This document shows positions 1-64,000 of a stretch of DNA of 64,000 nucleotides, piece after piece. Every line of letters starts with the position of its first letter. Position 1 is the stretch's first letter. The translations under genes were made by a program, and so were the position numbers. The notes beneath the pieces are model-generated. The model worked only from the letters and a program-made list of their open reading frames with translations, had not been told where the DNA came from and made no database searches. Location: assembly GCF_024296665.1 (NCBI RefSeq), contig NZ_CP100762.1, forward strand, positions 3,472,001 to 3,536,000, in the 5' to 3' direction. Source of the DNA: Salinilacihabitans rarus (GTDB taxonomy: Archaea; Halobacteriota; Halobacteria; Halobacteriales; Natrialbaceae).

Positions 1-1101
1 TCATGCGCTGATCACCCCCACGATGACCGCGGTGAGCACGAGGTTCGCGAACGACAGCACGAGCATCCCCTTCCAGCCGATCTCGATCAGTTGGTCGATC
101 CGGACGCGCGGTATCGCCGAGCGCATCCACTGGGTCAGCAGGAACACCGCCCAGATCTTCACGGTGAACCAGACGATGCCCAGTTCGGCCGGGCCGGGGC
201 CGGCGGGCCCGCCGAGGAAGATCGTCGCGATGATCGCGCCCCCGAGGAAGATGTGCAGGAACTCCCCGAGGTAGACCAGCACGAAGTAGACCGAGGAGTA
301 CTCGGTCTGGTAGCCGGCGACGATCTCGGTCGGCGCCTCCGGGATGTCGAACGGGTTGCGCCCGACCTCCGCGAGGTTGGCCGCGAGGAACAGCGCGAAC
401 GCGAACGGGTTGACGATCGCGAACCACGCCGGGATCGTCCACTCGAGGCCCGGGATCGTGAACAGCGCCGTCTCGTTCTGGACGGCGACGATCTCGCTCA
501 TCCGCAACGACCCGGCGAAGATCACCACCGACATCCCCGTCACGACGAGCGGGATCTCGTAGGCGATGTTCTGGGCGACCGCACGCAGGCCGCCGAGCAG
601 CGAGTACTTGTTCGCCGACGAGTAGCCGGCCATCACCAGCCCGATGCTCACGATGCCGGCGACGGCGAAGACGTAGGCGAGGCCGACCTCGGGGTCGGCG
701 AGGTGGATGCCGCTTCCCATCGGGATGACGGCGAAGCCGAGGATCGCCGACCCGGCGACGACGATCGGCGCGAGGTCGAACGCCGGGCGGTCGGCGTTCT
801 CCGGCACGATCAGTTCCTTCGAGAGCAGGCGCACCGAGTCAGCGACGATGATGAGAAGTCCCCACGGGCCGACGCGGTTGACCGCGATCCGGTCGGTGAA
901 CGCCGCGGTGATCTTCCGCTTCGCCCACGGGCCGGCGACGCCGGTCATCGCGAGCATCAGGCTCCCGACGATGAGCGCCGCGACGAACGCCGCGACCGCC
1001 TCGCCGAGGACGCCGAACTCGCCGAGGCCGGTGAGGTCGGCGATCCGCTCGGGCAGCAAGACCGTGTCGTCGGCCTGCAAGACCGGCGCGCTCGCCGTCA
1101 T
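1..1101 (-). CDS. nuoH: NADH-quinone oxidoreductase-like complex I, subunit H
   Basis: Membrane subunit of the archaeal complex I homologue that joins the peripheral arm to the proton-pumping arm at the quinone site. The 366-residue product is the usual length for the family and almost wholly hydrophobic, with about eight membrane spans. The conserved NuoH loop reading EVGRNPFDIPEAPTEIVAG is present near residues 243-261. The stop codon lies at the first base of the window, so the gene is complete. Its start overlaps the nuoCD stop by ATGA, so the two are translationally coupled. Family assignment is firm; the in vivo electron donor (probably not NADH in haloarchaea) is inference. Confidence 0.96.
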   Translation of the reverse strand: MTASAPVLQADDTVLLPERIADLTGLGEFGVLGEAVAAFVAALIVGSLMLAMTGVAGPWAKRKITAAFTDRIAVNRVGPWGLLIIVADSVRLLSKELIVPENADRPAFDLAPIVVAGSAILGFAVIPMGSGIHLADPEVGLAYVFAVAGIVSIGLVMAGYSSANKYSLLGGLRAVAQNIAYEIPLVVTGMSVVIFAGSLRMSEIVAVQNETALFTIPGLEWTIPAWFAIVNPFAFALFLAANLAEVGRNPFDIPEAPTEIVAGYQTEYSSVYFVLVYLGEFLHIFLGGAIIATIFLGGPAGPGPAELGIVWFTVKIWAVFLLTQWMRSAIPRVRIDQLIEIGWKGMLVLSFANLVLTAVIVGVISA

Positions 1102-2753
1102 CGGTCCACCTCCCCGAGGACGATGTCGAGGCTCCCCAGCGACGCGACGAGGTCCGGGACGTAGCCGCCCTCGACCATCTCCGGCAGCGACGAGAGGTTG
1201 TGGAACGACGGGCTACGGATCTTGAAGCGTGCGGGTTTGTCCGTGCCGTCGGAGCGGACGTAGATGCCGAGTTCGCCCTTCGCGGCCTCGACGGCCCGGT
1301 AGATCTCGGCGTCGGCGTCCGGCTTCAGGGTGCGGGGCACGTTGCTCTGTACCTCGCGTTCGTCCTCGGGCCAGTCTTCGAGCAGGTCCAGACACTGCTC
1401 GATGATCTTCGCCGACTCCTCGACCTCGCGCATCCGCACGAGCACGCGCGAGTAGTTGTCACAGCCGTCCTCGGTGACGACGTTCCAGTCGAGGTTCGGG
1501 TAGTAGCCGTAGGGGTCGTCACGCCGCAGGTCGTAGTCGACGCCCGACGCGCGGGCGACCGGCCCCGTACAGCCGTACTGCTTTGCGACCTCGGGTTCCA
1601 GCACGCCGGTGTCGACGCAGCGTAGCTGGAAGATCTCGTTGTGGGTGATGAGGTCGTGGTACTCGTCGACCTTCGCGGGCAGTTCGTCGACGAAGTCGCG
1701 GGCCTTCTCGATGAACTCCTCGCGGGGCTCCGGCAGGTCCCAGGCGACCCCGCCCAGCCGGAAGTAGTTGTACATCAGCCGCTGGCCGGTGAGGTCTTCG
1801 AGGATGTCCTGGACGACCTCGCGGTCGCGGAAGGCGTACTGGAAGACGGCGGTGAAGTCGCCGAAGACGTCCAGCCCGAACGTCCCCAGCGCGATCATGT
1901 GCGAGGCGATCCGGCAGAGTTCGGCGCCCATCGTCCGCAGCACCTGCGCGTACTCGGGCACCTCGATGTCGGCCAGATCCTCCGCCGCCCGGGCGTAGGC
2001 CCACTCGTTGAGCAGGCCGGCCGAGACGTAGTCCCAGCGGTCGGGGTAGGGCATGATCTGGTGGCGGTAGGTGCCCTGCTGGCACATCTGCTCCTCGCAG
2101 CGGTGGAGGTAGCCGATGTCCGGGTCGACGTCGACGACCGTCTCGCCGTCGAGCACCGTCTTCACGTGGAGCACGCCGTGGGTCGCCGGGTGGTGCGGGC
2201 CGATGTTGAGGAACATCGTGTCCGACTCGGCGTCGTGGCGGTCGGGTGCCAGCGGGTTCGCGTACTCGCTCAGGGTGACGATCTGGGGCTTGTTGCCGTC
2301 GTAGTCGTCCGAGAGCGGGTGGCCCTGCCACGTCTCGGGCAGGAGTATCCGCCGGGGGTCCGGGTGGCCCTCGTAGTCGATGCCTACGAGGTCGAAGTTC
2401 TCGCGTTCGGCCCAGTCGGCCGACCGGAACACCGGTTCGGCGGTCTGGCTGACCGGGTCGTCGAGCGTGGTCGGGACGACGACGCTCACCTCCTGTGTCG
2501 GGTCGTCGTACTTCCTGAGGTGGTAGATCGTCTCGTAGCGGTCGGCGTACTGCTGGGCGGTGGCACAGGCGAGGTGATCGAAGCCCGCCTCGTCGCGCAG
2601 GCGCGTCAGCACCGTCTGGACGTCGTCGGGTCGGATCACGAACCCCGGCGCGTTCAGGTGGTCGTCGCGCGCGCGGGCGACGTCGCCGAGCAGCGCCTCG
2701 AGTTCGTCCTCGGTGACCTCCTCCGCGACCGGCAGTTCGACTCCCTTGCTCAT
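1098..2753 (-). CDS. nuoCD: Complex I fused subunit C/D
   Basis: Peripheral-arm protein of 551 residues that fuses the 30-kDa NuoC domain (about residues 40-180) to the 49-kDa NuoD domain (about 185-551). NuoD hallmarks are visible: NIGPHHPATHGVLH, the CEEQMCQQGTYR segment and the GYYPNLDWN region. NuoD forms the floor of the quinone cavity beside the NuoB iron-sulfur cluster. The gene overlaps nuoB upstream and nuoH downstream by ATGA, consistent with one polycistronic message. No nuoE, nuoF or nuoG lies in this part of the operon, as expected for haloarchaea, whose complex I lacks the NADH-oxidising module. Confidence 0.95.
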   Translation of the reverse strand: MSKGVELPVAEEVTEDELEALLGDVARARDDHLNAPGFVIRPDDVQTVLTRLRDEAGFDHLACATAQQYADRYETIYHLRKYDDPTQEVSVVVPTTLDDPVSQTAEPVFRSADWAERENFDLVGIDYEGHPDPRRILLPETWQGHPLSDDYDGNKPQIVTLSEYANPLAPDRHDAESDTMFLNIGPHHPATHGVLHVKTVLDGETVVDVDPDIGYLHRCEEQMCQQGTYRHQIMPYPDRWDYVSAGLLNEWAYARAAEDLADIEVPEYAQVLRTMGAELCRIASHMIALGTFGLDVFGDFTAVFQYAFRDREVVQDILEDLTGQRLMYNYFRLGGVAWDLPEPREEFIEKARDFVDELPAKVDEYHDLITHNEIFQLRCVDTGVLEPEVAKQYGCTGPVARASGVDYDLRRDDPYGYYPNLDWNVVTEDGCDNYSRVLVRMREVEESAKIIEQCLDLLEDWPEDEREVQSNVPRTLKPDADAEIYRAVEAAKGELGIYVRSDGTDKPARFKIRSPSFHNLSSLPEMVEGGYVPDLVASLGSLDIVLGEVDR

Positions 2754-3457
2754 GGCGAATCAGCCCAGTTGTAGCGCATGACGAGGTCGTCCTCGTCGAT
2801 CTGGTCGGCGAGCTTTTCGACGACTTCGTCGCGGGGCAGGTCGCCGAACTGCTCGAGTTCGTACGGCTTGACCACCACGGGCGAGGACTCGCCGTTGGCG
2901 ATGCGCTCTTGCAGTTTGGCGACGCCGTAGATCAGCGCCTCCGGCCGGGGCGGACAGCCGGGGACGTGGATGTCGATCGGGATGATCTCCTCGGCGCCCT
3001 TGACGACGTTGTACCCCTCCTGGAACGGCCCGCCGGAGATCGTACACGACCCCATCCCGACGACGAACTTCGGTTCGGGCATCTGGTCGTAGACGCGTTT
3101 CATCCGCGGGCCGAACTTCGAGACGATCGTCCCCGGGACGATCATCACGTCGGCCTGCCGCGGCGACGCCCGCGGGACCCCGGCCCCGAACCGGTCGAGG
3201 TCGTGTTTGATCGCGTACGTGTGGATCATCTCGATGCTGCAGCAGGCGATCCCGAACTGCAGCATGAACATCGAGGAGCCCCGGACCCAGTTCATGAACT
3301 TGTCGAACTTCGTGAGGATGAACGGCGTCGAGCCGAACGCCTCGCGGAGCTTCGAGTTGAAGCGGGCGTCGGGGCCGGCGCCCATGCGCGCCTCGCGCGT
3401 GTCCGTCCCGGGTGCAGTGCTCTCGTAGATCGACGGGTGTGGTTCGTCGTTACTCAT
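2750..3457 (-). CDS. nuoB: Complex I subunit B
   Basis: A 235-residue subunit carrying cluster N2, the last 4Fe-4S centre before quinone. The cysteine ligands are visible in ACCSIEMI, MGSCTISGGPF and PGCPPRPEALIYG. The reading frame is open farther upstream, but the ATG at 3457 begins MSNDEPHPS and overlaps the nuoA stop by ATGA, the same geometry as the other junctions here. The first 60 or so residues are an acidic extension that often differs between haloarchaea. Confidence 0.95.
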   Translation of the reverse strand: MSNDEPHPSIYESTAPGTDTREARMGAGPDARFNSKLREAFGSTPFILTKFDKFMNWVRGSSMFMLQFGIACCSIEMIHTYAIKHDLDRFGAGVPRASPRQADVMIVPGTIVSKFGPRMKRVYDQMPEPKFVVGMGSCTISGGPFQEGYNVVKGAEEIIPIDIHVPGCPPRPEALIYGVAKLQERIANGESSPVVVKPYELEQFGDLPRDEVVEKLADQIDEDDLVMRYNWADSP

Positions 3458-3867
3458 GGTCGGTCTGCCTCCGGCTCGACCTGACTGGGGCTTTTGGCCC
3501 ACTCGACCGCGTCGTTGCGCCACGCCCACGCGAGTCCGACGAGGAGGATCCCGACGAACAGCAACATCGGTCCGAGCGCCTCGACCATCCCGTACTCCGG
3601 CGACGCGACGGCGTCGCCGTAGACGACCGCCCACGGAAACAGCAGGACGGTCTCGATGTCGAAGACGACGAAAAGAAGTGCGACCATGTAGTACTGGATG
3701 TTGAACCGGATGTGCGTCCCACCGGTCGGCACCTCGCCGCTCTCGTAGGTGGCGCGTTTACTCGTTTCGGGTACACTCGGCCGCAGGAGGTACGACACCG
3801 CCATCATCCCGAGGGGTATCAGTAATCCCACGACGGCGAGCGCCCCGATGGCTATCCATTCATTCAT
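3454..3867 (-). CDS. nuoA: Complex I subunit A
   Basis: First gene of the complex I operon: a 137-residue membrane protein with three predicted spans and the NuoA-type segment YYMVALLFVVFDIETVLLFP, whose acidic residues sit inside the membrane. The ATG at 3867 (MNEWIAIG) is preferred over one 10 codons upstream because it begins right at the first membrane span, is preceded by GGAG, and sits a plausible distance from the TATA box near 3900. It overlaps nuoB by ATGA. Confidence 0.93.
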   Translation of the reverse strand: MNEWIAIGALAVVGLLIPLGMMAVSYLLRPSVPETSKRATYESGEVPTGGTHIRFNIQYYMVALLFVVFDIETVLLFPWAVVYGDAVASPEYGMVEALGPMLLFVGILLVGLAWAWRNDAVEWAKSPSQVEPEADRP

Positions 3868-3896
3868 CTCCGTAACGTTCGCACGTTGTAAACGCA

Positions 3897-3908
3897 CCCA
3901 TATAAGGG
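3897..3908 (-). promoter_or_regulatory. nuoA: Probable TATA box of the nuo operon
   Basis: Read on the minus strand this is CCCTTATATGGG, about 35 nt before the nuoA start codon. That spacing suggests a very short 5' leader. It is the only good archaeal TATA match between nuoA and the next gene, which lies on the same strand. Confidence 0.55.
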
Positions 3909-4081
3909 TTGATTCTTCGCTTACCGCCGAAATCCGGCGTATCGCAGTCTTTACGGCGCTAATCCGACACCACCGACTCGGGGCCCGACGCCGCTACTGG
4001 CAAGAATCGCCGCCGAGACCGTTCGACGGCCGTAAATGCACTGTTACCGGCCGCCGTCGCGGGCGACGCGAGCGCCCGCGT

Positions 4082-4717
4082 TCACTCGCCGCGGTACGCG
4101 CGGACGCCGCCGTCGTGGAGGTCGCGCGAGACGGTCCCGACGTCCTCGCGAAGCCGGTCGTGGTAGTCGACGAGTCGGTCGCGCAGTTTCTCGTGCTCGC
4201 GGGCGAGGATCTGGGCCGCCGAGAGCGCGGCGTTGAACGACTTGCCGGCGTCGACCGCGAGGATCGGCGCGCCCGCGGGCATCCCGATCACGCTGTCGAC
4301 TGACTTCTCCTGGACCGGGACGCCGATGACGGGCAAGGGGTAAGCGATCGACGCCGTCATGTTCGGCAGGTCCGCGGACTTCCCGCCCGCGCCCGCGATG
4401 ATCACCTCGATCCCGCGGTCTTCGGCCGTCTCCGCGTACGCGGTCATCAGGTCCGGCGTCCGGTGGGCCGAGGTGACGTACGTCTCGAAGGTAAAGCGCG
4501 CCGCCGGCGGGTCGTCGTAGTCGGTCTGCTCTTCGAACCCGAGTTCCTCGACGAGCGCGTCGTACGCGCCGGGGCGGCGACCGCCGGTCAGCATCGTCTC
4601 GAGGTCCGAGTCGCTGCCCATCACGATGCCCACGTCGGGGGTCTCCGCGGCCGGGCGGTCCCGGGCGGCCTCCTCGCGGAGTCGGTCGATCAGGTCGTCG
4701 ACTGCCGGTGCGGTCAT
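4082..4717 (-). CDS. purE: N5-carboxyaminoimidazole ribonucleotide mutase
   Basis: Purine biosynthesis: converts N5-CAIR to CAIR. The 211-residue product has the PurE core motifs GIVMGSDSDLETM, SAHRTPDLM, AGAGGKSADLP and the GVPVQEKS segment. It is longer than the roughly 160 residues usual in bacteria because of an N-terminal helix and an insertion rich in acidic residues (around TGGRRPGAYDALVEELGF), a haloarchaeal trait. The ATG at 4717 was chosen because everything upstream in frame looks non-coding. It works with purK, which lies on the same strand just upstream with one small gene between. Confidence 0.93.
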   Translation of the reverse strand: MTAPAVDDLIDRLREEAARDRPAAETPDVGIVMGSDSDLETMLTGGRRPGAYDALVEELGFEEQTDYDDPPAARFTFETYVTSAHRTPDLMTAYAETAEDRGIEVIIAGAGGKSADLPNMTASIAYPLPVIGVPVQEKSVDSVIGMPAGAPILAVDAGKSFNAALSAAQILAREHEKLRDRLVDYHDRLREDVGTVSRDLHDGGVRAYRGE

Positions 4718-4767
4718 ACCCGCGGCTTCCGCCCCGGAGGCAATGAAAGGCGGTGGTTCACGCCGCG

Positions 4768-5079
4768 TCAGCGCGAGCCCTTGCAGCCGCCGCGCAGTCG
4801 GCTGCACTCGGATCGGCGCGTGCGGAGACAGCGATCGGTTCCCTCGTACTCCTCGGCCAGCACCTCCTCGAGGAGGTCGATCTCGCGCTGGCCGTAGCCC
4901 TCGGTCGCGACGAAGTACGGGACGAGTCGGTGTTCGCCGACCCGCCGGCTGCACAGCCCCTCCGCCTTGAGCCGCCGCACGACGTCTCGGAGCTCCGCTT
5001 TCGTCGGTTCGGGGCCGATGTCGATCCCCGAGCCGCGACCGTCGGAGAGCCGTTCGAATACCTGACCGGTATCGATCAT
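4768..5079 (-). CDS. Small conserved haloarchaeal protein, winged-helix-like
   Basis: A 103-residue protein between purK and purE on the same strand. The first 75 residues look like a helical, possibly winged-helix fold (ELRDVVRRLKAEGLCS followed by a strand-rich HRLVPYFVAT), and the C-terminus is basic and cysteine-containing. The ATG at 5079 follows a TATA-like GTTTTACC about 30 nt upstream, suggesting its own leaderless promoter. I do not recognise a function; position between the two purine genes may be incidental. Confidence 0.7.
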   Translation of the reverse strand: MIDTGQVFERLSDGRGSGIDIGPEPTKAELRDVVRRLKAEGLCSRRVGEHRLVPYFVATEGYGQREIDLLEEVLAEEYEGTDRCLRTRRSECSRLRGGCKGSR

Positions 5080-5183
5080 GTCTCTCCACGTCCACGTGCC
5101 ACGGGTAAAACGTTTTCCACGGTGGGGGCCACGAGACGGCCGTTTCGGTCGAACACGTTCGATTCCGGCCCGGTCGACGGTCG

Positions 5184-6392
5184 CTACGCGAAGGTGACGG
5201 CGTCGCGGAGCGCGGTCGCCCGGTCGAGCAGTTCCGCGACGCCCTCGCCGTCCCGCGCGGTCACGGTCACGTGGCCCATCTTCCGCAGGGGGCGGGCCTC
5301 GCGCTTGCCGTACCAGTGGAGGTGCGCGCCGGGGGTGTCGAGGATCTCCGCGACGCCCGACAGCGCCGCCTCCCGCGGCGCCTCGACGTCGCCCAGCAGG
5401 TTCGTCGACACCGTCTCGCAGCGCAGATCGGTCGACCCGAGCGGCCAGCCGAGCACCGCCCGGACGTGCTGTTCGAACTGCGAGGTCGTCGCCCCCTCGA
5501 TGGTCCAGTGGCCCGAGTTGTGCGGTCGCGGGGCGATCTCGTTGAGCAGGATCTCCCCCTCGCCGTTTCGCGGGCGACGCCCGCTCGACCCGTCCGAGGC
5601 GCCACGCGCCTCGCTCGTCTCGAACAGTTCGATCCCGTAGACCCCGCGGCCGTCCATCACGTCGAGGACGTCCGCGGCGACCTCGCGGGCGCGCTCGGCG
5701 ACCGCGTCGTCCGACCGGGCGGGGACGACCGTCTCCCGCAGGATCTCCTCGCGGTGGACGTTCTCCCCGACGGGGAACGCGGCGATCTCGCCGTCGCCTT
5801 TCGCCGCGATCACCGACACCTCGCGCTCGAAGTCGACGAACGCCTCGACCATCGCGGGACCGGCGACCGCGTCGAGCGCGTCCGCGGCCTCGTCCTTTGC
5901 CTCGACGGGGACGTTCCCCCGGCCGTCGTAGCCGCCGGTGCGCGCTTTGAGCATCACCGGCGCGCCGTACTCGTCGATCGCCTCGCGCACGTCGTCGACG
6001 TCCTCGACCGCCCGGAACGGCGACACCGGAATCCCGGCGTCGCGGAGCCGGCGCTTCTGGACGAGTTTGTCGTGGATCGTCCGCAGCGTCGCCGGCTTCG
6101 GGTGGACCGGCGTCCCCGTCTCCTCGCCGACGCGGTCCAGCACGTCCTGATCGGCGAGTTCGATCTCGAAGGTGAGGACGTCCGCGCGCGCGGCGAGTTC
6201 CCGGATGCCCGCCTCGTCGTCGAACTCCGCGACGATCTGATCGCGCGCGACCGGCGCGGCCGGACAGTCCGGCGTCGGGTCGAGGACGAGTAGCTCGACC
6301 CCCAGCGGCGCGGCCGCCTCGGCCAGCATCCGTCCGAGCTGTCCGCCGCCGACCACGCCGAGGGTCGGTCCCGGCGTCCGTAGCGTCGTCAT
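5184..6392 (-). CDS. purK: N5-carboxyaminoimidazole ribonucleotide synthetase
   Basis: ATP-grasp enzyme that carboxylates AIR with bicarbonate, the step before PurE. The 402-residue product begins with the characteristic GVVGGGQLGRMLAEAA loop, followed by the ATP-grasp region (VMLKARTGGYDGRGN near residue 150 and NEIAPRPHNSGHWT near 285). Length matches the family. A TATA box 27-34 nt before the ATG indicates a leaderless transcript. An acidic and glycine-rich insertion (SEARGASDGSSGRRPRNGEG) interrupts the domain just before the NEIAPRPHNSGH motif. Confidence 0.95.
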   Translation of the reverse strand: MTTLRTPGPTLGVVGGGQLGRMLAEAAAPLGVELLVLDPTPDCPAAPVARDQIVAEFDDEAGIRELAARADVLTFEIELADQDVLDRVGEETGTPVHPKPATLRTIHDKLVQKRRLRDAGIPVSPFRAVEDVDDVREAIDEYGAPVMLKARTGGYDGRGNVPVEAKDEAADALDAVAGPAMVEAFVDFEREVSVIAAKGDGEIAAFPVGENVHREEILRETVVPARSDDAVAERAREVAADVLDVMDGRGVYGIELFETSEARGASDGSSGRRPRNGEGEILLNEIAPRPHNSGHWTIEGATTSQFEQHVRAVLGWPLGSTDLRCETVSTNLLGDVEAPREAALSGVAEILDTPGAHLHWYGKREARPLRKMGHVTVTARDGEGVAELLDRATALRDAVTFA

Positions 6393-6418
6393 CGGACGGT
6401 CGTTGTCCGCGCCCGCGC

Positions 6419-6426
6419 TTAAATAT
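6419..6426 (-). promoter_or_regulatory. purK: TATA box of purK
   Basis: Minus-strand ATATTTAA lies 27-34 nt before the purK ATG, the distance expected for a leaderless haloarchaeal transcript. Confidence 0.6.
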
Positions 6427-6657
6427 TCTCAATCCTGCCGATTTCGTCCCCGGACGGCGCCGTCGATACGCACGTTCGTGCCCAACCTGCGGTCGCTCGA
6501 CTCGCGGCGGCCGCTCGCAGGGGCCGGTTTTCGCGACCCGGCGGACCGAGAGGTCTCGGCACCGTTCGCCCGGACCGACGACGCGCTCGCGCGTTTCGGC
6601 CTCGCTACACTCGCACGGAACGGTACCTCTTTTACTCCCCCTCACTACCGCTCGCGT

Positions 6658-7068
6658 ATGACCGCGCTCGGACTGGTGATCGCGCAGTTCAATCGCCCGA
6701 TCACCGAGCAGATGGAGGAGGCCGCCCGCGAGGCCGCCGCCGACGCCGGCGCCGAGGTCCGCGAGACGGTCCGCGTGCCGGGGGCGTACGACGCGCCGCT
6801 GGCGGCCGACCGCCTCGCGCGCCGCGAGGACGTCGACGCCGTCGCCGTGATCGGCGCGATCATCACCGGCGACACCGACCACGATCAGGTGATCGCCGAG
6901 TCGACCGCCGGACGGCTCTCCGACGTCAGCCTCGAGCGCGACACGCCGGTCACCCTCGGCGTCACGGGGCCGGGGATGTCGGCCGCCGAGGCCCGCGAGC
7001 GGGTCGAGAACGCCGCGAAGGCCGTCGACGGCGCGATCGACCTCGTCGACGAGTTGCCGGACCCCTGA
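6658..7068 (+). CDS. ribH: 6,7-dimethyl-8-ribityllumazine synthase
   Basis: Penultimate step of riboflavin synthesis. The 136-residue product shows the lumazine synthase pattern: IAQFNRPIT at the N-terminus, RVPGAYDAPLAADRLA, and the GAIITGDTDHDQV loop containing the catalytic histidine. The frame is open upstream but the ATG at 6658 fits the family length and follows CTTTTACT about 25 nt before it, a TATA-like promoter. It is divergent from purK. The FAD synthetase gene ribL lies two genes downstream on the opposite strand, so flavin genes are loosely clustered here. Confidence 0.94.
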   Translation: MTALGLVIAQFNRPITEQMEEAAREAAADAGAEVRETVRVPGAYDAPLAADRLARREDVDAVAVIGAIITGDTDHDQVIAESTAGRLSDVSLERDTPVTLGVTGPGMSAAEARERVENAAKAVDGAIDLVDELPDP

Positions 7069-7103
7069 AGACATCCCGCGTGACCACCTACCCACTTCCG
7101 ACC

Positions 7104-8252
7104 ATGACCATGGAATTCACGGACCGCGTCACCAGCGTCGAACCGTCAGCAACGCTCGCCATCTCCGCGCTCGCCACCGAACTCGAGGCCGACGGCGCCG
7201 ACGTCGTCGACCTCTCGGTCGGCGAACCCGACTTCCCGACGCCCGGGAACGTCGTTCAGGCCGCGAAGGACGCGATGGACGCCGGCCACACCGGCTACAC
7301 CACCTCGAAGGGGATCCTCGAACTCCGCGAGGCCATCGCCGACAAACTCGCCGCCGACGGCCTCGAACACACCAGCGACGAGGTCGTCGTCACCCCCGGC
7401 GCGAAGCAGGCGCTGTACGAGGTCGTCAGCGCGCTGATCGAGGACGGCGACGAGGTCGTCCTGCTCGACCCCGCGTGGGTCTCCTACGAGGCGATGGTGA
7501 CGATGGCCGGCGGCTCCCTGTCGCGGGTGGACCTCTCGCCGTACGACTTCCGGCTCGAACCCGCCCTCGACGACCTCGCCGACGCCGTCTCCGACGAGAC
7601 CGACCTGCTGATCGTCAACTCGCCGTCGAACCCCACGGGCGCCGTCTACTCCGACGCCGCCCTCGACGGCGTCGCCGAACTCGCCGTCTCCCACGACGTC
7701 ACCGTCGTCTCCGACGAGATCTACAAGGAGATCACCTACGGCGTCGAGCCCACGAGTCTGGGCACGTTCGACGGGATGGCAGCCCGCACCGTCACCGTCA
7801 ACGGCTTCTCGAAGGCCTACTCGATGACCGGCTGGCGGCTGGGCTACTTCGCCGGCCCCGAGGAACTGGTCTCGCAGGCCGGCAAACTCCACAGCCACTC
7901 GGTCTCCTCGGCGGTGAACTTCGTCCAGCACGCCGGCATCGAGGCGCTCGAGAACACCGACGAGGCGGTCGAGGAGATGGTCGCCGCGTTCGCGGAGCGC
8001 CGCGACCTCGTCGTCGACCTGCTCGACGACCGCGGCGTCGACGTCGCCGTCCCTGACGGGGCGTTCTACATGATGCTCCCCGTCGACGGGGACGATCAAG
8101 CGTGGTGCGAGGGCGCCATCGAGGACGCCCACGTCGCGACGGTGCCGGGCAGCGCGTTCGGCACGCCCGGCTACGCGCGCATCTCCTACGCGGCGAGCGA
8201 GGAGCGCCTGAAAGACGGCATCGAGCGACTGGCCGCGGAAGGCTACCTCTGA
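7104..8252 (+). CDS. PLP-dependent aminotransferase, class I/II (aspartate aminotransferase-like)
   Basis: A 382-residue fold-type I pyridoxal phosphate enzyme. Visible signatures: SVGEPDFPTP near the N-terminus, NSPSNPTGAVYS, VVSDEIYKEITY with the PLP-contacting Asp and Tyr, and FSKAYSMTGWRLGY containing the Schiff-base lysine. Substrate cannot be read from sequence; the closest well-known relatives act on aspartate or aromatic amino acids. Two ATG codons (7104 and 7110) are both possible starts; a GTG at 7080 is less likely. It follows ribH by about 35 nt and may be cotranscribed. Confidence 0.9.
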   Translation: MTMEFTDRVTSVEPSATLAISALATELEADGADVVDLSVGEPDFPTPGNVVQAAKDAMDAGHTGYTTSKGILELREAIADKLAADGLEHTSDEVVVTPGAKQALYEVVSALIEDGDEVVLLDPAWVSYEAMVTMAGGSLSRVDLSPYDFRLEPALDDLADAVSDETDLLIVNSPSNPTGAVYSDAALDGVAELAVSHDVTVVSDEIYKEITYGVEPTSLGTFDGMAARTVTVNGFSKAYSMTGWRLGYFAGPEELVSQAGKLHSHSVSSAVNFVQHAGIEALENTDEAVEEMVAAFAERRDLVVDLLDDRGVDVAVPDGAFYMMLPVDGDDQAWCEGAIEDAHVATVPGSAFGTPGYARISYAASEERLKDGIERLAAEGYL

Positions 8253-8280
8253 GGTCCGTCCCCTTTCGCAGAAACCGCCG

Positions 8281-8712
8281 TCAGCCCCGCCGCTCTACGA
8301 TCTCGTCGACGATCAGCCGCGTCGACAGCAACTCGCCGTCGTAGCGCGGTTCGCGGCCGCTGGCGCGGCGGACCTCGCAGTCGATCCCGCGGCGGTCGAG
8401 TTCCGCCTCGATCGCCGCGTCGTCGTGGTGCTGGTCGTGACCCAGCGCGATGACGTCGGGGTCGCGCTCCTCGATCGGAACGAAGATGTCCTCCTCGTGG
8501 CCGAGGATCGCCTCGTCGACGACTTCGAGCGCGTCCACGACGTCCCGGCGCTGTCGCGCCGGACAGACGGGCGCTTCCTTGTGGTCGACGTTCGAGCGCC
8601 GGGCAACGATGACGACGAGTTCGTCGCCCATCGCCTTCGCCTCCTCCAGGTAGTGGACGTGACCGGGGTGGAGGATGTCGAAGGTCCCCTGCGCGATCAC
8701 CGTGCGGGTCAC
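8281..8712 (-). CDS. ribL: Archaeal FAD synthetase (nucleotidyltransferase)
   Basis: Transfers AMP from ATP to FMN, giving FAD. The 143-residue protein has the cytidylyltransferase-like [14 protein letters not shown] motif at residues 9-22 and the second-half motif [11 protein letters not shown] (usual form ISSTxI). Length and a lone nucleotidyltransferase domain are typical of archaeal RibL rather than bacterial RibF. The gene lies just downstream of the JAMM protease gene on the same strand (37 nt gap). Confidence 0.92.
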
Positions 8713-8749
8713 GCGACCCCCTCCGGACGTCCGAGAACGGTTGGCCCTT

Positions 8750-9247
8750 TCATCCGCGTAACTCCTCGTCGATGTCAGCCTGCGTGAAGTCGAAGAACTC
8801 CTCCGTGTCGGGCAGGTCGACGTCGAGGACGGTCAGGTTCGTCGGCCGTCCCTGCGAGTCGAACGCCTTCCAGTCGCCTCGCCGGTAGGGCGCGCCGACG
8901 ATGACGTGGACGCTCCCGCGGCCGAACGTCCCGAGATCCGCGTCGCTCGGCCGGAGCACGCCGTTCGGGTGCGAGTGGATGCTCCCGAGCGCGTTCACGT
9001 CGTTCGGAATCGCGCTCGACCTGACCGTCGCGCTCACGCTGTTGGTCTCGGTCCCGGGGACGACGAGCACGTCCGTGATCACCAGTCCGTCCCGGTCGAG
9101 CCCCAAGTCCCGCGCGTCGGTCCCCCGGAGGAAGCCCATGTACTCGTCCGGGTGGCTCGCCTCGGCGGACTCAAGCGCGAACTCGAGCGTCTCCTCGGCG
9201 ATGCCGAGGATCTCGCTCGAGCGAAACAGCGCGTCGAGCAGCCCCAT
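8750..9247 (-). CDS. JAMM/MPN-domain metalloprotease (desampylase-like)
   Basis: A 165-residue single-domain MPN protein. The JAMM zinc site is complete: an upstream glutamate in DEYMGFLRG (about residue 31), then [16 protein letters not shown] with His-x-His and the downstream Asp. In Haloferax, proteins of this family remove ubiquitin-like SAMP modifiers; which of the two known subtypes this is cannot be settled by reading alone. The ATG at 9247 (MGLLDALF) is preferred because the preceding open frame is low-complexity and non-conserved. It lies immediately upstream of ribL on the same strand. Confidence 0.88.
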
Positions 9248-9400
9248 ATCACCGTCTCCGGGCTTGTGGTTGCTAAACGTTCCGGAAGGCGCGTCGGATA
9301 TCGATTCCGCCGCCGCCGGGCGGTTTCTTGCCACAGGACCACTCTATATGACCCCTGCCGTCGTAGCTTCTTCCGGGGGACCACTCCTCCAGTTACTACC

Positions 9401-10510
9401 ATGGCAACTTTCAGACAATTCGTCTCGCCGCCAACGTACGTACAGGGACGCGGCGTCCTCGACGAACTCGGAGACCACGTCGCACCGTTGGGGGACACGG
9501 CACTGTTGCTCGCCGACGAGGTCGTCCTCGGGATCATCGAGGACCGCGCGGTCGAGAGCCTCGAAGCGGCCGGCGTCGACGTCGCCGTCGAGGAGTTCCG
9601 CGGCGAGGCTTCGGCCGTCGAGATCGACCGCATCGCCGACGTCGCCCGCGACGAGGGGGCGGACGTCGTGATCGGCGCCGGCGGCGGGAAGGCCCTCGAC
9701 ACCGGGAAGGCCGTCCGCGAGGCCGTCGGCGGCGCGGCGGTCTCGCTGCCGACGGTCGCCTCGACCGACGCGCCCACCAGCGCGCTCTCGGTCGTCTACA
9801 CGGAGGCCGGGGAGTTCGAGGAGTACCGCTTCTACGACGACCACCCCGACCTCGTGCTCGTCGACACGGCGGTCGTCGCGGCCGGTCCCACGCGGCTGTT
9901 CCGGTCGGGCGTCGCCGACGCGCTCGCGACGTGGTTCGAGGCCGACGCCGTCGCCACCTCCGGGTCGGAAAACGTCGTCGGCGGGGGGCCGACCGACGCC
10001 GCCCTCGCGCTCGCGAACCTCGCCTACGAGACGCTCCGGGCGCGGGCGGTCTCGGCCGTCACGGCGGTCGAGGCGGGCGCGGTCACCGAGAACGTCGAGT
10101 CGGTCGTCGAGGCGAACACGCTGCTGAGCGGCCTGGGCTTCGAGAGCGGCGGCCTCGCGGCGGCCCACTCGATCCACAACGGGCTGACCCAGTTAGAGGA
10201 GACCCACGACGCCACCCACGGCGAGAAGGTCAACGTCGGGACGATCAGCCAGCTCGTCCTCGAAGGGCGCGAAGACGCGTTCGTCGAGGACGTCGTCGAG
10301 TTCTCGATCGAGGTCGGCCTCCCGGTGACTCTCGAGGAGATCGGGCTCGCGGACCCGACCGACGACCAGCTACGGACGGTCGCCGAGGCCGCCTGCGCGG
10401 AGGCTGAAACCATCCACAACGAGCCGTTCGCGGTCTCGCCGTCGATGGTCGCGGACGCGATCGAGACGGCCGACGCGATCGGTCGCCGCGTCCGTGAGCG
10501 CCAGCACTGA
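9401..10510 (+). CDS. gldA: Iron/zinc-dependent alcohol dehydrogenase, GldA family
   Basis: A 369-residue member of the glycerol/glycerol-1-phosphate dehydrogenase superfamily. The NAD-binding GAGGGKALDTGKA motif lies at about residues 90-102, and metal ligands are visible as Asp in TVASTDAPTSA, His in LAAAHSIHNGL and His in DATHGEKV. Active-site STDAPTSA matches glycerol dehydrogenase rather than EgsA, which is shorter and has a different loop. The ATG at 9401 is supported by a TATA-like CTCTATATG about 50 nt upstream. Confidence 0.88.
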   Translation: MATFRQFVSPPTYVQGRGVLDELGDHVAPLGDTALLLADEVVLGIIEDRAVESLEAAGVDVAVEEFRGEASAVEIDRIADVARDEGADVVIGAGGGKALDTGKAVREAVGGAAVSLPTVASTDAPTSALSVVYTEAGEFEEYRFYDDHPDLVLVDTAVVAAGPTRLFRSGVADALATWFEADAVATSGSENVVGGGPTDAALALANLAYETLRARAVSAVTAVEAGAVTENVESVVEANTLLSGLGFESGGLAAAHSIHNGLTQLEETHDATHGEKVNVGTISQLVLEGREDAFVEDVVEFSIEVGLPVTLEEIGLADPTDDQLRTVAEAACAEAETIHNEPFAVSPSMVADAIETADAIGRRVRERQH

Positions 10511-10590
10511 GCGGGACGAGGCCGTCACCCCGCCCTCGCGGCAGTTCTTGGCAAGGGTTATACGCGCCCACCTCAAACGTCGGCCCAACG

Positions 10591-12498
10591 ATGACAGATG
10601 AGTCCGCCGGAGGATCCGGCGAAGACGGAGGTGTTTCCGTCGTCTACGATCTCGACGCCGACTGTACCGTAGAGGACGTCGACGCCGGTCGGCCGTACCT
10701 CGCGGAAATCAACGGTATCGTCGACTACGGGGTGTTCGTCGACCTCTCCGACTCGGTCTCGGGGCTCGTCCACGAGTCCGTCCTCGAAGGGACCTACCGC
10801 GTCGGCCAGGAACTGGTCGTCGAACTCGAAAACGTCCGCGACAACGGCGACATGGCGTTCGAACCCGTCGACGTCGGCGAGGAGTACGCGGTCGAACCCG
10901 TCTCCCACGACTACACCCTGACCGGCACCGACCGCCTCGAAGCGAACGTCGCAGACCAGATCCACCTCGAAGGCGAGGTCGTTCAGGTCAAACAGACCGG
11001 CGGCCCGACGGTCTTCCACGTCGCCGACGAGCACGGGGTCGTCCCCTGTGCCGCCTTCGAGGACGCCGGCGTCCGCGCGTACCCCTCGATCGAAGTCGGC
11101 GATCTCGTGCGCGTGACCGGCACCCCCGAGCACCGCGAAGGGACGATTCAGGTCGAGGTCGACGGCCTCTCCGCGCTCGACGGCGAGGCCGAGGCCGACG
11201 CCCGCGAGCGCCTCGAGACCGCCCTCGAAGCCCGCGCCGAGCCCCACGACGTCGAACCGCTGATCGACTGGCCCGCCTTCGAGACGCTGCGGCCCGACCT
11301 GCGCGAGGTCGCGCGACTGCTGCGCCGGACCGTCCTCGAAGGGCGGCCGATCCGCGTGCGCCACCACGCCGACGGCGACGGGATGTGCGCCGCCGTCCCC
11401 GTCCAACTGGCGCTCGAACGGTTCATCGCCGACGTCCACGAGGACCCCGACGCGCCGCGGCACCTCGTCAAGCGCCTGCCCGCGAAGGCGCCGTTCTACG
11501 AGATGGAAGACGCCACCCGCGACCTCAACTTCGCGCTCGAAGACCGGGCGAAACACGGCCAGCAACTGCCGCTCCTCCTGATGCTCGACAACGGCTCGAC
11601 GGCCGAGGACGTCCCGGCCTACGAGACGCTGGCCCACTACGACATCCCCATCGTCGCCGTCGACCACCACCACCCCGACCCCGAGGCCGTCGACGGCCTG
11701 CTCGACGCCCACGTCAACCCGTACCTCCACGGCGAGGACTACCGCATCACGACCGGGATGCTCTGTGTCGAACTCGCGCGGATGATCGACCCCGACCTCG
11801 GCGAGGACCTGCGGCACGTGCCGGCGGTCGCCGGCCTCGCCGACCGCTCGAAGGCCGACGCGATGGACGACTACCTCGACCTCGCCGCCGAGCAGGGCTA
11901 CGACGAGGACCGCCTGCGGGACGTCAGCGAGGCGCTCGACTACGCCGCGTTCTGGCTGCGGTACAACTCCGGCGACCGGCTGATCCGGGACCTGCTCGAA
12001 CTCGGCGACGCCGACGAGGAGCGCCACCGCGCCCTCGTCTCCTTCTTCGCCCGGCGCGCCCGCGAGGAGGTCGACGAGCAACTCGACGCCGCGATGTCCC
12101 ACCTCGAACACGAACCCCTCGACAACGGCGCACACCTCTACCGGATCGACGTCGAGAACTACGCCCACCGCTTTACCTACCCCGCGCCGGGCAAGACCAC
12201 CGGCGAGATCCACGACCGCAAGATCGAGGAGACCGGCGACCCCGTCATCACCGTCGGCTACGGGCCGGACTTCGCGGTCCTGCGCAGCGACGGCGTCCGT
12301 CTGGACATCCCCACGATGGTCTCGGAACTCGAAGCGGAGATTCCCGGCGGCGGCGTCTCCGGCGGCGGCCACCTCGTCGTCGGTTCGATCAAGTTCGTCA
12401 AGGGCAAACGCGAGGCAGTCATCGACGCCCTCGTCGAGAAGATGGCCGACGCCGACATCGACGAGGCCCTCTCGAGCGCGACCCCGCTCGACGACTGA
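10591..12498 (+). CDS. S1/OB-fold DHH phosphoesterase (RecJ-like nuclease)
   Basis: A 635-residue protein with an S1 RNA-binding domain (about residues 35-95, EINGIVDYGVFVDL), an OB-fold (about 120-205) and a DHH/DHHA1 phosphoesterase region. Catalytic motifs are RHHADGDGMCAA (residues 252-263), MLDNG (about 332) and VDHHHPD (about 355). Such archaeal RecJ-like proteins degrade single-stranded DNA or RNA and some associate with GINS at the replication fork; which role applies here is not readable. A TATA box (GGTTATACG) lies about 30 nt before the ATG. The 3' end overlaps the convergent phospholipase D-like gene by 80 bp. Confidence 0.9.
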   Translation: MTDESAGGSGEDGGVSVVYDLDADCTVEDVDAGRPYLAEINGIVDYGVFVDLSDSVSGLVHESVLEGTYRVGQELVVELENVRDNGDMAFEPVDVGEEYAVEPVSHDYTLTGTDRLEANVADQIHLEGEVVQVKQTGGPTVFHVADEHGVVPCAAFEDAGVRAYPSIEVGDLVRVTGTPEHREGTIQVEVDGLSALDGEAEADARERLETALEARAEPHDVEPLIDWPAFETLRPDLREVARLLRRTVLEGRPIRVRHHADGDGMCAAVPVQLALERFIADVHEDPDAPRHLVKRLPAKAPFYEMEDATRDLNFALEDRAKHGQQLPLLLMLDNGSTAEDVPAYETLAHYDIPIVAVDHHHPDPEAVDGLLDAHVNPYLHGEDYRITTGMLCVELARMIDPDLGEDLRHVPAVAGLADRSKADAMDDYLDLAAEQGYDEDRLRDVSEALDYAAFWLRYNSGDRLIRDLLELGDADEERHRALVSFFARRAREEVDEQLDAAMSHLEHEPLDNGAHLYRIDVENYAHRFTYPAPGKTTGEIHDRKIEETGDPVITVGYGPDFAVLRSDGVRLDIPTMVSELEAEIPGGGVSGGGHLVVGSIKFVKGKREAVIDALVEKMADADIDEALSSATPLDD

Positions 12499-14230
12499 CC
12501 GCGACGCCCGCCTTCTCCCGACCGACGAGCGCGGCGAGCGCAAGCGCCGCGAGGACGACGAGCGCGAGTTCGACGGGCAGGGTCCACGTCCGCCCGTTCC
12601 AGTCGGCCTCGAAGACGGCCGCGTAGAACGACGCCGCCTCCGCCCCGCGGAGCACGAGCAGCACCTCGCGGTTGGTCTCGACGGCGCCGTCGTTCCAGTT
12701 CGCGCTGCCGACGACGGCGACCTCGTCGTCGATCACGACCCCCTTGGCGTGGATCTTCTCGAAGCGGTCGCCCGGTTCGACGAGCGCGACGTCGAGCGGG
12801 AGGTCCTCGTCCGCGGCGGCCGCTTCGAGCGACGCGGCGAGGGCCTCGTTCTCGTCGGCGACGTACCACGAGGAATCGAGCAGGATCCGGACCTCGACGC
12901 CGCGCTCGGCCGCCGCCACCGCCGCCGCGAGCAGCGAGGCGTCCGGGGCGACGCTCGGCTGTTCGATCAGCAGCGACTCCTCCGCGCCCGCGACGAGGTC
13001 GAGCAGTCGGGCCTCGGCGTTGTCGGGCGCGACCACCAGTTCGACCGCGTCGACGGAGACGGTCGCCGGCCCGTGTTCGGTCGGGTACTCGCCCGAGCGC
13101 GACCCCTCGTCGACGAACGTCGCGCGCTCGCGGTGGACGCTCCACGGTTCGACGTCCGGGCCGCCCGCGTCCGCGGCGAACACCGCCGCGAGGTCGTCCG
13201 CGAGCGCGCCGTCCTCGACGCGGACGCCCCAGCCGCGACTCGACGCGCCGCCGACGCCCGCGGGCTTCCAGTTCTCGCTGGTAACGACGACGGCGTCGTC
13301 GACGACCGCGTACTTGGGGTGGTGATACCGGTAGCGCGACCCCTCGCCGCCGAGGGCGCGGACGTCGACGCCCCGCGCTTCGAGGCCGGCGAGCAGCGGG
13401 TCCGACGCGGCGGGCGTGCCGCCGGCGGGACCGGCCTCGACGAGCACCCGGACGTCGACGCCGCGGTCGGCGGCGGCCGCCAGTTCGGCCGTGACCGCCT
13501 CGGAGGTGAACGTGTAGCCAGCCAGCAGGAGCCTGTCGTCGGCGTCACGGAGGGTTTCGAGCGGGACCTCGGGCGAGTCCGGCAGGACGAACGCCGTCGC
13601 CTCGCCGGGGTCGTACGCGGTGGCGGGCCGGCAACTCGCCTCCCGGGGCCACCACTCGCCGCGCGCGTTCTTCCCCGGGGAATCGTCGCGGTACCAGACC
13701 TCGGCCTCGGGGGCCCGGTCGTACGACGCCGCGTCGACCGTCCGGTTCCCGGCGCGAATTTCGAGGGCGTCGCCGTCGGCGGCGAGTCGGAGGTTCCCGT
13801 CGAGTTCGACGACCGGGTGGTCGGTGACCGCCGCGGCGATTTCGGGGTCGGGGCTCGCCGCGACGCGACCGGCGGCGGTCTCGTTCGGGAGCGACGCCGT
13901 CGCGTACCCGTCGGTCACCGTCAGGTTTCCGAGGGCGGTCCCCGACGGAACCGCGAGGACGAGGTACTCGCCGGCGTTCCCGTGGGTCGTCGGGTTGGGG
14001 TAGAGTTCGACGAGGCGAGGTTCGTCGACGGCCGCCTCGCGGTTCGGGGTCGCCGCGCGGGCGGGACACGACCGGGCGTCGAGCGGGTCGCCTTCGAGGT
14101 CGGTTGCCGTCGCCCCGGCGGGCGTCGCGTTACCGGGGCCGGGAGATGTCGCCGCCGGAGCGGCGGTCGCGACCGACGCGGCCGCTACGAGACAACAGAG
14201 CGCGACGAGTACGACCGGGGCGGCGTGCAC
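12419..14230 (-). CDS. Exported, membrane-anchored phospholipase D-like protein
   Basis: About 603 residues starting at a GTG. An N-terminal signal peptide (HAAPVVLVALCCLVAAAS) is followed by a lamin-tail-like beta domain (residues about 60-165) and two PLD domains. HKD-type motifs are YHHPKYAVVDD near 310 and KIHAKGVVIDDEVAVVGSAN near 500. A single membrane span near the C-terminus and a very basic tail suggest an extracellular enzyme anchored by its C-terminus. No ATG fits: the only in-frame ATG lies inside the next gene, while the GTG is 27 nt from a TATA box. The tail overlaps the convergent DHH gene. Substrate is unknown. Confidence 0.8.
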   Translation of the reverse strand: MHAAPVVLVALCCLVAAASVATAAPAATSPGPGNATPAGATATDLEGDPLDARSCPARAATPNREAAVDEPRLVELYPNPTTHGNAGEYLVLAVPSGTALGNLTVTDGYATASLPNETAAGRVAASPDPEIAAAVTDHPVVELDGNLRLAADGDALEIRAGNRTVDAASYDRAPEAEVWYRDDSPGKNARGEWWPREASCRPATAYDPGEATAFVLPDSPEVPLETLRDADDRLLLAGYTFTSEAVTAELAAAADRGVDVRVLVEAGPAGGTPAASDPLLAGLEARGVDVRALGGEGSRYRYHHPKYAVVDDAVVVTSENWKPAGVGGASSRGWGVRVEDGALADDLAAVFAADAGGPDVEPWSVHRERATFVDEGSRSGEYPTEHGPATVSVDAVELVVAPDNAEARLLDLVAGAEESLLIEQPSVAPDASLLAAAVAAAERGVEVRILLDSSWYVADENEALAASLEAAAADEDLPLDVALVEPGDRFEKIHAKGVVIDDEVAVVGSANWNDGAVETNREVLLVLRGAEAASFYAAVFEADWNGRTWTLPVELALVVLAALALAALVGREKAGVAVSRRAGSRSRGPRRCRRRPSSRRGRR

Positions 14231-14250
14231 GGGCGGTCTGGCCGCCCGAT

Positions 14251-14260
14251 CGTACTTAAA
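14251..14260 (-). promoter_or_regulatory. TATA box deciding the GTG start of the PLD-like gene
   Basis: Minus-strand TTTAAGTACG sits about 27 nt before the GTG at 14230, in the 31-bp gap after the HEAT-repeat gene. This supports an independent leaderless transcript and the GTG start. Confidence 0.55.
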
Positions 14261-14261
14261 C

Positions 14262-15749
14262 TCAGGCCGCGGGTTCGAGGTCCGCCCTCTCGGCTTCCGC
14301 CTGGACGAGGTAGGCGGCGTCGTCGACGTAGTCGGCGAGGGGTTCGAGCGCCTCCTCGGTGCCGATCTGGTTGAGCGCCCACGCGGCGCTCGCACGGACG
14401 GTGTCTTCCCCGTCGTCCGCGAGGACGTCCGTCAGGGGCGCGATGGCGCGCGTGTCGCCGAGCAGGCCGAGCGCGCGGGCGGCGCTGCTGCGGACGTCGG
14501 CGTTCTCGGCGACGAGTTGCTGGGCGATCGGTTCGACGGCCTCCTCGGCGCCGATCTCGCCGAGCGCGCGGAACGTGGTCTGCTGGAGCAGGGGGTCGTT
14601 CGTCGCGTCGACGTAGTCGACCAGCGTCTCGACGACGTTCTCGTCGGCGACGCCGATCTTCCCGAGGATCGAGATGGCCGTCTTGTCGCGACGGTTGGCC
14701 TGCTGGAGCATCGGCTCGATGGCCTCCTCGGGCCCCATCCGTTCGAGGGCTTCGAGGCAGTGTTCCTCCATGAACCCGGAGTCGAGTTTCTCGTAGGCCA
14801 GCAGGATCATGTCGACGTCGCCGCGCTTCTCGTGGATCTTGAGCGCGTGCCACTCCGGCGGGTAGTCCTTGACGTGGTCGAGGACGTCGTAGAACCCCTC
14901 CCGGCGGAGCTGTTCGCGCACGGAGAGGTCGGTCCACGCGGTGGCGTCGTCGACGTCCGACTGGAGGTCGTCGGTCGCCTCCAGCAGGGCGGCGATCGTC
15001 TCGGCGTCCTCGTCGGGGTCGAGGTCGGCCGCCTCGACCGCCGCGGTAACCTCTTCGAGGGTCGCCGCGAGCCGGTCGGGGACGTCGCCCTCGTCGTCCG
15101 CGTTCTCGCCGAGTTCCGCGCCGCTTGCGGGCTGGAGGTCGCCGGGGGTCGACACGTCGCTGCCGAGCAGGTCGTTGACGTCCGCGAGGAACGAATCGAC
15201 GGCCGCGATCAGTTCGTCGTCGCCCTCGACGGTCCAGCGCGTGGTCGTGATCGTACTGCTGGCGCTCTCGACCTCCGAGACGACATCCTCGGCGTAGGGG
15301 CCGCGCTGGTCCTCGACGCCCGACTCGACGTCGTCGACGCCGTCCTCGAGGTCGCCGATCCCGGAGTCGACCTCGTCGAACGACTCCTCGACGGCCTCGC
15401 GCTCGGCCCTGATGTCGGCGAACGGGTCCTCCGGTTCCTCGTCCTCCTCGTCGGCCGCCGGCGGCTCCGGGAGTTCGATCTCGTCGAGTTCCGCCCGGCG
15501 CTCGTCGAACGCCTCGCGGACGTCCTCGACGTCCTCGCGCACCGGTTCGAGGGCCGCCTCGACCTCGTCGAGGTCGTCCTCGGTCTCGGCGGCGTCGAGT
15601 CGGTCCTCGACGGCCGCGAGGTCCTCGCGGATCGGCCCGAGCCGTTCGCGGACCGGCTTCAGGCCCGCCTCGAGCCCCCCGAGGCGCTCGCTCGTGGCCT
15701 CGACGTCGACCGCCTCCGAGCCGCTCTCGTCGGTCTCCTCGTCGCTCAT
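14262..15749 (-). CDS. Coiled-coil and HEAT-repeat protein
   Basis: A highly acidic 495-residue protein. Residues 1-170 are a long, heptad-rich coiled coil with many Glu, Asp and Arg; 170-290 is a low-complexity helical linker; the C-terminal 200 residues hold HEAT/PBS-lyase-type repeats (for example EEAVEPIAQQLVAEN and TRAIAPLTDVLADDGE, each about 30 residues). Such proteins are common in haloarchaea and probably act as protein-binding scaffolds. No catalytic motif is visible and I do not assign a function. Confidence 0.85.
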   Translation of the reverse strand: MSDEETDESGSEAVDVEATSERLGGLEAGLKPVRERLGPIREDLAAVEDRLDAAETEDDLDEVEAALEPVREDVEDVREAFDERRAELDEIELPEPPAADEEDEEPEDPFADIRAEREAVEESFDEVDSGIGDLEDGVDDVESGVEDQRGPYAEDVVSEVESASSTITTTRWTVEGDDELIAAVDSFLADVNDLLGSDVSTPGDLQPASGAELGENADDEGDVPDRLAATLEEVTAAVEAADLDPDEDAETIAALLEATDDLQSDVDDATAWTDLSVREQLRREGFYDVLDHVKDYPPEWHALKIHEKRGDVDMILLAYEKLDSGFMEEHCLEALERMGPEEAIEPMLQQANRRDKTAISILGKIGVADENVVETLVDYVDATNDPLLQQTTFRALGEIGAEEAVEPIAQQLVAENADVRSSAARALGLLGDTRAIAPLTDVLADDGEDTVRASAAWALNQIGTEEALEPLADYVDDAAYLVQAEAERADLEPAA

Positions 15750-15857
15750 CGAACCACCCGGCGGACCGTCGCCGACGCGTGACTCGTGGCCGTGTGCATA
15801 CGGTTTTCTCGTGTCAGGACGCTCCTAAGCGTTTCCATCTCCGGACGGTCGGAGCGG

Positions 15858-16619
15858 TCAGTGACCACCGCTCTCGCCGGACCCCGCACCTCGCGCCCCC
15901 TCGCCGGCGGGCGCCTCGCTCGGGGCGGCGGGGTCCTCGCGCCAGTAGAACCACGGGGAGAGCGTCATGTAGGCGATGCCCAGCGTGAGCAGGGCGTACG
16001 GGAACGTCCGGCCGGCAAATTCCGGGACGAGGATCGCCAGCGCGTGGACGACGCCCATGATGAGCGCGTCGCGCGCGAGGAGGTCGGGGTAGCGGATCCG
16101 CGAGACCATCAGGTAACAGAACGCGGCGGTGACCCCGAGGACGAGCACCGGCCCGGCGGCGTTCGCGAGGATCGCCGCGCCGAGGATGGTCGCCGCGAGC
16201 GTCGTCTGGATCCCCTCGGTGTGGGCGCCACCGGTGTCGTAGGCGGTGTACATCCCGAGGCGGGCGACGGCCATCGCGACGTACAGCGAGCAGACGGCCG
16301 TGACCAGCAGCAACTCGGCCGTGACGGCCCCGAAGCCGACGCCGAGGCCGTCGGCGACGACGACGAACGCGAGGATCGCCGGGGCGATGGCGAAGGAGGC
16401 GACGTCGGCCAGCGAGTCGAGGTACGGCCCGACGTCGGTGCCGCCGTACCGCCGCGCGAGGATCCCGTCCAGTCCGTCGGCGATCGCCGCCAGCAGGACG
16501 AGGCGGGCGGCGAGTTCGATGTCGGCGAACGCGGCGACGACCGCGACGAAGCCCAGCGCGGCGTTGGCGATCGTCATCGCGTCCGCGACCCCGAGGCGAC
16601 CGACGAACCGGGGGAGCAT
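15858..16619 (-). CDS. CDP-alcohol phosphatidyltransferase (archaetidylserine synthase-like)
   Basis: A 253-residue polytopic membrane enzyme. The CDP-alcohol phosphotransferase signature DG-x2-AR-x8-G-x3-D-x3-D is complete in the stretch from DGLDGILARRYGG to PYLDSLADV (about residues 48-72). The N-terminus MLPRFVGRLGVADAMTIANA resembles the archaetidylserine synthase variant tied to archaeosortase protein processing, but I rate that as recall, not proof. The ATG at 16619 starts the conserved region; upstream in-frame sequence looks non-coding. Confidence 0.85.
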   Translation of the reverse strand: MLPRFVGRLGVADAMTIANAALGFVAVVAAFADIELAARLVLLAAIADGLDGILARRYGGTDVGPYLDSLADVASFAIAPAILAFVVVADGLGVGFGAVTAELLLVTAVCSLYVAMAVARLGMYTAYDTGGAHTEGIQTTLAATILGAAILANAAGPVLVLGVTAAFCYLMVSRIRYPDLLARDALIMGVVHALAILVPEFAGRTFPYALLTLGIAYMTLSPWFYWREDPAAPSEAPAGEGARGAGSGESGGH

Positions 16620-16747
16620 ACTCGCGGATTCGACGGGCCGCCACCTTACGTGTTTTCGTTCGCGCCTCGCGCGGCCGCGCGCCCGCGAGACGGCCACGTC
16701 GGCGGGCAACCGCGGGCGTTATATCACACCTCTCCCAACGCTCGACT

Positions 16748-17188
16748 ATGAACCGGCGCGTCTACCTCGCCGCCCTCGGAAGCGCCGCGACCGCCGGCCT
16801 CGCGGGCTGTTCCGCGCTCGGCGACATCGGGGGCGGGAACGGCCCCTGCGACGGTCACGACTGTGACGTCGGCATGAACCGCAACTCGTTTCTCCCCGAC
16901 CGGTACGAGGTGCGCGTCGGCGAGACGGTCGTCTGGAAGAACACGAGCGAGGCCGACCACACGATCACGGCCTACGAGGACGCCATCCCGGACGGCGCCG
17001 CGTACTTCGCCACCGGCGGCTTCGAGGACGAGCAGTCCGCCCGCGAGGCCTGGCACGGCGAACGGGGCGGCCGCCTCGGGACCCGCGAGACGTTCGAGCA
17101 CACGTTCGAGATCCCCGGCACCTACAACTACGCCTGCATCCCCCACGAGATCGGCGGGATGACCGGCCAGATCGTCGTCAGCGAGTAG
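16748..17188 (+). CDS. Halocyanin-like blue copper lipoprotein
   Basis: A 146-residue exported electron-transfer protein. The N-terminus is a Tat signal (NRRVYLAALGSAATAGLAGC) ending in a lipobox cysteine at residue 21. Type 1 copper ligands are visible: His in ADHTITAYEDA, then Cys, His and Met in YACIPHEIGGM. The size fits a single plastocyanin/azurin-type domain. A TATA box (TTATAT) 25-30 nt before the ATG indicates leaderless transcription. Probable partner is a membrane respiratory complex. Confidence 0.92.
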   Translation: MNRRVYLAALGSAATAGLAGCSALGDIGGGNGPCDGHDCDVGMNRNSFLPDRYEVRVGETVVWKNTSEADHTITAYEDAIPDGAAYFATGGFEDEQSAREAWHGERGGRLGTRETFEHTFEIPGTYNYACIPHEIGGMTGQIVVSE

Positions 17189-17227
17189 GCGGAGCTTCTA
17201 CCGCAAAAATCGCGTCGGCCGTCGGCC

Positions 17228-17869
17228 TCAGTCGTCGACCGCGACGTCTTCCTCGTCGACGGTGACGGAGGTCGCCTCCTCCTCGGCGACTTCCTCGGGG
17301 TGGGCCTCGAGGGTCGCCTTCTGGATCTCGACGCGGCGCAGCGGGTAGATCGTCTTCGCCTCGCCGTAGATCGCCGAGGAGAGCCGTCCCTGGACGATGC
17401 TGTCGATGAGGTCCTCGAAGTCGCGTTCGGCGGCGGCGTCCTCGACCATGCGGACCATCGTCTCGCGGATGGCCTGCTCCTGGCTCGCGTCGGCCTTCTT
17501 CGTCGTGAACGCGACGGGCTGGACCTGTACGCGGTAGTCGTCGGTCGTCAGTACCGTCACGTACGCCTCGACTTTCGAGGCGCCGCGGCGGACCAGCGAG
17601 CGCAGGTAGTCCCGTGTCAGCGAGTGCGCCTTGAACTCCGTGTAGGCGGCGTCGCTGCCGACGTCGGTCACCTGGAAGGTGAGCTTCGTGTTGTTCTCGC
17701 TGGCGTTGTTCGTCAGATCGCCGAGCGTCGTCTCGATGGTTCGGTCGTAGACCTGTTCGGGTTCGTCGGCGGGGGTCTCGCCGAGCTCCTGCCGGTCGAA
17801 CTGCTCCGGCGCGAGCACGGTGTACCACCGCTTCTCCTGTCGTGCGCGTGAAACTGATCGTTCACTCAT
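17228..17869 (-). CDS. rps3ae: Ribosomal protein eS1 (S3Ae)
   Basis: A 213-residue small-subunit ribosomal protein. The N-terminal region (RQEKRWYTVLAPEQFD), the KLTFQVTDV segment and the VRRGASKVEAYV stretch are typical of archaeal S3Ae. It is the last gene of a four-gene operon and starts inside the 3' end of pcc1 (8-bp overlap). An acidic C-terminal tail is a halophilic feature. Confidence 0.97.
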   Translation of the reverse strand: MSERSVSRARQEKRWYTVLAPEQFDRQELGETPADEPEQVYDRTIETTLGDLTNNASENNTKLTFQVTDVGSDAAYTEFKAHSLTRDYLRSLVRRGASKVEAYVTVLTTDDYRVQVQPVAFTTKKADASQEQAIRETMVRMVEDAAAERDFEDLIDSIVQGRLSSAIYGEAKTIYPLRRVEIQKATLEAHPEEVAEEEATSVTVDEEDVAVDD

Positions 17870-18137
17870 CGTCGTTCTTGGATTCGTCTATCGGGTCGGA
17901 CGCGTTTGCGTCCATCGGTTCGTTCGCGTGCTGTGCTACGTCGGTGGCGACGTCGAGGTTGACCACGTAGTCGTCGACCGTCGAGTGCAGTCCGCCGGTC
18001 GTCCTGCGTTCGATCCGCGTGACGACGGCGCCGTCCTCGACTCGGGTCTCCATCTCGTCGGTGTTGTCGGGGGCGATGGCCGCGGCGATCCGCGCCGGGT
18101 CGTCGTGGCTCGTCCGGATCGTCGCGCGCCGCGTCAT
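17862..18137 (-). CDS. pcc1: KEOPS complex subunit Pcc1
   Basis: A 91-residue protein. Pcc1 dimerises and docks onto Kae1 in the KEOPS complex, which makes the t6A37 modification in ANN-decoding tRNAs. The pattern of a central ETRVEDGAVVTRIERRTTGG region followed by a helix with VDDYVVNLDVATDVA matches the family. The start overlaps the preceding RecJ-like gene by ATGA. The same reading frame is open far upstream, but the ATG at 18137 gives the standard family length. Confidence 0.9.
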   Translation of the reverse strand: MTRRATIRTSHDDPARIAAAIAPDNTDEMETRVEDGAVVTRIERRTTGGLHSTVDDYVVNLDVATDVAQHANEPMDANASDPIDESKNDDE

Positions 18138-19288
18138 AGCGCCCCCCTCACCGCTTCGATGACCGTCGCGTCCTCCGTCCGGGGGTCGTACCTGAGGCTG
18201 GCGCGCCGCCGGCCCGCGTCGTAGTCGGCCCCGAGGTCCCGCGCGACGGCCTCGGCGAGGGGGCCGAGCGCGGCCGGTTCGAGCGCCGCGATCGCGGCCT
18301 GCCCGTCCCCGACCGCCAGGACCCGCGGTTCGGGCGAGCGGTAGGCCGCGGCGAGGCGGGCGACCGTCTCGACCGGGCCGTCGTCGATCCCGACGACGAA
18401 CAGGCCGTCGTACCGGCCCGTCGAGGCGCCGTCGAGCGCCGCGTGCGCGCGCTTCCCGTGGGTCCGCCACGCGTCGAGGGCCGCCTCGCGGGCGCCGCGT
18501 CCCATCGCGAGCGCGACGCCCGTCCCGGGTTCGGTCCGGGCGGTCGCCTCCAAGACGTCGGCGTAGCCGCCGACCGTCTCGAACGGGGCCTGCGGCGTCG
18601 CGTGCGGGCGCAGGAGCCGACCGATCGACTCCGCCGCGCGGTCGGTCGCGTCCCCGTCGCCGACGACGTCGAGGGCGACCAGCGAGGCGACCCGCTTGCG
18701 GGCGTCCGCGTCGAGGTCGCCCGCGAGGTCGACCCCGTCGAGCGCCTCGCGCGTGGCGGCGAGTTCGCCGGACCACGGCGCGTAACACCGCGTCGAGTGG
18801 GCCAGCCCGTCGACCGGGTCGGCCGTCGGGACGGCGACGCCGGGGCGGCGCTCGACGAGGCCGCGTTCGACCGCACCCTCGAGGAGCCGCTCCGTCTCGC
18901 CGGCGCCGGGGTCGACGCCCGCGGCGGCCGCCCCCGCGAGCGCGAGGACGGGGTCGGGCGTCGCGCCGAGGTCGCCCGCGAGGTCGCAGGCCTCGAGCGT
19001 CGCGGGGCGGTCCCCGGCTTCGAGGCGGGCGACGTCGGCGTCGCAGGCGCCGACGGCGAGCGTCGTCGCGTCGTCGTCGCGGTCGTCGCCGTCGGTCGCC
19101 CGCGCGGTCCGCTCGGCGACCGTCTCGGCGACGGTCACCTGGAACGGCGTGGCGCGCTCCGAGAGCGCCCGCGCGAGGATGCCGCTCGCGGCGAGCGCGT
19201 CGCCGTCGGCCCGCGTGACGACGCGGACGAACGCGGCGCGCTCGAGCGGGGCGGTCGCGGCCTCGGCGGAACGACCCTCGGTCGACAT
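18134..19288 (-). CDS. RecJ-like DHH-superfamily exonuclease homologue
   Basis: A 384-residue protein encoded between uS15 and Pcc1, the position where many archaea carry a RecJ-like gene. The N-terminus has TRADGDALAASGIL, where an active enzyme would have an H-x-D-x-D-G-type motif, and no DHH motif is obvious, so it may be a degenerate, structural paralogue like the inactive RecJ/Cdc45 partners. It abuts the rps15 stop directly and overlaps pcc1 by ATGA. Family placement rests partly on gene order. Confidence 0.78.
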   Translation of the reverse strand: MSTEGRSAEAATAPLERAAFVRVVTRADGDALAASGILARALSERATPFQVTVAETVAERTARATDGDDRDDDATTLAVGACDADVARLEAGDRPATLEACDLAGDLGATPDPVLALAGAAAAGVDPGAGETERLLEGAVERGLVERRPGVAVPTADPVDGLAHSTRCYAPWSGELAATREALDGVDLAGDLDADARKRVASLVALDVVGDGDATDRAAESIGRLLRPHATPQAPFETVGGYADVLEATARTEPGTGVALAMGRGAREAALDAWRTHGKRAHAALDGASTGRYDGLFVVGIDDGPVETVARLAAAYRSPEPRVLAVGDGQAAIAALEPAALGPLAEAVARDLGADYDAGRRRASLRYDPRTEDATVIEAVRGAL

Positions 19289-19756
19289 CTAGTCCTCGAG
19301 GAGGTCCTTCGCGACGTCGTAGGAGTACCGGAACTCGGGGTCGAGTTCGTCCCCGCGGTAGTAGTTGGCCAGCCGGCGCACCTTCGACTCGGTGTTCTGC
19401 AGGGCGCGCTTGTTCTGGTAGTCCTGCGGGTTGTCCCGGACGTGCTCGCGCAGGCCCACGGCACGCTCCATCAGGTTCCGCAGGTCCTCGGGGAGGTCCG
19501 GCTTCGCGTCGTTCTCCTCCAGGATCTCGGTGATCTTCTTGCCGGTCGCCAGCTTGACGTCCGGCACGGGGGTCCCGGTGACGCCCTCGTCGCGCAGTTT
19601 GAGGCCGATCTGACTCGGATCGTGCCCCTGTTCGGCCAGTTCGACGACCCGTTCCTCGACGCGGTCGGGGTCGACGTCGCTCCACGCCGGAGTCTCGTCT
19701 GCCGCCGGCTTGTCCGAACCGGACGTGCCACGGCGGCGGGTGTGCATTCGTGCCAT
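19289..19756 (-). CDS. rps15: Ribosomal protein uS15
   Basis: A 155-residue archaeal/eukaryotic type S15 with the N-terminal ARMHTRRRGTSGSDKP extension and the core segments LMERAVGLREHVRDN and ESKVRRLANYYRG. The ATG at 19756 (MARMHTRR) is the canonical start; an in-frame ATG seven codons earlier adds a non-conserved stretch. First gene of the rps15-recJ-like-pcc1-rps3ae operon, where translation, tRNA modification and nuclease genes are coupled by overlaps. Confidence 0.97.
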   Translation of the reverse strand: MARMHTRRRGTSGSDKPAADETPAWSDVDPDRVEERVVELAEQGHDPSQIGLKLRDEGVTGTPVPDVKLATGKKITEILEENDAKPDLPEDLRNLMERAVGLREHVRDNPQDYQNKRALQNTESKVRRLANYYRGDELDPEFRYSYDVAKDLLED

Positions 19757-20154
19757 TGGTGAGGATAGGAACCGCACTGACCGCCTCCGTACGCGACGGC
19801 CGAGTCACTCGGCTGTCGGTGCACTTCCGCAATCCCAAGCTACCCCGAATAGCGGGTAGCAGAGTCAGATTTGCGGCCGTGCGCTTCCCGCTGGAGCCTT
19901 CCGGTCGAACGGACTAAAGGGTTTCTAGACCGCCCCCGCGGCGATCGGACGCTGTGCTGGCTCCGCGCCGATCGGACTCTACGCCGACCCCGCGGCGATC
20001 GGACGCTATGCTGGCTCCGCGCCGATCGGACTCTACGCCGACCCCGCGGCGATCGGACGCTATGCTGGCTCCGCGCCGATCGGACTCTACGCCGACCCCG
20101 CGGCGATGACGCGATCGACGTCCATCGGCCGGACCGGTCGTCCCGTCGTGCCGA
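19757..20154. other. Intergenic region between rps15 and the acyl-CoA synthetase
   Basis: No convincing gene is present. The part next to rps15 must hold its promoter, although I see no strong TATA box. The rest is the 54-bp tandem repeat array described separately. A plus-strand open frame crosses the array, but only because the repeat length is divisible by three, and it continues into sequence antisense to the synthetase gene. Confidence 0.7.
19934..20107. repeat. 54-bp tandem repeat, 3.2 copies
   Basis: Copies begin at 19934, 19988, 20042 and 20096 (last one partial, 12 bp) and are nearly identical. One copy-1 position differs (CTGTGCTGG against CTATGCTGG). Each unit itself consists of two related 27-bp halves, one containing GCGGCGATCGGACGCT and the other GCGCCGATCGGACTCT. 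Each half carries CGATCG. There are no spacers, so this is a minisatellite and not a CRISPR. Confidence 0.95.
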
Positions 20155-21753
20155 CTACTGCTGGCCGACCCGCGTCTCCTCTTCCTCCCAGTACCTCTCG
20201 CGCAGTTCGTACTTCTGGACCTTGCCGGTGGCCGTCTCGGGCAGGTCGTCGACGAAGTCGACGCTCGTCGGTTTCTTGTAGCCGGCCAGCCGTTCGCCGA
20301 CGAAGTCGACGATCCCGTCTTCCGTCGGATCGGCGTCCGATCTCGGGACGACCAGCGCCTTGGGCGTCTCGCCCCACTCCTCGCTGGGGACGGGGATAAC
20401 GGCGGCCTTCAGGACGGCCGGATGGTCGTAGAGGACGTCCTCGACCTCGATGCTCGAGATGTTCTCCCCGCCGGAGATGATGATGTCTTTCTTCCGGTCC
20501 TGGATCGCGACCATCCCGTCCGCGTCGATCGTCGCGAGATCGCCGGTGTGGAAGTAGCCCTCGACGCGCTCGTTGAACGCCTCCTCGGTGATCGCCGGCT
20601 TGTTCAGGTAGCGGTCCATCACCTGATTGCCCCGGACGACGATCTCGCCGATCGTCTCCCCGTCGCGGGGCACGTCGTTGCCGTCCTCGTCGACGACCCT
20701 GACGTCGGTACACAGCGTCTCGGCGCCCTGCTTGACCTTGAGGTCGCGGCCCCGCTGGGCGAGTCGCCGGGGCGAGTTGCTCGTCGTGACGATCGGCGCG
20801 GTCTCGGTGAGGCCGTAGATGTGGATGATCCGCCAGCCGAACTCGTCTTCGACGGTCTCGATGGTGGCCGTCGCGGGCGCGCTCCCCGCGGTCGCGATCC
20901 GGACGTCGCGATCGCCCGTCGTCGCGACGTCGTCGTGGCTCTCGTAGTGGGCGACGAGGTTGTTGAGTACCGTCGGCGCGCCACACAGGAACGAGACATC
21001 GTACTCACGGACGCGCCCGAAGACCCCTTCGGCGTCGAAGGTGCGCTGGCAGACGTGGGTGCCGCCGGTCCCCGTGATGGCGTAGGTGTGCCCCCAGCCG
21101 TTGCAGTGAAACATCGGCAGCGTCCAGAGGTACGTGTCGTCGTCCCGGATCTCCATGTGCTGGTCGAGCACCAGCGCGTGCCAGTGTTCGGTGCGGTGGG
21201 TCCGGACCACGCCCTTCGGGTCGCCCGTCGTCCCGGAGGTGTAGTTGATGCTGGCGTCGTCGTCCTCGCCGATCGCCGGCCGATCGGGCTCTTCGGCCGG
21301 CTGCCCGTCGAGGAACGCCTCGTAGTCGATCCACTCCCCCTCGATCTCGTCCGCCCGATACCCCACGAACGTCTCCGCCGGAATCTCGTCCCGGATCGGT
21401 TCGACCTTCCCGGCGTAGTCGTAGTCCGCGATCAGCGTCCCCGCCTCGCAGTCGTTCAGGATGTACTCGTACTCGCCGGTGGCCAGCCGGTAGTTCAGCG
21501 GCACGAACACGGCCCCGAGTTTGTTCGTCGCGTACAGCGTCTCGATGAAGTAGTGCGTGTTCGGCGCGAGCAACGCGACCCGATCGCCCTGCTCGACCCC
21601 GCTCTCTGCCAGCGCGTGGGCCAGCCGATTGACCCGATCGTTCACCTCCGCGTACGTGTATTCGGTGCCGTCGTGCGCGACGACCCCCGTGACGTCGTCG
21701 TACAGGTCGACCGCCCGGTCGAGGAAGTCCGTCGTGAGCATCTCCCGTTTCAT
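20155..21753 (-). CDS. Acyl-CoA synthetase (AMP-forming)
   Basis: A 532-residue ANL-superfamily ligase that activates a carboxylic acid through an acyl-adenylate. Motifs: YTSGTTGDPKGVVRTHR (P-loop-like, about residue 185), the IHIYGLTETAPIV region, GYFHTGDLATID, and the C-terminal ETATGKVQKYELRE with the catalytic lysine. Overall pattern (ML.PMFHCNGWGHTY) is that of medium/long-chain acyl-CoA ligases. The ATG at 21753 is preferred; a GTG three codons upstream is also open. Confidence 0.92.
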   Translation of the reverse strand: MKREMLTTDFLDRAVDLYDDVTGVVAHDGTEYTYAEVNDRVNRLAHALAESGVEQGDRVALLAPNTHYFIETLYATNKLGAVFVPLNYRLATGEYEYILNDCEAGTLIADYDYAGKVEPIRDEIPAETFVGYRADEIEGEWIDYEAFLDGQPAEEPDRPAIGEDDDASINYTSGTTGDPKGVVRTHRTEHWHALVLDQHMEIRDDDTYLWTLPMFHCNGWGHTYAITGTGGTHVCQRTFDAEGVFGRVREYDVSFLCGAPTVLNNLVAHYESHDDVATTGDRDVRIATAGSAPATATIETVEDEFGWRIIHIYGLTETAPIVTTSNSPRRLAQRGRDLKVKQGAETLCTDVRVVDEDGNDVPRDGETIGEIVVRGNQVMDRYLNKPAITEEAFNERVEGYFHTGDLATIDADGMVAIQDRKKDIIISGGENISSIEVEDVLYDHPAVLKAAVIPVPSEEWGETPKALVVPRSDADPTEDGIVDFVGERLAGYKKPTSVDFVDDLPETATGKVQKYELRERYWEEEETRVGQQ

Positions 21754-21994
21754 GGTTGCCACACAGTCACAGCCGACGACAATCTCGCCCTAATTCTTTC
21801 CCGTTCACATATCATTTCTGTCAGCTAAACCGGCACGGCCGGACCCTGCGCCGGCGTCCCTCGGCCGAAACCGGTGCGTTTGCCGATCCGCTCGACGGCC
21901 TGTGTGCCGATGACGGACTGCGTGTGCGATCGTCCTGTGGCACGTGACCGATCCCCACGACAGCCGTTCCCGCCGCCGTCGCCGGATATCGAGG

Positions 21995-22004
21995 GGTTTA
22001 TACT
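21995..22004 (+). promoter_or_regulatory. Promoter element of tRNA-Ala
   Basis: GTTTATACT-type TATA box about 35 nt before the first base of the tRNA, in otherwise GC-rich sequence. Confidence 0.5.
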
Positions 22005-22034
22005 CGCGTGTGTGAAAGCAGTGAGTGCGAACGC

Positions 22035-22106
22035 GGGCTCGTAGATCAGCGGTAGATCACTCCCTTGGCATGGGAGAGGCCCCGGGTTCAAATCCCGGCG
22101 AGTCCA
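22035..22106 (+). tRNA. tRNA-Ala (anticodon GGC)
   Basis: A 72-nt cloverleaf. The acceptor stem pairs GGGCTCG with CGAGTCC (one G-U pair), the anticodon stem pairs CTCCC with GGGAG around loop TTGGCAT giving anticodon GGC, and the T-arm contains GGTTCAAATCC. No CCA is encoded (the discriminator is A). The final 30 nt serve as the attachment site of the element that follows, and the tRNA itself remains intact. Confidence 0.95.
22077..22106 (+). repeat. attL: 30-bp site at the 3' end of tRNA-Ala
   Basis: The last 30 nt of the tRNA (from AGGCCCCGGG through GGCGAGTCCA) recur exactly at 34367-34396 in the same orientation. The sequences diverge on both sides of the match, as expected for the crossover region of an integrase that uses the T-arm and acceptor stem. 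Confidence 0.93.
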
Positions 22107-22273
22107 TCGCTGACCGCTCCGTGAACAATCGACGTACGGCGCGGCTTCTTCATAAAGATACCTACTGCTTAGAGGGAAAATTTGCCGGTTTTAGGCCCCT
22201 GAGATGTCCCTTGTAGCCTACCACCGTCACCTCTCCTACCCTTCACTGCCACGGAATTTTCCACAATAGGCTA

Positions 22274-22340
22274 TTTTTCGGAAGTGACGCTAAAGGTGTG
22301 TATTGAGAGTGTTCCGAAAGAAGCGATTGAACGCATCGAG
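22274..22340 (+). repeat. Diverged inverted copy (left) of a 66-67-bp element-internal repeat
   Basis: Aligns with the minus strand of 31090-31155. Both have TTTTTCGGAA at the start, CGCTAA ten bases later, GTTCCGAAA exactly 37 bases from the start, and TTGAACGCAT near the end. This copy lies in the 268-bp stretch between attL and the first element gene, where I see no complete gene. Confidence 0.7.
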
Positions 22341-22374
22341 GCGTCGTGGGTAGAACGGGTATGAGAGTTCAACA

Positions 22375-23151
22375 CTACCGGAGACGACGGAAAAGACGAC
22401 GACCCGCTTCAATCGTCCCGTCGGCCTCATACAGCACTTCGATGTTCTCCGTGATCAGATTCACAACGTAACCCACCGGGTCGTCGAACCACCTCTCAAT
22501 CACGGGGAGCTTCGAGAGAGAATCGAGCAGGAAGAAGATCGCGACGAGAAGCAATCCCGACTGGCCGAGAAGCGAACGGTTCCACACCCCATAGCCAACT
22601 ATCTGTGACCGCCGACGCGTTTGCACTCTCGCCGGGCCAGCACGAAGCTCCTCACCTAATGTCTGATGCGCACGCGTGTCTGCGTGCAAGAACCAGATAT
22701 AGACGATACTAACAGCGATGAACGACAGAGGAAGCAAGCCCTCGATGCCTTCGATCACATCAAGGCCGCCTGTCCCGAGAGTGCGCAACCAATTTGCCGA
22801 CAACAATGACCCAACCACGGCAATAACGGTTGACAGTTTCTTGAACCAGCCCATTAGCTTCGCCGGGAACGACAGCAACCTCGTGACCGTCTCGTGTGGG
22901 TCGTACTCTGGAATCCGAGCGTGCGGTTTGACCGCCCACTCTCGTAGCTGTGGATTGCTCTTTTCAGCGAAGGACTCTCGAACCTCGTCAACCTCTGAAT
23001 AGACCTCTCCGTACAGGCTGACGATCTCCCTTCGTGCGTCCTTGAAATCGTCCAGAGGGGCGGCTGAGAGAATTAGACGGTTCCACAAGCCGCTCGATGT
23101 GACCGACCTCAGGATGTGAGCCGGGTATGTTTCGAGGAGGTGGCTCGGCAT
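22375..23151 (-). CDS. Membrane protein of unknown function, divergent from hsdM
   Basis: About 258 residues if translation starts at 23151 (MPSHLLETYP); an upstream in-frame ATG at 23211 would add 20 residues. The first 115 residues look soluble and helical, followed by at least three hydrophobic segments (around FKKLSTVIAVVGSLLSANWL, LLPLSFIAVSIVYIWFL and GLLLVAIFFLLDSL). The gene sits between attL and the R-M operon and points away from it. I do not recognise the family; it may be an additional defence gene, but that is guesswork from position. Confidence 0.75.
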   Translation of the reverse strand: MPSHLLETYPAHILRSVTSSGLWNRLILSAAPLDDFKDARREIVSLYGEVYSEVDEVRESFAEKSNPQLREWAVKPHARIPEYDPHETVTRLLSFPAKLMGWFKKLSTVIAVVGSLLSANWLRTLGTGGLDVIEGIEGLLPLSFIAVSIVYIWFLHADTRAHQTLGEELRAGPARVQTRRRSQIVGYGVWNRSLLGQSGLLLVAIFFLLDSLSKLPVIERWFDDPVGYVVNLITENIEVLYEADGTIEAGRRLFRRLR

Positions 23152-23228
23152 ACTGTAAATAATACGACTGAAAACAAAAAGTCTTCTCCATAGATAGGAA
23201 TGTGATTCCACCGCGCCTCACCACAGGA

Positions 23229-23236
23229 GATATAAT
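23229..23236 (+). promoter_or_regulatory. hsdM: TATA box of the hsd operon
   Basis: GATATAAT lies 23-30 nt before the hsdM ATG at 23259. It fixes that ATG as the probable start, because the two in-frame upstream starts would lie ahead of or on top of the promoter. Confidence 0.65.
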
Positions 23237-23258
23237 GTTCGGATGGCACACTCCTCTT

Positions 23259-24761
23259 ATGCCCATTTCATTGAACAAACTCGAATCTCACCTCTTCAAA
23301 TGCGCCGACATAATCCGGGACGCCGTTGACCCGACTGACTACAAGGAATACATTCTCCCACTCGTTTACTACAAGTCGATCTCCGACGAGTTCGAGGTGC
23401 AGTACGAACAGAACCTCGAAGAATACGGCGAGGACTTCGCCCGCCGGGAGAACCTCTACGACATTCCCATCGTTCCCGAGGGCTACCTGTGGGACGACCT
23501 CCGCGCTGTCAGCGACAACGTTGACCAAACTCTGAACGAAGCCTTTGACGCACTCGTTGAGGAGAACCCCGAGCTTCAGGGCGTCTTTCGCGCCGACTAC
23601 ATCGAAGCCGACGCCCTCGATGATGATCGGCTTGGGCGGCTGGTCGAACACCTCTCACAGTACGACCTTGACCGCGACAGCGTTCCCCCGGACATGCTCG
23701 GAGAGGCGTATATGGACTTGGTGCGTCACTTCGCAGAGGAAGAAGGCAAGTCCGGCGGGCAGTTCTTCACGCCGCCCCACATCGTCAACCTCTGCGTTCG
23801 ACTCGTCGATAACTTCGAGGACAGCGAGACGTTCCACGACCCGACTGTTGGTTCCGGGGGTATGCTCATCGAGGCGGCGCGGTACTACCGCAAGGAACAG
23901 GGCGGCGACCCCTCGAAGCTGACGTTCACCGGCCAAGAGATCAACCCCGACATCGCGGCGATTGCGAAGATGAACCTCTCCATCCACGGCCTTGATGGGG
24001 AGATTCGTCGCGAAGACTCCCTCTCGAAGCCTGCGTTCACGAACGACGCGGAGAACGAACTCACGCGCTTCGACCGTGTCCTCGCAAACTTCCCATTCTC
24101 CGCTGACTGGGCGAAAGACGACCTCCAGGACGACCCGTATGGGCGCTTCGACTGGCACGAGAAACTGCCGCGTGCTGACCGGGGCGACTACGCCTTCATC
24201 ATGCACATGGCGAAGCAGTTGAAACGCCCCGATAAAGACGGGACGGGCGGGAAGGCCGCCATCGTCATTCCTCACGGCGTGCTGTTCCGGAAGCACGAGC
24301 AACGCTACCGGAAGCCGATGCTGGAGAACGACATGGTCGAAGCTATAGTCGGCCTCCCCGAGAACCTGTTCCAGAACAACTCAATTCCCTCCGCCGTCCT
24401 CGTGTTGAATACTGACAAGCCTGAGGAGCGCGAAGACGAGGTGCAGTTCATCCACGCCGCTGACGAAGCGTTCTACGAGGAGCTGTCGAACCAGAACGAA
24501 CTCACAGAGAACGGCCTCGATCACATCGTCAAGAACTTCCGCGAGTGGGCGACCGAGGAGCGCGTCAGTCGGACGGTGTCGCTTGACGAGATTCGAGAGA
24601 ACGACTACAACCTCAACATCGCACTCTACGTTGATACTACTGAGCCAGAGGAGGAGATTGATGTAGAGAAGGAATTGGCGGAATTACGGGAATTGCAGGC
24701 CGAGCGCAACGAGATTGAGGCAACAATGGACGAGCATATGGAGGCACTGAACTATGAGTGA
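23259..24761 (+). CDS. hsdM: Type I restriction-modification system, DNA adenine methyltransferase subunit
   Basis: A 500-residue HsdM. It methylates N6 of adenine in the site chosen by HsdS and forms part of the restriction complex. The N-terminal helical HsdM_N domain covers about residues 5-140; the SAM-binding motif I DPTVGSGGMLIEA is at 194-206; the catalytic motif IV appears as ANFPFS (near 275), a variant of the usual NPPF found in some HsdM lineages. A C-terminal coiled coil (ELAELRELQAERNEIE) probably contacts HsdS. Its stop overlaps the hsdS start by 8 nt. Confidence 0.95.
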   Translation: MPISLNKLESHLFKCADIIRDAVDPTDYKEYILPLVYYKSISDEFEVQYEQNLEEYGEDFARRENLYDIPIVPEGYLWDDLRAVSDNVDQTLNEAFDALVEENPELQGVFRADYIEADALDDDRLGRLVEHLSQYDLDRDSVPPDMLGEAYMDLVRHFAEEEGKSGGQFFTPPHIVNLCVRLVDNFEDSETFHDPTVGSGGMLIEAARYYRKEQGGDPSKLTFTGQEINPDIAAIAKMNLSIHGLDGEIRREDSLSKPAFTNDAENELTRFDRVLANFPFSADWAKDDLQDDPYGRFDWHEKLPRADRGDYAFIMHMAKQLKRPDKDGTGGKAAIVIPHGVLFRKHEQRYRKPMLENDMVEAIVGLPENLFQNNSIPSAVLVLNTDKPEEREDEVQFIHAADEAFYEELSNQNELTENGLDHIVKNFREWATEERVSRTVSLDEIRENDYNLNIALYVDTTEPEEEIDVEKELAELRELQAERNEIEATMDEHMEALNYE

Positions 24762-26139
24762 GGAGGCAACACTTGATGAGTTCAGGGAGAACTCCGAACA
24801 AGATGGGGCATCTGAGGAATTGGAGCAAGAACAGTTCGGCCCGTTCACTCTATCCACCCCTGGTGATTGGACAGCAAAGCGCCTTAGAGATATTAAAGAG
24901 CTGATAACACGGGGGAAACAGCCTACATACGCCGACGACGGCATACCAGTAATCAATCAGGAATGTATCTACTGGGACGGTTGGCACTTTGAGAACCTTC
25001 GTTATCTAGACGAGGAAGTCGCGAGCGAGTGGAAGGAGAAGTATTTCCCCGAAGGTGGTGATGTGATACTGAACTCAACGGGGCAAGGGACTCTCGGCCG
25101 CGCACAGGTCTATCCGGGGGACATACGGAGAGCAATCGATTCGCACGTGACTCTCCTACGCACTAACGAGGAGCTGAATCCGTACTTCCACCGCTACTTT
25201 TTGGAGAGCCGGCTCGGTCAAGCATTACTCTATTCGATGTGTGTAAATGGTTCCACGGGGCAGATCGAACTCTCCAAAACGAGACTTGATTTGCTTCCGG
25301 TTCCGCTTCCACCGCTAGAGGAACAGCGAAAAATCGCCGCTGTCCTCCACCATGTTGACCGAGCGATAAGGCACGCAGAGAAGGTAATCGAGAAATCGGC
25401 TACAGTCAGGCGTGGCGTGACTCGAAACCTTCTCTCTGAGGGCGTTGCGGAACACGATTCATTCTCCGAAACCAAATCAGGTCAAATCCCCGAATCATGG
25501 GATACTGTTCGGTTTGAGGAGATAATCGAGGATACACGCTATGGAACAGACACGAAGTCAAACACGGATGGACGCGGATACCCTACGCTTCGCATCCCTA
25601 ATGTTGTAGATAAGCGTCTTACCTTCGATGATTTGAAGCACACCGAACTTGGCGACGACGAGTTGGAGCGACTGAAGCTATCTGAGGGAGACATTCTGGT
25701 CATTCGAACTAACGGAAATCCGGATTATGTTGGTCAATGCGTAACGTTCTCAGAACAGGACGAGCCTTTTGTTTTCGCCTCCTACCTCATTCGTATTCGC
25801 GTCGATGAATCTCGCGTACGTCCCAAGTACGTTCGAGAATTCCTAAATTCGAAACGTGGCCGTTCGGAAATGGCCGGATGGATTCGTAGCTCTGCTGGGA
25901 ATTACAATCTAAGTGTTGGAGCGATGGAGAAATTCCAGATTCCAGTGCCTTCACTTTCTGAGCAAGACGAAATCGTTGCCCGGATAGAGGACGCAGAACA
26001 GACCATTGAGTCGAACCGGCGTTACCGCGACAAGCTAAAGCGACTCAAGCAAGGCCTCATGCAAGACCTCCTCTCGGGAACAGTCAGAACGACCGACACT
26101 AACATAGAGGTTCCCGAGGAAATCACACAACATGGTTAG
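24754..26139 (+). CDS. hsdS: Type I restriction-modification system, specificity subunit
   Basis: A 461-residue HsdS with two target recognition domains, about residues 35-180 and 240-400. Each is followed by a conserved helical spacer: LPLPPLEEQRKIAAVL and VPSLSEQDEIVARIEDAEQ. It therefore recognises a bipartite DNA target that cannot be predicted here. The first 30 residues are an acidic extension. Base composition is more AT-rich than in hsdM and hsdR, consistent with the known exchange of specificity genes. It overlaps hsdM and hsdR by 8 nt each. Confidence 0.93.
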   Translation: MSEEATLDEFRENSEQDGASEELEQEQFGPFTLSTPGDWTAKRLRDIKELITRGKQPTYADDGIPVINQECIYWDGWHFENLRYLDEEVASEWKEKYFPEGGDVILNSTGQGTLGRAQVYPGDIRRAIDSHVTLLRTNEELNPYFHRYFLESRLGQALLYSMCVNGSTGQIELSKTRLDLLPVPLPPLEEQRKIAAVLHHVDRAIRHAEKVIEKSATVRRGVTRNLLSEGVAEHDSFSETKSGQIPESWDTVRFEEIIEDTRYGTDTKSNTDGRGYPTLRIPNVVDKRLTFDDLKHTELGDDELERLKLSEGDILVIRTNGNPDYVGQCVTFSEQDEPFVFASYLIRIRVDESRVRPKYVREFLNSKRGRSEMAGWIRSSAGNYNLSVGAMEKFQIPVPSLSEQDEIVARIEDAEQTIESNRRYRDKLKRLKQGLMQDLLSGTVRTTDTNIEVPEEITQHG

Positions 26140-29089
26140 TACCCCATCCGAATACGGCGTCGAACGCTCGCTTCTCTCATGGCTCGACGGCGTCGGATGG
26201 GAAACCCACGGACAAGATGGTAACCGTGGCGCGAACGTCCTCGATGACGCTTTCGAGCGCGACAGCCACGAAGTCATCTACTGGAACCTCCTTGCTGAGC
26301 AGGTAGTCGCACTCAACGACGCTGTCACCCAGGACAACGTCGAGAAGTTCATCTCCTCGCTGAAGCGCGACCTCGATGCGGAGAACCTCATGGACGGCAA
26401 CCGGGCGTTCCACCAACTGCTCACCAAAGGCAAGACCTTCTCCATCCAGCGTGAGGACGGAACGACCGAGACGATTTACGTTGACCTGGTCGACTACGGG
26501 AATCCCGAGAACAACCGCTTCCACGCCGTCAATCAGTTCTCCGTCTCCCGTGAGACGACCATCCGCCCGGACGTTTCCCTGTTCGTCAATGGGATTCCGC
26601 TGGTGACGATGGAACTCAAGAGCCAGGCGCAGGACAACGACTGGCACGACGCAGTCAGCGACCTGTTGGCCTATCAGGACGACGTCCCCCGGCTGTTCGT
26701 CCCCGGCTTGTTCAACGTCGCCGCCGACACGATGGAACTCCGCTATGGTGCAGTCGGCGCTCCCCGTGAGTTCTACGAACCGTGGAACGACGCCCCCGCG
26801 AAGTACGAGGACGACAACGAGATGCGGCAGGCGGTGAAGGCGCTGTGCAACCCCAGCACCCTCCTCGATCTGGTGAAGAATTTCGTCTTCTACGAACGAC
26901 GAGCTGGCGGAGATGCGAAGATCGTCCCGCGCTACATGCAGTACTACGCGGTAAACCAAATTCTTGACCGCGTCCGTCGCGGCGAACACAAGCGCGGCCT
27001 CATCTGGCACACCCAAGGGTCGGGGAAGTCCTTCACGATGCTGTACGCCGCCGAGAACCTGTTGAAGCGCGACGTGGCCCGGAACCCGCAGGTGTTCATC
27101 ATCGTCGATACGGACAAGCTCAACAGCCAGATGCGCGACCAACTGGCGAACCTCTCGCTGGAACAATGGACGGAAGCCGAGAGCATCAACCACCTGCAAG
27201 AACTCATCGAGCGGGGGCAGAGCGAGCTTGTGCTGACGACAATCCAGAAATTCGAGAGTGTTGACCCCGACGTACAGGGCAACGACGAGGTCATCGTCAT
27301 GTCCGACGAGGCCCACCGCTTCATGGAAGCCGACCTCGGAAGCCGCCTCGATGCGGCCTTACCCGACTGCTACCATTTCGGGTTCACCGGGACGCCCGTT
27401 CGAGAGGGGGAACGCCACGAAGACCGGAACACGTTCCGCGAGTTCTCCCCCGAGGGCGAGGACTACCTGCACCGCTACTCCGTGAAGCAAGGCATCGAGG
27501 ACGGCCTGATTCTGCCCGTGTACTTCACGCTCCGCCACGAAATGGAGTGGGAGATTGACGAGGCAGGGTTGGACGAGGAGTTTGAGGCGGAGTTCCGCGG
27601 CATGACGACGGACGAGAAGCTGGAGTTTATCCGTGACAACGTGAACGCGACAACACTCGCGGAGATCGAACCACGGGTTGACCGCGCCGTCGATGAGATT
27701 GACCACCACTACGACGAACACGTTGCGCCGAACGGCTGGAAGGGAATGGTCGTTACGCCGAGTCGTCGGTCGGCGGCGATGTACGGGGAACGCCTCATTG
27801 AGCGGCGTGACGAGGACGAGGTAGAAGTTCTCTACACTTCGACTAAGAACGACCCCGAACTGATTCAGCAGTTCCACACGGACAATGAGGAGCGCGATCA
27901 GATCGTCCAAGACTTCAAACGAGAAGACGACCCGAAACTCCTTGTGGTTCACAATATGCTGTTGACGGGCTTTGACGCGCCCGTACTGAAGACGATGTAT
28001 CTCGACCGGAACCTGAAGAACCACAACCTCATGCAGGCCATCGCCCGAACGAACCGGCCCGCACCGGGTAAGGAGAATGGGGAGATCGTGGACTTCCAGG
28101 GCGTGTTCGAGAACATCGACGAGGCGCTGGACTATGACGCCGAGACGAAAGCCTACGCCGCCCGCGACAAAGACGAGCTGTTCGACGACCTCGAAGAGCA
28201 GTTAGAGTCCGTGATGGGGATTTTCGACGGGATTCCGAAGACTGACAGCCAAGAAGCGACCTACGAGGCCGTCAATCGAGTCAGTACCCATCCCGAAAGA
28301 CGCGAGTTCAAGCAAGGCTTCCGTCGCCTCCAGAATCTCTACGAGGCCGTCGCACCGGATGGCCGTCTCGTGAGCGAGGGCATCGAGCAAAAGTACAAGT
28401 GGCTGAGTCGGATTCACGTCGCGTTCAAGCGCACGACCTCAGGGAAGGACGACCCCGAAGAGGACATGCGGGAGAAGACGCGGGACATTATCAGCAACAA
28501 CGTCGAAATCACGGAAATCAAGCGTGACTTCCCGACCTACAAGCTCGGGGAGGAATACCTCGAAGACGTAGAGGGACTCGACAACCCCGGCGTAAAGGCA
28601 TCGCAGATCGCCCACGCGACCCGAGAACACCTCCACCCGAGAGAGAACCAGAATCCTCGGTACAAGCGACTGAGCGAGCGGGTGACGGACATAGTCGAAC
28701 GCTGGCAAGGGGACGAGATTAGCGACCCCGAGGCAGTTGAAGCCCTCAAGTCCGTTGAGGAGGAGGTTCTGGAAGTCGAGGAGGAAGCTGAGGAGCAGGG
28801 GATGGATGACGCCGAGTTCGCCATCTATACCCACCTCACGGAGGAGACGTTGGACGCGATTGAGTCGGAGGAACAAGCGGAAGAAGTAGCCGAGGAAATC
28901 GTCACACAGTTCCGTGACCGAGTTGACCGAGGATACGCGGGCTGGAAGACGAACCAGCAAACTATCGCTGAAATCGAGCGTATCCTGTTGGACGTGCTTG
29001 TCGTCGAATACGACCTCGGCAATCTGATTCGAGACGACGACGGATTCGTTGACGCCATCCGAAGCTACCTGATTCAGAACAATGGCTAA
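26132..29089 (+). CDS. hsdR: Type I restriction enzyme, motor and nuclease subunit
   Basis: A 985-residue HsdR. The N-terminal PD-(D/E)xK nuclease site is visible as RPDVSLFVNG followed by TMELKSQ (Asp148, Glu162, Lys164). The SF2 translocase follows: Walker A HTQGSGKS at 294-301, the DEAH box in MSDEAHRF near 393, FTGTPV near 420, and a RecA2 region with LLTGFDAPVLKTMYLDR and ARTNRPAPGK. The C-terminal third is a helical domain that probably contacts the HsdM/S core. Frame is intact, so restriction should be functional. The stop overlaps the next gene by 8 nt. Confidence 0.95.
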   Translation: MVSTPSEYGVERSLLSWLDGVGWETHGQDGNRGANVLDDAFERDSHEVIYWNLLAEQVVALNDAVTQDNVEKFISSLKRDLDAENLMDGNRAFHQLLTKGKTFSIQREDGTTETIYVDLVDYGNPENNRFHAVNQFSVSRETTIRPDVSLFVNGIPLVTMELKSQAQDNDWHDAVSDLLAYQDDVPRLFVPGLFNVAADTMELRYGAVGAPREFYEPWNDAPAKYEDDNEMRQAVKALCNPSTLLDLVKNFVFYERRAGGDAKIVPRYMQYYAVNQILDRVRRGEHKRGLIWHTQGSGKSFTMLYAAENLLKRDVARNPQVFIIVDTDKLNSQMRDQLANLSLEQWTEAESINHLQELIERGQSELVLTTIQKFESVDPDVQGNDEVIVMSDEAHRFMEADLGSRLDAALPDCYHFGFTGTPVREGERHEDRNTFREFSPEGEDYLHRYSVKQGIEDGLILPVYFTLRHEMEWEIDEAGLDEEFEAEFRGMTTDEKLEFIRDNVNATTLAEIEPRVDRAVDEIDHHYDEHVAPNGWKGMVVTPSRRSAAMYGERLIERRDEDEVEVLYTSTKNDPELIQQFHTDNEERDQIVQDFKREDDPKLLVVHNMLLTGFDAPVLKTMYLDRNLKNHNLMQAIARTNRPAPGKENGEIVDFQGVFENIDEALDYDAETKAYAARDKDELFDDLEEQLESVMGIFDGIPKTDSQEATYEAVNRVSTHPERREFKQGFRRLQNLYEAVAPDGRLVSEGIEQKYKWLSRIHVAFKRTTSGKDDPEEDMREKTRDIISNNVEITEIKRDFPTYKLGEEYLEDVEGLDNPGVKASQIAHATREHLHPRENQNPRYKRLSERVTDIVERWQGDEISDPEAVEALKSVEEEVLEVEEEAEEQGMDDAEFAIYTHLTEETLDAIESEEQAEEVAEEIVTQFRDRVDRGYAGWKTNQQTIAEIERILLDVLVVEYDLGNLIRDDDGFVDAIRSYLIQNNG

Positions 29090-29804
29090 GGCCCAACTCC
29101 GCGAGATCGACCTATTGGGCGACACCATTGAGTATGAGGTACGCCACAGCACAGACGCCACGAAACCTCGAATCGACGTAGACATTCACGGCGTCACGGT
29201 CGTCCTGCCTGAACCTGAGTGGACAGAGCCGACGGAACTCCTCAGGGAGAACGCGGCATGGGTTGTCGAGAAGACGCGGAAGTACGACAAGTATCGTGAA
29301 CAGGCCCCGGAACGCACTTTCGAGGAAGGAGAATGCTTCCCGTACCTCGGACAGCCACACGAGGTCGTCGTGGAACAACGGCCATCATCGAGTGTCATTG
29401 ATGGCAAACTCCGGCTTGCGCAATACCACGTTACAGAAACGTCGATAAAGCGGGTCTTGGAGACGCTCTACCGACGAAATGCACGGCAACGATTCGAACG
29501 GCGAGCCAATCACTTTGCGGATGAGATGGACGTCGAGTACGACTGCATCGAAATTCGGAACCAACGGACGCGATGGGGAAGCTGTTCGACGAATGGAACG
29601 CTCGGATTGAACTGGCGGTTGATGATGGCTCCGCCCGAAATCATCGACTACATCATCATCCACGAACTCGCCCACCTCAGAGAGGCGAACCACGACCCTG
29701 AGTTTTGGTCGCTGGTTGCAGAGTACGACCCGAAATACGAATCACACGCCGAGTGGTTACAAGAGAATAGTGCGCGGTTGATCTTCTCGGACGACGATTT
29801 GTGA
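29082..29804 (+). CDS. YgjP-like zinc metallopeptidase, fourth gene of the hsd operon
   Basis: A 240-residue protein of the YgjP/DUF45 group in the M48-like gluzincin clan. The zinc site is HELAH at residues 194-198 with a third ligand probably His204 (NHDPEFW). The preceding RWGSCSTNGTLGLNWRL segment (about 163-179) is the family hallmark. Genes of this family frequently accompany type I restriction systems, where their role is unproven. The 8-nt overlap with hsdR shows it belongs to the operon. Possible jobs are control of HsdR levels or response to invasion; both are inference. Confidence 0.88.
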   Translation: MAKAQLREIDLLGDTIEYEVRHSTDATKPRIDVDIHGVTVVLPEPEWTEPTELLRENAAWVVEKTRKYDKYREQAPERTFEEGECFPYLGQPHEVVVEQRPSSSVIDGKLRLAQYHVTETSIKRVLETLYRRNARQRFERRANHFADEMDVEYDCIEIRNQRTRWGSCSTNGTLGLNWRLMMAPPEIIDYIIIHELAHLREANHDPEFWSLVAEYDPKYESHAEWLQENSARLIFSDDDL

Positions 29805-29826
29805 AGCCGTCCCCCGAGGGGGGAGA

Positions 29827-30359
29827 CTATTCTGGTAGTTCCCGTTTCCCGTCTCTTACGCACGGCCAGCAGGGGAAGTCGTCAGAGAGTTCCGCACAGT
29901 CACATTCCTCGGGTTCCACCGCATCGAGGGGTTCAGACCCACCACCGATCTCCTCGGTCGCTATCCCACCGTCTGCCCGAAACTTCTCCGAAAGTGTCGA
30001 TGCGTTCGATTGCCCCGGGTTCCCCCTCGGCGTCGGGAAGTTCACGGACGCTTCGAGGACAACCGGGCCGCCGACCGTGGCGAGTGCGACCTTGTGCTTG
30101 CAGTCGTACTCCTCGTTGTACTTGTCTGCCGGGCACTCACACTCCGCCGGAACGAGGACGGCGTCGCGGTCTTCGACGCCGACGAGGTAGGAGTGATCGG
30201 CTTTCTCGGAGCCGTAGGAGCGTTGGTGACACGGACGAGATGCGGGGATTTGACGGTGAACTCCCACGATTCCCACGAAACGCGCTTCGACGTTTTCGCT
30301 CCGAAGTTCAGGTAGTCAATAGCGTTGCGCTTATCTGCCGCAGAGTCGTTGTTCGACAT
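29827..30359 (-). pseudogene. SWIM zinc-finger protein, frameshifted
   Basis: Two minus-strand frames together encode one SWIM-domain protein. The first starts at 30359 (MSNNDSAADKRNAID) and runs to VKSPHLVRVTNA; the second continues SYGSEKADHSYLVGVEDRD and contains the zinc-binding CECPADKYNEEYDCKHKVAL. Joining them requires one extra base near 30229 (AACGCTCC would be AACGCCTCC). SWIM proteins of this type are common in haloarchaea and are thought to bind DNA or protein partners. A cysteine-rich C-terminal tail (EECDCAELSDDFPCWPC) follows. A sequencing error is an alternative to a true mutation. Confidence 0.75.
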
Positions 30360-30449
30360 GGCTTTCTGGTATCCACCGAAGGCCACCGTCCGAGTGTTCC
30401 AGCACTCGGGCATTCTGACGAGACGAACGCCCCGGGGACGGCCACCTTC

Positions 30450-30475
30450 TACCAATAACCACGTAGTAACTGGTA
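30450..30475. promoter_or_regulatory. Palindromic operator overlapping the winged-helix gene promoter
   Basis: The 10-bp arms TACCAATAAC and GTAACTGGTA match in inverted orientation at 8 of 10 positions around a core containing the palindrome ACGT. The right arm runs into the TATA-like TATTAAA at 30474-30480, so a protein bound here would block transcription of the regulator gene that follows. Autoregulation by that protein is the natural guess. Confidence 0.5.
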
Positions 30476-30512
30476 TTAAACGTCCCCCTATTACTTCGTG
30501 GTCATAGGATTG

Positions 30513-30776
30513 ATGCACCAGCGCCTCGAAGTCCGAGATATGGAACGGGAACGCGACAATTCCGGGCAATACGTCGAACAAGTGACCCTCGATGCGGTAC
30601 TCCACATCTTTGAGGGAGCCGACGTACCCGTACTGACTGCGAGTGAGGTAGCTGACGATCTCGACTGTTCCCGCCCGGCGGCCTACAACAAGCTGGAGAA
30701 ACTGGTCGAACAGAAAGAACTCCAGAAAAAGAAGGTCGGGGCGCGAGCTGTAGTGTATATTCGACTCAATGAGTAG
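30513..30776 (+). CDS. Small winged-helix transcriptional regulator
   Basis: About 87 residues; starts at GTG 30498 or ATG 30540 cannot be excluded. The conserved part is a single winged helix: EVADDLDCSRPAAYNKLEKL forms the helix-turn-helix, and KKKVGARAVVYI the wing. The same motif pattern appears at the N-terminus of the large Bat regulator at 37477 in this window. Small repressors like this are usual in haloarchaeal plasmids and proviruses. The upstream palindrome over its own TATA box suggests autoregulation. Confidence 0.8.
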   Translation: MHQRLEVRDMERERDNSGQYVEQVTLDAVLHIFEGADVPVLTASEVADDLDCSRPAAYNKLEKLVEQKELQKKKVGARAVVYIRLNE

Positions 30777-31155
30777 AAGATAGCCGGGTAAACATCTGTT
30801 AGAACAAACGACTCGATGCAGTAGAACACAGAGTAGCCACAGGAGGGGAGGGGGTTAGAACATTGACCGAGTGCGCCTGCGCAGTATTTGGTAAGTCGCC
30901 CCGAGAATTTTCACCTCTGAGGTCAGGAAATAGGGTAGCTCAAAGCGACGAAATTGGTCGTGTTGAGTATCGTGAAACGGGGAGTATGGAGGCCTCGTAA
31001 TTGCATCCCTCGCTCGATGGTGCTAATCACGGTCGGTTGAACACGGCGGGTCGCTTCGCTCCCCGCCAAGGTTCAGTCGAGACACCACGCTCAATGCGTT
31101 CAAACGCTTTTTCGGAACTGCCGCTATACTACTCATTAGCGACTGTTCCGAAAAA
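30777..31155. other. Element intergenic region without a clear gene
   Basis: About 380 bp between the winged-helix regulator and the 3' end of the helicase-like gene. It contains the right copy of the element repeat (31090-31155). A 37-codon minus-strand frame (ATG at 31136, starting MSSIAAVPKKRLNALS) exists but has no visible support. Otherwise I see nothing. Confidence 0.6.
31090..31155 (-). repeat. Right copy of the element-internal repeat, with an 11-bp stem
   Basis: Minus-strand copy of the repeat also present at 22274-22340. Here the arms TTTTTCGGAAC and GTTCCGAAAAA (31145-31155 and 31108-31118) are perfectly complementary over 11 bp around a 26-nt loop. The repeat begins directly after the TAG stop of the helicase-like gene, so it could act as a terminator, but its second copy is not next to a gene end. 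Confidence 0.7.
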
Positions 31156-33009
31156 CTACGCGGAGAACTCAACGTGTCCGAATTGTCCTGCATCTTCGAG
31201 GCAGATATTCGAGTAGTGCTTCGGCGTCCCCCGACCCCATTTACCCTCGAACTCGATGTAACCCTCCTCAGTGAGGTCTTCGAGACAATCCCTCACTCGA
31301 CGGTCTGAGATCGATGTTCGGTCGTAGAGGTCGGTTGCCTTCCAAATCCCATCCTCCCACCCCTCAAGCGAGCGAATGGCTTCAATTGTGTCTCTCATGC
31401 CGTTCTTCTCGGTCAACCACGAGTGGATACCTGCGATCTGTTTCTCGACAGGCAACCAGCCGGGGAGTGCCGAGGTGTGGAGGTATACCGTGGCTCCTCG
31501 AATTTCATCTTCCCGCTCACGTCCGAAGCGCATCGCCGCCTGCAACACCTCGTCGTGAACCAGCGTATGCATCACCTCGTTTCCGAACGGCCCGTAGTCG
31601 GTGTCGTTCCCTGTGAGTTTCTCCCCGTTAGCGTCTTCCCTGCGTTCCGCCGATTCGCCAGCAAGTGCGGCCCACTTCTCGATCTCGTCGTCACCGGGAT
31701 GTGGATTCCCCAATACGACGCCCAATCGCTCAGTCCCGAATCTGTTCATCCCCTTGAGGTTGCTGTAGTGTTCAACGGTGTCCGTGATCTCTCTCAGCCC
31801 CCGCGCTTCATACTGCTGAATCGCCTTCTGCGAACTGATGAGGGCGGGTGTATTCCCCTCTCTCCTCGCTATCCCTTCAAGGAGAGCCAAGTCCTTCGGT
31901 GGGGATGCACCATCACCGCTCTGGATTGCCTTCCAGCGTGGGGTCGTCTGGATGAAGCGGTAGCCGAGAACGTCCCGCAGGTACACCTTGCGTTCGTCTT
32001 CATTGAGGAGAGGGAACGTTCGAAGTTCCTCGTTGAGAGTGAATCCCCAAAGGGTTGGGTTAGGGGTTCCGTCAAGCGCAACGGTGCTCTCGGCGCTACT
32101 CAGGTCAGGAGGGAGAAGAAACGTCCACTTGTCCGATCTCGGGTTTCGGACGGCGATGCGACCCCGTTGGAGGTCAGCGTAGCCCCATCCGTTGTCGAGT
32201 GTCTGCATCTCAAACTCAGCGAGTGTCGCTATGGGGGCCAAAGCGTGCGCCGCCGAACTCGGACTATGTCGCGCGTGACTGTAATCGTAAGACCACGAGC
32301 GGATGCTATCCTTCCACTCTGCGATGGCATCCTGTACGTCCGATTTGTCCTTCCGCCTGAGCAGATCGTGATAGTCTCTAAACGGAAGCTCGTCTTTGTC
32401 TTCGAGATAGGCCGAGATAACGGGAGCAATCCCGTCCTCGAACTCCCTCAGATACGCATCGCCAGGGAACTCATCGAACGCGACGTAACGCCCCTCCATC
32501 CACGTTAGTCGGTACGCGTGCCTGTACGTCCCGAGGAGAACGTCGTACTCGTCAGGGGCGAAATTCCGATTCGCAACGAAGGGACACTCACCTTCCGTTT
32601 GGCAGAGGAGTCCGGAGTGTTCCCTGTGGAGTTCGACGCCGCTCCTTCCACTCTGATAGTCTCGCTTCAGTTCTTTAGCGGCGTGATCTACCGGGTTTCC
32701 TTTCTCATCGAAGCTGTCACAGTCCCGGAAGAAAGAGGGCAATCGCTGGAACGAAAGCCCCCATCTATTACAGCGGCTCTCGTACTCGTCGAGGAGGTCG
32801 TGACGTTGTGCGAATACAGTCAGGTGTTCCCCGGTCTGTCTTGCCCACTTGACCACGCCGTAGCTCTTTCCGGAGACGGGTAGCGCCTCGATAAGCGCAG
32901 TCTCGGATAGTTCAAAGCCGCGCTGAATCAGGTAGTCGCGGCGACGATGCACTTCATCGAGCGTGAGGTTGTTGGGTGAACCGGATGATATAGATATTTC
33001 TACTGACAT
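31156..33009 (-). CDS. P-loop helicase-like protein with C-terminal winged helix (probable replication protein of the element)
   Basis: A 617-residue protein. Walker A-like PVSGKSYG lies at 44-51, a Walker B-like AFDEFPGD at 177-184, and a motif VI-like QAAMRFGR at about 490-497, so an SF2-type ATPase is likely. Four cysteines (80, 97, 136, 142) fall between motifs I and II, where XPD/DinG helicases carry an iron-sulfur cluster; this is suggestive only. The last 70 residues (DLYDRTSISDRRVRDCLEDL) look like a winged helix. It sits beside the integrase, a common place for replication genes of integrative elements. Confidence 0.7.
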   Translation of the reverse strand: MSVEISISSGSPNNLTLDEVHRRRDYLIQRGFELSETALIEALPVSGKSYGVVKWARQTGEHLTVFAQRHDLLDEYESRCNRWGLSFQRLPSFFRDCDSFDEKGNPVDHAAKELKRDYQSGRSGVELHREHSGLLCQTEGECPFVANRNFAPDEYDVLLGTYRHAYRLTWMEGRYVAFDEFPGDAYLREFEDGIAPVISAYLEDKDELPFRDYHDLLRRKDKSDVQDAIAEWKDSIRSWSYDYSHARHSPSSAAHALAPIATLAEFEMQTLDNGWGYADLQRGRIAVRNPRSDKWTFLLPPDLSSAESTVALDGTPNPTLWGFTLNEELRTFPLLNEDERKVYLRDVLGYRFIQTTPRWKAIQSGDGASPPKDLALLEGIARREGNTPALISSQKAIQQYEARGLREITDTVEHYSNLKGMNRFGTERLGVVLGNPHPGDDEIEKWAALAGESAERREDANGEKLTGNDTDYGPFGNEVMHTLVHDEVLQAAMRFGREREDEIRGATVYLHTSALPGWLPVEKQIAGIHSWLTEKNGMRDTIEAIRSLEGWEDGIWKATDLYDRTSISDRRVRDCLEDLTEEGYIEFEGKWGRGTPKHYSNICLEDAGQFGHVEFSA

Positions 33010-33202
33010 AATGAATCATTCCCGCAAATGCCGGAAGCTTTGCTCTCGAAAATCGAGGTGTGCGAGAGACGAAAGTAACTCGCAGGTATAGTTGCGGGAG
33101 AAGTCCTCACTCTAATAGACGGCATTCAACCAGAAATAACTACCGAATTTCGAGGGACGGCGCCGGATTACTCCACGGGAGATTCAAAATCTAAAAGGTA
33201 GT

Positions 33203-33217
33203 GTTCGACGGTCGAAC
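33203..33217. repeat. 15-bp palindrome downstream of the integrase gene
   Basis: GTTCGAC-G-GTCGAAC is a perfect inverted repeat 42 bp after the integrase stop. It lies in the 249-bp gap between the integrase and helicase-like genes, which otherwise contains nothing I recognise. It may be a terminator or a protein-binding site. Confidence 0.45.
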
Positions 33218-33258
33218 CCCCGGAGTGACAGGCCCGAAGTGAGCCTAAAGCATCTCCG

Positions 33259-34272
33259 TTAGCAATCGGGCATCGTTTGGCGAAGCTTCTCGGACTTCTC
33301 GGTCTTCGAGCGTTTGTCGTAGTAGTGCTTGATCGTGTCGTAGCCGGAGTTCACGAGATCGGACACGTCCTCAATGGACACGTCGTTATCGAGCAGGTAC
33401 ATGATACGCCCTTTGCGGATGGAGTGGGGGCTGATACTCGATGGACATTTGCTGGCCGTGTTGTACGAATTGGCTTCGCACTCGTCCGGGTCGCGGTCGT
33501 GGGGACACTCTTGCCCGTAGTGGCAGGGGCGCGTGAGCGTGTACACGTTCCGCTGAATCGTGGTCTTCTGACACCGAGTGTTCCGGCCCATCAATAGGGG
33601 AGTGCGGCCCTCGTCGTCCGTCTCGCCGGGATGGTTCATCTCGATGTAGTCCTTGACGACTTCGACGTCCTCCTTCGAGAGAGGGACGTTCCGCTCCCCG
33701 CGCTTCTTGTTCTTGAGTGGGGTTCCCTCGTCGGGGCGATGCCGGATTTTCAGCATCGGCGGGTCTTCAACGAGATCGTCAACATCGAGCGCGTGGAGGC
33801 TCGACTGACGCATGGCCGTTCGCCACAGTAGAAGGAACGTGACGTGACGGAGAGAGGCGTACTCGTACTTCCGTAGGTAGTCAAGCAGGGCTTCGGCCCG
33901 CTCCGCCTCAATGAACTCGTCCCGCGAGTCGTCCCCGTTTTTGGCGGGAATCAGACTCTCGACCTTCATGGGCAGTCCGTAGGGAACGGCCTCGATTGTC
34001 TCGCAGTAGCGCATGAACTTCTTCAGCGTCCACATCTGGTTGCGGAGCGTCGTGGTTTGCACCTGCTGGCCCCGCCACCGCTTGAACTCCTTGAGACGAC
34101 GTCCGGTTAGGTCGTTGAGATTTTCGACGTTGTTCTCGTGACACCAGTCCACGAAGGGATTGAGCGCGTACTTGTAATTCTGCACGGTGTTCTTTGCCTG
34201 TCCATCCTGCTGGTCTTCGAGGAAGTCCGTGACGGCTTCCTGCGGCGCGTATGGTTCGAGTGCCATTGTCAT
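33259..34272 (-). CDS. Tyrosine recombinase / integrase
   Basis: A 337-residue site-specific recombinase. The N-terminal SAM-like DNA-binding domain covers about residues 10-95. The catalytic domain has Arg155 (RTAMRQSS), a Lys in LKNKKRGER (187-190), His283-x-x-Arg286 (SPHSIRKGR) and the nucleophile Tyr317 or Tyr318 (KHYYDKR). A cysteine-rich insert (C250, C256, C265, C276) probably binds zinc. It lies 95 bp from attR and reads away from it, the expected position for the enzyme that integrated the element into tRNA-Ala. Start could be the ATG at 34272 or 34266. Confidence 0.93.
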   Translation of the reverse strand: MTMALEPYAPQEAVTDFLEDQQDGQAKNTVQNYKYALNPFVDWCHENNVENLNDLTGRRLKEFKRWRGQQVQTTTLRNQMWTLKKFMRYCETIEAVPYGLPMKVESLIPAKNGDDSRDEFIEAERAEALLDYLRKYEYASLRHVTFLLLWRTAMRQSSLHALDVDDLVEDPPMLKIRHRPDEGTPLKNKKRGERNVPLSKEDVEVVKDYIEMNHPGETDDEGRTPLLMGRNTRCQKTTIQRNVYTLTRPCHYGQECPHDRDPDECEANSYNTASKCPSSISPHSIRKGRIMYLLDNDVSIEDVSDLVNSGYDTIKHYYDKRSKTEKSEKLRQTMPDC

Positions 34273-34366
34273 CCATCACGGAGCGGGCGGGTATGGAGAT
34301 CAGCACGCGATCACCGCTCAGATGGCATCACTCCCCGCGCGGAGTGAGCGTAGCGAGCGTGAGCGC

Positions 34367-34396
34367 AGGCCCCGGGTTCAAATCCCGGCGAGTCCA
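34367..34396 (+). repeat. attR: 30-bp copy of the tRNA-Ala 3' end
   Basis: Exact copy of 22077-22106. No complete cloverleaf surrounds it, because the sequence upstream is replaced by CGCGCGGAGTGAGCG-type sequence, so this is not a second tRNA. A short ATCACTCCC match to the tRNA anticodon arm occurs 33 bp upstream. The 256 bp following it, up to the next gene, hold nothing I recognise. Confidence 0.93.
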
Positions 34397-34652
34397 CTGC
34401 CTTCTGTGCGTTCACCCAATTGGACAGACAGTGGCGAGTCTTCTTAAGCCGCCGAGCCGGGTTTCGGGTGAGTTCCATCGCAAAACCGGCAATCGCGTCC
34501 GGGGTGATTTGAACCCTTCTTCGCAGTCTCCCCCGAGCCATGCGTCGGTTTCACGCAGGGAGTTGCGTTCGATGACATTAACAGTTCTCTCCACCCCCGG
34601 CCTCATCGGATAGACACACAAATTGATACGACTGGGGTGTGGTGGGGATGAC

Positions 34653-35075
34653 ATGCGCTCACCTCCCCCGGGTATCAACATCGGTGAACGTTACACACAA
34701 GATGACATCGAGGAAGCCTTCGATACCGGTTTTGGCTACCAGATTTCTGGAATCAACCCACGTCGAGACAGCCAAGATAGACGCTATGTACTGCTGTTCG
34801 CCAACGAAGATGGGCCGTATGACGACTCTGTAACGAGAGGGAGGTTCGAGTACGACGGAGAGGGGCTCTCGGGAGACCAAAGTGAATCTTCTCCGGGGAA
34901 CTCTGTCCTGATTGACGCCATTTCGGCGGGAACACCGGTCCACTTCTTCTATCAAGATTCAGGCGATGGTGAGTGGGAGTATCAGGGATTAGTAGATGTC
35001 CTCGGCTATCGGTTCGAGCAAAAAGGTGGTCGACAGGTGTTGGTGTTCGAGATGGAACACCAAGGGACGGGCTAA
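34653..35075 (+). CDS. Stand-alone YDG/SRA-like domain protein
   Basis: A 140-residue protein that looks like the N-terminal domain of haloarchaeal HNH restriction endonucleases: IGERYTQDDIEEAFDTGFGY, GINPRRDSQDRRYVLLFANE, GRFEYDGEGLSGDQ and TPVHFFYQD. In those proteins this part resembles modified-base readers (SRA/YDG type). Here there is no nuclease domain after the stop, so it is either a truncated endonuclease or an independent reader. The assignment is by remembered family resemblance. Start at ATG 34653 (MRSPPPGIN). Confidence 0.6.
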   Translation: MRSPPPGINIGERYTQDDIEEAFDTGFGYQISGINPRRDSQDRRYVLLFANEDGPYDDSVTRGRFEYDGEGLSGDQSESSPGNSVLIDAISAGTPVHFFYQDSGDGEWEYQGLVDVLGYRFEQKGGRQVLVFEMEHQGTG

Positions 35076-35372
35076 AACCAGTTACTTCCTATCGAGGAAA
35101 TCCCGCTGAAGACTTGTTCGTACCCGTACGTGTCCTCGACGGTCGAGATGAACTCGCTCGCGGAGCCGAAACCTCCGTCCTCGGAGTCGACGGTGGTCGC
35201 CCACGGCGACGGGCCGTACCAGTAGTCGCCGTTCTCCCCGGCCTGTTCCCCGAACGAGTCGGCGAGGTTGGTACCCGGCGCCCACGCCATATCGACGTCG
35301 ACGTTCTCGCTCGCCAGTTGTTCGGCCGCGATCACCGCGTCCTCCTGATAGCCGTTCAGGAAGAGGGTAACG
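35072..35372 (-). pseudogene. Fragment of an ABC transporter substrate-binding protein
   Basis: An open minus-strand stretch encodes LFLNGYQEDAVIAAEQLA, then ASENVDVDMAWAPGTN and FGEQAGENGDYWYGPSPW, a pattern typical of the middle of branched-chain amino acid-type substrate-binding proteins. No signal peptide, lipobox or C-terminal half is present, and the ends run into unrelated sequence. The stop overlaps the convergent SRA-like gene. A relic of a larger gene cut by rearrangement near the attR side. Confidence 0.6.
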
Positions 35373-35703
35373 GAGCGCGAGGGGGCTCTTTTTCATCACG
35401 CGGCTGTGGCCGTCGAACCCCTCGCCGGACTCGCGCTTCTGGAGGGGTGACCGGTCGAGGGCGTCCCCGGGGCCCGGCGTGACGTGCCGCGATTTCTGTC
35501 CGGATCGCGGGCCAGCCGTCGTGGGAGTAGTAGCCGACGTCCCTCGGTCCGCAGGCCATCGCGACGACGGTCACGACACCGATCGCGAGCAGGGTCCGAT
35601 CGTGGTACGCCCGACCGATGCGTTTCTCGGCGCATCGTCGGGCGATCGGTGTCGCACCGTGGTACGTGTTCTGGGCGGGTAGATAGCTCTCGCCCTCGCG
35701 GAA
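35356..35703 (-). other. Open stretch with a possible membrane segment; uncertain relic
   Basis: One minus-strand frame is open for 116 codons with no good start. It encodes YLPAQNTYHGATPIARR, a hydrophobic segment LLAIGVVTVVAMACG and GYYSHDGWPAIRTEI, then becomes low-complexity and arginine-rich. The first two-thirds look protein-like; the end does not. This may be a decayed gene. The rest of 35373-35832 shows nothing else I can support. Confidence 0.3.
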
Positions 35704-35832
35704 TCACGGCGATTCGACGATAGACGAACGGCGGCCGCCCACGACCGTCACGGCGCGAGTCGCCACGTCGAACGCACGAGGCGTATCCGTCCTCCCTGCC
35801 GCCGAGTCCCGGCCGACCCTCGATGATCTCCG

Positions 35833-36141
35833 TCAGATCACCGTCCCGAGCAGGAACGCGCCGGTGTAGCTGACCGTGAAGTACCACGGTTCGTGTTTGA
35901 TCGTCTTCCGGCCGATCGTCGTCTGTTTGTCGTGCGGGAGCGATCGGAGCGGGGGCCGCCCGAAGATCGCGTACAGCGGGAGCAGGGGGCCCAGCAGGGG
36001 GAGGGCGTAGCCGACGACGAGGCCGGAGACGCCGAGGACCAGCGCGTGGAGTTCGTTGATCGTCACGGGGTGGCCGAACGGCTCCACGAGGGGGTCGTCG
36101 CTCGCGTGAATCCGTTCCCGGGGGTCCTGCGGTTGGCTCAT
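35833..36141 (-). CDS. Small haloarchaeal membrane protein, two spans
   Basis: A 102-residue protein. Residues 1-30 are polar (SQPQDPRERIHASDDP), followed by a hydrophobic hairpin (ALVLGVSGLVVGYALPLLGPL), a basic loop with HDKQTTIGRKTIKHEPWY and a second span ending at the C-terminus. Start at ATG 36141 because upstream in-frame sequence looks random. Function unknown. Confidence 0.7.
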   Translation of the reverse strand: MSQPQDPRERIHASDDPLVEPFGHPVTINELHALVLGVSGLVVGYALPLLGPLLPLYAIFGRPPLRSLPHDKQTTIGRKTIKHEPWYFTVSYTGAFLLGTVI

Positions 36142-36359
36142 ACTTCGAAATCGATCGATCCGTCCGGAGCGCTCGGTCGACTGCGACCCTCCGTCGTCCG
36201 CGTCGTCATGGGTACTGTGAGCGAATAGCTGCTCGTATTTGGTTTTGGTGATCGTCCACGTCGTTCGAAGCCCGTTCGACCCGCCGGACCGACCCCGATT
36301 TAGGCGCTGTACACGTGCACCCGCCCGCATAACCGGGCGCGATCCGTACCGGCGGCCGA

Positions 36360-36479
36360 ATGCTGGAGTCGGTCCCCGCCTACGTCGAGACGCTGATCTA
36401 CGGCTACTTCCTCACGGTCGGCACGGTCGGGCTGTACGTCTCGACGAAAATCTGGCTCACGGGTCGCACCGAGGGCTGA
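36360..36479 (+). CDS. 39-residue single-span membrane protein
   Basis: Encodes a short protein beginning MLESVPAYVETLIYGYF and continuing through one hydrophobic segment (LTVGTVGLYVSTKIWL) to a polar GRTEG end. The frame is clean, ends in TGA, and lies in a gap between two minus-strand genes. Proteins of this size and shape recur in haloarchaea, though I cannot name a function. The 218 bp upstream contain no other gene. Confidence 0.6.
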   Translation: MLESVPAYVETLIYGYFLTVGTVGLYVSTKIWLTGRTEG

Positions 36480-36483
36480 CGGC

Positions 36484-36636
36484 TCACCCGAGCTGGCGGA
36501 GCTCTCCCTCGCCGCAGGGGCAGTCCGCGACGCCGATCGGCCGAACCGAGCCGTCGGGGGAGACTTCGACGGCGAACATCGATCCGCAGGCGTCACAGAC
36601 CGCGACGCCCTTCGAGACCGCATCGGACTGGCTCAT
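36484..36636 (-). CDS. 50-residue zinc-ribbon-like protein
   Basis: Encodes a short protein with two cysteine pairs, VCDACGSMF and ADCPCGEGEL, which would form a small zinc knuckle. The ATG at 36636 starts the conserved part; a longer frame starts at 36786, and a TATA box (minus-strand TTATATG near 36811) would support leaderless initiation there, so a 100-residue form is possible. Common type of haloarchaeal small zinc-finger protein; function unknown. Confidence 0.6.
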   Translation of the reverse strand: MSQSDAVSKGVAVCDACGSMFAVEVSPDGSVRPIGVADCPCGEGELRQLG

Positions 36637-36892
36637 GGGGTCGAGTGGACGGGTCGGCCGGGGTTCACCGTTGTGCCAAGGTATTTTGGCCCGGCCGGTG
36701 GGGGGTGCGGTACCGGACCGCGGACGCGGCGCCGTGCGCACGCGTCCGTGCCGTGTCCCGTTCCCTGTCGCCACGTCGCGTGGCATCTCACAGGAGTCTC
36801 CGCGACGGACATATAACTACGGTCAAACTGTTTAGGAACCCACCCGTCACGGCGGGACGGCCGGACCCGACGGCGCCGCCCGCGGGGACCGG

Positions 36893-37243
36893 CTACCGGC
36901 GGTCGTCGACCGGACCGAGCGAATCGAGGGTGACGCCGGTCGGATCGACCCGTCCGGACGCGGGGTCGTAGTCGACGATGCCGAGGTCGTCCATCTTGGG
37001 CAGGTGGACGTGGTGGAGGTCGATCGCCACGCGCTCGACGGCCGACTCGTCGGCGTCGATACCGTCCTCCCGCGCGGCGATTCCGGCGGCCAGTTCGTCG
37101 AGATCGACCGGAGCGGTGTTCCCTTCGAGGACGTCGAGCGTCAGACGGCGCCGCTCCGCCGCGAGCAGGTGGTAGCGGGTGCTCGCGGTCAGGTCGATCC
37201 TGTCCGGGTCCGCTCCCGTCGTGTCGTTCGAGGGCTGTGGCAT
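36893..37243 (-). CDS. DUF7344-type winged-helix protein
   Basis: A 116-residue protein with the haloarchaeal DUF7344 pattern: YHLLAAERRRLTLDVLEGN, LDELAAGIAAREDG, then VERVAIDLHHVHLPKMDDLG and IVDYDPASG. This is a winged helix usually found in transcription regulators. It is transcribed away from the large Bat regulator that follows, and the two may share the 233-bp intergenic region for promoters. Confidence 0.88.
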   Translation of the reverse strand: MPQPSNDTTGADPDRIDLTASTRYHLLAAERRRLTLDVLEGNTAPVDLDELAAGIAAREDGIDADESAVERVAIDLHHVHLPKMDDLGIVDYDPASGRVDPTGVTLDSLGPVDDRR

Positions 37244-37476
37244 GGTGACTCCGGTGTGACAGCGTCTGTCAGCGTACCTGTACCCCCATGCCCGTAAGCG
37301 CGGTCTAGAAGTGATTAGGCTAGAACCGGATCGGATTGCCGGGAGGGGGTGTCGTCCGGACGGAGCGCGTCAGCGACCCGCTCGCCCACGGCCCCGCCGC
37401 CCGCGCCGAACTGACGCGCCCGGAGTCGGACTCCGTCGACGGAACATTAATGGGCGAACCCGCGGTACCCGGGGCA

Positions 37477-40400
37477 ATGGAATCGAGAGCGCTGACCGAG
37501 AGCCTCCGGGAGACGCTCGCCGTCTTCGACGGCGTCGGGGAGCCCCGGACGACGCCCGAGGTGGCAGCGCGCCTCGACCTCGGCCGCCGGAGCACCTACG
37601 CCCGACTGGAGCGTCTCGTCGAACGGGATCGGCTCGAAACCAAGAAGGTCGGGGCGAACGCCCGCGTGTGGTGGCGCCCGCGCGACCGCGGCGACGCGAC
37701 GGACGCCGACTGGCCGGCCGCCCCACAGTCGCTCGTCGACGGGGTCCTCGACGCCGTCGACGTGGCCGTCCTCGTCCTCGACGGGGACGACCGCGTCGTC
37801 CGGGTCAACGCCGCCGCGGAGCGGTACTTCGGCGTGGACCGCGAGCGTGTCGTCGGCCGCGACGAGCGCGCGCTCGTCGACGAGCACCTCGCGCCGGCCG
37901 TCGAGGACGCCGCGGCGTTCACGGAGGCGGTCCTCGGGACGGACGACGCCGACGACGACCGCTTCGAGTGTCGCGTGACGCCGGGCGAGGGCCGCGAGGA
38001 ACGCTGGCTCGAACGCCGGAGCGACCCCGTCCGGACCGGCGCGTACGCCGGCGGCCGCGTCGAACGCTACGACGACGTCACCGACCGGAAGCGCTCCGAG
38101 CACGACCACCGCGAGCGCTTCGAGTCGCTGGTCGAGGCGGTCGAGGAGTACGCCATCTTCACCCTCGACGCCGACGGCTACGTGCGGACCTGGAACCCCG
38201 GCGTCGAGCGGATCAAAGGCTACGGGGCCGACGAGATCCTCGGCGAGCACTTCTCGACGTTCTACACCGACGCGGACCGCGAGGCCGGCGTCCCCGAGCG
38301 GAACCTCCGGGACGCGGCCGAACGCGGTTCGGTGCGGGACGAAGGGTGGCGCGTCCGCGCGGACGGGTCGCGCTTCTGGGCGAGCGTCACCATCACGGCC
38401 ATCCGCGACGAGGACGGGACGCTGGCGGGCTACGCGAAGGTCACCCGCGACATGACCGAGCGCCGCGAGCGGGAACGGCAACTCCGGCGCGAGCGCGACC
38501 TCACCGAGCGGCTCCTGGAGACCGCGCCGGTACGGCTCTCGATCTTCCGGCCCGACGGCTCGATCGAGCGGATCAACTCCCGGGCGAGACGACTGCTCGG
38601 GATCGACGAGTCGGCGGTCCCGGAGTTCGGCGTCGAGGATCTGGACCTCCACGACGCCGACGGGGACCCGATCCCGCCGGCGGACCATCCCGTCTCGCGC
38701 GCGATCGAGACGGGAGAGTCCGTCTCCGACCGACTCGTCCGCCACGACGGGCCGGACGGGGGCCACCGGTGGGTGTCGATCACGGCCGCGCCGCTGTTCG
38801 ACGACGACGGCGCCATCGAGCGGATCGTGGCCGCCGGCAAGGACGTGACCGACCTCAAGCGCACCCAGCGGCAACTCGAACGCCAGCGCGACGAGTTGCA
38901 GGCCGAACTCGGCGGGGTGTTCGACCGGATCGACGACGCCGTCCACGGCCTCGACGAGGACCTGCGGTTTACCTACCTCAACGACCGCGCCGAGCGACTG
39001 CTCGGGCGGTCCGAGGAGGAACTCGTCGGCTCGTCGGCCCGCGAGACCGTCCCCGACGTCCTCGGCCGCGCGTTCGAGGAGCGCTACGAGCGCGCGATGG
39101 AGACCCAGGAGCCGGTCGTCTTCGAGGAGTACGCCGACGCGGCCGACGCCTGGCTGGAGGTGGCGGCTTACCCCTCCGAGAGCGGTCTCTCGGTCTACGC
39201 CCGCGACGTCACCGACCGCGTCGAGCGCGAGCGCGCCCTCGAGGAGTTCAGACGTCGCTACCGGACCCTCGTCGAGCACTTCCCCAACGGCGCCGTCGCC
39301 CTCGTCGACGCGGACCTCCGCTACGTCACCTTCGGCGGCACGGTGGAGGGCGACGCGGACCTGACGCGGGAGGAACTGGAGGGCCGCGCCGTCCGCGACG
39401 TGCTGCCCCAGGAACTCGCGGACGTGGTCGTCCCGCGCTACGAGGCCGCGCTCGACGGCGAGACGTCCACGTTCGAGGAGACGGTCGACGACGAGGTCTA
39501 CCGGTTCCACTTCGTTCCCGTCCGCGACGACGACGGCGCGGTCTTCGCCGCCATGGCGACGTCCCAGGAGATCACCGAGCGCACGGAGCGCGAGCGGGAA
39601 CTCGAGCGCCGGCGCGAGCAACTCGCGGCGCTGAACAGCCTCAACCGCGTCGTCAGGGAGATCACGGACGCCGTCATCACCCAGTCCACCCGCGAGGAGA
39701 TCGAGGAGACGGTCTGCGAGCGCCTCGCCGCCTCCGACTCCTACCTGTTCGCCTGGATCGGCGACGTCGACCCCGCCACCCGGACGGTGTCGGTACGGAC
39801 CGAGGCCGGCGTCGAGGGCTACCTCGACGGGATCACGATTTCGGTCGACCCCGACGACGACCGAAGCGAGGGGCCCACCGGCAGGGCCTTCCGGACGGGC
39901 GAGATCCAGACGACCCAGGACATCGAGGTCGACCCCCGCCACGACCCCTGGCGGGACCACGTCGAACGCTACGGCTTCCGGTCGTCCGCGGCGATCCCGA
40001 TCGTCCACGAGGACGCCGTCTACGGCGTGTTGAACGTCTACGCCGAGCGCCCGAACGCGTTCGAGGGCAGGGAGGGCGAGCTAATCGCCCAGATCGGCGA
40101 GATCATCGGCCACGCCATCGGGGCCGCCGAGCGAAAGCAGGCGCTGATGAGCGACGACCTCGTCGAACTCGAGTTCCAGATGCAGGACGTCTTCGCGGCC
40201 CTCGACACCCCCGTCGAGACCGACGGGACGATCACGCTCGACCGCGCGGTGCAGGTCGCCGACGACGAGTTCCTCGTCTACGGCACCGCGACGCGCGACG
40301 CCGTCGACACCGTTCGCGGGATCGTCGAGACGCTCCCCCACTGGGAGGCGGTCGACTTCCGCGCGCGTTCGGCGGGGAGCCCCGTCGGCTTCGAACTCCG

Positions 40401-40818
40401 GCTGACCGACCCGCCGGTGCTCTCGGTCGTCGCCGCCCGCGGCGGCCTCGTCGAGCGGGCCGTCATCGAGGACGGCGACTACCGAATGACGATCCACCTC
40501 GCGCCGGGCGCCGACGTTCGTCGCGTCGTCGACGCCGTCGAGTCGGCCTACCCGCAGGCCGAGATGCTCCGCCGCCGGCAGATCACCCGGCCCCACGACG
40601 ACCCCCAGCGCATCCGGCGGCGCCTCCTGTCGGATCTCACCCCCCGGCAGCGCACCGCCCTCGACGCCGCCTACCACGCGGGCTTCTTCGAGTGGCCCCG
40701 CGAGGCCTCCGGCGAGGAGGTCGCCGAATCCATCGGCGTCGCCGGGACGACGTTCCACCAGCACCTGCGGAAGGCCGAGCGGAAGGTGTTCGACGCCCTG
40801 TTCTCGGCGCCGGTCTGA
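37477..40818 (+). CDS. Bat-type multi-PAS/GAF transcriptional regulator with two HTH domains
   Basis: About 1113 residues. An N-terminal winged helix (residues 8-68, EVAARLDLGRRSTYARLERL) precedes five PAS domains (roughly 85-205, 212-335, 350-470, 485-590, 600-710), a GAF domain (about 730-890, GPTGRAFRTGEIQTTQDI), the bacterio-opsin activator domain (about 895-1040) and a C-terminal HTH_10 (LTPRQRTALDAAYHAGFFEW). No histidine kinase domain is present, so ligand or redox sensing is probably passed directly to the DNA-binding ends. The ATG at 37477 lies about 30 nt after a TATA-like ACATTAAT; an ATG at 37450 overlaps that box. Confidence 0.92.
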   Translation: MESRALTESLRETLAVFDGVGEPRTTPEVAARLDLGRRSTYARLERLVERDRLETKKVGANARVWWRPRDRGDATDADWPAAPQSLVDGVLDAVDVAVLVLDGDDRVVRVNAAAERYFGVDRERVVGRDERALVDEHLAPAVEDAAAFTEAVLGTDDADDDRFECRVTPGEGREERWLERRSDPVRTGAYAGGRVERYDDVTDRKRSEHDHRERFESLVEAVEEYAIFTLDADGYVRTWNPGVERIKGYGADEILGEHFSTFYTDADREAGVPERNLRDAAERGSVRDEGWRVRADGSRFWASVTITAIRDEDGTLAGYAKVTRDMTERRERERQLRRERDLTERLLETAPVRLSIFRPDGSIERINSRARRLLGIDESAVPEFGVEDLDLHDADGDPIPPADHPVSRAIETGESVSDRLVRHDGPDGGHRWVSITAAPLFDDDGAIERIVAAGKDVTDLKRTQRQLERQRDELQAELGGVFDRIDDAVHGLDEDLRFTYLNDRAERLLGRSEEELVGSSARETVPDVLGRAFEERYERAMETQEPVVFEEYADAADAWLEVAAYPSESGLSVYARDVTDRVERERALEEFRRRYRTLVEHFPNGAVALVDADLRYVTFGGTVEGDADLTREELEGRAVRDVLPQELADVVVPRYEAALDGETSTFEETVDDEVYRFHFVPVRDDDGAVFAAMATSQEITERTERERELERRREQLAALNSLNRVVREITDAVITQSTREEIEETVCERLAASDSYLFAWIGDVDPATRTVSVRTEAGVEGYLDGITISVDPDDDRSEGPTGRAFRTGEIQTTQDIEVDPRHDPWRDHVERYGFRSSAAIPIVHEDAVYGVLNVYAERPNAFEGREGELIAQIGEIIGHAIGAAERKQALMSDDLVELEFQMQDVFAALDTPVETDGTITLDRAVQVADDEFLVYGTATRDAVDTVRGIVETLPHWEAVDFRARSAGSPVGFELRLTDPPVLSVVAARGGLVERAVIEDGDYRMTIHLAPGADVRRVVDAVESAYPQAEMLRRRQITRPHDDPQRIRRRLLSDLTPRQRTALDAAYHAGFFEWPREASGEEVAESIGVAGTTFHQHLRKAERKVFDALFSAPV

Positions 40819-40907
40819 ATCGCGGGGACGTCACGCGGCGGCCGTCGGTCGCGGTCGCGTTCCCGGAACGTTCGAAGGAGTCGACGCGACCGCCCGCCCT
40901 CGTCCGC

Positions 40908-41303
40908 TCACTCGTTCAGGTGCGACCGGTAGCCCTTCGGCTCGAACCCCCGTCGACAGACGACGCGCTTGCGCCCGACCGTGATCGCGCTGACCTGGTC
41001 GTCGTCTTCCATCCCGGAGATCACCTCCCGGAGGCGCTCCTCGGACCAGCCGGTCTCGTCGGCGATGGTCGACTCGTCGACGCGCCCGCCGCGCTTGACG
41101 AGGAGGCGGAGGATCCTGTCCTCGTCGCGCAGTTCCCGTTCGTCGACGCCGTACTCCACCTGCTCGGCGTAGCTCAGCGTCTCGTCGTCGGAGCCGGTCT
41201 CGTCCGTCTCGGCCGACTCGACGTCGCCCGGCCCCCGGTCCCGTTCGGCCGAGTCGGACCGCCAGAGCGACGACACGCGCGCCCAGAGTGTATCGAATCC
41301 CAT
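40908..41303 (-). CDS. Winged-helix regulator
   Basis: A 131-residue protein. The first 60 residues are acidic and low-complexity; the C-terminal half is a MarR/DUF7343-like winged helix: RILRLLVKRGGRVDEST, TGWSEERLREVISGMEDD and VSAITVGRKRVVCRRGFEP. It lies convergent to the Bat gene. A long 269-bp upstream region contains a TATA-like box (minus-strand CTTATACTAG near 41395) and a hairpin. Target unknown. Confidence 0.75.
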   Translation of the reverse strand: MGFDTLWARVSSLWRSDSAERDRGPGDVESAETDETGSDDETLSYAEQVEYGVDERELRDEDRILRLLVKRGGRVDESTIADETGWSEERLREVISGMEDDDQVSAITVGRKRVVCRRGFEPKGYRSHLNE

Positions 41304-41460
41304 CTTGTGATCACCGTCCTCGGAGTTGTCGTCGATTGAACGTACTCGTACCTTGCTCTTATGCTCGCGCTACTGTACGTCTGCACGCCCTAGTATAAGG
41401 CTGTACTGCCAATCGACGACTACGTTCGTTCGGGCTGACGGTCGCGGTGGTCAATAGTAC

Positions 41461-41483
41461 CGACCTTGCACCCCGCAAGGTCG
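41461..41483. terminator. Hairpin downstream of surE
   Basis: CGACCTTGC and GCAAGGTCG form a 9-bp perfect stem around ACCCC, 90 bp after the surE stop codon. Very GC-rich imperfect palindromes made of GCCGGCCG follow between it and surE. It may terminate surE or affect the promoter of the downstream winged-helix gene. Confidence 0.35.
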
Positions 41484-41572
41484 TCGACACAGGGCGGAAT
41501 GTGCCGGCCGCTCGCCGGCCGCGACGCGCCGGCCGGCCGATCTGGCCGTCCGCGACACTGTCGCAGACGCTG

Positions 41573-42379
41573 TCACGCCCGGTCCGCGGGCGCCGCGTCG
41601 AGGTAGGCCTCCGCGAGCGCGTCGAGCGCCTCGTGGTTGTTGGTCGTGTGCGGGGCCGCGAGCGCGGAGACGCTGATCCGCCCTTCGGCGACCGCCCGCC
41701 GGTCCGTTCCCTCGGGGTCGGGGAGCGACTCGGGGTCCATCTCCTCCCAGACGCGGTCGTGGAGCAGGACCGCGTCGCCGTGCCGGGAGGCGTCCATCTC
41801 GTACCGCTTGGAGGGGCGGGTGATCTCGATCGGTGCGGGGTCGCCGTCGGGCAGCGGGGCGTTGACGTTCAGGTAGGTGCCGGGGTCGAAGACGCCGGCG
41901 TCGAGGGCGTGCTCGACGAGGAAGGACGTCGCGCGGACGGCCTCGGCGTAGTCCTCGGGCGCGGTCGCCACCTCCTCGAAGGAGCGGTCGTCGACGGGGA
42001 CGTACAGCGAGGTCGCGATGGCGGGCACGTCGAAGAACGCGGCCTCGACGGCGGCGCTGATCGTCCCCGAGCGCCCGAGGACGTACTCGCCGAGGTTCGC
42101 GCCCTTGTTACAGCCCGAGACGACGAGGTCCGGGAACGGCCCGAGTTCGGCCAGTCCGGCGACGACGCAGTCCGCGGGCGTCCCCTCGACGGCGTAACCG
42201 AGTTCGTGCTCGTAGACGTCCACCTCGTGCGAGAGCGCCCGCCCCACCGCGCTCTGGTCGGTCGCCGGCGCGACGACGGTGACGTTGCCCACCGACGAGA
42301 GGGCGTCGTGCAGCGCCCGGATCCCGGGGCTGTCGATCCCGTCGTCGTTCGTCAGCAGGATCTCGAGGGAGTCGCTCAT
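41573..42379 (-). CDS. surE: 5'/3'-nucleotidase SurE
   Basis: A 268-residue phosphatase that acts on nucleoside monophosphates with a divalent metal. Family motifs are clear: LLTNDDGIDSPGI at residues 8-20 (metal-binding Asp pair), VVSGCNKGANLGEYVLGRSGT near 85-105, and APATDQSAVGRALS. Length is standard for archaeal SurE. It is followed upstream by the Rsm22-like gene on the same strand with an 86-bp gap. Confidence 0.95.
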   Translation of the reverse strand: MSDSLEILLTNDDGIDSPGIRALHDALSSVGNVTVVAPATDQSAVGRALSHEVDVYEHELGYAVEGTPADCVVAGLAELGPFPDLVVSGCNKGANLGEYVLGRSGTISAAVEAAFFDVPAIATSLYVPVDDRSFEEVATAPEDYAEAVRATSFLVEHALDAGVFDPGTYLNVNAPLPDGDPAPIEITRPSKRYEMDASRHGDAVLLHDRVWEEMDPESLPDPEGTDRRAVAEGRISVSALAAPHTTNNHEALDALAEAYLDAAPADRA

Positions 42380-42465
42380 GTTCGTTCCGTTGACCGCGCG
42401 CGCGAAAAGCCCACCGCTTTCGGCACTTCCGGCGACCCGCGTCGCGGCGCGCGGCCACGTCCGCC

Positions 42466-43968
42466 CTAGGCGACCGGGTCGACGATCGTCTCCTCGTCGA
42501 CGACGAGGTTGTACGCCCCCTCGTCGTCGTTCCAGAGCGCGAGCACCCGCTCGAACGCGAGCACGTCGCCGTAGTCGGCTTCGAGCAGCGGCCGGTTGAG
42601 CGCCGTCTCCGTCGTGACGACGGCGTAGTGGTCGATCGACTCGCTGCCGTCGGTGATCTTGAACAGGGGGTTCGCCCCGCCCGAGCGGCCGTCGCCGTCA
42701 CCCCCGCTGAGCGACCGGCTGAACTTCGCCGCGACGAGGTCGATCCGCTCGGTGACGTGCCGTTCCATCTCGGCCATCTTCGCCCACCGGCTCCCGTCGA
42801 GTCGGAGGTCGACCCGCCGGCGGCCGTCGCGCCTGAGGATCGAGTAGGTAAACTGGACGTCGGCGTTGACGAACTCGCCGGGGTCGTGTTCCTCGTCGCT
42901 TGCGGCCTCGTCGAGGCGGCGCTGGAACGCCGGCGTCTCGAGGTCCGGCCGGACGTCGAACGACCAGCCGCGATCCGAGGGCGTCTCGCCGGGCCACAGC
43001 CGGACCGCGGGGGAGTAGACGGTGACCCGGCCGCTTCCGTCGTCCTCGCCGCCGTCTCCACCCCCGTCCTCGCCTCCGCGCTCCCACAGCCACTCGCCCT
43101 CGACTGCCCGCTCCAGTTCGCGTAGCTGGATGCTCGTGTGCTTGTCCGCGGGCGCCATCGCCAGCAGCGCGCCGTCGGGCGCGAGCGCCCCGAGGTACGA
43201 CCGGAGGACGCTCTCGGGATCGCCGAGTTCGCTGAGGACGTTCGCGAGGAGGACGAGGTCGAACTCCTCGCCGCCGTCGACCGACGTCGGCTCGAACGCC
43301 TCCGCGGTCGTCCGGTGGACCGTCGCGTGGACGTTCCGGTCGGCCGCCGCGAGCAGCGCGTCGAGGACGTCGGCGGCGGCACTGGGCTCGACGGCGTGGT
43401 AGTCGACGAGCGCGTCCTCGGGCAGGTAGTCGAACAGGCCGAGCGCGGGGCCGCCGACGCCGGCGCCGACGTCGAGCACCCGGAGCCGCCGGCCGAGCAG
43501 CCCCCGCTCCGCGAGGTCGTCGAGGGCGTACTGGACGGCCGCGTAGTACGCCGGCAGGTGGTAGAGCGCGTAGCCCGCGGCGACGTCCTCGTCGTACTCG
43601 ACGGGCCGGCGGTCGAGGTAGCTGGCCTTGAACCGGCGGATCGTCGACCGCAGGAGGTCGCCCGAGACGCCTTCGTGCCAGTTCGGTCCGTACCGGTCGG
43701 CGAGCAGGTCCTCGACCCGGCGGGCTACGCCCGCCGGGAACCGCTCGACGGGGCCGCGCCGCGGCGGGACGGGGTCGTCGTCGACGGGGACGAACGTGCC
43801 GTCCTCGCGCTCGACCAGCCCGAGGTCGACGGCCTCCTCCCGGAGGATCTGGCGGACGACAGCGGGGTGGGGCTCCCCCGTGACGTACTCGTGGATCTCC
43901 TCGGGGTCGATCGGCCGGACGTTCCGCAGGTACTTCGCGTTCGAGCGGACGGCCTCGCGGTCGGTCAC
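42466..43968 (-). CDS. Rsm22-like SAM-dependent methyltransferase
   Basis: A 500-residue protein resembling the Rsm22 family, which is linked to small-subunit ribosome methylation or assembly. The N-terminal 120 residues are a helical region; the Rossmann methyltransferase domain has LRVLDVGAGVGGPALGLFD (motif I, near 160), HAVEPSAAA and the post-motif LVLLANVLSELGDP. A strand-rich C-terminal region includes low-complexity acidic and glycine insertions (EDGGGDGGEDDG). Starts inside the tyrA stop (ATGA), so they form an operon. Confidence 0.8.
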   Translation of the reverse strand: MTDREAVRSNAKYLRNVRPIDPEEIHEYVTGEPHPAVVRQILREEAVDLGLVEREDGTFVPVDDDPVPPRRGPVERFPAGVARRVEDLLADRYGPNWHEGVSGDLLRSTIRRFKASYLDRRPVEYDEDVAAGYALYHLPAYYAAVQYALDDLAERGLLGRRLRVLDVGAGVGGPALGLFDYLPEDALVDYHAVEPSAAADVLDALLAAADRNVHATVHRTTAEAFEPTSVDGGEEFDLVLLANVLSELGDPESVLRSYLGALAPDGALLAMAPADKHTSIQLRELERAVEGEWLWERGGEDGGGDGGEDDGSGRVTVYSPAVRLWPGETPSDRGWSFDVRPDLETPAFQRRLDEAASDEEHDPGEFVNADVQFTYSILRRDGRRRVDLRLDGSRWAKMAEMERHVTERIDLVAAKFSRSLSGGDGDGRSGGANPLFKITDGSESIDHYAVVTTETALNRPLLEADYGDVLAFERVLALWNDDEGAYNLVVDEETIVDPVA

Positions 43969-44783
43969 GCGCCGTCACCCCCGTTCGCGTCGCCCGCGTC
44001 GTCGGCGCCGCGGTCGCCGTCTGCCGCGTCGTCCCGCCACTTCTCGGCCGCCTCCCGGTAGCGGCGCGCGAACTCGTCGTCGTCGGCCGCCGCGAGCGCG
44101 GCCGCGGCCTCGGCGACGTCCGCGGCCCCCTCGAACGTCCGCTGTACGTCCGCGTACACGCGCGGGGTGCCGTCGGTCACGACCTCGACCAGTTCTCGGA
44201 GCTCCTCGTAGACCGGCGTCTCGAACCCCTCCGGGACGGGGTCGGCCGCGAGCGCGAACGCGAGGACGGCCGCGTGGGCCGCCGCCTGCACCGACTCCAT
44301 CGCCTCGTCGTGTTCGGCCGCGGTCGTCTCGACGAGGTCGTTGCCCCGCGCTTCGAGGTCGGCGAGGAGGGCGTCGGTCACCGGTCCCGCGCGGTCGCGG
44401 ACGACCGCGATCGACCCCGGGGCGCGCTCGGGCGCGAACAGGGGGTGGAGGCTGACCCGCTCGCGGTCGGGCGCGCGCTCGGCCATCGCCGACAGCGGCG
44501 GTGCCATAGCCCCCGAGACGTCGACGAGCGCGCGCTCGGCCCGGTCGGCGTGTGCCTCGATCGCTCGCTCGACGGCCCCCATCGGCACCGCGAGGCAGAC
44601 GGCGTCGTAGCGGCCCTCGCCGTCGCCCGCGAGCGAGTCGACGTCCCCGCCGACGGCCCCGCCGACGGCCTCGGCGGCGGCCGCCGCGGCGTCGGGGTCG
44701 ACGTCGGCGAACGTGACCGAGGCGTCGACCGCGCGCCCGAACCACGTCCCCATCGACCCCGCGCCGACGATCAGTACGTCCAT
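43965..44783 (-). CDS. tyrA: Prephenate dehydrogenase
   Basis: Tyrosine biosynthesis from the shikimate pathway. The 272-residue protein begins with a Rossmann NAD(P)-binding motif (LIVGAGSMGTWFG), then VCLAVPMGAVERAI, LVDVSGAMAPP and SLHPLFAPERAP, which match the archaeal TyrA type. An acidic low-complexity C-terminal tail is present. aroA and aroC lie 8-13 kb away on the other strand, so aromatic amino acid genes are clustered loosely around the inserted transposon. Confidence 0.85.
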   Translation of the reverse strand: MDVLIVGAGSMGTWFGRAVDASVTFADVDPDAAAAAAEAVGGAVGGDVDSLAGDGEGRYDAVCLAVPMGAVERAIEAHADRAERALVDVSGAMAPPLSAMAERAPDRERVSLHPLFAPERAPGSIAVVRDRAGPVTDALLADLEARGNDLVETTAAEHDEAMESVQAAAHAAVLAFALAADPVPEGFETPVYEELRELVEVVTDGTPRVYADVQRTFEGAADVAEAAAALAAADDDEFARRYREAAEKWRDDAADGDRGADDAGDANGGDGA

Positions 44784-44900
44784 CGGGCCACCGTACCCGC
44801 CGGCGTCGCAAAAGCCGTTCGATCCGGCGGGTTTCGCGGTCGGCGAGGGAGCGCCCGACCCCCGGCCGACTACTTACCGCCGCGGCCCTAACGACGACAC

Positions 44901-45947
44901 ATGAGAGTCGGCATCGTCGGCGCCGGCGCGGCCGCGGCGGCCGCGACGGTCGCCCTCTCGACGGAACGCCCCGACGCCGAGGTGACGGTCCTCGAGAAGT
45001 CCGGCGGCGTCGGCGGCCGGGCCGCGACCCGGCGCCGCGACGGCGTCGTCTACGACTACGGCGCGAACTACGTGAAGTCGGACGATCCGCGGGTCGTCGA
45101 CCTGCTCACGGACGCCCTCGGGACCGACGGCCTCGTCGACGTCGCCGAACCGGTCTGGACGTTCGACCGGGACGGGACCGTCGCCGAGGGCCGGGACGAC
45201 GACGCGCACAAGTGGACCTGCCGGGAGGGGCTGACGCAGGTCGCGAAGCGACTGTTCGCCCGGACCGACGCGACGATCCGTCGGGAGACGCGCGTCGAGA
45301 CGGTCCGGCGAGGGGGAAGCGACGAGGACGACGCGTGGACCCTCGTCGACGCCGACGGGCGCGAGCGGGGGCCGTTCGACGCCGTCCTGCTGACCCCGCC
45401 GGCACCCCAGACGGCGACCCTCCTGGGCGACGCGGAGTGGGCCGACGACCGCCGCGCGGAACTCGCCGACGCGGCCGCCCTCGTCCCGTACCGGACGGTC
45501 TGGACCGGCGTCCTCCACTACCCGTTCGAACTCGACCGCCCCTACTACGCGCTCGTCGACGTCGACAGGACCCACGAGGTCGGCTGGATCGCCCGCGAGG
45601 AGTGCAAGCCCGGCCACGTCCCGGACGGCGAGTCGCTGCTCGTCGTTCAGGCGAGCCACGAGTGGTCCGTCGCGCGCTACGACGAGCCACCCGCGGAGAA
45701 CCTCGCGGAACTCGCCGGCCACGCGGCCGCCCTCCTCGGCGACGACCGCCTCCGCGACCCCGACTGGACGGACCACCAGGGGTGGCGCTACGCGCTCCCG
45801 GAGGCCGGCGTCGACGACGGGCCGATCGACCGCGCGGCGTCGGCGGGGCTGTACGTCGCGGGCGACTGGGTCGCCGGCGAAGGGCGGGTCCACGCCGCGC
45901 TCCGGAACGGGCTCGACGTCGGCGACCGGATCGCACGCGAGCGGTGA
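44901..45947 (+). CDS. FAD-dependent amine oxidase/renalase-like oxidoreductase
   Basis: A 348-residue flavoprotein with an N-terminal dinucleotide-binding motif (VGIVGAGAAAAAATVAL), the following VLEKSGGVGGRAATRR signature typical of renalase/amine oxidase-like enzymes, and a C-terminal FAD contact (GLYVAGDWVAGEGRVHAAL). Substrate unknown. ATG at 44901 is preceded by a TATA-like CTACTTAC about 30 nt upstream. Divergent from tyrA. Confidence 0.88.
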   Translation: MRVGIVGAGAAAAAATVALSTERPDAEVTVLEKSGGVGGRAATRRRDGVVYDYGANYVKSDDPRVVDLLTDALGTDGLVDVAEPVWTFDRDGTVAEGRDDDAHKWTCREGLTQVAKRLFARTDATIRRETRVETVRRGGSDEDDAWTLVDADGRERGPFDAVLLTPPAPQTATLLGDAEWADDRRAELADAAALVPYRTVWTGVLHYPFELDRPYYALVDVDRTHEVGWIAREECKPGHVPDGESLLVVQASHEWSVARYDEPPAENLAELAGHAAALLGDDRLRDPDWTDHQGWRYALPEAGVDDGPIDRAASAGLYVAGDWVAGEGRVHAALRNGLDVGDRIARER

Positions 45948-45958
45948 GGTCGCCGTCG

Positions 45959-46201
45959 TTACTCGTCGAGTTCGTCCAGCCGGCGTTCGATCCGGGCGGT
46001 CGTCTCGTTCAGCCGCTCGACCGCCTCGACGAGCCGCCACAGCAGGTAGAGCGCGAGCACCGCGACGAGCGGGACGAGCAGCATTCCGAACCCGGTCTCC
46101 GGGAACACGATCAGGAGCAGGGCCGAGACCGCGACGGACAGCACGATGGCCGCGACGGTCGAACCGTCGTCGGCGATCGGCGGGCTGGAGTCGGTCGCCA
46201 T
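45959..46201 (-). CDS. Small two-span membrane protein
   Basis: An 80-residue protein with two hydrophobic segments (VAAIVLSVAVSALLLIVF and MLLVPLVAVLALYLLWRLV) and a short C-terminal helix rich in charged residues (ERLNETTARIERRLDE). Convergent with the FAD oxidoreductase gene. No function known. Confidence 0.65.
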   Translation of the reverse strand: MATDSSPPIADDGSTVAAIVLSVAVSALLLIVFPETGFGMLLVPLVAVLALYLLWRLVEAVERLNETTARIERRLDELDE

Positions 46202-46256
46202 CGGCCGACGTGAACGGCCCCGATCACGTAAGCGTTGCTGAACGTTCGTCGCGTCC

Positions 46257-47438
46257 TCACCGCTCGACTGGCTCGATCGAGACGGGGTAGTCGGTGAGGT
46301 TCTCGTAGCCGTCCTCGGTGACGACGACGAGGTCCTCGATCCGTACCCCGCCGACGTCGGGGTCGTAGAGTCCGGGCTCGATCGTGATCGCGTGGCCGGG
46401 TTCGAGTTCCTCCCCGACCGGCGACACGCTCGGAGGCTCGTGGACTTCGAGGCCGACGCCGTGGCCCGTGCTGTGGATGAACCCCGTCTCCGCGTCGGGG
46501 TCGCTGCGCAGGGTGTCGTAGCCGGCGTCCTCGATCACGTCGCAGGCGGCGTCGTGGACGGCCGCGCCGGTGACCCCCGCCTCGACGGCTTCGAGGGCGG
46601 CCTCGAACGCCTCCCGCGTGACCTCGTAGCGCCGTTTCACCTCCTCGCCTGGCTCCCCGCGGACGAACGTCCGGGTCATGTCGCCGAAGTACTTCGTCTC
46701 CTTGTCCCGCGGGAAGATGTCGATCACGATCGGCGAGTTCGGTTCGAGCGGTCCGCTACCGCGGTCGTGGGGGTCGGCGGCGTCGGCCCCGCAGGCGACG
46801 ATGGTCTCGTCGAGCGCACAGCCGTGCCGGAGGAGTTCGATCTCTATCTCCGTTTTCACCCGCTCGCTCGTCAGCGGTTCGCCGTCGCGGACGAGGACGC
46901 CGTCCTCGACGTCCGCGCCCGCGATCAGCCCCTCGGCGACGGCCATCGCGGCCTCGTTGGCCGCCTGCGTCTCGCGGATCCACGCGACCTCCTCGTCGGT
47001 CTTGACCGCGCGCACGTCGGCGACGATTCCCTCCGGTTCGACGGTCACGGCGACCCCCTGCTCGCGGAGGCCGTCCGCGGTCCCCGTCGGGAACGTCCGC
47101 GGCACCGCGACCGAGTCGACGCCGTGGTCGTCGAGGAAGGCCGCGAGGCCGCGTGCCTTCGCCTCGTAGGGGCCGTACTCCTCGCGCAGTTCCTGGAAGT
47201 CGTACGCCGACGTCCGGGTCACGGTGTCGGCGTCGGCCTCCTTCGTCGCCCGGCCGTACTCGAGGCCCGACACCAGCAGGTGGACGCCGTCGTCGGTCAC
47301 CAGCGTCTGGTAGGGGTCGGGCGCCGAGAAGCCCGAGACGTACCGCTGGTCGGCGTCCGAGGCGTCGTCGTCGATGAGATAGCCGTCCAGTCCCTCCGCG
47401 TCGAGGAACTCGCGCAGGGGCGAGAGGTCGACGTCCAT
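46257..47438 (-). CDS. M24 family Xaa-Pro peptidase
   Basis: A 393-residue aminopeptidase P/prolidase-type enzyme. The N-terminal creatinase domain covers about residues 1-130. The dinuclear metal site is complete: Asp in VIDIFPRDK, Asp in YFGDMTRTF, His in HSTGHGVGLEVHEPP, and Glu in TIEPGLYDP and GVRIEDLVV. The ATG at 47438 begins MDVDLSPLREFL; an upstream start adds 14 non-conserved residues. Its likely TATA box (minus-strand TTATGTG) is where the transposon at 47468 inserted; the ATAA duplication preserves it. Confidence 0.92.
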   Translation of the reverse strand: MDVDLSPLREFLDAEGLDGYLIDDDASDADQRYVSGFSAPDPYQTLVTDDGVHLLVSGLEYGRATKEADADTVTRTSAYDFQELREEYGPYEAKARGLAAFLDDHGVDSVAVPRTFPTGTADGLREQGVAVTVEPEGIVADVRAVKTDEEVAWIRETQAANEAAMAVAEGLIAGADVEDGVLVRDGEPLTSERVKTEIEIELLRHGCALDETIVACGADAADPHDRGSGPLEPNSPIVIDIFPRDKETKYFGDMTRTFVRGEPGEEVKRRYEVTREAFEAALEAVEAGVTGAAVHDAACDVIEDAGYDTLRSDPDAETGFIHSTGHGVGLEVHEPPSVSPVGEELEPGHAITIEPGLYDPDVGGVRIEDLVVVTEDGYENLTDYPVSIEPVER

Positions 47439-47467
47439 GGCCGGCAGTGTGGCCGGGCGGCACATAA

Positions 47468-47500
47468 CAGTTGTTGGCAATGTGGGTGATGTTATTCAGT
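47468..47500 (+). repeat. Left terminal inverted repeat
   Basis: CAGTTGTTGGCAATGTG, seven variable bases, then TTATTCAGT. Preceded by ATAA. The reverse complement is found at 52243-52275. Confidence 0.85.
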
Positions 47501-47541
47501 TTGAGGGTGCCGCCGGGACGACCTCTTTCAGACGCTGAACT

Positions 47542-48140
47542 TCAGGTAAAATCCTTCCAAATTATCTCACTGAATTCTGATAATTCTCCCTCAGGAACTT
47601 CCCCGATTTCGAGTAAACCCGAGTCGTCAATCATGTTACTCAGGAATACGATGGCCTTCCAGTATTCCCCGTCCTCACTGAGGTCGTGATCGTCGTCTCG
47701 GTCGGCACCAATCGCGTTCGCCACCGTCCACATGTTGTACAGCAGCACCGCGTAGCCGAACAGGAACATTCGGTGTTCGATCTGACTCGATCCGGACTGT
47801 GGCAGAAACCGATTCTTGATCACTCGATATGAGGTCTCTACCCCCATCTGCCACGGAATTTCTCAGCCAGTACCTCCGCGCCGTTTCGCTCCTTGGTGGC
47901 GAATTCTCGCGGGTCGCGGTTGGTGTAGAACTGCGTCAGCGCGTCGGTCGGGTCGTCGAAGTCCTCTTTCTGGAGGCGTGACTTCTTCTCTTCCGGTAGC
48001 ACAAACATGTAGTCGCGTCCGTCCTTGACGTCGCCGACACCCCATCGGAAGTCATCCCACTCCTTGTCTTCTTCCAGCATCTCCGCTTGAGTGATGCCTC
48101 TGAATTGCCATCTTGAACCTTCATCTAGAAGTGGGACCAT
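47542..48140 (-). pseudogene. Transposase remnant, frameshifted and N-terminally truncated
   Basis: Two overlapping minus-strand frames form the C-terminal half of an IS4-like DDE transposase. The first ends KERNGAEVLAEKFRGRWG; the second continues GVETSYRVIKNRFLPQS, where a conserved catalytic Glu and the YR-x2-K signature would lie. One G is missing from the run near 47845. The N-terminal half with the first catalytic Asp residues is absent. The stop lies only 41 bp from the left terminal repeat, as in an IS end. Family is judged by motif only. Confidence 0.7.
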
Positions 48141-48173
48141 TCAATTACGTTGCACAATTATCGAGTAGCACAG

Positions 48174-48710
48174 ATGGATATCTCCGAGCGAAGTATACAC
48201 AAAGTAGAGTCTCACCTTCAGGCTCTCAGTGCAGAGTATGGTGATTTTGAGCGAATTGAGAAGACGTGGAACGTCTCATTATCAACGTACCGAGGCATCG
48301 TTGAACGGTTTGAGCAAGGGGGCTTTGGGGGTGCAGGTGTATGGATCACGAATGAACCAGGGGCGGTTTTACTGGTACGTAACGAAGGGGATGAAGGCTG
48401 GTCTGACCCTGGGGGGAAAGTAGAGGGTGGTGAATCCTTCGAAGAGGGCGCAAAACGAGAAGTCCGGGAAGAAACAGGTGTCCAGTGCCGACTGACGGGC
48501 CTTTGCGAGGTACATATCATAACGCACCGACCTGACAACACAGACGTGCCCCCTATCCACGCACCAATCGTGATCTTCCACGGGGAGTACGTGTCTGGAG
48601 ACCCACGGCCTCGTGAAGGCGAAATCGAAGAAGTTGGGTGGTTTCGAGAGCCGCCAGCGAATGTGCTATACGAGGAAGTGCGAACAAGACCGTACCCGGC
48701 TTGCGATTAA
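48174..48710 (+). CDS. NUDIX hydrolase
   Basis: A 178-residue protein. The Nudix box G-x5-E-x7-REVREETGV is complete at about residues 80-102, so a nucleoside-diphosphate-linked substrate is hydrolysed. The first 60 residues form a helical N-terminal region (ERSIHKVESHLQALSAEYG) seen in several haloarchaeal Nudix proteins. The ATG at 48174 is preferred over a TTG at 48150. It is transposon cargo, on the same strand as the HRAMP operon but separated by about 480 bp. A role in removing signalling nucleotides is possible but not shown. Confidence 0.88.
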   Translation: MDISERSIHKVESHLQALSAEYGDFERIEKTWNVSLSTYRGIVERFEQGGFGGAGVWITNEPGAVLLVRNEGDEGWSDPGGKVEGGESFEEGAKREVREETGVQCRLTGLCEVHIITHRPDNTDVPPIHAPIVIFHGEYVSGDPRPREGEIEEVGWFREPPANVLYEEVRTRPYPACD

Positions 48711-48892
48711 TTCAACAGTTGTTGACGTAGCTGGTTCGAACGAGCCAGCTATATCGTCTGCTGCATACGCGTCTTGTATCCATCACGGCGTATTCTGACT
48801 GGAAATAGAAACGACCGCCTTCTTCCTCGAATAAGAGTCTACGGTTAATACTGTAAGCTGATGTTTCGCCCAAGTCGTTACTTCGTAATCAG

Positions 48893-49117
48893 TCACCCCT
48901 CGTCACAGACAACGTTCCGTAGCTCTTCGAGGAGTTCTGGGTGATGTTCCGCGAGAACATCGACATCTGTCTCCAACTCTTCGATTCTGCTACGCACACG
49001 ATGGATTGCCTGGTATCGTTTTTCATCAGATACAGTAACCTCACCGGTAATTCTCTCACGGTCAGTCGTTGTCATAATGGCTCGGTATTTGCTCACGTAC
49101 CGTGATTCAGAGACCAT
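48893..49117 (-). CDS. Small coiled-coil protein, divergent from the HRAMP region
   Basis: A 74-residue protein. The start at 49117 is supported by a promoter box (TTGCTATGGTGC) exactly as far upstream as the matching box is from the first plus-strand frame (27 nt). The N-terminal part is basic (VSESRYVSKYRAI) and the rest is helical with heptads (VRSRIEELETDVDVLAEHH). It may be a regulator that binds the shared boxes, or an antitoxin-like protein; neither is proven. A shorter form could start at ATG 49075. Confidence 0.6.
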   Translation of the reverse strand: MVSESRYVSKYRAIMTTTDRERITGEVTVSDEKRYQAIHRVRSRIEELETDVDVLAEHHPELLEELRNVVCDEG

Positions 49118-49131
49118 CTACTTCTACGTTA

Positions 49132-49185
49132 GCACCATAGCAACCTGACTTTGCATCATAGCAAATAGTTTGCTATAATGCTAAG
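49132..49185. promoter_or_regulatory. Divergent promoter region with three TTTGCTAT-type boxes
   Basis: Minus-strand boxes read TTGCTATGGTGCTAA (49143 downward) and TTTGCTATGATGCAAA (49165 downward); the plus-strand box reads TTTGCTATAATGCTAA (49169-49184). The middle and plus boxes together make the perfect 19-bp palindrome ATAGCAAATAGTTTGCTAT (49158-49176). Outer boxes serve as TATA elements 27 nt from the starts at 49117 (minus) and 49196 (plus). The arrangement suggests one protein regulating both directions. Confidence 0.65.
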
Positions 49186-49195
49186 TTCTAAGTTG

Positions 49196-49294
49196 ATGGC
49201 CAATAGAGATGTGGCTGAGAAGCGCGGGATGGTTGAAAACGAGGCCGGTGTTGAAGGCACCGACCCCGCGCTTCGTGGAGCACACGAAGCATGA
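49196..49294 (+). CDS. 32-residue frame coupled to the next frame by ATGA
   Basis: A short frame beginning MANRDVAEKRGMVENEAG, charged and probably helical. Its TGA overlaps the ATG of the next frame (ATGA at 49291). It is the first ATG after the plus-strand promoter box at leaderless distance. Too short to classify; it may be a leader peptide, a small protein or a truncated remnant. Confidence 0.4.
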   Translation: MANRDVAEKRGMVENEAGVEGTDPALRGAHEA

Positions 49295-49579
49295 AGAACT
49301 CGACTCCAAAACCAGATGAAGGCATCGGGCTGAAGCTGTTAGACGAGATAGCGCAGATGGATATCCTGCTGCTGTCCGACGACAGTGAACCGCTCTATCG
49401 GGAACTGCTTGGAGCCAACGCGAAGACAAAACCGGAGGAGGTGGAACACCCCTGCGAGAAGATCACTGGTGAATACCGGGACGGTGGTGGGAACGAACGA
49501 CCTGATCCGCCAGCAGCACATGGGTGGCGGCGCATACGGCTCTCTCGACGCGCTGAAGAACGCACTCGGTACTCGCTGA
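49291..49579 (+). pseudogene. Frameshifted gene of unknown function upstream of the HRAMP operon
   Basis: The first frame encodes MKNSTPKPDEGIGLKLLDEI, then AQMDILLLSDDSEPLYREL and ends its sensible part near HPCEKIT. A second frame continues VNTGTVVGTNDLIRQQHMGG and GAYGSLDALKNALGTR to a stop at 49577. Removing one G near 49467 joins them into a protein of about 95 residues. The product is unrecognised. Either the gene is dead or the frameshift is programmed or a sequencing error. Confidence 0.45.
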
Positions 49580-49580
49580 C

Positions 49581-49590
49581 CCTTAAATGT
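49581..49590 (+). promoter_or_regulatory. Promoter of the HRAMP operon
   Basis: CCTTAAATGT, immediately after the preceding stop codon and 26-35 nt before the ATG at 49616. Good distance for a leaderless start. Confidence 0.55.
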
Positions 49591-49615
49591 GATAAGGTCT
49601 CGAAACCGGGTTACC

Positions 49616-50479
49616 ATGATTGAAGACATCGACCGGGACGTGTTCGTGCGAATCCGGACAGACCTGCTGGTGGTCGGTGACAGCATCATGACCGACAGAC
49701 ACCACGCCTCGAACGGCAACTACGAGGACGACGACCCGCAGAACCAGATTGGCGGTATCATCCCCGCCTTTCCGCTCTCGGGCTGGCTTCGCCATGGGAT
49801 GGAGCGCGTCGTTCACGAGTACGACGGCACCGCCTGCCATCCTGGAGAGGCCAACGCGAACTTCATGAAAGAAGAGGTCTACGACCGCGATCTCGCCGAC
49901 GGCTACCACGAGAAAGGCGCGTGCGTCGATGACCCCAAAGAAGACAACGGCTGCGTGGTCTTCGACCTCTTCGGCGGCTTCGGCAACCAGCCGGGAAAGG
50001 TGATGCGTCGCCCGATCAAGTTTAACCCCGTCCGCTCCAGCGTGGACTACACACGTGGGCAGGCCGAAGGCCACTACCGCCGGCTGAACCGGAACGTCGT
50101 CTCCCGCAACCGGGAGGACAACCGAGAACCGCTACGGAACGCCGCAGTAGACGCCGTCGCCAATCTGGACGGCTGCTGGCATCTCTCGTTCCGGGAGACG
50201 AAGCCCGAGTTCATCGGTCTGCTCGCGGAGGGGATCGACTTCCTCGATGAGCACAAGACGAACTTCATGCACCAGCTCGGTGGCGCGCGCAACTTCGGCG
50301 CAGGGATCGTCGATTGCCACCTCATCAATCCGCTGTACGAGGAACGCGAACTGAAGCGCGTCTTCGACCGCGGGAAGGGCAACACGAACAAGATGAACGA
50401 GAAAGACGACCAGTGGGCTGAAGAGTACCGCCCAGCGTTCGTGGAGGCGCTGGAAGAGCGTATCGAAGAGGGGTCGTAG
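49616..50479 (+). CDS. HRAMP system Cas7-like RAMP protein
   Basis: A 287-residue RAMP-superfamily protein resembling Cas7 backbone subunits (Csm3/Cmr4 group). The motifs appear in canonical order: IPAFPLSGWLRHGMERV at 49-65 (equivalent of the Cas7 serine/glycine/arginine motif), VVFDLFGGFGN at 114-124, and the glycine-rich LGGARNFGAGIVDC at 221-234. Cas7 proteins polymerise along a guide RNA. With the next two genes this matches the haloarchaeal HRAMP locus described from comparative genomics. Start ATG 49616 fits the promoter; a GTG at 49589 is less likely. No CRISPR array is nearby. Confidence 0.8.
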   Translation: MIEDIDRDVFVRIRTDLLVVGDSIMTDRHHASNGNYEDDDPQNQIGGIIPAFPLSGWLRHGMERVVHEYDGTACHPGEANANFMKEEVYDRDLADGYHEKGACVDDPKEDNGCVVFDLFGGFGNQPGKVMRRPIKFNPVRSSVDYTRGQAEGHYRRLNRNVVSRNREDNREPLRNAAVDAVANLDGCWHLSFRETKPEFIGLLAEGIDFLDEHKTNFMHQLGGARNFGAGIVDCHLINPLYEERELKRVFDRGKGNTNKMNEKDDQWAEEYRPAFVEALEERIEEGS

Positions 50480-51259
50480 ATGGGCGAGAGTGCTACCCTC
50501 AGCGACTTCCAGGGCGACGGCGGTCAGAACGTGATGGTCGCGGCCTACCGCCACGACGCTCACAAGCTCAACGGCGAGACGCACGACTACGCGCCGGACA
50601 CCTTCCACGGCGTCCCGGTGAACCAGACCGTCCCACACGGCGCGGACGGCGACGCGTCGGCGCTCTCGCGTCCCAACGGGAAGCCCGAACAGACTGTGGA
50701 CAACCACGAGACGCACTACCGGCTCTCGCTGCTGACGGGCGACTCTCACTACGACTCGGAGGAGTTCTCACGCCCCCATCTCTCTGAGGCCATCAGCGAT
50801 CTGCTGACGGGCACCGACCCCGAGGCGATGCATCGGGCGTGGCTCACGTCGGACGTAGCGAGCGGCTTCAACGAGAGCATCTACTACCCGTACACGAGCT
50901 TGAAGTACCACACGCTGCTCGTGGCGGCACTCTTGGACAACTACCGCGCCGGTCACGAGTTCGCCGATCTTCTTCTGGTCGTGGACGATGCCGAGGAGAT
51001 CGTGGCCCACCGGACGGTCTACGCGGGCGACCGCTTCGCGCTCCGAATCGACGAGGACGCCGACGGCCAGCCGTGGGCGCGCCTTGGAAGCCGCCCGTGG
51101 CGGTCGTGGGCGTCGGCGTGGAAGCGCCTCACCGCGCACCCGCTCGACGTCAATCACGACAAGCACGACATGGTTCTCGATGCGAACCTCCGGCGGATCT
51201 GGAGTTGGAGCACTGCACTCCAGTACATCGAGGATCTCGAAACCCGGAGGGAGAGCTAA
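50480..51259 (+). CDS. HRAMP system conserved protein of unknown fold
   Basis: A 259-residue protein whose ATG directly abuts the stop of the Cas7-like gene and whose stop overlaps the start of the next. It begins with a glycine/aspartate-rich LSDFQGDGGQNVMVAAYRHD, has several histidine-containing segments (DNHETHYRLSLLTGDSHYD) and ends in a tryptophan-rich helical region (RPWRSWASAWKRLTAHPLD). No glycine-rich RAMP loop is visible. It corresponds by position to the uncharacterised conserved protein reported in HRAMP loci. It could be a large-subunit substitute, a small subunit or a nuclease; sequence does not decide. Confidence 0.75.
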   Translation: MGESATLSDFQGDGGQNVMVAAYRHDAHKLNGETHDYAPDTFHGVPVNQTVPHGADGDASALSRPNGKPEQTVDNHETHYRLSLLTGDSHYDSEEFSRPHLSEAISDLLTGTDPEAMHRAWLTSDVASGFNESIYYPYTSLKYHTLLVAALLDNYRAGHEFADLLLVVDDAEEIVAHRTVYAGDRFALRIDEDADGQPWARLGSRPWRSWASAWKRLTAHPLDVNHDKHDMVLDANLRRIWSWSTALQYIEDLETRRES

Positions 51260-52194
51260 TGGCCCGCATTCAACGAGTTCATTGGGAACTCGACATGGAC
51301 TACCTCGGGCATCCCTACTACGTCTCGGGGAACGCGATCTACCACGCGCTCGGGATGTTGCTGGAGCACGACGTCCACCAGCATATCAACGCCAGCCACG
51401 GGATGTTCGTGCCCGGCCAGTTCGGGACGTTCCCGAAAGAGTACTCGCAGAGCGGGATTCGACCGTACATGGGGTCGTCGCTCCCCGACGTGGAGAGCTA
51501 CGACGACCTGTTCCTCTTCCGGCATCCCGACCACCCGTGGCTGCTCGATACTCGGCCCCGCGACGGGCTGAACGCCCACGACATCCGGTTCCAGAGCGGG
51601 ATGCCCGCGCTGGCTCACGAGACGATCATGGGCCGGCCCGACGACGCTCGGAAACAGCAGCAGACCACGCGCTGGTACGTGAACGCCTACCTGCACGCCG
51701 ATGACCTGGACGTTCTACCCCTCGGCGAGGACGTGCTTGACGGCCTCCAGTTCGGAGGCAAACGGAACTACGGCTACGGGACGACCACGCTGAAAGACAC
51801 GCAGGTCGTTGACCTGGAGGTACTGGACTACTCGCGTCTCGAAGACGGCGAGGCGTTCATCCTCGAACTTGTGACGCCGTTCGTCCTCCAGTCGGAGTAC
51901 CCGAAGGCGAACAACGTGGACGTTCCCTGGTGGTGGAGCGTAGACGACGAAGCGCAGCTGCGCCACCGCCTGGAGAAGGTCATCGAGGGCGGCGACGTAT
52001 ACGAGTTGGAGACGGTCGATCACGGCGTGGTCGTCGGCTACGATGGCGACCGTCCGGTGGAGACCGCGATGTCCGGACTCACCCGCGTCGGGAATCACTC
52101 GAAGTACGGCTTCGGAGAGCTTCGAGTGAAGCCAGTCACTCCAGATGAAACTAACGTCAAGAAACGGATAGAAAACCGGAAGTCGGAGCACTGA
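51259..52194 (+). CDS. HRAMP system Cas5/Cas6-like RAMP protein
   Basis: A 311-residue protein with two RAMP-type glycine-rich loops: LQFGGKRNYGYGTTTL at 163-178 and GNHSKYGFGELRVKPV near 276-291. Two such loops suggest two ferredoxin-like domains, as in Cas5 and Cas6. Histidines in the N-terminal part (His36-His42, HDVHQHI) might serve catalysis if it is Cas6-like, but that is speculation. It overlaps the preceding gene by one base (TAATG), so the three genes form a tight operon. It is the last gene before the right transposon end. Confidence 0.75.
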   Translation: MARIQRVHWELDMDYLGHPYYVSGNAIYHALGMLLEHDVHQHINASHGMFVPGQFGTFPKEYSQSGIRPYMGSSLPDVESYDDLFLFRHPDHPWLLDTRPRDGLNAHDIRFQSGMPALAHETIMGRPDDARKQQQTTRWYVNAYLHADDLDVLPLGEDVLDGLQFGGKRNYGYGTTTLKDTQVVDLEVLDYSRLEDGEAFILELVTPFVLQSEYPKANNVDVPWWWSVDDEAQLRHRLEKVIEGGDVYELETVDHGVVVGYDGDRPVETAMSGLTRVGNHSKYGFGELRVKPVTPDETNVKKRIENRKSEH

Positions 52195-52242
52195 CAAACG
52201 AACAATGACCGGCAAGGATTCCGCAGTGTCCCAGTCGGTCAG

Positions 52243-52275
52243 ACTGAATAAAGTAGATCACATTGCCAACAACTG
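52243..52275 (-). repeat. Right terminal inverted repeat
   Basis: Reverse complement reads CAGTTGTTGGCAATGTG, seven variable bases and TTATTCAGT, identical in layout to the left end. Followed by ATAA. It lies 49 bp after the last HRAMP gene. Confidence 0.85.
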
Positions 52276-52357
52276 ATAACTGCGCGGATTCCGGCGGATC
52301 GGACGGAATTCTACCCCCACCGGTACCGTATTACGTGGCCCCTGCGAGGCATCGACC

Positions 52358-53650
52358 ATGGACGTCACCATCGAGCCCTCGCACGTTCGCGGGACGGCGC
52401 GGGCGCCGCCGTCGAAGAGCTACACCCACCGCGCGATCCTCGCGGCGGGCTACGCCGACGGCGCGACCGTCCGCGACCCCCTCTGGAGCGCCGACACGCG
52501 CGCGACCGCCCGCGCCGTCGACCTGTTCGGCGGCGACGTGACCCGGGCCGAGAACGGCACCCTCGCCGTCGACGGCTTCGGCGGCCGCCCCGGCGTCCCG
52601 GCGGACGTGATCGACTGCGACAACAGCGGGACGACGATGCGACTGGTCACCGCGACGGCGGCGCTGGCCGACGGCACGTCGGTCCTCACCGGCGACGAGT
52701 CGCTGCGCTCGCGGCCGCAGGGGCCGCTGCTCGAAGCCGTCGCGGACCTCGGCGGCGAGGCGTTCAGCACCCGCGGGAACGGGCAGGCCCCCCTCGTGGT
52801 CACCGGCCCCGTCTCCGGCGGCGCGACCTCGATCCCCGGCGACGTCTCCTCGCAGTACGTCTCGGCGCTGCTGATGGCCGGCGCCGTCACCGACGAGGGA
52901 ATCGAGATCGACCTCGAAACGCCCCTCAAGTCCGCGCCGTACGTCGACGTGACGATCGAGGTGCTCGGGGCGTTCGGCGTCGACGCCAGCCACACCGACG
53001 CCGGGTTCGCGGTCGACGGCGGCCAGTCGTACGCGCCGACCGGCGGCGAGTACCGCGTCCCCGGCGACTTCTCGTCGATCTCCTACCTCGCGGCCGCGGG
53101 CGCCGTCGCGGGCGACGACGCGGTCCGCGTCGAGGGCGCCCGCCCGAGCGCGCAGGGCGACAGCGCCATCCTCGAAATCCTCGAACGGATGGGCGCCCAC
53201 GTCGACTGGCGCCGCGACGAGGGCGTCGTCGACGTCGCCCGGAGCGCCCTCGACGGGATCGAGGTCTCGGTCGAGGACACGCCGGACCTGCTGCCGACGG
53301 TGGCGACCCTCGGCGCCGTCGCCGACGGCGACACCCGCATTACGAACGCCGAACACGTCCGCTTCAAGGAGACCGACCGCGTGAGCGCGATGGCCGCGGA
53401 ACTCGGGAAGATGGGCGTCGAGACGACCGAGGAGCGCGACTCGCTGACGGTCCACGGGAGCGAGTCGTCGCTCTCGGGGGCGACCGTCGACGGCCGCGGC
53501 GACCACCGGATCGTCATGTCGCTCGCGGTCGCCGCGCTGGCGGCCGACGGCGCGACGACGATCCACGGGGCCGAGCACGTCGACGTCTCCTTCCCGGGCT
53601 TCTTCGACGTGCTGTACGACCTCGGCGCGAGCGTCGAGCGCGACGAGTGA
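52358..53650 (+). CDS. aroA: 3-phosphoshikimate 1-carboxyvinyltransferase (EPSP synthase)
   Basis: Sixth step of the shikimate pathway. The 430-residue protein shows [18 protein letters not shown] at the N-terminus, [14 protein letters not shown] (about residue 88), [19 protein letters not shown] and [15 protein letters not shown], all EPSP synthase hallmarks. A TATA box (CCGTATTACG) lies about 27 nt before the ATG. The transposon end is 82 bp upstream and does not disturb this promoter. Works with aroC 3.3 kb downstream and tyrA upstream. Confidence 0.96.
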
Positions 53651-53707
53651 GTGGATCGCGGACGACCCGGCCGTCGACTTTTCCGCCGCGAGCGCGTACG
53701 ACGATCC

Positions 53708-54973
53708 ATGTCGCGTGATCGCGTCGAGCGGTCGCTCGCCGAGCGCGCCGACGGCGACTACTGGTTTCCCGCCTACGAGGACTACTGCTTCTCGAACGTC
53801 CCCGAGACGGCGCTGTCGGTCCTCGACGACGCCTTCGAGCGACGCCTCCCCGCGGACGTCTTCGACGGCGTCGACCTCGGCGTCGACCACGTCGTCCTGT
53901 TCCTGCTCGACGGCTTCGGCTACGAGCGCTGGACGCGCCACCGGGACGAGCACGCTCTCCTCTCGTCGCTCGCCGACCGCGGGACGGTGACGCCGCTGAC
54001 GTCGATCTACCCCTCCGAGACGGCCGCCGCGATCACGACGGTCCACACCGGCCTGTCGCCCGTCGAACACGGACTGCTCGGCTGGTTCCAGTACCTCGAG
54101 TCGGCGGGACGGATCGTCCAGACGCTCCCGTTCGCGACCCTCGACGGCGATCCGCTCGCGGCGGCGTCGCCGGCGTCCGAGGCGACGGAGCTGTTCGGGG
54201 GGACGCCGCTGTACGGCCGGGCGAACGACGCGGGGATCGACTCGTACGCGATCCAGCCCGCGAAATTCGTCGACTCGGGTTACACGCGGGCGACGACCGC
54301 CGGCGCGGAGCGGATCGGCTACGACACCGTCGCCGACCTCGCGCTGTCGATCCGGCGGACGCTCGAAGACGCGTCGGGAAAGACGTACGTCTACGCCTAC
54401 GAGCCGACGATCGACGCGATCTCGCACGCAGAGGGGACGGGCGGCGAGCGGTACCGGGCGAACCTCGGGGCGATCCTCGACCGGCTTCGCCGCGAACTGG
54501 TCGACCGCCTCGATCCGGCGGTGGCCGAGCGGACGCTGCTGCTGGTGACGGCCGACCACGGCATCGTCGACACCGTGCCCGCGGAGAACGTCGACCTGAC
54601 GGGGCTGGACGACTGGCCGGCCCTCCGGGGGACGTTCCGACGCGACGCGGCCGGCGAGCCGCGGCTGCCGACCGGGAGCCCGCGGAACGTCCACTTCCAC
54701 GTGCGGCCCGACCGGCTGGCGGAGGCCCGCGGGATCGTCGAGGCGAACCTCGACGCGCGTACGTTCACCCGCGAGGAGGCGCTCGACCGCGGGCTGTTCG
54801 GGCCGGGGACGCCCTCGCCGCCGTTCGACCGTCGGTGTGGCGACCTGATCGCCGTCCACCGGAACCGCGGCGTCTGGTGGCGGGAGATGGCGTCGGTCGG
54901 GATGCACGGCGGGCTCACGCGCGAGGAGATGCTGGTGCCGTTCGCGGCGGCGCGGCTGGACGCGCTGCGGTAG
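53708..54973 (+). CDS. Alkaline phosphatase superfamily phosphodiesterase
   Basis: A 421-residue protein of the type I phosphodiesterase/nucleotide pyrophosphatase group. Metal and catalytic positions: FLLDGFGYERW (about 67-77), YPSETAAAITTVHTGL with the nucleophile Ser/Thr (about 101-116), and LLVTADHGIVDTVP (about 280). No signal peptide, so it acts in the cytoplasm. Substrate unknown. It starts 58 nt after aroA and may be cotranscribed. The ATG at 53708 begins MSRDRVERSL. Confidence 0.88.
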   Translation: MSRDRVERSLAERADGDYWFPAYEDYCFSNVPETALSVLDDAFERRLPADVFDGVDLGVDHVVLFLLDGFGYERWTRHRDEHALLSSLADRGTVTPLTSIYPSETAAAITTVHTGLSPVEHGLLGWFQYLESAGRIVQTLPFATLDGDPLAAASPASEATELFGGTPLYGRANDAGIDSYAIQPAKFVDSGYTRATTAGAERIGYDTVADLALSIRRTLEDASGKTYVYAYEPTIDAISHAEGTGGERYRANLGAILDRLRRELVDRLDPAVAERTLLLVTADHGIVDTVPAENVDLTGLDDWPALRGTFRRDAAGEPRLPTGSPRNVHFHVRPDRLAEARGIVEANLDARTFTREEALDRGLFGPGTPSPPFDRRCGDLIAVHRNRGVWWREMASVGMHGGLTREEMLVPFAAARLDALR

Positions 54974-55097
54974 GGCGGAGGCGACGCGAGCGGCGGTCCG
55001 ACGCGGTGCGTCGCGCTGGGCGGGCCGCGCCGGGGCGACCGTCGGGGCACGCCGTGGTTGGCCGCGGTATCGGGGATAAACCCTCGGACGGTCGCGG

Positions 55098-56828
55098 CTA
55101 CGCCGATTCGAGGATCGCGTCGAGCAGTTCGAGTTCCCGTTCGAGCGTCTCGTCGCCGACGGCCGACGCCTCCTCGTCGAAGTGGGCCCGGAAACGGTCG
55201 AACCGCGTCTCGTAGCGCTCGGAGACGGTCAACGGGTCGGACCGCTGTTCCCACCGCCCCAGTCCGTCGGGTTCGGGCGGTTCGATACCGTCCTCGGCGT
55301 CGCCCTCGCCCTCGCGCTCGTGGACGGCCCACTCCTTCAGCAGGTCGGCGTACCGGGCCAGCAGGATCGCCTTTCGGACGGCATCGTTGCCGTACGTCTC
55401 CTCGCCGTCGGGGAACGCGACGGTCTCGACGGTCGAGCCCCGCTCGCCGGCGCGGGTCTCCCAACTCGCCTCCAGTTCGAGCGTCTCGTCGGTCGGGTCG
55501 CCGGTCGGCTCGACCCCCACCAGCACGACGCCGCCTTTCGCCTCGCCGTCGGTTCGGGGCGAGGGGAACAGCGTGTGGACGCGCATGAGTTCCCCGGTCG
55601 TCTCGTCGGCGGCGGTGGTGCCGTACACCTGCGAAATCTCCCAGCCGTCGGCGTCGAGTTCCAGCGAGAGGTCGTAGACGAGCGGCGTCATCAGGTACTC
55701 GAACTCGTCGTCGAGGCGCCGCCGGAAGTCGGCCTCCGTGTAGACGCTGTAGTAGTTCGCGCCGCGGATCGACGTCAGCCGGTCGATCAGGTCGGCGTTG
55801 AAGTCGACGCCGATCCCGACGACCGTGGTGTGGTGGCCCCGCTCTGCGTTCTCCGTGAGCCCTCGCCCGAGTTCGTCGGCGTCCGTCTCGCCGGCGTTGA
55901 TCTGGGCGTCGGTCAGCAGGATCGAGCGGTTCTCGTACTCCTCGCCGGCCTCGTGCTCGTACTCGGCCATCAGGGCCTCCGCTTCTTTCAGGCCGGCGGA
56001 GACGTTCGTGCCGCCGGCGGCGACGACGTCCTCCCGGATGTGGTCCCGGATGGCGTCCATGTCCGTCTTCCCGACCGTCCGGAGCGGCTTCGCGAGGTGG
56101 GCCTCCCGGTTGAACAGGACGACGCCGAGGCGGTCGTCGGGGCGCAGGTGTTCGGTCAGGGCGGCCAGCGCGTCCGTCGCGACGTCGATCTTCGGCCGCG
56201 GATCGTCCTCGTCGACCTCCACCTCGTTCCCGTGCTCGTCGTAGTAGTACTCGCTGAAACTGGCGCTCATCGACCCGGAGACGTCGAGGACGATCACGAG
56301 GTTGAGGGGTGGCCGCTCGAACGCCGACTGCGAGAGCCCCGAGTCGAGGCCGACCGAGAGGTAGCGTTCGGGCTCCCCGGAGAGGGGGTCGGGCGACACG
56401 GCGGGCGTGTACGCGGGACAGAACAGCGACGAGCAGGCGCCGTCGCCGCCGGTGTCGAAGTAGTACTCGTGGAACAGTCCCTCGTAGCTGACGCTCTCGG
56501 GGGTCGGCAGGTAGCCCTCACGGACGTTGCGCCGGAACGTCGAGACGTCGGCGGCGCCGCCGGCCGCGAGGCCGACGGCCTCGTGGCCGGACGCGCTGAA
56601 CTCGGCGTCGACCGCGACGCCGTCCGCGGCGGTCTCCGGGCCGCCTCCCCCGCTCAGCGAGACGTTCCACCCGCCGCGCTCGAGGGCGTCGGGGTCGAAC
56701 TGCCAGTCGTCGACCTTCTCGCCGCGCGCGAGGCCGGTCGTCCGCCCGGCCGGCGCGGCGCACCCGGCGAGGGACGCGCCGGCACCGGCCGCACAGAGCC
56801 CCAGGAACCGTCGTCGATTCGATCGCAT
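55098..56828 (-). CDS. Tat-exported lipoprotein with a von Willebrand A domain
   Basis: A 576-residue surface protein. The N-terminus is a Tat signal with lipobox (RRRFLGLCAAGAGASLAGC). A VWA domain starts near residue 180 with the MIDAS motif VIVLDVSGSMS, and the GGTNVSAGL threonine motif follows. A YfbK-like pattern (sequence before VWA, then a beta-rich C-terminal region) resembles bacterial VWA lipoproteins of unknown role. It probably mediates metal-dependent adhesion or complex assembly outside the cell. Start at ATG 56828. Confidence 0.9.
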   Translation of the reverse strand: MRSNRRRFLGLCAAGAGASLAGCAAPAGRTTGLARGEKVDDWQFDPDALERGGWNVSLSGGGGPETAADGVAVDAEFSASGHEAVGLAAGGAADVSTFRRNVREGYLPTPESVSYEGLFHEYYFDTGGDGACSSLFCPAYTPAVSPDPLSGEPERYLSVGLDSGLSQSAFERPPLNLVIVLDVSGSMSASFSEYYYDEHGNEVEVDEDDPRPKIDVATDALAALTEHLRPDDRLGVVLFNREAHLAKPLRTVGKTDMDAIRDHIREDVVAAGGTNVSAGLKEAEALMAEYEHEAGEEYENRSILLTDAQINAGETDADELGRGLTENAERGHHTTVVGIGVDFNADLIDRLTSIRGANYYSVYTEADFRRRLDDEFEYLMTPLVYDLSLELDADGWEISQVYGTTAADETTGELMRVHTLFPSPRTDGEAKGGVVLVGVEPTGDPTDETLELEASWETRAGERGSTVETVAFPDGEETYGNDAVRKAILLARYADLLKEWAVHEREGEGDAEDGIEPPEPDGLGRWEQRSDPLTVSERYETRFDRFRAHFDEEASAVGDETLERELELLDAILESA

Positions 56829-56986
56829 GGTTCGATACACCGAGGGCGTCGGGTAAGCTGTACCCCAAGCTGAAAGCCGCGTTTTAGCTACGGCGGCGCC
56901 GTCGCGTCGCCGCCGATTTCGACGACTCGCGCCGGATCTTGCGCTATCCTGCACCCATAAGTGCTCCCGTCCCCGAGGGCGGGGTA

Positions 56987-58141
56987 ATGAACGGCAACCG
57001 CTTCGGTCGCCTCTTTCAGGTGACCACGTTCGGCGAGAGCCACGGGGAGGCGATGGGGTGTACCGTCTCGGGGTGTCCGGCGGGTCTCGAACTCTCCGAG
57101 GAGGAGATTCAGGCGGACCTCGATCGCAGGAAGCCGGGCCAGTCGCAGATCACGACCAGCCGGGGGGAACCCGACGCGGTCTCGATCGAGTCGGGGATTC
57201 AGGACGGCTACACGACGGGGACGCCGATCGGAATGGTGATCGAGAACAAGGACGCCCGCTCGGGCAAGTACGAGCCGTTCGTCACCGCCCCTCGCCCCTC
57301 GCACGGCGACTTCACGTACTCGGCGAAGTTCGGCACCCGAAACTGGGGCGGCGGCGGGCGCTCCTCCGCGCGCGAGACGGTCAACTGGGTGGCCGCGGGC
57401 GCCATCGCGAAGAAGCTACTGGCGCTGGAGGGGGTCGAACTCAAGGCCCACGTCAACGGGATCGGCGACGTCGAGGCCCCCGACGTGTCCTTCGAGGCGC
57501 TCAAATCCCGCAGCGAGGAGAACGACGTTCGCTGTGCCCACCCCGAGACCGCAGAACGGATGCAGGAACTCGTCGAGGAGTACCAGCGGGAGGGCGACTC
57601 CATCGGCGGGTCGATCTACTTCGAGGCCCGCGGCGTCCCCGTCGGCCTCGGGGCGCCGCGGTTCGACTCGCTGTCCGCCCGACTCGGGCAGGCGATGATG
57701 GCGGTCCCCGCGGCGACGGCCTTCGAGTTCGGCCTCGGACGCGAGGCCCGCGAGTACGCGGGGTCCGAGCGCAACGACGACTGGGAGTTCGGCCCCGACG
57801 GCGACCCCAGACCCGCCGAGAACGACCACGGCGGCATTCAGGGCGGGATCTCCTCGGGCGAACCGATCTACGGCGAGGTGACCCTGCACGCGCCGACGTC
57901 GATCCCCAGAGAACAGCGGACGGTCGACTGGGAGACCGGCGAAGTGATCGAGGACGCACAGGTGATCGGCCGCCACGACCCGGTCCTGCCGCCGCGGGGG
58001 GTACCCGTCGTCGAGGCGATGCTCGCGCTGACGCTCGTCGACTTCATGTTGCTGTCCGGACGGATCAACCCCGACCGCGTCGACGGCCGGCCCGGCGAGT
58101 ACGACACCGATTACCACCCGAGCAACCCCCGGGACGAGTAG
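56987..58141 (+). CDS. aroC: Chorismate synthase
   Basis: Final step of the shikimate pathway, using reduced FMN. The 384-residue protein has all three signatures: GESHGEAMGCTVSGCPAGL (residues 16-34), the GGGGRSSARETVNWVAAGAI stretch near 122-141, and RHDPVLPPRGVPVVEA near the C-terminus. ATG at 56987 (MNGNRFGRLFQ) matches family starts; a TATA-like CCATAAGTG lies about 30 nt upstream. Confidence 0.97.
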   Translation: MNGNRFGRLFQVTTFGESHGEAMGCTVSGCPAGLELSEEEIQADLDRRKPGQSQITTSRGEPDAVSIESGIQDGYTTGTPIGMVIENKDARSGKYEPFVTAPRPSHGDFTYSAKFGTRNWGGGGRSSARETVNWVAAGAIAKKLLALEGVELKAHVNGIGDVEAPDVSFEALKSRSEENDVRCAHPETAERMQELVEEYQREGDSIGGSIYFEARGVPVGLGAPRFDSLSARLGQAMMAVPAATAFEFGLGREAREYAGSERNDDWEFGPDGDPRPAENDHGGIQGGISSGEPIYGEVTLHAPTSIPREQRTVDWETGEVIEDAQVIGRHDPVLPPRGVPVVEAMLALTLVDFMLLSGRINPDRVDGRPGEYDTDYHPSNPRDE

Positions 58142-58182
58142 CCGACGCTGCCATCGAACTGTCGTTTTGCCCGACACGTTCC

Positions 58183-58213
58183 GTACAATTCTCAACTGGT
58201 TTTTCGTACAATT
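58183..58213 (+). repeat. Short direct repeat upstream of korA
   Basis: GTACAATT occurs at 58183-58190 and again at 58206-58213 (23-bp spacing, about two helix turns) in the 207-bp gap between aroC and korA. It may be a regulator binding site; chance is not excluded. Confidence 0.3.
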
Positions 58214-58348
58214 GCGGCGCTCGCGACGTTCGAGCTGGCGAGGTCGTTCATTCTTCACGAAAGATTCTTGGTAATGTATAGCAAAGGCTTTAGGTCCGCT
58301 AGCGCAAAATTTCGGGTACCGCCGGCCAACGAGGCCGCCTACCCACCT

Positions 58349-60250
58349 ATGAGCGACGATGAACTCATCTGGCGAATCGCAGGCGGTTCCGGCGACGGAA
58401 TCGACTCGACGAGCCAGAACTTCGCGAAGGCCCTGATGCGTTCGGGTCTGGACGTCTTCACCCACCGGCACTATCCGTCGCGGATTCGCGGTGGCCACAC
58501 GTACGTCGAGATCCGCGCGGCGGGCCACGAGGTACAGTCACGGGGCGACGGCTACAACTTCCTGCTGGCGCTGGGCGACTCGTTCGCCCGCAACCCACAG
58601 GAGGAGGCCTACTACGGCAACGAGGAGATCAAGCCGCTCTCGGAGAACCTCGACGAACTCCGCGAAGGCGGGGTCATCGTCTACGACTCCGGGCTCCTCG
58701 ACGAGGAGGAGGTCGCCGACCTCGACCTCGAGGCGCGCGCCGAGGAGAACGGCTGGCACGTCTTCCCCGTCGACCTCCGCTCGCTGGCGAAAGAGCACGG
58801 CCGCGAGGTCATGCGCAACACCGCGGGCGTGGGGGTCACGGCGGCGCTGCTCGAGATGGACCTCGAGCACATCGAGAACCTGATGGAGGACGCGATGCCG
58901 GAGAAGATCCTCGAACCGAACCTCGAGATCCTCCACGACGCCTACGACCTCGTCGAGGAGGAGTTCGACACCGACCACGAACTCCGGATCCCCGGGGGCG
59001 AACACGACGAGGAGCAGGCGCTGCTGTCGGGGTCGAACGCCATCGCCTACGGCGCGATCGACGCCGGCTGTCGGTTCATCTCCGGCTACCCGATGACGCC
59101 GTGGACGGACGTGTTCACCATCCTCAGCCAGAACTTCCCCGACATGGGCGGCGTCGCCGAACAGGTCGAGGACGAGATCGCCGCGGCCGCGCTCGCCGTG
59201 GGCGCGAGCCACGCCGGCGCGAAGGCCATGTCCGGCTCCTCGGGCGGCGGGTTCGCGCTGATGAGCGAACCGCTCGGCCTCGCGGAGATGACCGAGACGC
59301 CGATCGTGCTCGTCGAGGCGATGCGGGCCGGCCCCTCGACGGGGATGCCGACCAAACCCGAGCAGGGCGACCTCGAACACGTCCTCTACACGAGTCAGGG
59401 CGACTCCTCGCGGGTCGTCTTCGCGCCCGGCACCGTCGCCGAGGCCTACGAGCAGACCCGCACCGCCTTCGAGATCGCCTACGACTACCAGATCCCGTCG
59501 ATCGTCATCTACGACCAGAAGCTGTCGGGCGAGAACACGAACGTCCCGGTCAGCTTCTTCGACCGCGAGCCCGCCCCGGACCTCGGCTCGACGCTCTCCG
59601 AGGCGGAACTCAAGGAGGCCGCCCACGACGCCTCCGGCAAGTTCAAGCGCTTCAACTACGCCGACGCCGAGGACGGCGTCGCACCGCGCTCGCTGCCCGG
59701 CCAGAAGGGCGGGCGCTACCTCGCGACGGGTAACGAGCACAGCCCCGTCGGCCACATCAGCGAGGACCCGGACAACCGGGTCTACCAGATGGAACGCCGT
59801 CTCGAGAAGCTCGAACACATCCGCGAGGACCTCGACGAGCGCGAGTCGAACCAGACGTACTTCGGCGACGAGGGCGCCGACTTCGGCATCGTCACGTGGG
59901 GGACCTCACAGGGCGCCGTCGAGGAGGCCGTCGAGCGCTTGAACGCGCAGGGACACGCCGTAAAAGGCGTCGGCGTCTCCGACATGATGCCGTTCCCCGA
60001 GACCGAGATGGTCGAGTTCCTCGAGAGCGTCGACCAGGCGATGGTCGTCGAGATGAACGCCACCGCGCAGTTCCGCGGGCTGATCCAGAAGGAACTCGGC
60101 CGCTTCGGCGAGAAGCTGACCAGCCTGCTGAAGTACAACGGGAACCCGTTCGAACCCGCCGAGATCGTCGAAGGGTACGAGCTCAACGTCGAGGGTTCGG
60201 ACGAGGAGCCGACCGCACAGGTGCGGATCGAACCCGCCGCAGGAGACTAA
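58349..60250 (+). CDS. korA: 2-oxoacid:ferredoxin oxidoreductase, alpha subunit (2-oxoglutarate type)
   Basis: A 633-residue fused gamma-alpha subunit. The gamma domain (about residues 1-185, RIAGGSGDGIDSTSQNFAKAL) precedes the alpha domain (about 215-600), which has SGYPMTPWTDVF, STGMPTKPEQGDLE and the C-terminal YNGNPFEPAEIVEG. The enzyme oxidatively decarboxylates a 2-oxoacid with CoA and reduces ferredoxin, replacing the dehydrogenase complex in the haloarchaeal citric acid cycle. 2-Oxoglutarate is the preferred substrate by recall of family members; pyruvate cannot be fully excluded. Followed by korB after 2 nt. Confidence 0.92.
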   Translation: MSDDELIWRIAGGSGDGIDSTSQNFAKALMRSGLDVFTHRHYPSRIRGGHTYVEIRAAGHEVQSRGDGYNFLLALGDSFARNPQEEAYYGNEEIKPLSENLDELREGGVIVYDSGLLDEEEVADLDLEARAEENGWHVFPVDLRSLAKEHGREVMRNTAGVGVTAALLEMDLEHIENLMEDAMPEKILEPNLEILHDAYDLVEEEFDTDHELRIPGGEHDEEQALLSGSNAIAYGAIDAGCRFISGYPMTPWTDVFTILSQNFPDMGGVAEQVEDEIAAAALAVGASHAGAKAMSGSSGGGFALMSEPLGLAEMTETPIVLVEAMRAGPSTGMPTKPEQGDLEHVLYTSQGDSSRVVFAPGTVAEAYEQTRTAFEIAYDYQIPSIVIYDQKLSGENTNVPVSFFDREPAPDLGSTLSEAELKEAAHDASGKFKRFNYADAEDGVAPRSLPGQKGGRYLATGNEHSPVGHISEDPDNRVYQMERRLEKLEHIREDLDERESNQTYFGDEGADFGIVTWGTSQGAVEEAVERLNAQGHAVKGVGVSDMMPFPETEMVEFLESVDQAMVVEMNATAQFRGLIQKELGRFGEKLTSLLKYNGNPFEPAEIVEGYELNVEGSDEEPTAQVRIEPAAGD

Positions 60251-60252
60251 CC

Positions 60253-61188
60253 ATGAGTGCATTCAGTGCAATCGGAGAAGAACGCGACATCGACCGTGAC
60301 GAGTTCACGCCCGGTGTCGAGCCCCAGCCGACCTGGTGTCCGGGCTGTGGCGACTTCGGCGTCCTCAAGGCGCTGAAGCAGGCCCTCCCGGAAGTCGGAA
60401 AGTCGCCGGAGGAAGTGCTGACGGTGACGGGCATCGGCTGTTCGGGCAAGCTGAACAGCTACCTCGACACGTACGGCTTCCACACCATCCACGGCCGCCC
60501 GCTGCCGGTCGCCCGCGCCGCGAAGCTGGCAAACCCCGAACTCGAGGTCGTCGCCGCCGGCGGCGACGGCGACGGCTACGGCATCGGCGGCAACCACTTC
60601 ATCCACACGGCCCGGGAGAACCACGACGTCACCTACATCGTGTTCAACAACGAGGTCTTCGGCCTGACGAAAGGCCAGACCTCGCCGACGAGTCCGAAGG
60701 GCCACAAGTCGAAGACCCAGCCACAGGGCAGCGCGAAGTCGCCGATTCGCCCGCTGTCGCTGTCGCTGAACGCCGGCGCGACCTACGTCGCACGCACGGC
60801 CGCGGTCAACCCGAATCAGGCCAAAGAGATCATCAAGGAGGCCATCGAGCACGACGGCTTCGCCCACATCGACTTCCTCACCCAGTGTCCGACGTGGAAC
60901 AAGGACGCCCGCCAGTACGTCCCGTACATCGACGTCCAGGAGTCCGACGACTACGACTTCGACGTCACCGACCGCCGGGAGGCCCAGGAGATGATGTTCG
61001 AGACCGAGAACGCCCTCTACGAGGGCGAGGTTCTCACGGGTCGTTACTACGTCGACGAGGAGAGCCCCTCCTACGAGGAGGAGAAGCTGGGACTGGGCGA
61101 ACTGCCCGAGCAGCCCCTGGCCGAGCGCTACTTCGACGACGACGCCGAGTGGGAGCGTAGCTACGACCTGCTCGACCGCCACAAGTAA
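60253..61188 (+). CDS. korB: 2-oxoacid:ferredoxin oxidoreductase, beta subunit
   Basis: A 311-residue thiamine pyrophosphate-binding subunit. The N-terminal WCPGCGDFGVLKA has cysteines that help bind a 4Fe-4S cluster together with those in GIGCSGKL. TPP and magnesium are bound by GGDGDGYGIGGNHF and FNNEVFGLTKGQTSPTS. Two nucleotides separate it from korA, so they form one transcript. Confidence 0.93.
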   Translation: MSAFSAIGEERDIDRDEFTPGVEPQPTWCPGCGDFGVLKALKQALPEVGKSPEEVLTVTGIGCSGKLNSYLDTYGFHTIHGRPLPVARAAKLANPELEVVAAGGDGDGYGIGGNHFIHTARENHDVTYIVFNNEVFGLTKGQTSPTSPKGHKSKTQPQGSAKSPIRPLSLSLNAGATYVARTAAVNPNQAKEIIKEAIEHDGFAHIDFLTQCPTWNKDARQYVPYIDVQESDDYDFDVTDRREAQEMMFETENALYEGEVLTGRYYVDEESPSYEEEKLGLGELPEQPLAERYFDDDAEWERSYDLLDRHK

Positions 61189-61219
61189 CCGTCGCCGCTT
61201 TACTTTTTGGGTCGCGAAC

Positions 61220-61567
61220 TCACGAGCGGTCACGCTCCGATCCGGAACGGCGGCCCCGGCCCGCGGGCCAGCCCCGGGCGAACAGCGTCGAGAGGTAGCT
61301 GCCGACGAGCAACGCGACGAGCAACCCGGTCAGCGCGGTCGCGTTCCAGCCGAACAGCGCCTCGCGGACGGCGTAGGCGACGACGAGCGTGCCCATCAGC
61401 AGGGCCGTGCCGCCGGCCCAGCGGGCGGCGTACGCGGGCTCGACCGACTCGTCGTAGTTCGCGTGGAGGTCGACCCGGCCGCGGACGGCGATGAGGTAAC
61501 CGAGGTACCAGATCGCGAGCCCGCAGGCCAGCCAGACGGCGCCGCTGACGAGTTCGAGTCCGGCCAT
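61220..61567 (-). CDS. Three-span membrane protein
   Basis: A 115-residue protein with three hydrophobic segments (LVSGAVWLACGLAIWYLGYL, ALLMGTLVVAYAVREALFG, ALTGLLVALLVGSYLSTLF) and a basic tail. Layout resembles small SdpI/DUF3784-like proteins, but I do not assign it. Start at ATG 61567 or 61594. Confidence 0.6.
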   Translation of the reverse strand: MAGLELVSGAVWLACGLAIWYLGYLIAVRGRVDLHANYDESVEPAYAARWAGGTALLMGTLVVAYAVREALFGWNATALTGLLVALLVGSYLSTLFARGWPAGRGRRSGSERDRS

Positions 61568-61710
61568 CGACGGGTGTCGGCCCGACGCGTGCATAAGTGC
61601 GACGGTCGGTTCGCCGTCCGCTAGCGCGGTGCCGCAACGACAGTTTCCGCGACGGTTCCGTCGTTTTCGGATACAAAAGATATTTTTCCGCCGGAGCAAA
61701 ACAGTACGAC

Positions 61711-62139
61711 ATGAGCAGCCGTTCCACGCAGGATCGCATCCTCGAGGTGCTCGAAGAGGATGCGCAAGCCTCCTACGCCGAGATCGCGAGTCGGGCCGAC
61801 GTCTCGAAACCCACGGTCCGCAAGTACATCAACAAACTCGAAGACGAGGGGGTCATCGTCGGCTACTCCGCCGACGTCGATCCGAAGAAGCTCTCCAGCC
61901 AGACCATCGCGCTCGTGGGGATCGACGTCGCCAGCGAGCGCTACGTCGAGGCGACGAAGGAACTCAAGGAACTCCCCGAGATCGAGGCGCTGTACAGCTC
62001 CAGTGGCGACCACATGCTGATGGCCGAGGTACGTGCCGCCGACGGCGACGAACTCGGCGAGATCATCTCGAACCGGATCCTCGAGATCGAAGGCGTCACC
62101 GCCGCCCACCCCTCGTTCCTCCAGGAGCGGCTCAAGTGA
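61711..62139 (+). CDS. Lrp/AsnC family regulator (LrpA1-like)
   Basis: A 142-residue regulator. The N-terminal HTH (RILEVLEEDAQASYAEIA, then SKPTVRKYINKLEDEGVI) is followed by a RAM/ACT ligand-binding domain (VGIDVASERYVEATKELK, GDHMLMAEVRA). Lrp proteins respond to amino acids and form octamers. The TATA box GATATTTTT 27-35 nt before the ATG at 61711 indicates leaderless expression. Resembles LrpA1 of Halobacterium, but orthology is not proven. Confidence 0.88.
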   Translation: MSSRSTQDRILEVLEEDAQASYAEIASRADVSKPTVRKYINKLEDEGVIVGYSADVDPKKLSSQTIALVGIDVASERYVEATKELKELPEIEALYSSSGDHMLMAEVRAADGDELGEIISNRILEIEGVTAAHPSFLQERLK

Positions 62140-62197
62140 CCGGCTCGCGACCGGCGTCGGCCCCCGGAGCTTTGGTCCGCCGGCACGTAGTTCGAGT

Positions 62198-62689
62198 ATG
62201 CCGACCTACGAGCGCGTGACGACCGTCAGCGCCCCGCTCGAATCCGTCTGGGAGTTTCACTCGCGACTCTCGGGGCTGGAGGCGCTGACGCCCGCGTGGA
62301 TGCGGCTGCGCGTCGAGGCGGCGGTCGGCCCCGACGGCGAGCGCGACCCCGACGTGCTCGCGGCCGGATCGGAGGTCGACCTCTCGGTCCGGCCGTTCGG
62401 GATCGGCCCGCGACAGGGGTGGACCTCGGTCATCACCGAGCGCGAGCGCGCCGACGGCGCGGCGTACTTCCGCGACGAGATGGTCTACGGCCCCTTCGAT
62501 CGCTGGGAGCACACCCACGCCTTCTACGCCGACGGCGACCGGACGGTCGTCCGCGACCGCGTCGAGTACGAACTGCCCCTCGGCGGCCTCGGCGAGGCGG
62601 TCGGCCCGCTCGCCACGCTGGGGTTCGAGCCGATGTTTCGCCACCGCCACCGGGCCACGAGGGAGGCTCTCGAAGGCCCCGACGCCTGA
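62198..62689 (+). CDS. SRPBCC/START-like ligand-binding protein
   Basis: A 163-residue protein of the polyketide cyclase/START helix-grip fold (MPTYERVTTVSAPLESVWEF at the start, then FGIGPRQGWTSVITERER and the typical DRVEYELPLGGLGEAVGPL near the end). In bacteria and archaea these bind hydrophobic ligands; the ligand here is unknown. Located 58 bp after the Lrp-like gene. Confidence 0.88.
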   Translation: MPTYERVTTVSAPLESVWEFHSRLSGLEALTPAWMRLRVEAAVGPDGERDPDVLAAGSEVDLSVRPFGIGPRQGWTSVITERERADGAAYFRDEMVYGPFDRWEHTHAFYADGDRTVVRDRVEYELPLGGLGEAVGPLATLGFEPMFRHRHRATREALEGPDA

Positions 62690-62737
62690 CCGGCGGGGAC
62701 CAATCGCGTTTTACCCCCCGGGCCGCTATCGTCCCCC

Positions 62738-63355
62738 ATGACCGGCACGGACAGGCGGCGGTTCGCGGCGGCGGTCGGCGCGACCGTCGCGGGCGCGCTC
62801 GCCGGGTGTTTCGGCGGCTCCGGGGGGACGGATTCGGACGGCCTCGACGGCTCCGACGACTCCGACGCCAAGCGACTCGAATCCGTCTTCTTCGAGTACC
62901 CGGGCGACGGCCCGGTCGAGGTCGGAGACAGCTACAACTGTCCGGTCTGTAGCATGACGGCGGCGGACTACCCCGACTGGAACGCGCAACTCGTCCACGG
63001 GGACGGCACCGGCGTCTTCTGTGACACCACCGGCTGCGCCTTCGCCTACTACGTCGCCCCGGCGTACTACGACGGCCCCGACGCGCCGATCGACCGCCTC
63101 TGGGTCACCGACTTCGAGACGGGCGACTTCGTCGACGGCGCCGAGGCGTCGTTCGTCCTCGTGCGCGACGGGGGCGTCCTCGACGACCCGATGCGGATCA
63201 ACCCGCGCCCGTTCGCCGACCCCGAGACCGCTCGCGAGTACGCCGAGGGCTACGAGCACGAGGACCTCGACGAGGACGACGTCGTCGACCTCACGGACGT
63301 CGACTACGAGGTGGCCGCGATCTACCGCGGCCGCCGCCTCCCGCCGCGGGGGTGA
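62738..63355 (+). CDS. nosL: NosL-like copper chaperone lipoprotein
   Basis: A 205-residue Tat-exported lipoprotein (DRRRFAAAVGATVAGALAGC). The mature part begins with an acidic linker and contains the NosL copper-binding pattern CPVCSMTAADYPDWNA near residues 69-84, with additional cysteines in FCDTTGCAFAY. NosL delivers copper to nitrous oxide reductase. No nosZ, nosD, nosF or nosY is in the window, so this copy may serve another copper protein or belong to a locus elsewhere. A TATA-like CGTTTTACC lies about 30 nt upstream. Confidence 0.88.
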   Translation: MTGTDRRRFAAAVGATVAGALAGCFGGSGGTDSDGLDGSDDSDAKRLESVFFEYPGDGPVEVGDSYNCPVCSMTAADYPDWNAQLVHGDGTGVFCDTTGCAFAYYVAPAYYDGPDAPIDRLWVTDFETGDFVDGAEASFVLVRDGGVLDDPMRINPRPFADPETAREYAEGYEHEDLDEDDVVDLTDVDYEVAAIYRGRRLPPRG

Positions 63356-63371
63356 CACGTAGCGAGCGGAA

Positions 63372-63393
63372 ACCCACCCCTGAAGGGGTGGGT
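63372..63393 (+). repeat. IS left-end hairpin
   Basis: ACCCACCCC and GGGGTGGGT pair perfectly over 9 bp around TGAA. Such hairpins near the ends of IS200/IS605 elements are recognised as single strands by TnpA. It lies 17 bp after the nosL stop and might also terminate that transcript. Confidence 0.75.
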
Positions 63394-63426
63394 GTAAGTG
63401 ACAGCATGGCTCGGGCAATCCGCGCG

Positions 63427-63570
63427 CTACGACTCGTCTGGTTGTTCCACCGCTTCCAACCCTGCTTCGATAATCTCCCGATAGGCTTCTTCGAGGGTCA
63501 CGTCCTGCTGTTCGGCGTAGTCTTTCACGCGCCCGTTCAACGTGTGCGAGATGTTGATGTTCGGTCGCAT
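63427..63570 (-). CDS. 47-residue ribbon-helix-helix-like protein
   Basis: Encodes a small protein with the RHH pattern: [20 protein letters not shown], then [20 protein letters not shown] beta strand followed by two helices would dimerise on DNA. It lies within the IS, divergent from tnpB (38 bp between start codons), and may regulate tnpB. Similar small genes accompany haloarchaeal tnpB copies, as far as I recall. Confidence 0.65.
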
Positions 63571-63608
63571 CGCCTGTGTCCAAAAGACATTCAGACGTAA
63601 AACTACAA

Positions 63609-64000
63609 ATGTCTGTTGTCGTGAGGCGAACCAACACGTTCGCGGTGCGCCCGCTCTCCGAGCAGGACGAGCAACTGCTCCGCGACCTGTTGGACGCCTC
63701 CGCCAGCCTGTGGAACGAACTCACCTACGAACGTCGCCAGAACCTCTTCGACGGCGAGTCGGTGTGGGATACCGCCGACTACCGCAAGCAGTACGTCGGA
63801 GTCCTCGGCTCCGCCACCGCCCAACAGGTCGTCCGCAAGAACAGCGAGGCGTGGCGGTCGTTCTTCGCTGTCCGAGAGGACGGCGAGGACACCGCCCCGC
63901 CGGGCTACTGGGGCAACGAGGACGAGGGGCGGGAATTGCAGACGTACATCCGCAACGACCAGTACACCCTCGAAACCGGCGAACGGAGCCGACTCGAAAT
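63609..64000 (+). CDS. tnpB: TnpB RNA-guided nuclease, 5' part
   Basis: The first 130 codons of an IS605 OrfB/TnpB protein. The N-terminus ([20 protein letters not shown]) and [20 protein letters not shown] are typical of haloarchaeal TnpB, as is [19 protein letters not shown]. TnpB is an RNA-guided DNA nuclease related to Cas12. The RuvC motifs and zinc ribbon lie beyond the window, so integrity cannot be judged. Confidence 0.85.

Follow-up and report, generated by a model that had tools for sequence, protein, structure and literature searches.

The question raised by this locus is whether a set of CRISPR-related genes without a CRISPR array serves the mobile element that carries it. In the window, i.e. 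the whole stretch of 64,000 nucleotides of Salinilacihabitans rarus DNA that was analysed, three genes at 49616-52194 had been assigned in an initial annotation to the HRAMP type. To our knowledge, the function of HRAMP has never been demonstrated.

Gene products of the operon

The three genes are on the forward strand and closely packed: the cas7-like gene (49616-50479) is followed with a gap of 0 bp by the middle gene (50480-51259), which overlaps the cas5-like gene (51259-52194) by 1 base (TAATG). A putative ORF of 110 aa (49291-49623, forward strand) would be the first of the operon; it starts directly 3' of the P4 hairpin of the leader RNA described below, and the same 110 codons are open in two relatives. 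Homologues of Cas7 were found in 78 of 292 Halobacteria genomes, and pairwise dN/dS values of the cas-like genes among close copies were mostly 0.07-0.2. This means that the three ORFs are real genes; the cas-like genes are under purifying selection. A search of a phage collection gave no match. In a copy on a type-strain plasmid, pHSAL1 of Halobacterium salinarum 91-R6 (L214), every cas-like gene bears the annotation hypothetical protein.

As single sequences, the Cas7-like protein of the window matched the type III RAMP model TIGR03986 (E 0.0046) and Csm3 (8e-4) weakly, the Cas5-like protein matched Cmr3 weakly (1.3e-5), and the profile search with the middle protein gave no convincing match. 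At the level of families, up to 15 of 27 Cas7-like members match Csm3 models (best 7.5e-7) and all 26 of the 26 Cas5-like members match PADLOC Cmr3 models (best 1.3e-8). The glycine-rich RAMP loops, two of which are in the Cas5-like protein, are invariant or nearly so in the family alignments. Furthermore, the predicted model of Cas7 (pLDDT 74) matches solved Cas7/Csm3 chains in Foldseek (1.2e-6); the matched chains are those of Csm3 and of type IV and type VII Cas7, with VIA Z up to 9.8. Structure prediction covered the Cas7-like and middle proteins, and the identity of the Cas5-like protein rests on profile matches.

The middle protein consists of 259 residues. Its AlphaFold model had a pLDDT of 78 and a pTM of 0.83; one of the five models was clearly better, and the other four were less confident. 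In Foldseek the matches of this model were weak (E 0.22), with Cas10 as the top six and nine of the top eleven. VIA-align superposed it on Csm1 with a Z of 11.8 over 228-234 of the 259 residues, and all 48 matches listed were Cas10. In the HD-type N-terminal motif RHDxHK, the residues R24, H25, D26, H28, and K29 are invariant. The GGDD cyclase motif is found in none of the 22 aligned sequences. Profile searches of the middle protein for Cas10 gave no match, and a Cas10 link at the level of sequence was dropped; the claim stands on the predicted fold, which makes a miniature Cas10 without GGDD the probable identity of the middle protein.

Profile and fold matches thus support the view that the operon encodes a reduced type III-like complex, made up of a Csm3-like Cas7, a Cmr3-like Cas5, and a miniature Cas10-like subunit. 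It shares with the type III Csm and Cmr complexes a Cas7 of the Csm3 type, a Cas5 of the Cmr3 type, and, by fold, a Cas10-like subunit, whereas this last subunit has only 259 aa and no GGDD. Neither Cas6, Cas11, nor an array was recognised in the element that carries the operon.

The gene coupling, the Cas7-like RAMP nature of the first protein, and the two RAMP loops of the third agree with what the initial annotation had proposed. The RAMP fold, on which that proposal depended, is present by fold match in the first protein; the third protein was judged by profile only. The middle protein is conserved, as had been stated, and its gene is found in both HRAMP branches described below. Its fold had been given as unknown, but the model matches Cas10/Csm1. 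For this reason, the statement that no cas10 is present needs qualifying; the absence of an array holds within the element.

Two branches of HRAMP

HRAMP (Makarova et al. 2019) is described in PMC8730458 and PMC12669027 as having diverged Cas5 and Cas7 and a further conserved protein, typically with exonuclease, HNH, or PD-(D/E)xK-like nuclease genes. In the window operon a diverged Cas7, a diverged Cas5, a further conserved protein, and an array-free locus are all found, and the typically associated nucleases are missing. Since the literature says "typically", the operon is filed as a variant HRAMP branch. Gene content supports this assignment, as does relatedness to loci of haloarchaea that have the published HRAMP features; the comparison was made with published descriptions of HRAMP. 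The likeness extends to the haloarchaeal host and to type III as the nearest type, while the window branch differs in its location in a transposon, in forming its own Cas7 clade, and in being without associated nucleases.

The two branches are distinguished by several features. The Cas7 homologues of the transposon branch are about 70-97% identical to the window Cas7, those of the canonical loci 54-60%, most of them 54-58%, and two are very distant. In the tree, in which some re-fetched copies from transposon loci are unlabelled, the transposon-borne Cas7s form one clade with support 100/100: the branch has a single origin. A right terminal repeat of the transposon is found 3' of cas5 in 33 of 48 branch loci versus 0 of 15 canonical or distant loci, at a scoring threshold of 19 with a best control score of 18. 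The canonical loci have a DEDD exonuclease-like gene together with an HNH or a PD-(D/E)xK-like gene (the latter called by eye), and these nuclease genes are missing beside the operon in the transposon branch. The genome of the window itself has a canonical HRAMP locus (L051, C1:777252-778073), the Cas7 of which is 56% identical to that of the window; it is accompanied by a DEDD exonuclease-like gene and a PD-(D/E)xK-like gene. One very distant Cas7 (L067, 31% identical) has a leader RNA upstream at 43.8 bits, and no MID or Cas5 is detectable by profile at this locus.

The HRAMP interpretation is therefore upheld in gene content and kinship and needs amending as to the associated nucleases, which the branch does not have. 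In addition to this nuclease-free branch, it had overlooked the transposon with its ends and empty site, the likeness of the middle protein to a reduced Cas10, and a conserved structured RNA upstream in the same element. A search of literature that took in few subscription papers, on HRAMP and on haloarchaeal transposons in connection with Cas7, gave no report of the element.

The transposon and its transposase

A transposon of 4808 bp (47468-52275), with defined ends and a clean empty site, carries the operon as cargo. DNA homology to the closest copies breaks off at about 47463 and 52284, and inverted repeats beginning CAGTTGTTGGCAATGTG are located at these breakpoints, with ATAA on either flank. 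The left terminal inverted repeat (32 bp, CAGTTGTTGGCAATGTGGGTGATGTTATTCAG) occupies 47468-47499 on the forward strand and the right one (32 bp) 52244-52275 on the reverse strand. The target-site duplication ATAA is at 47464-47467 and, in a matching copy, at 52276-52279; it is single in the empty site of relatives. In two of these (L197 and L204) the two genes that flank the window element are 125-167 bp apart and the site, a single ACATAAT, is uninserted. The empty site of L197 reads CCCACATAATTGCCCGGATTCCGGCGG, and the filled site of the window reads CACATAA, the element, and then ATAACTGCGCGGATTCCGGCGG.

In 13 elements with differing flanks, the ends match and the 4-bp duplications, which have the form WTAN, are identical. 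Their insertion sites are diverse; no shared attachment gene was apparent among them, and such a gene as the common target was dropped. In the window, L032, L052, and others, the distance between the insertion and a start codon is often about 29-30 bp, the location of the TATA box in a leaderless haloarchaeal gene.

Among the copies the HRAMP module is constant and the remaining cargo varies. The HTH-NUDIX gene of the window copy (48174-48710, forward strand; Pfam NUDIX 1.5e-20) is found in none of the other copies compared by DNA. A small gene of about 60 aa (48893-49075, reverse strand) belongs to a family that stands divergently upstream of the leader RNA at many loci. The stop codon of the cas5-like gene is 81 bp from the right end in the window element, and the distance from the right end to cas7 is similar in other copies. 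In this haloarchaeal DDE transposon, which makes 4-bp target duplications, the operon is the constant module of the cargo. Extra copies of the terminal repeat, with the look of MITE-type or solo-end relics, are seen at +5619 to +5756 in L037 and at -814/-434 in L043, relative to cas7. TnpB-grouped genes of about 220 aa lie just upstream of cas7 in L035, L047, L049, L052, and L053; the one scanned, that of L047, has OrfB_IS605 and a zinc domain and is possibly a truncated TnpB kept as cargo.

In many copies, a DDE-domain transposase about 600-690 aa long is encoded upstream on the opposite strand, and D317, D399, and E516 are invariant in the intact transposases. The copy of Haloferax sulfurifontis ATCC BAA-897 (L034/L072) has an intact transposase together with terminal inverted repeats and a target-site duplication. 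In the window a remnant is left (47542-48140, reverse strand): the C-terminal part in two broken frames, which matches residues 434-612 of the L034 transposase (618 aa) at 90-96% identity. The DDE domains of the HRAMP-linked transposases scanned match the ISH3 model NF033541 at 64-123 bits, below its curated cut-off of 225. They are longer than ISH3 transposases, and their elements have a 4-bp duplication, whereas ISH3 elements have one of 5 bp (PMC10264941).

Of the 13 elements bounded by terminal inverted repeats, eight kept the cas-like genes and have no intact transposase. The dN/dS values of the transposase remnants (0.08-0.14) are as low as those of the cas-like genes; this indicates that loss of the transposase was recent and does not demonstrate selection on the orphan copies. 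The transposase of the window element is dead, so its module can probably move only if it is mobilised in trans; the three cas-like genes are intact.

The link between module and transposase is close but not exclusive. Among the 292 Halobacteria genomes, 13 of the 14 long transposase copies (>650 bits) are HRAMP-linked, a count that leans to linked copies because the search profile was built from such copies. The transposase subfamilies are about 30-34% identical to one another, whereas the Cas7s paired with them share 80-97% identity with that of the window. This contrast means that modules and transposases have been exchanged. In the transposase tree the HRAMP label requires 3 changes, and HRAMP-free relatives, equal in length to the HRAMP-linked transposases, are inside the wider clade; a restriction of the transposase to HRAMP by descent was dropped on these grounds. 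L187 has an HRAMP-free copy that is bounded by a right repeat of its own and falls inside the HRAMP transposase clade. No TnsC/TniQ-like adaptor was seen. In L173, a TnpB-like gene adjoins, by eye, an HRAMP-free transposase relative at 9204-11108.

Guide sources, the leader RNA, and the possible role of the module

The initial annotation held that a guide RNA, if the complex uses one, must come from elsewhere, and the searches made here are consistent with this. Neither the window element nor the other elements have direct repeats of at least 15 nt at a spacing of 45-90 bp, and a mini-array inside the element was dropped. In the wider window there are 81 pairs of 20-mers at this spacing; the five pairs listed all belong to a 54-bp tandem repeat, which is at 19933-20062. 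When the 13 elements were compared with their own 200-bp flanks, no match of at least 13 nt was found, and a guide matching the insertion site was dropped. The last 130 bp of 24 elements gave no consensus RNA structure (RNAalifold energy 0), so that a TnpB-like right-end guide RNA was also discarded. Cas1 is encoded elsewhere in the genome of the window, in two copies. Two matching stretches of this genome, C1:559750/620492 and 567334/628076 (L143 and L144), are 60,742 bp apart, and each has Cas1 and a copy of the leader RNA; a large duplication or an assembly fault might account for them.

The structured leader RNA is located at 49203-49304 on the forward strand. Its helix P1 (49219-49228/49265-49274) encloses P2 and P3 in a three-way junction, and the hairpin P4 (49270-49277/49283-49290) competes with P1. 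A covariance model trained without the window sequence finds it at 43.6 bits (E 1.1e-10). In 43 distinct sequences 93.6% of the cells pair, and 21 of 23 pairs show changes on both sides. The covariation score was 0.412, compared with 0.121 for shuffled and at most 0.074 for slid controls, on an alignment that was fitted to the proposed structure and so favours the score. No match to Rfam was found. The RNA is present at L143-L162, at most branch loci, and, by eye, at some canonical loci. It should be mentioned that it occurs in 118 of the 292 genomes, some of which have no Cas7 homologue; one genome without a detected homologue (G092) has five copies. Diverse small ORFs start right 3' of P4, with the small divergent gene upstream. 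Since operons of genomes in which no Cas7 homologue was detected also begin with this RNA, it is no partner specific to HRAMP, and the role of dedicated guide was rejected as a general one. It is interpreted here as a cis-regulatory leader that operons of haloarchaeal mobile elements commonly have.

The most likely role of the module seems to be RNA-guided interference, with the element as its carrier. The HRAMP effector would bind small RNAs supplied by the cell and interfere with foreign or competing nucleic acid. To do so, it might use the active sites of its Cas7 and Cas10-like subunits or borrow the nucleases of a chromosomal HRAMP, such as that at C1:777 kb. The transposon would carry the module between genera, and the host cell or the element would gain protection. 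This complete picture, of a transposon-carried, reduced type III-like HRAMP effector that uses cell-supplied small RNAs against foreign or competing nucleic acid, is held tentatively, at somewhat less than an even chance. It is slightly favoured over guided transposition because of the eight orphan elements out of 13, the diverse sites, and the lack of a visible adaptor or guide. However, the branch is without the canonical HRAMP nucleases, as CRISPR-associated transposons (CASTs) lack theirs, and the tight link to one transposase group also fits a role in transposition. Interference is as unproven as targeting, since no guide source was found.

The published CASTs found in the literature searched are all Tn7- or Mu-like (PMC11656645, PMC10910872). 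The window element shares with them a nuclease-poor Class 1 effector module within transposon ends. It differs in having a single ISH3/IS4-related DDE transposase with a 4-bp duplication in place of a Tn7- or Mu-like transposase with accessories; it is without TnsC/TniQ, an array, or a guide matching the target site, is archaeal and type III-derived, and bears no sign of guided insertion. If the module nevertheless acted in this way, a guide-loaded HRAMP complex would bring the DDE transposase to its target, and the nucleases would have been lost on capture. The constant position of the module between transposase and right end, the missing nuclease partners, and the partnership with several subfamilies of transposase, together with the (biased) linkage of the long copies, would fit such a mechanism, which is considered rather unlikely in view of the missing repeats, flank matches, and adaptor, the HRAMP-free relatives of equal length, the HRAMP-free copy L187, and insertion at diverse WTAN spots. 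RNA-guided transposition is thus possible but unsupported, and its specific form, an archaeal non-Tn7 CAST derived from type III in which a complex of Cas7, Cas5, and miniature Cas10 directs the ISH3-related transposase, is judged unlikely.

The remaining explanations require less of the module, or something different. The operon might be ordinary cargo that was acquired a single time, spread by chance, and plays no part for the transposon. The single origin of the branch agrees with this, and defence genes are often carried by transposons (PMC11656645); nonetheless, constancy of HRAMP beside variable other cargo and its linkage to nearly all long transposase copies make such a passive passenger improbable. 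The complex might instead regulate or stabilise the transposon, for instance by silencing host responses or the transposase; the leader RNA would then be its RNA partner or control element. Many copies and, by eye, some canonical loci do have this conserved, covarying RNA at the head of the operon, but it also precedes many operons of genomes with no detected Cas7 homologue, and self-regulation appears quite improbable. Retention of the TnpB/IscB kind, in which a read-through RNA of right end and flank would guide re-cutting of the empty donor site, could draw on the short and similar distances of the cas genes to the right end. With no consensus RNA structure in that region of the 24 elements, and with the ordinary terminal repeats and target duplications of a DDE transposon, it is the least credible of these explanations and very improbable.

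Reading the middle HRAMP subunit as a shrunken Cas10 would tie the system to type III. This branch of HRAMP is in a transposon with exact ends, intact transposases, and an empty site, so that its role can be tested directly in haloarchaea that grow in culture. Guided transposition by the module, if real, would have no precedent beyond the Tn7 and Mu groups in the published work considered; if RNA-guided interference, the preferred reading, is its role, it would show how array-less relatives of CRISPR spread.
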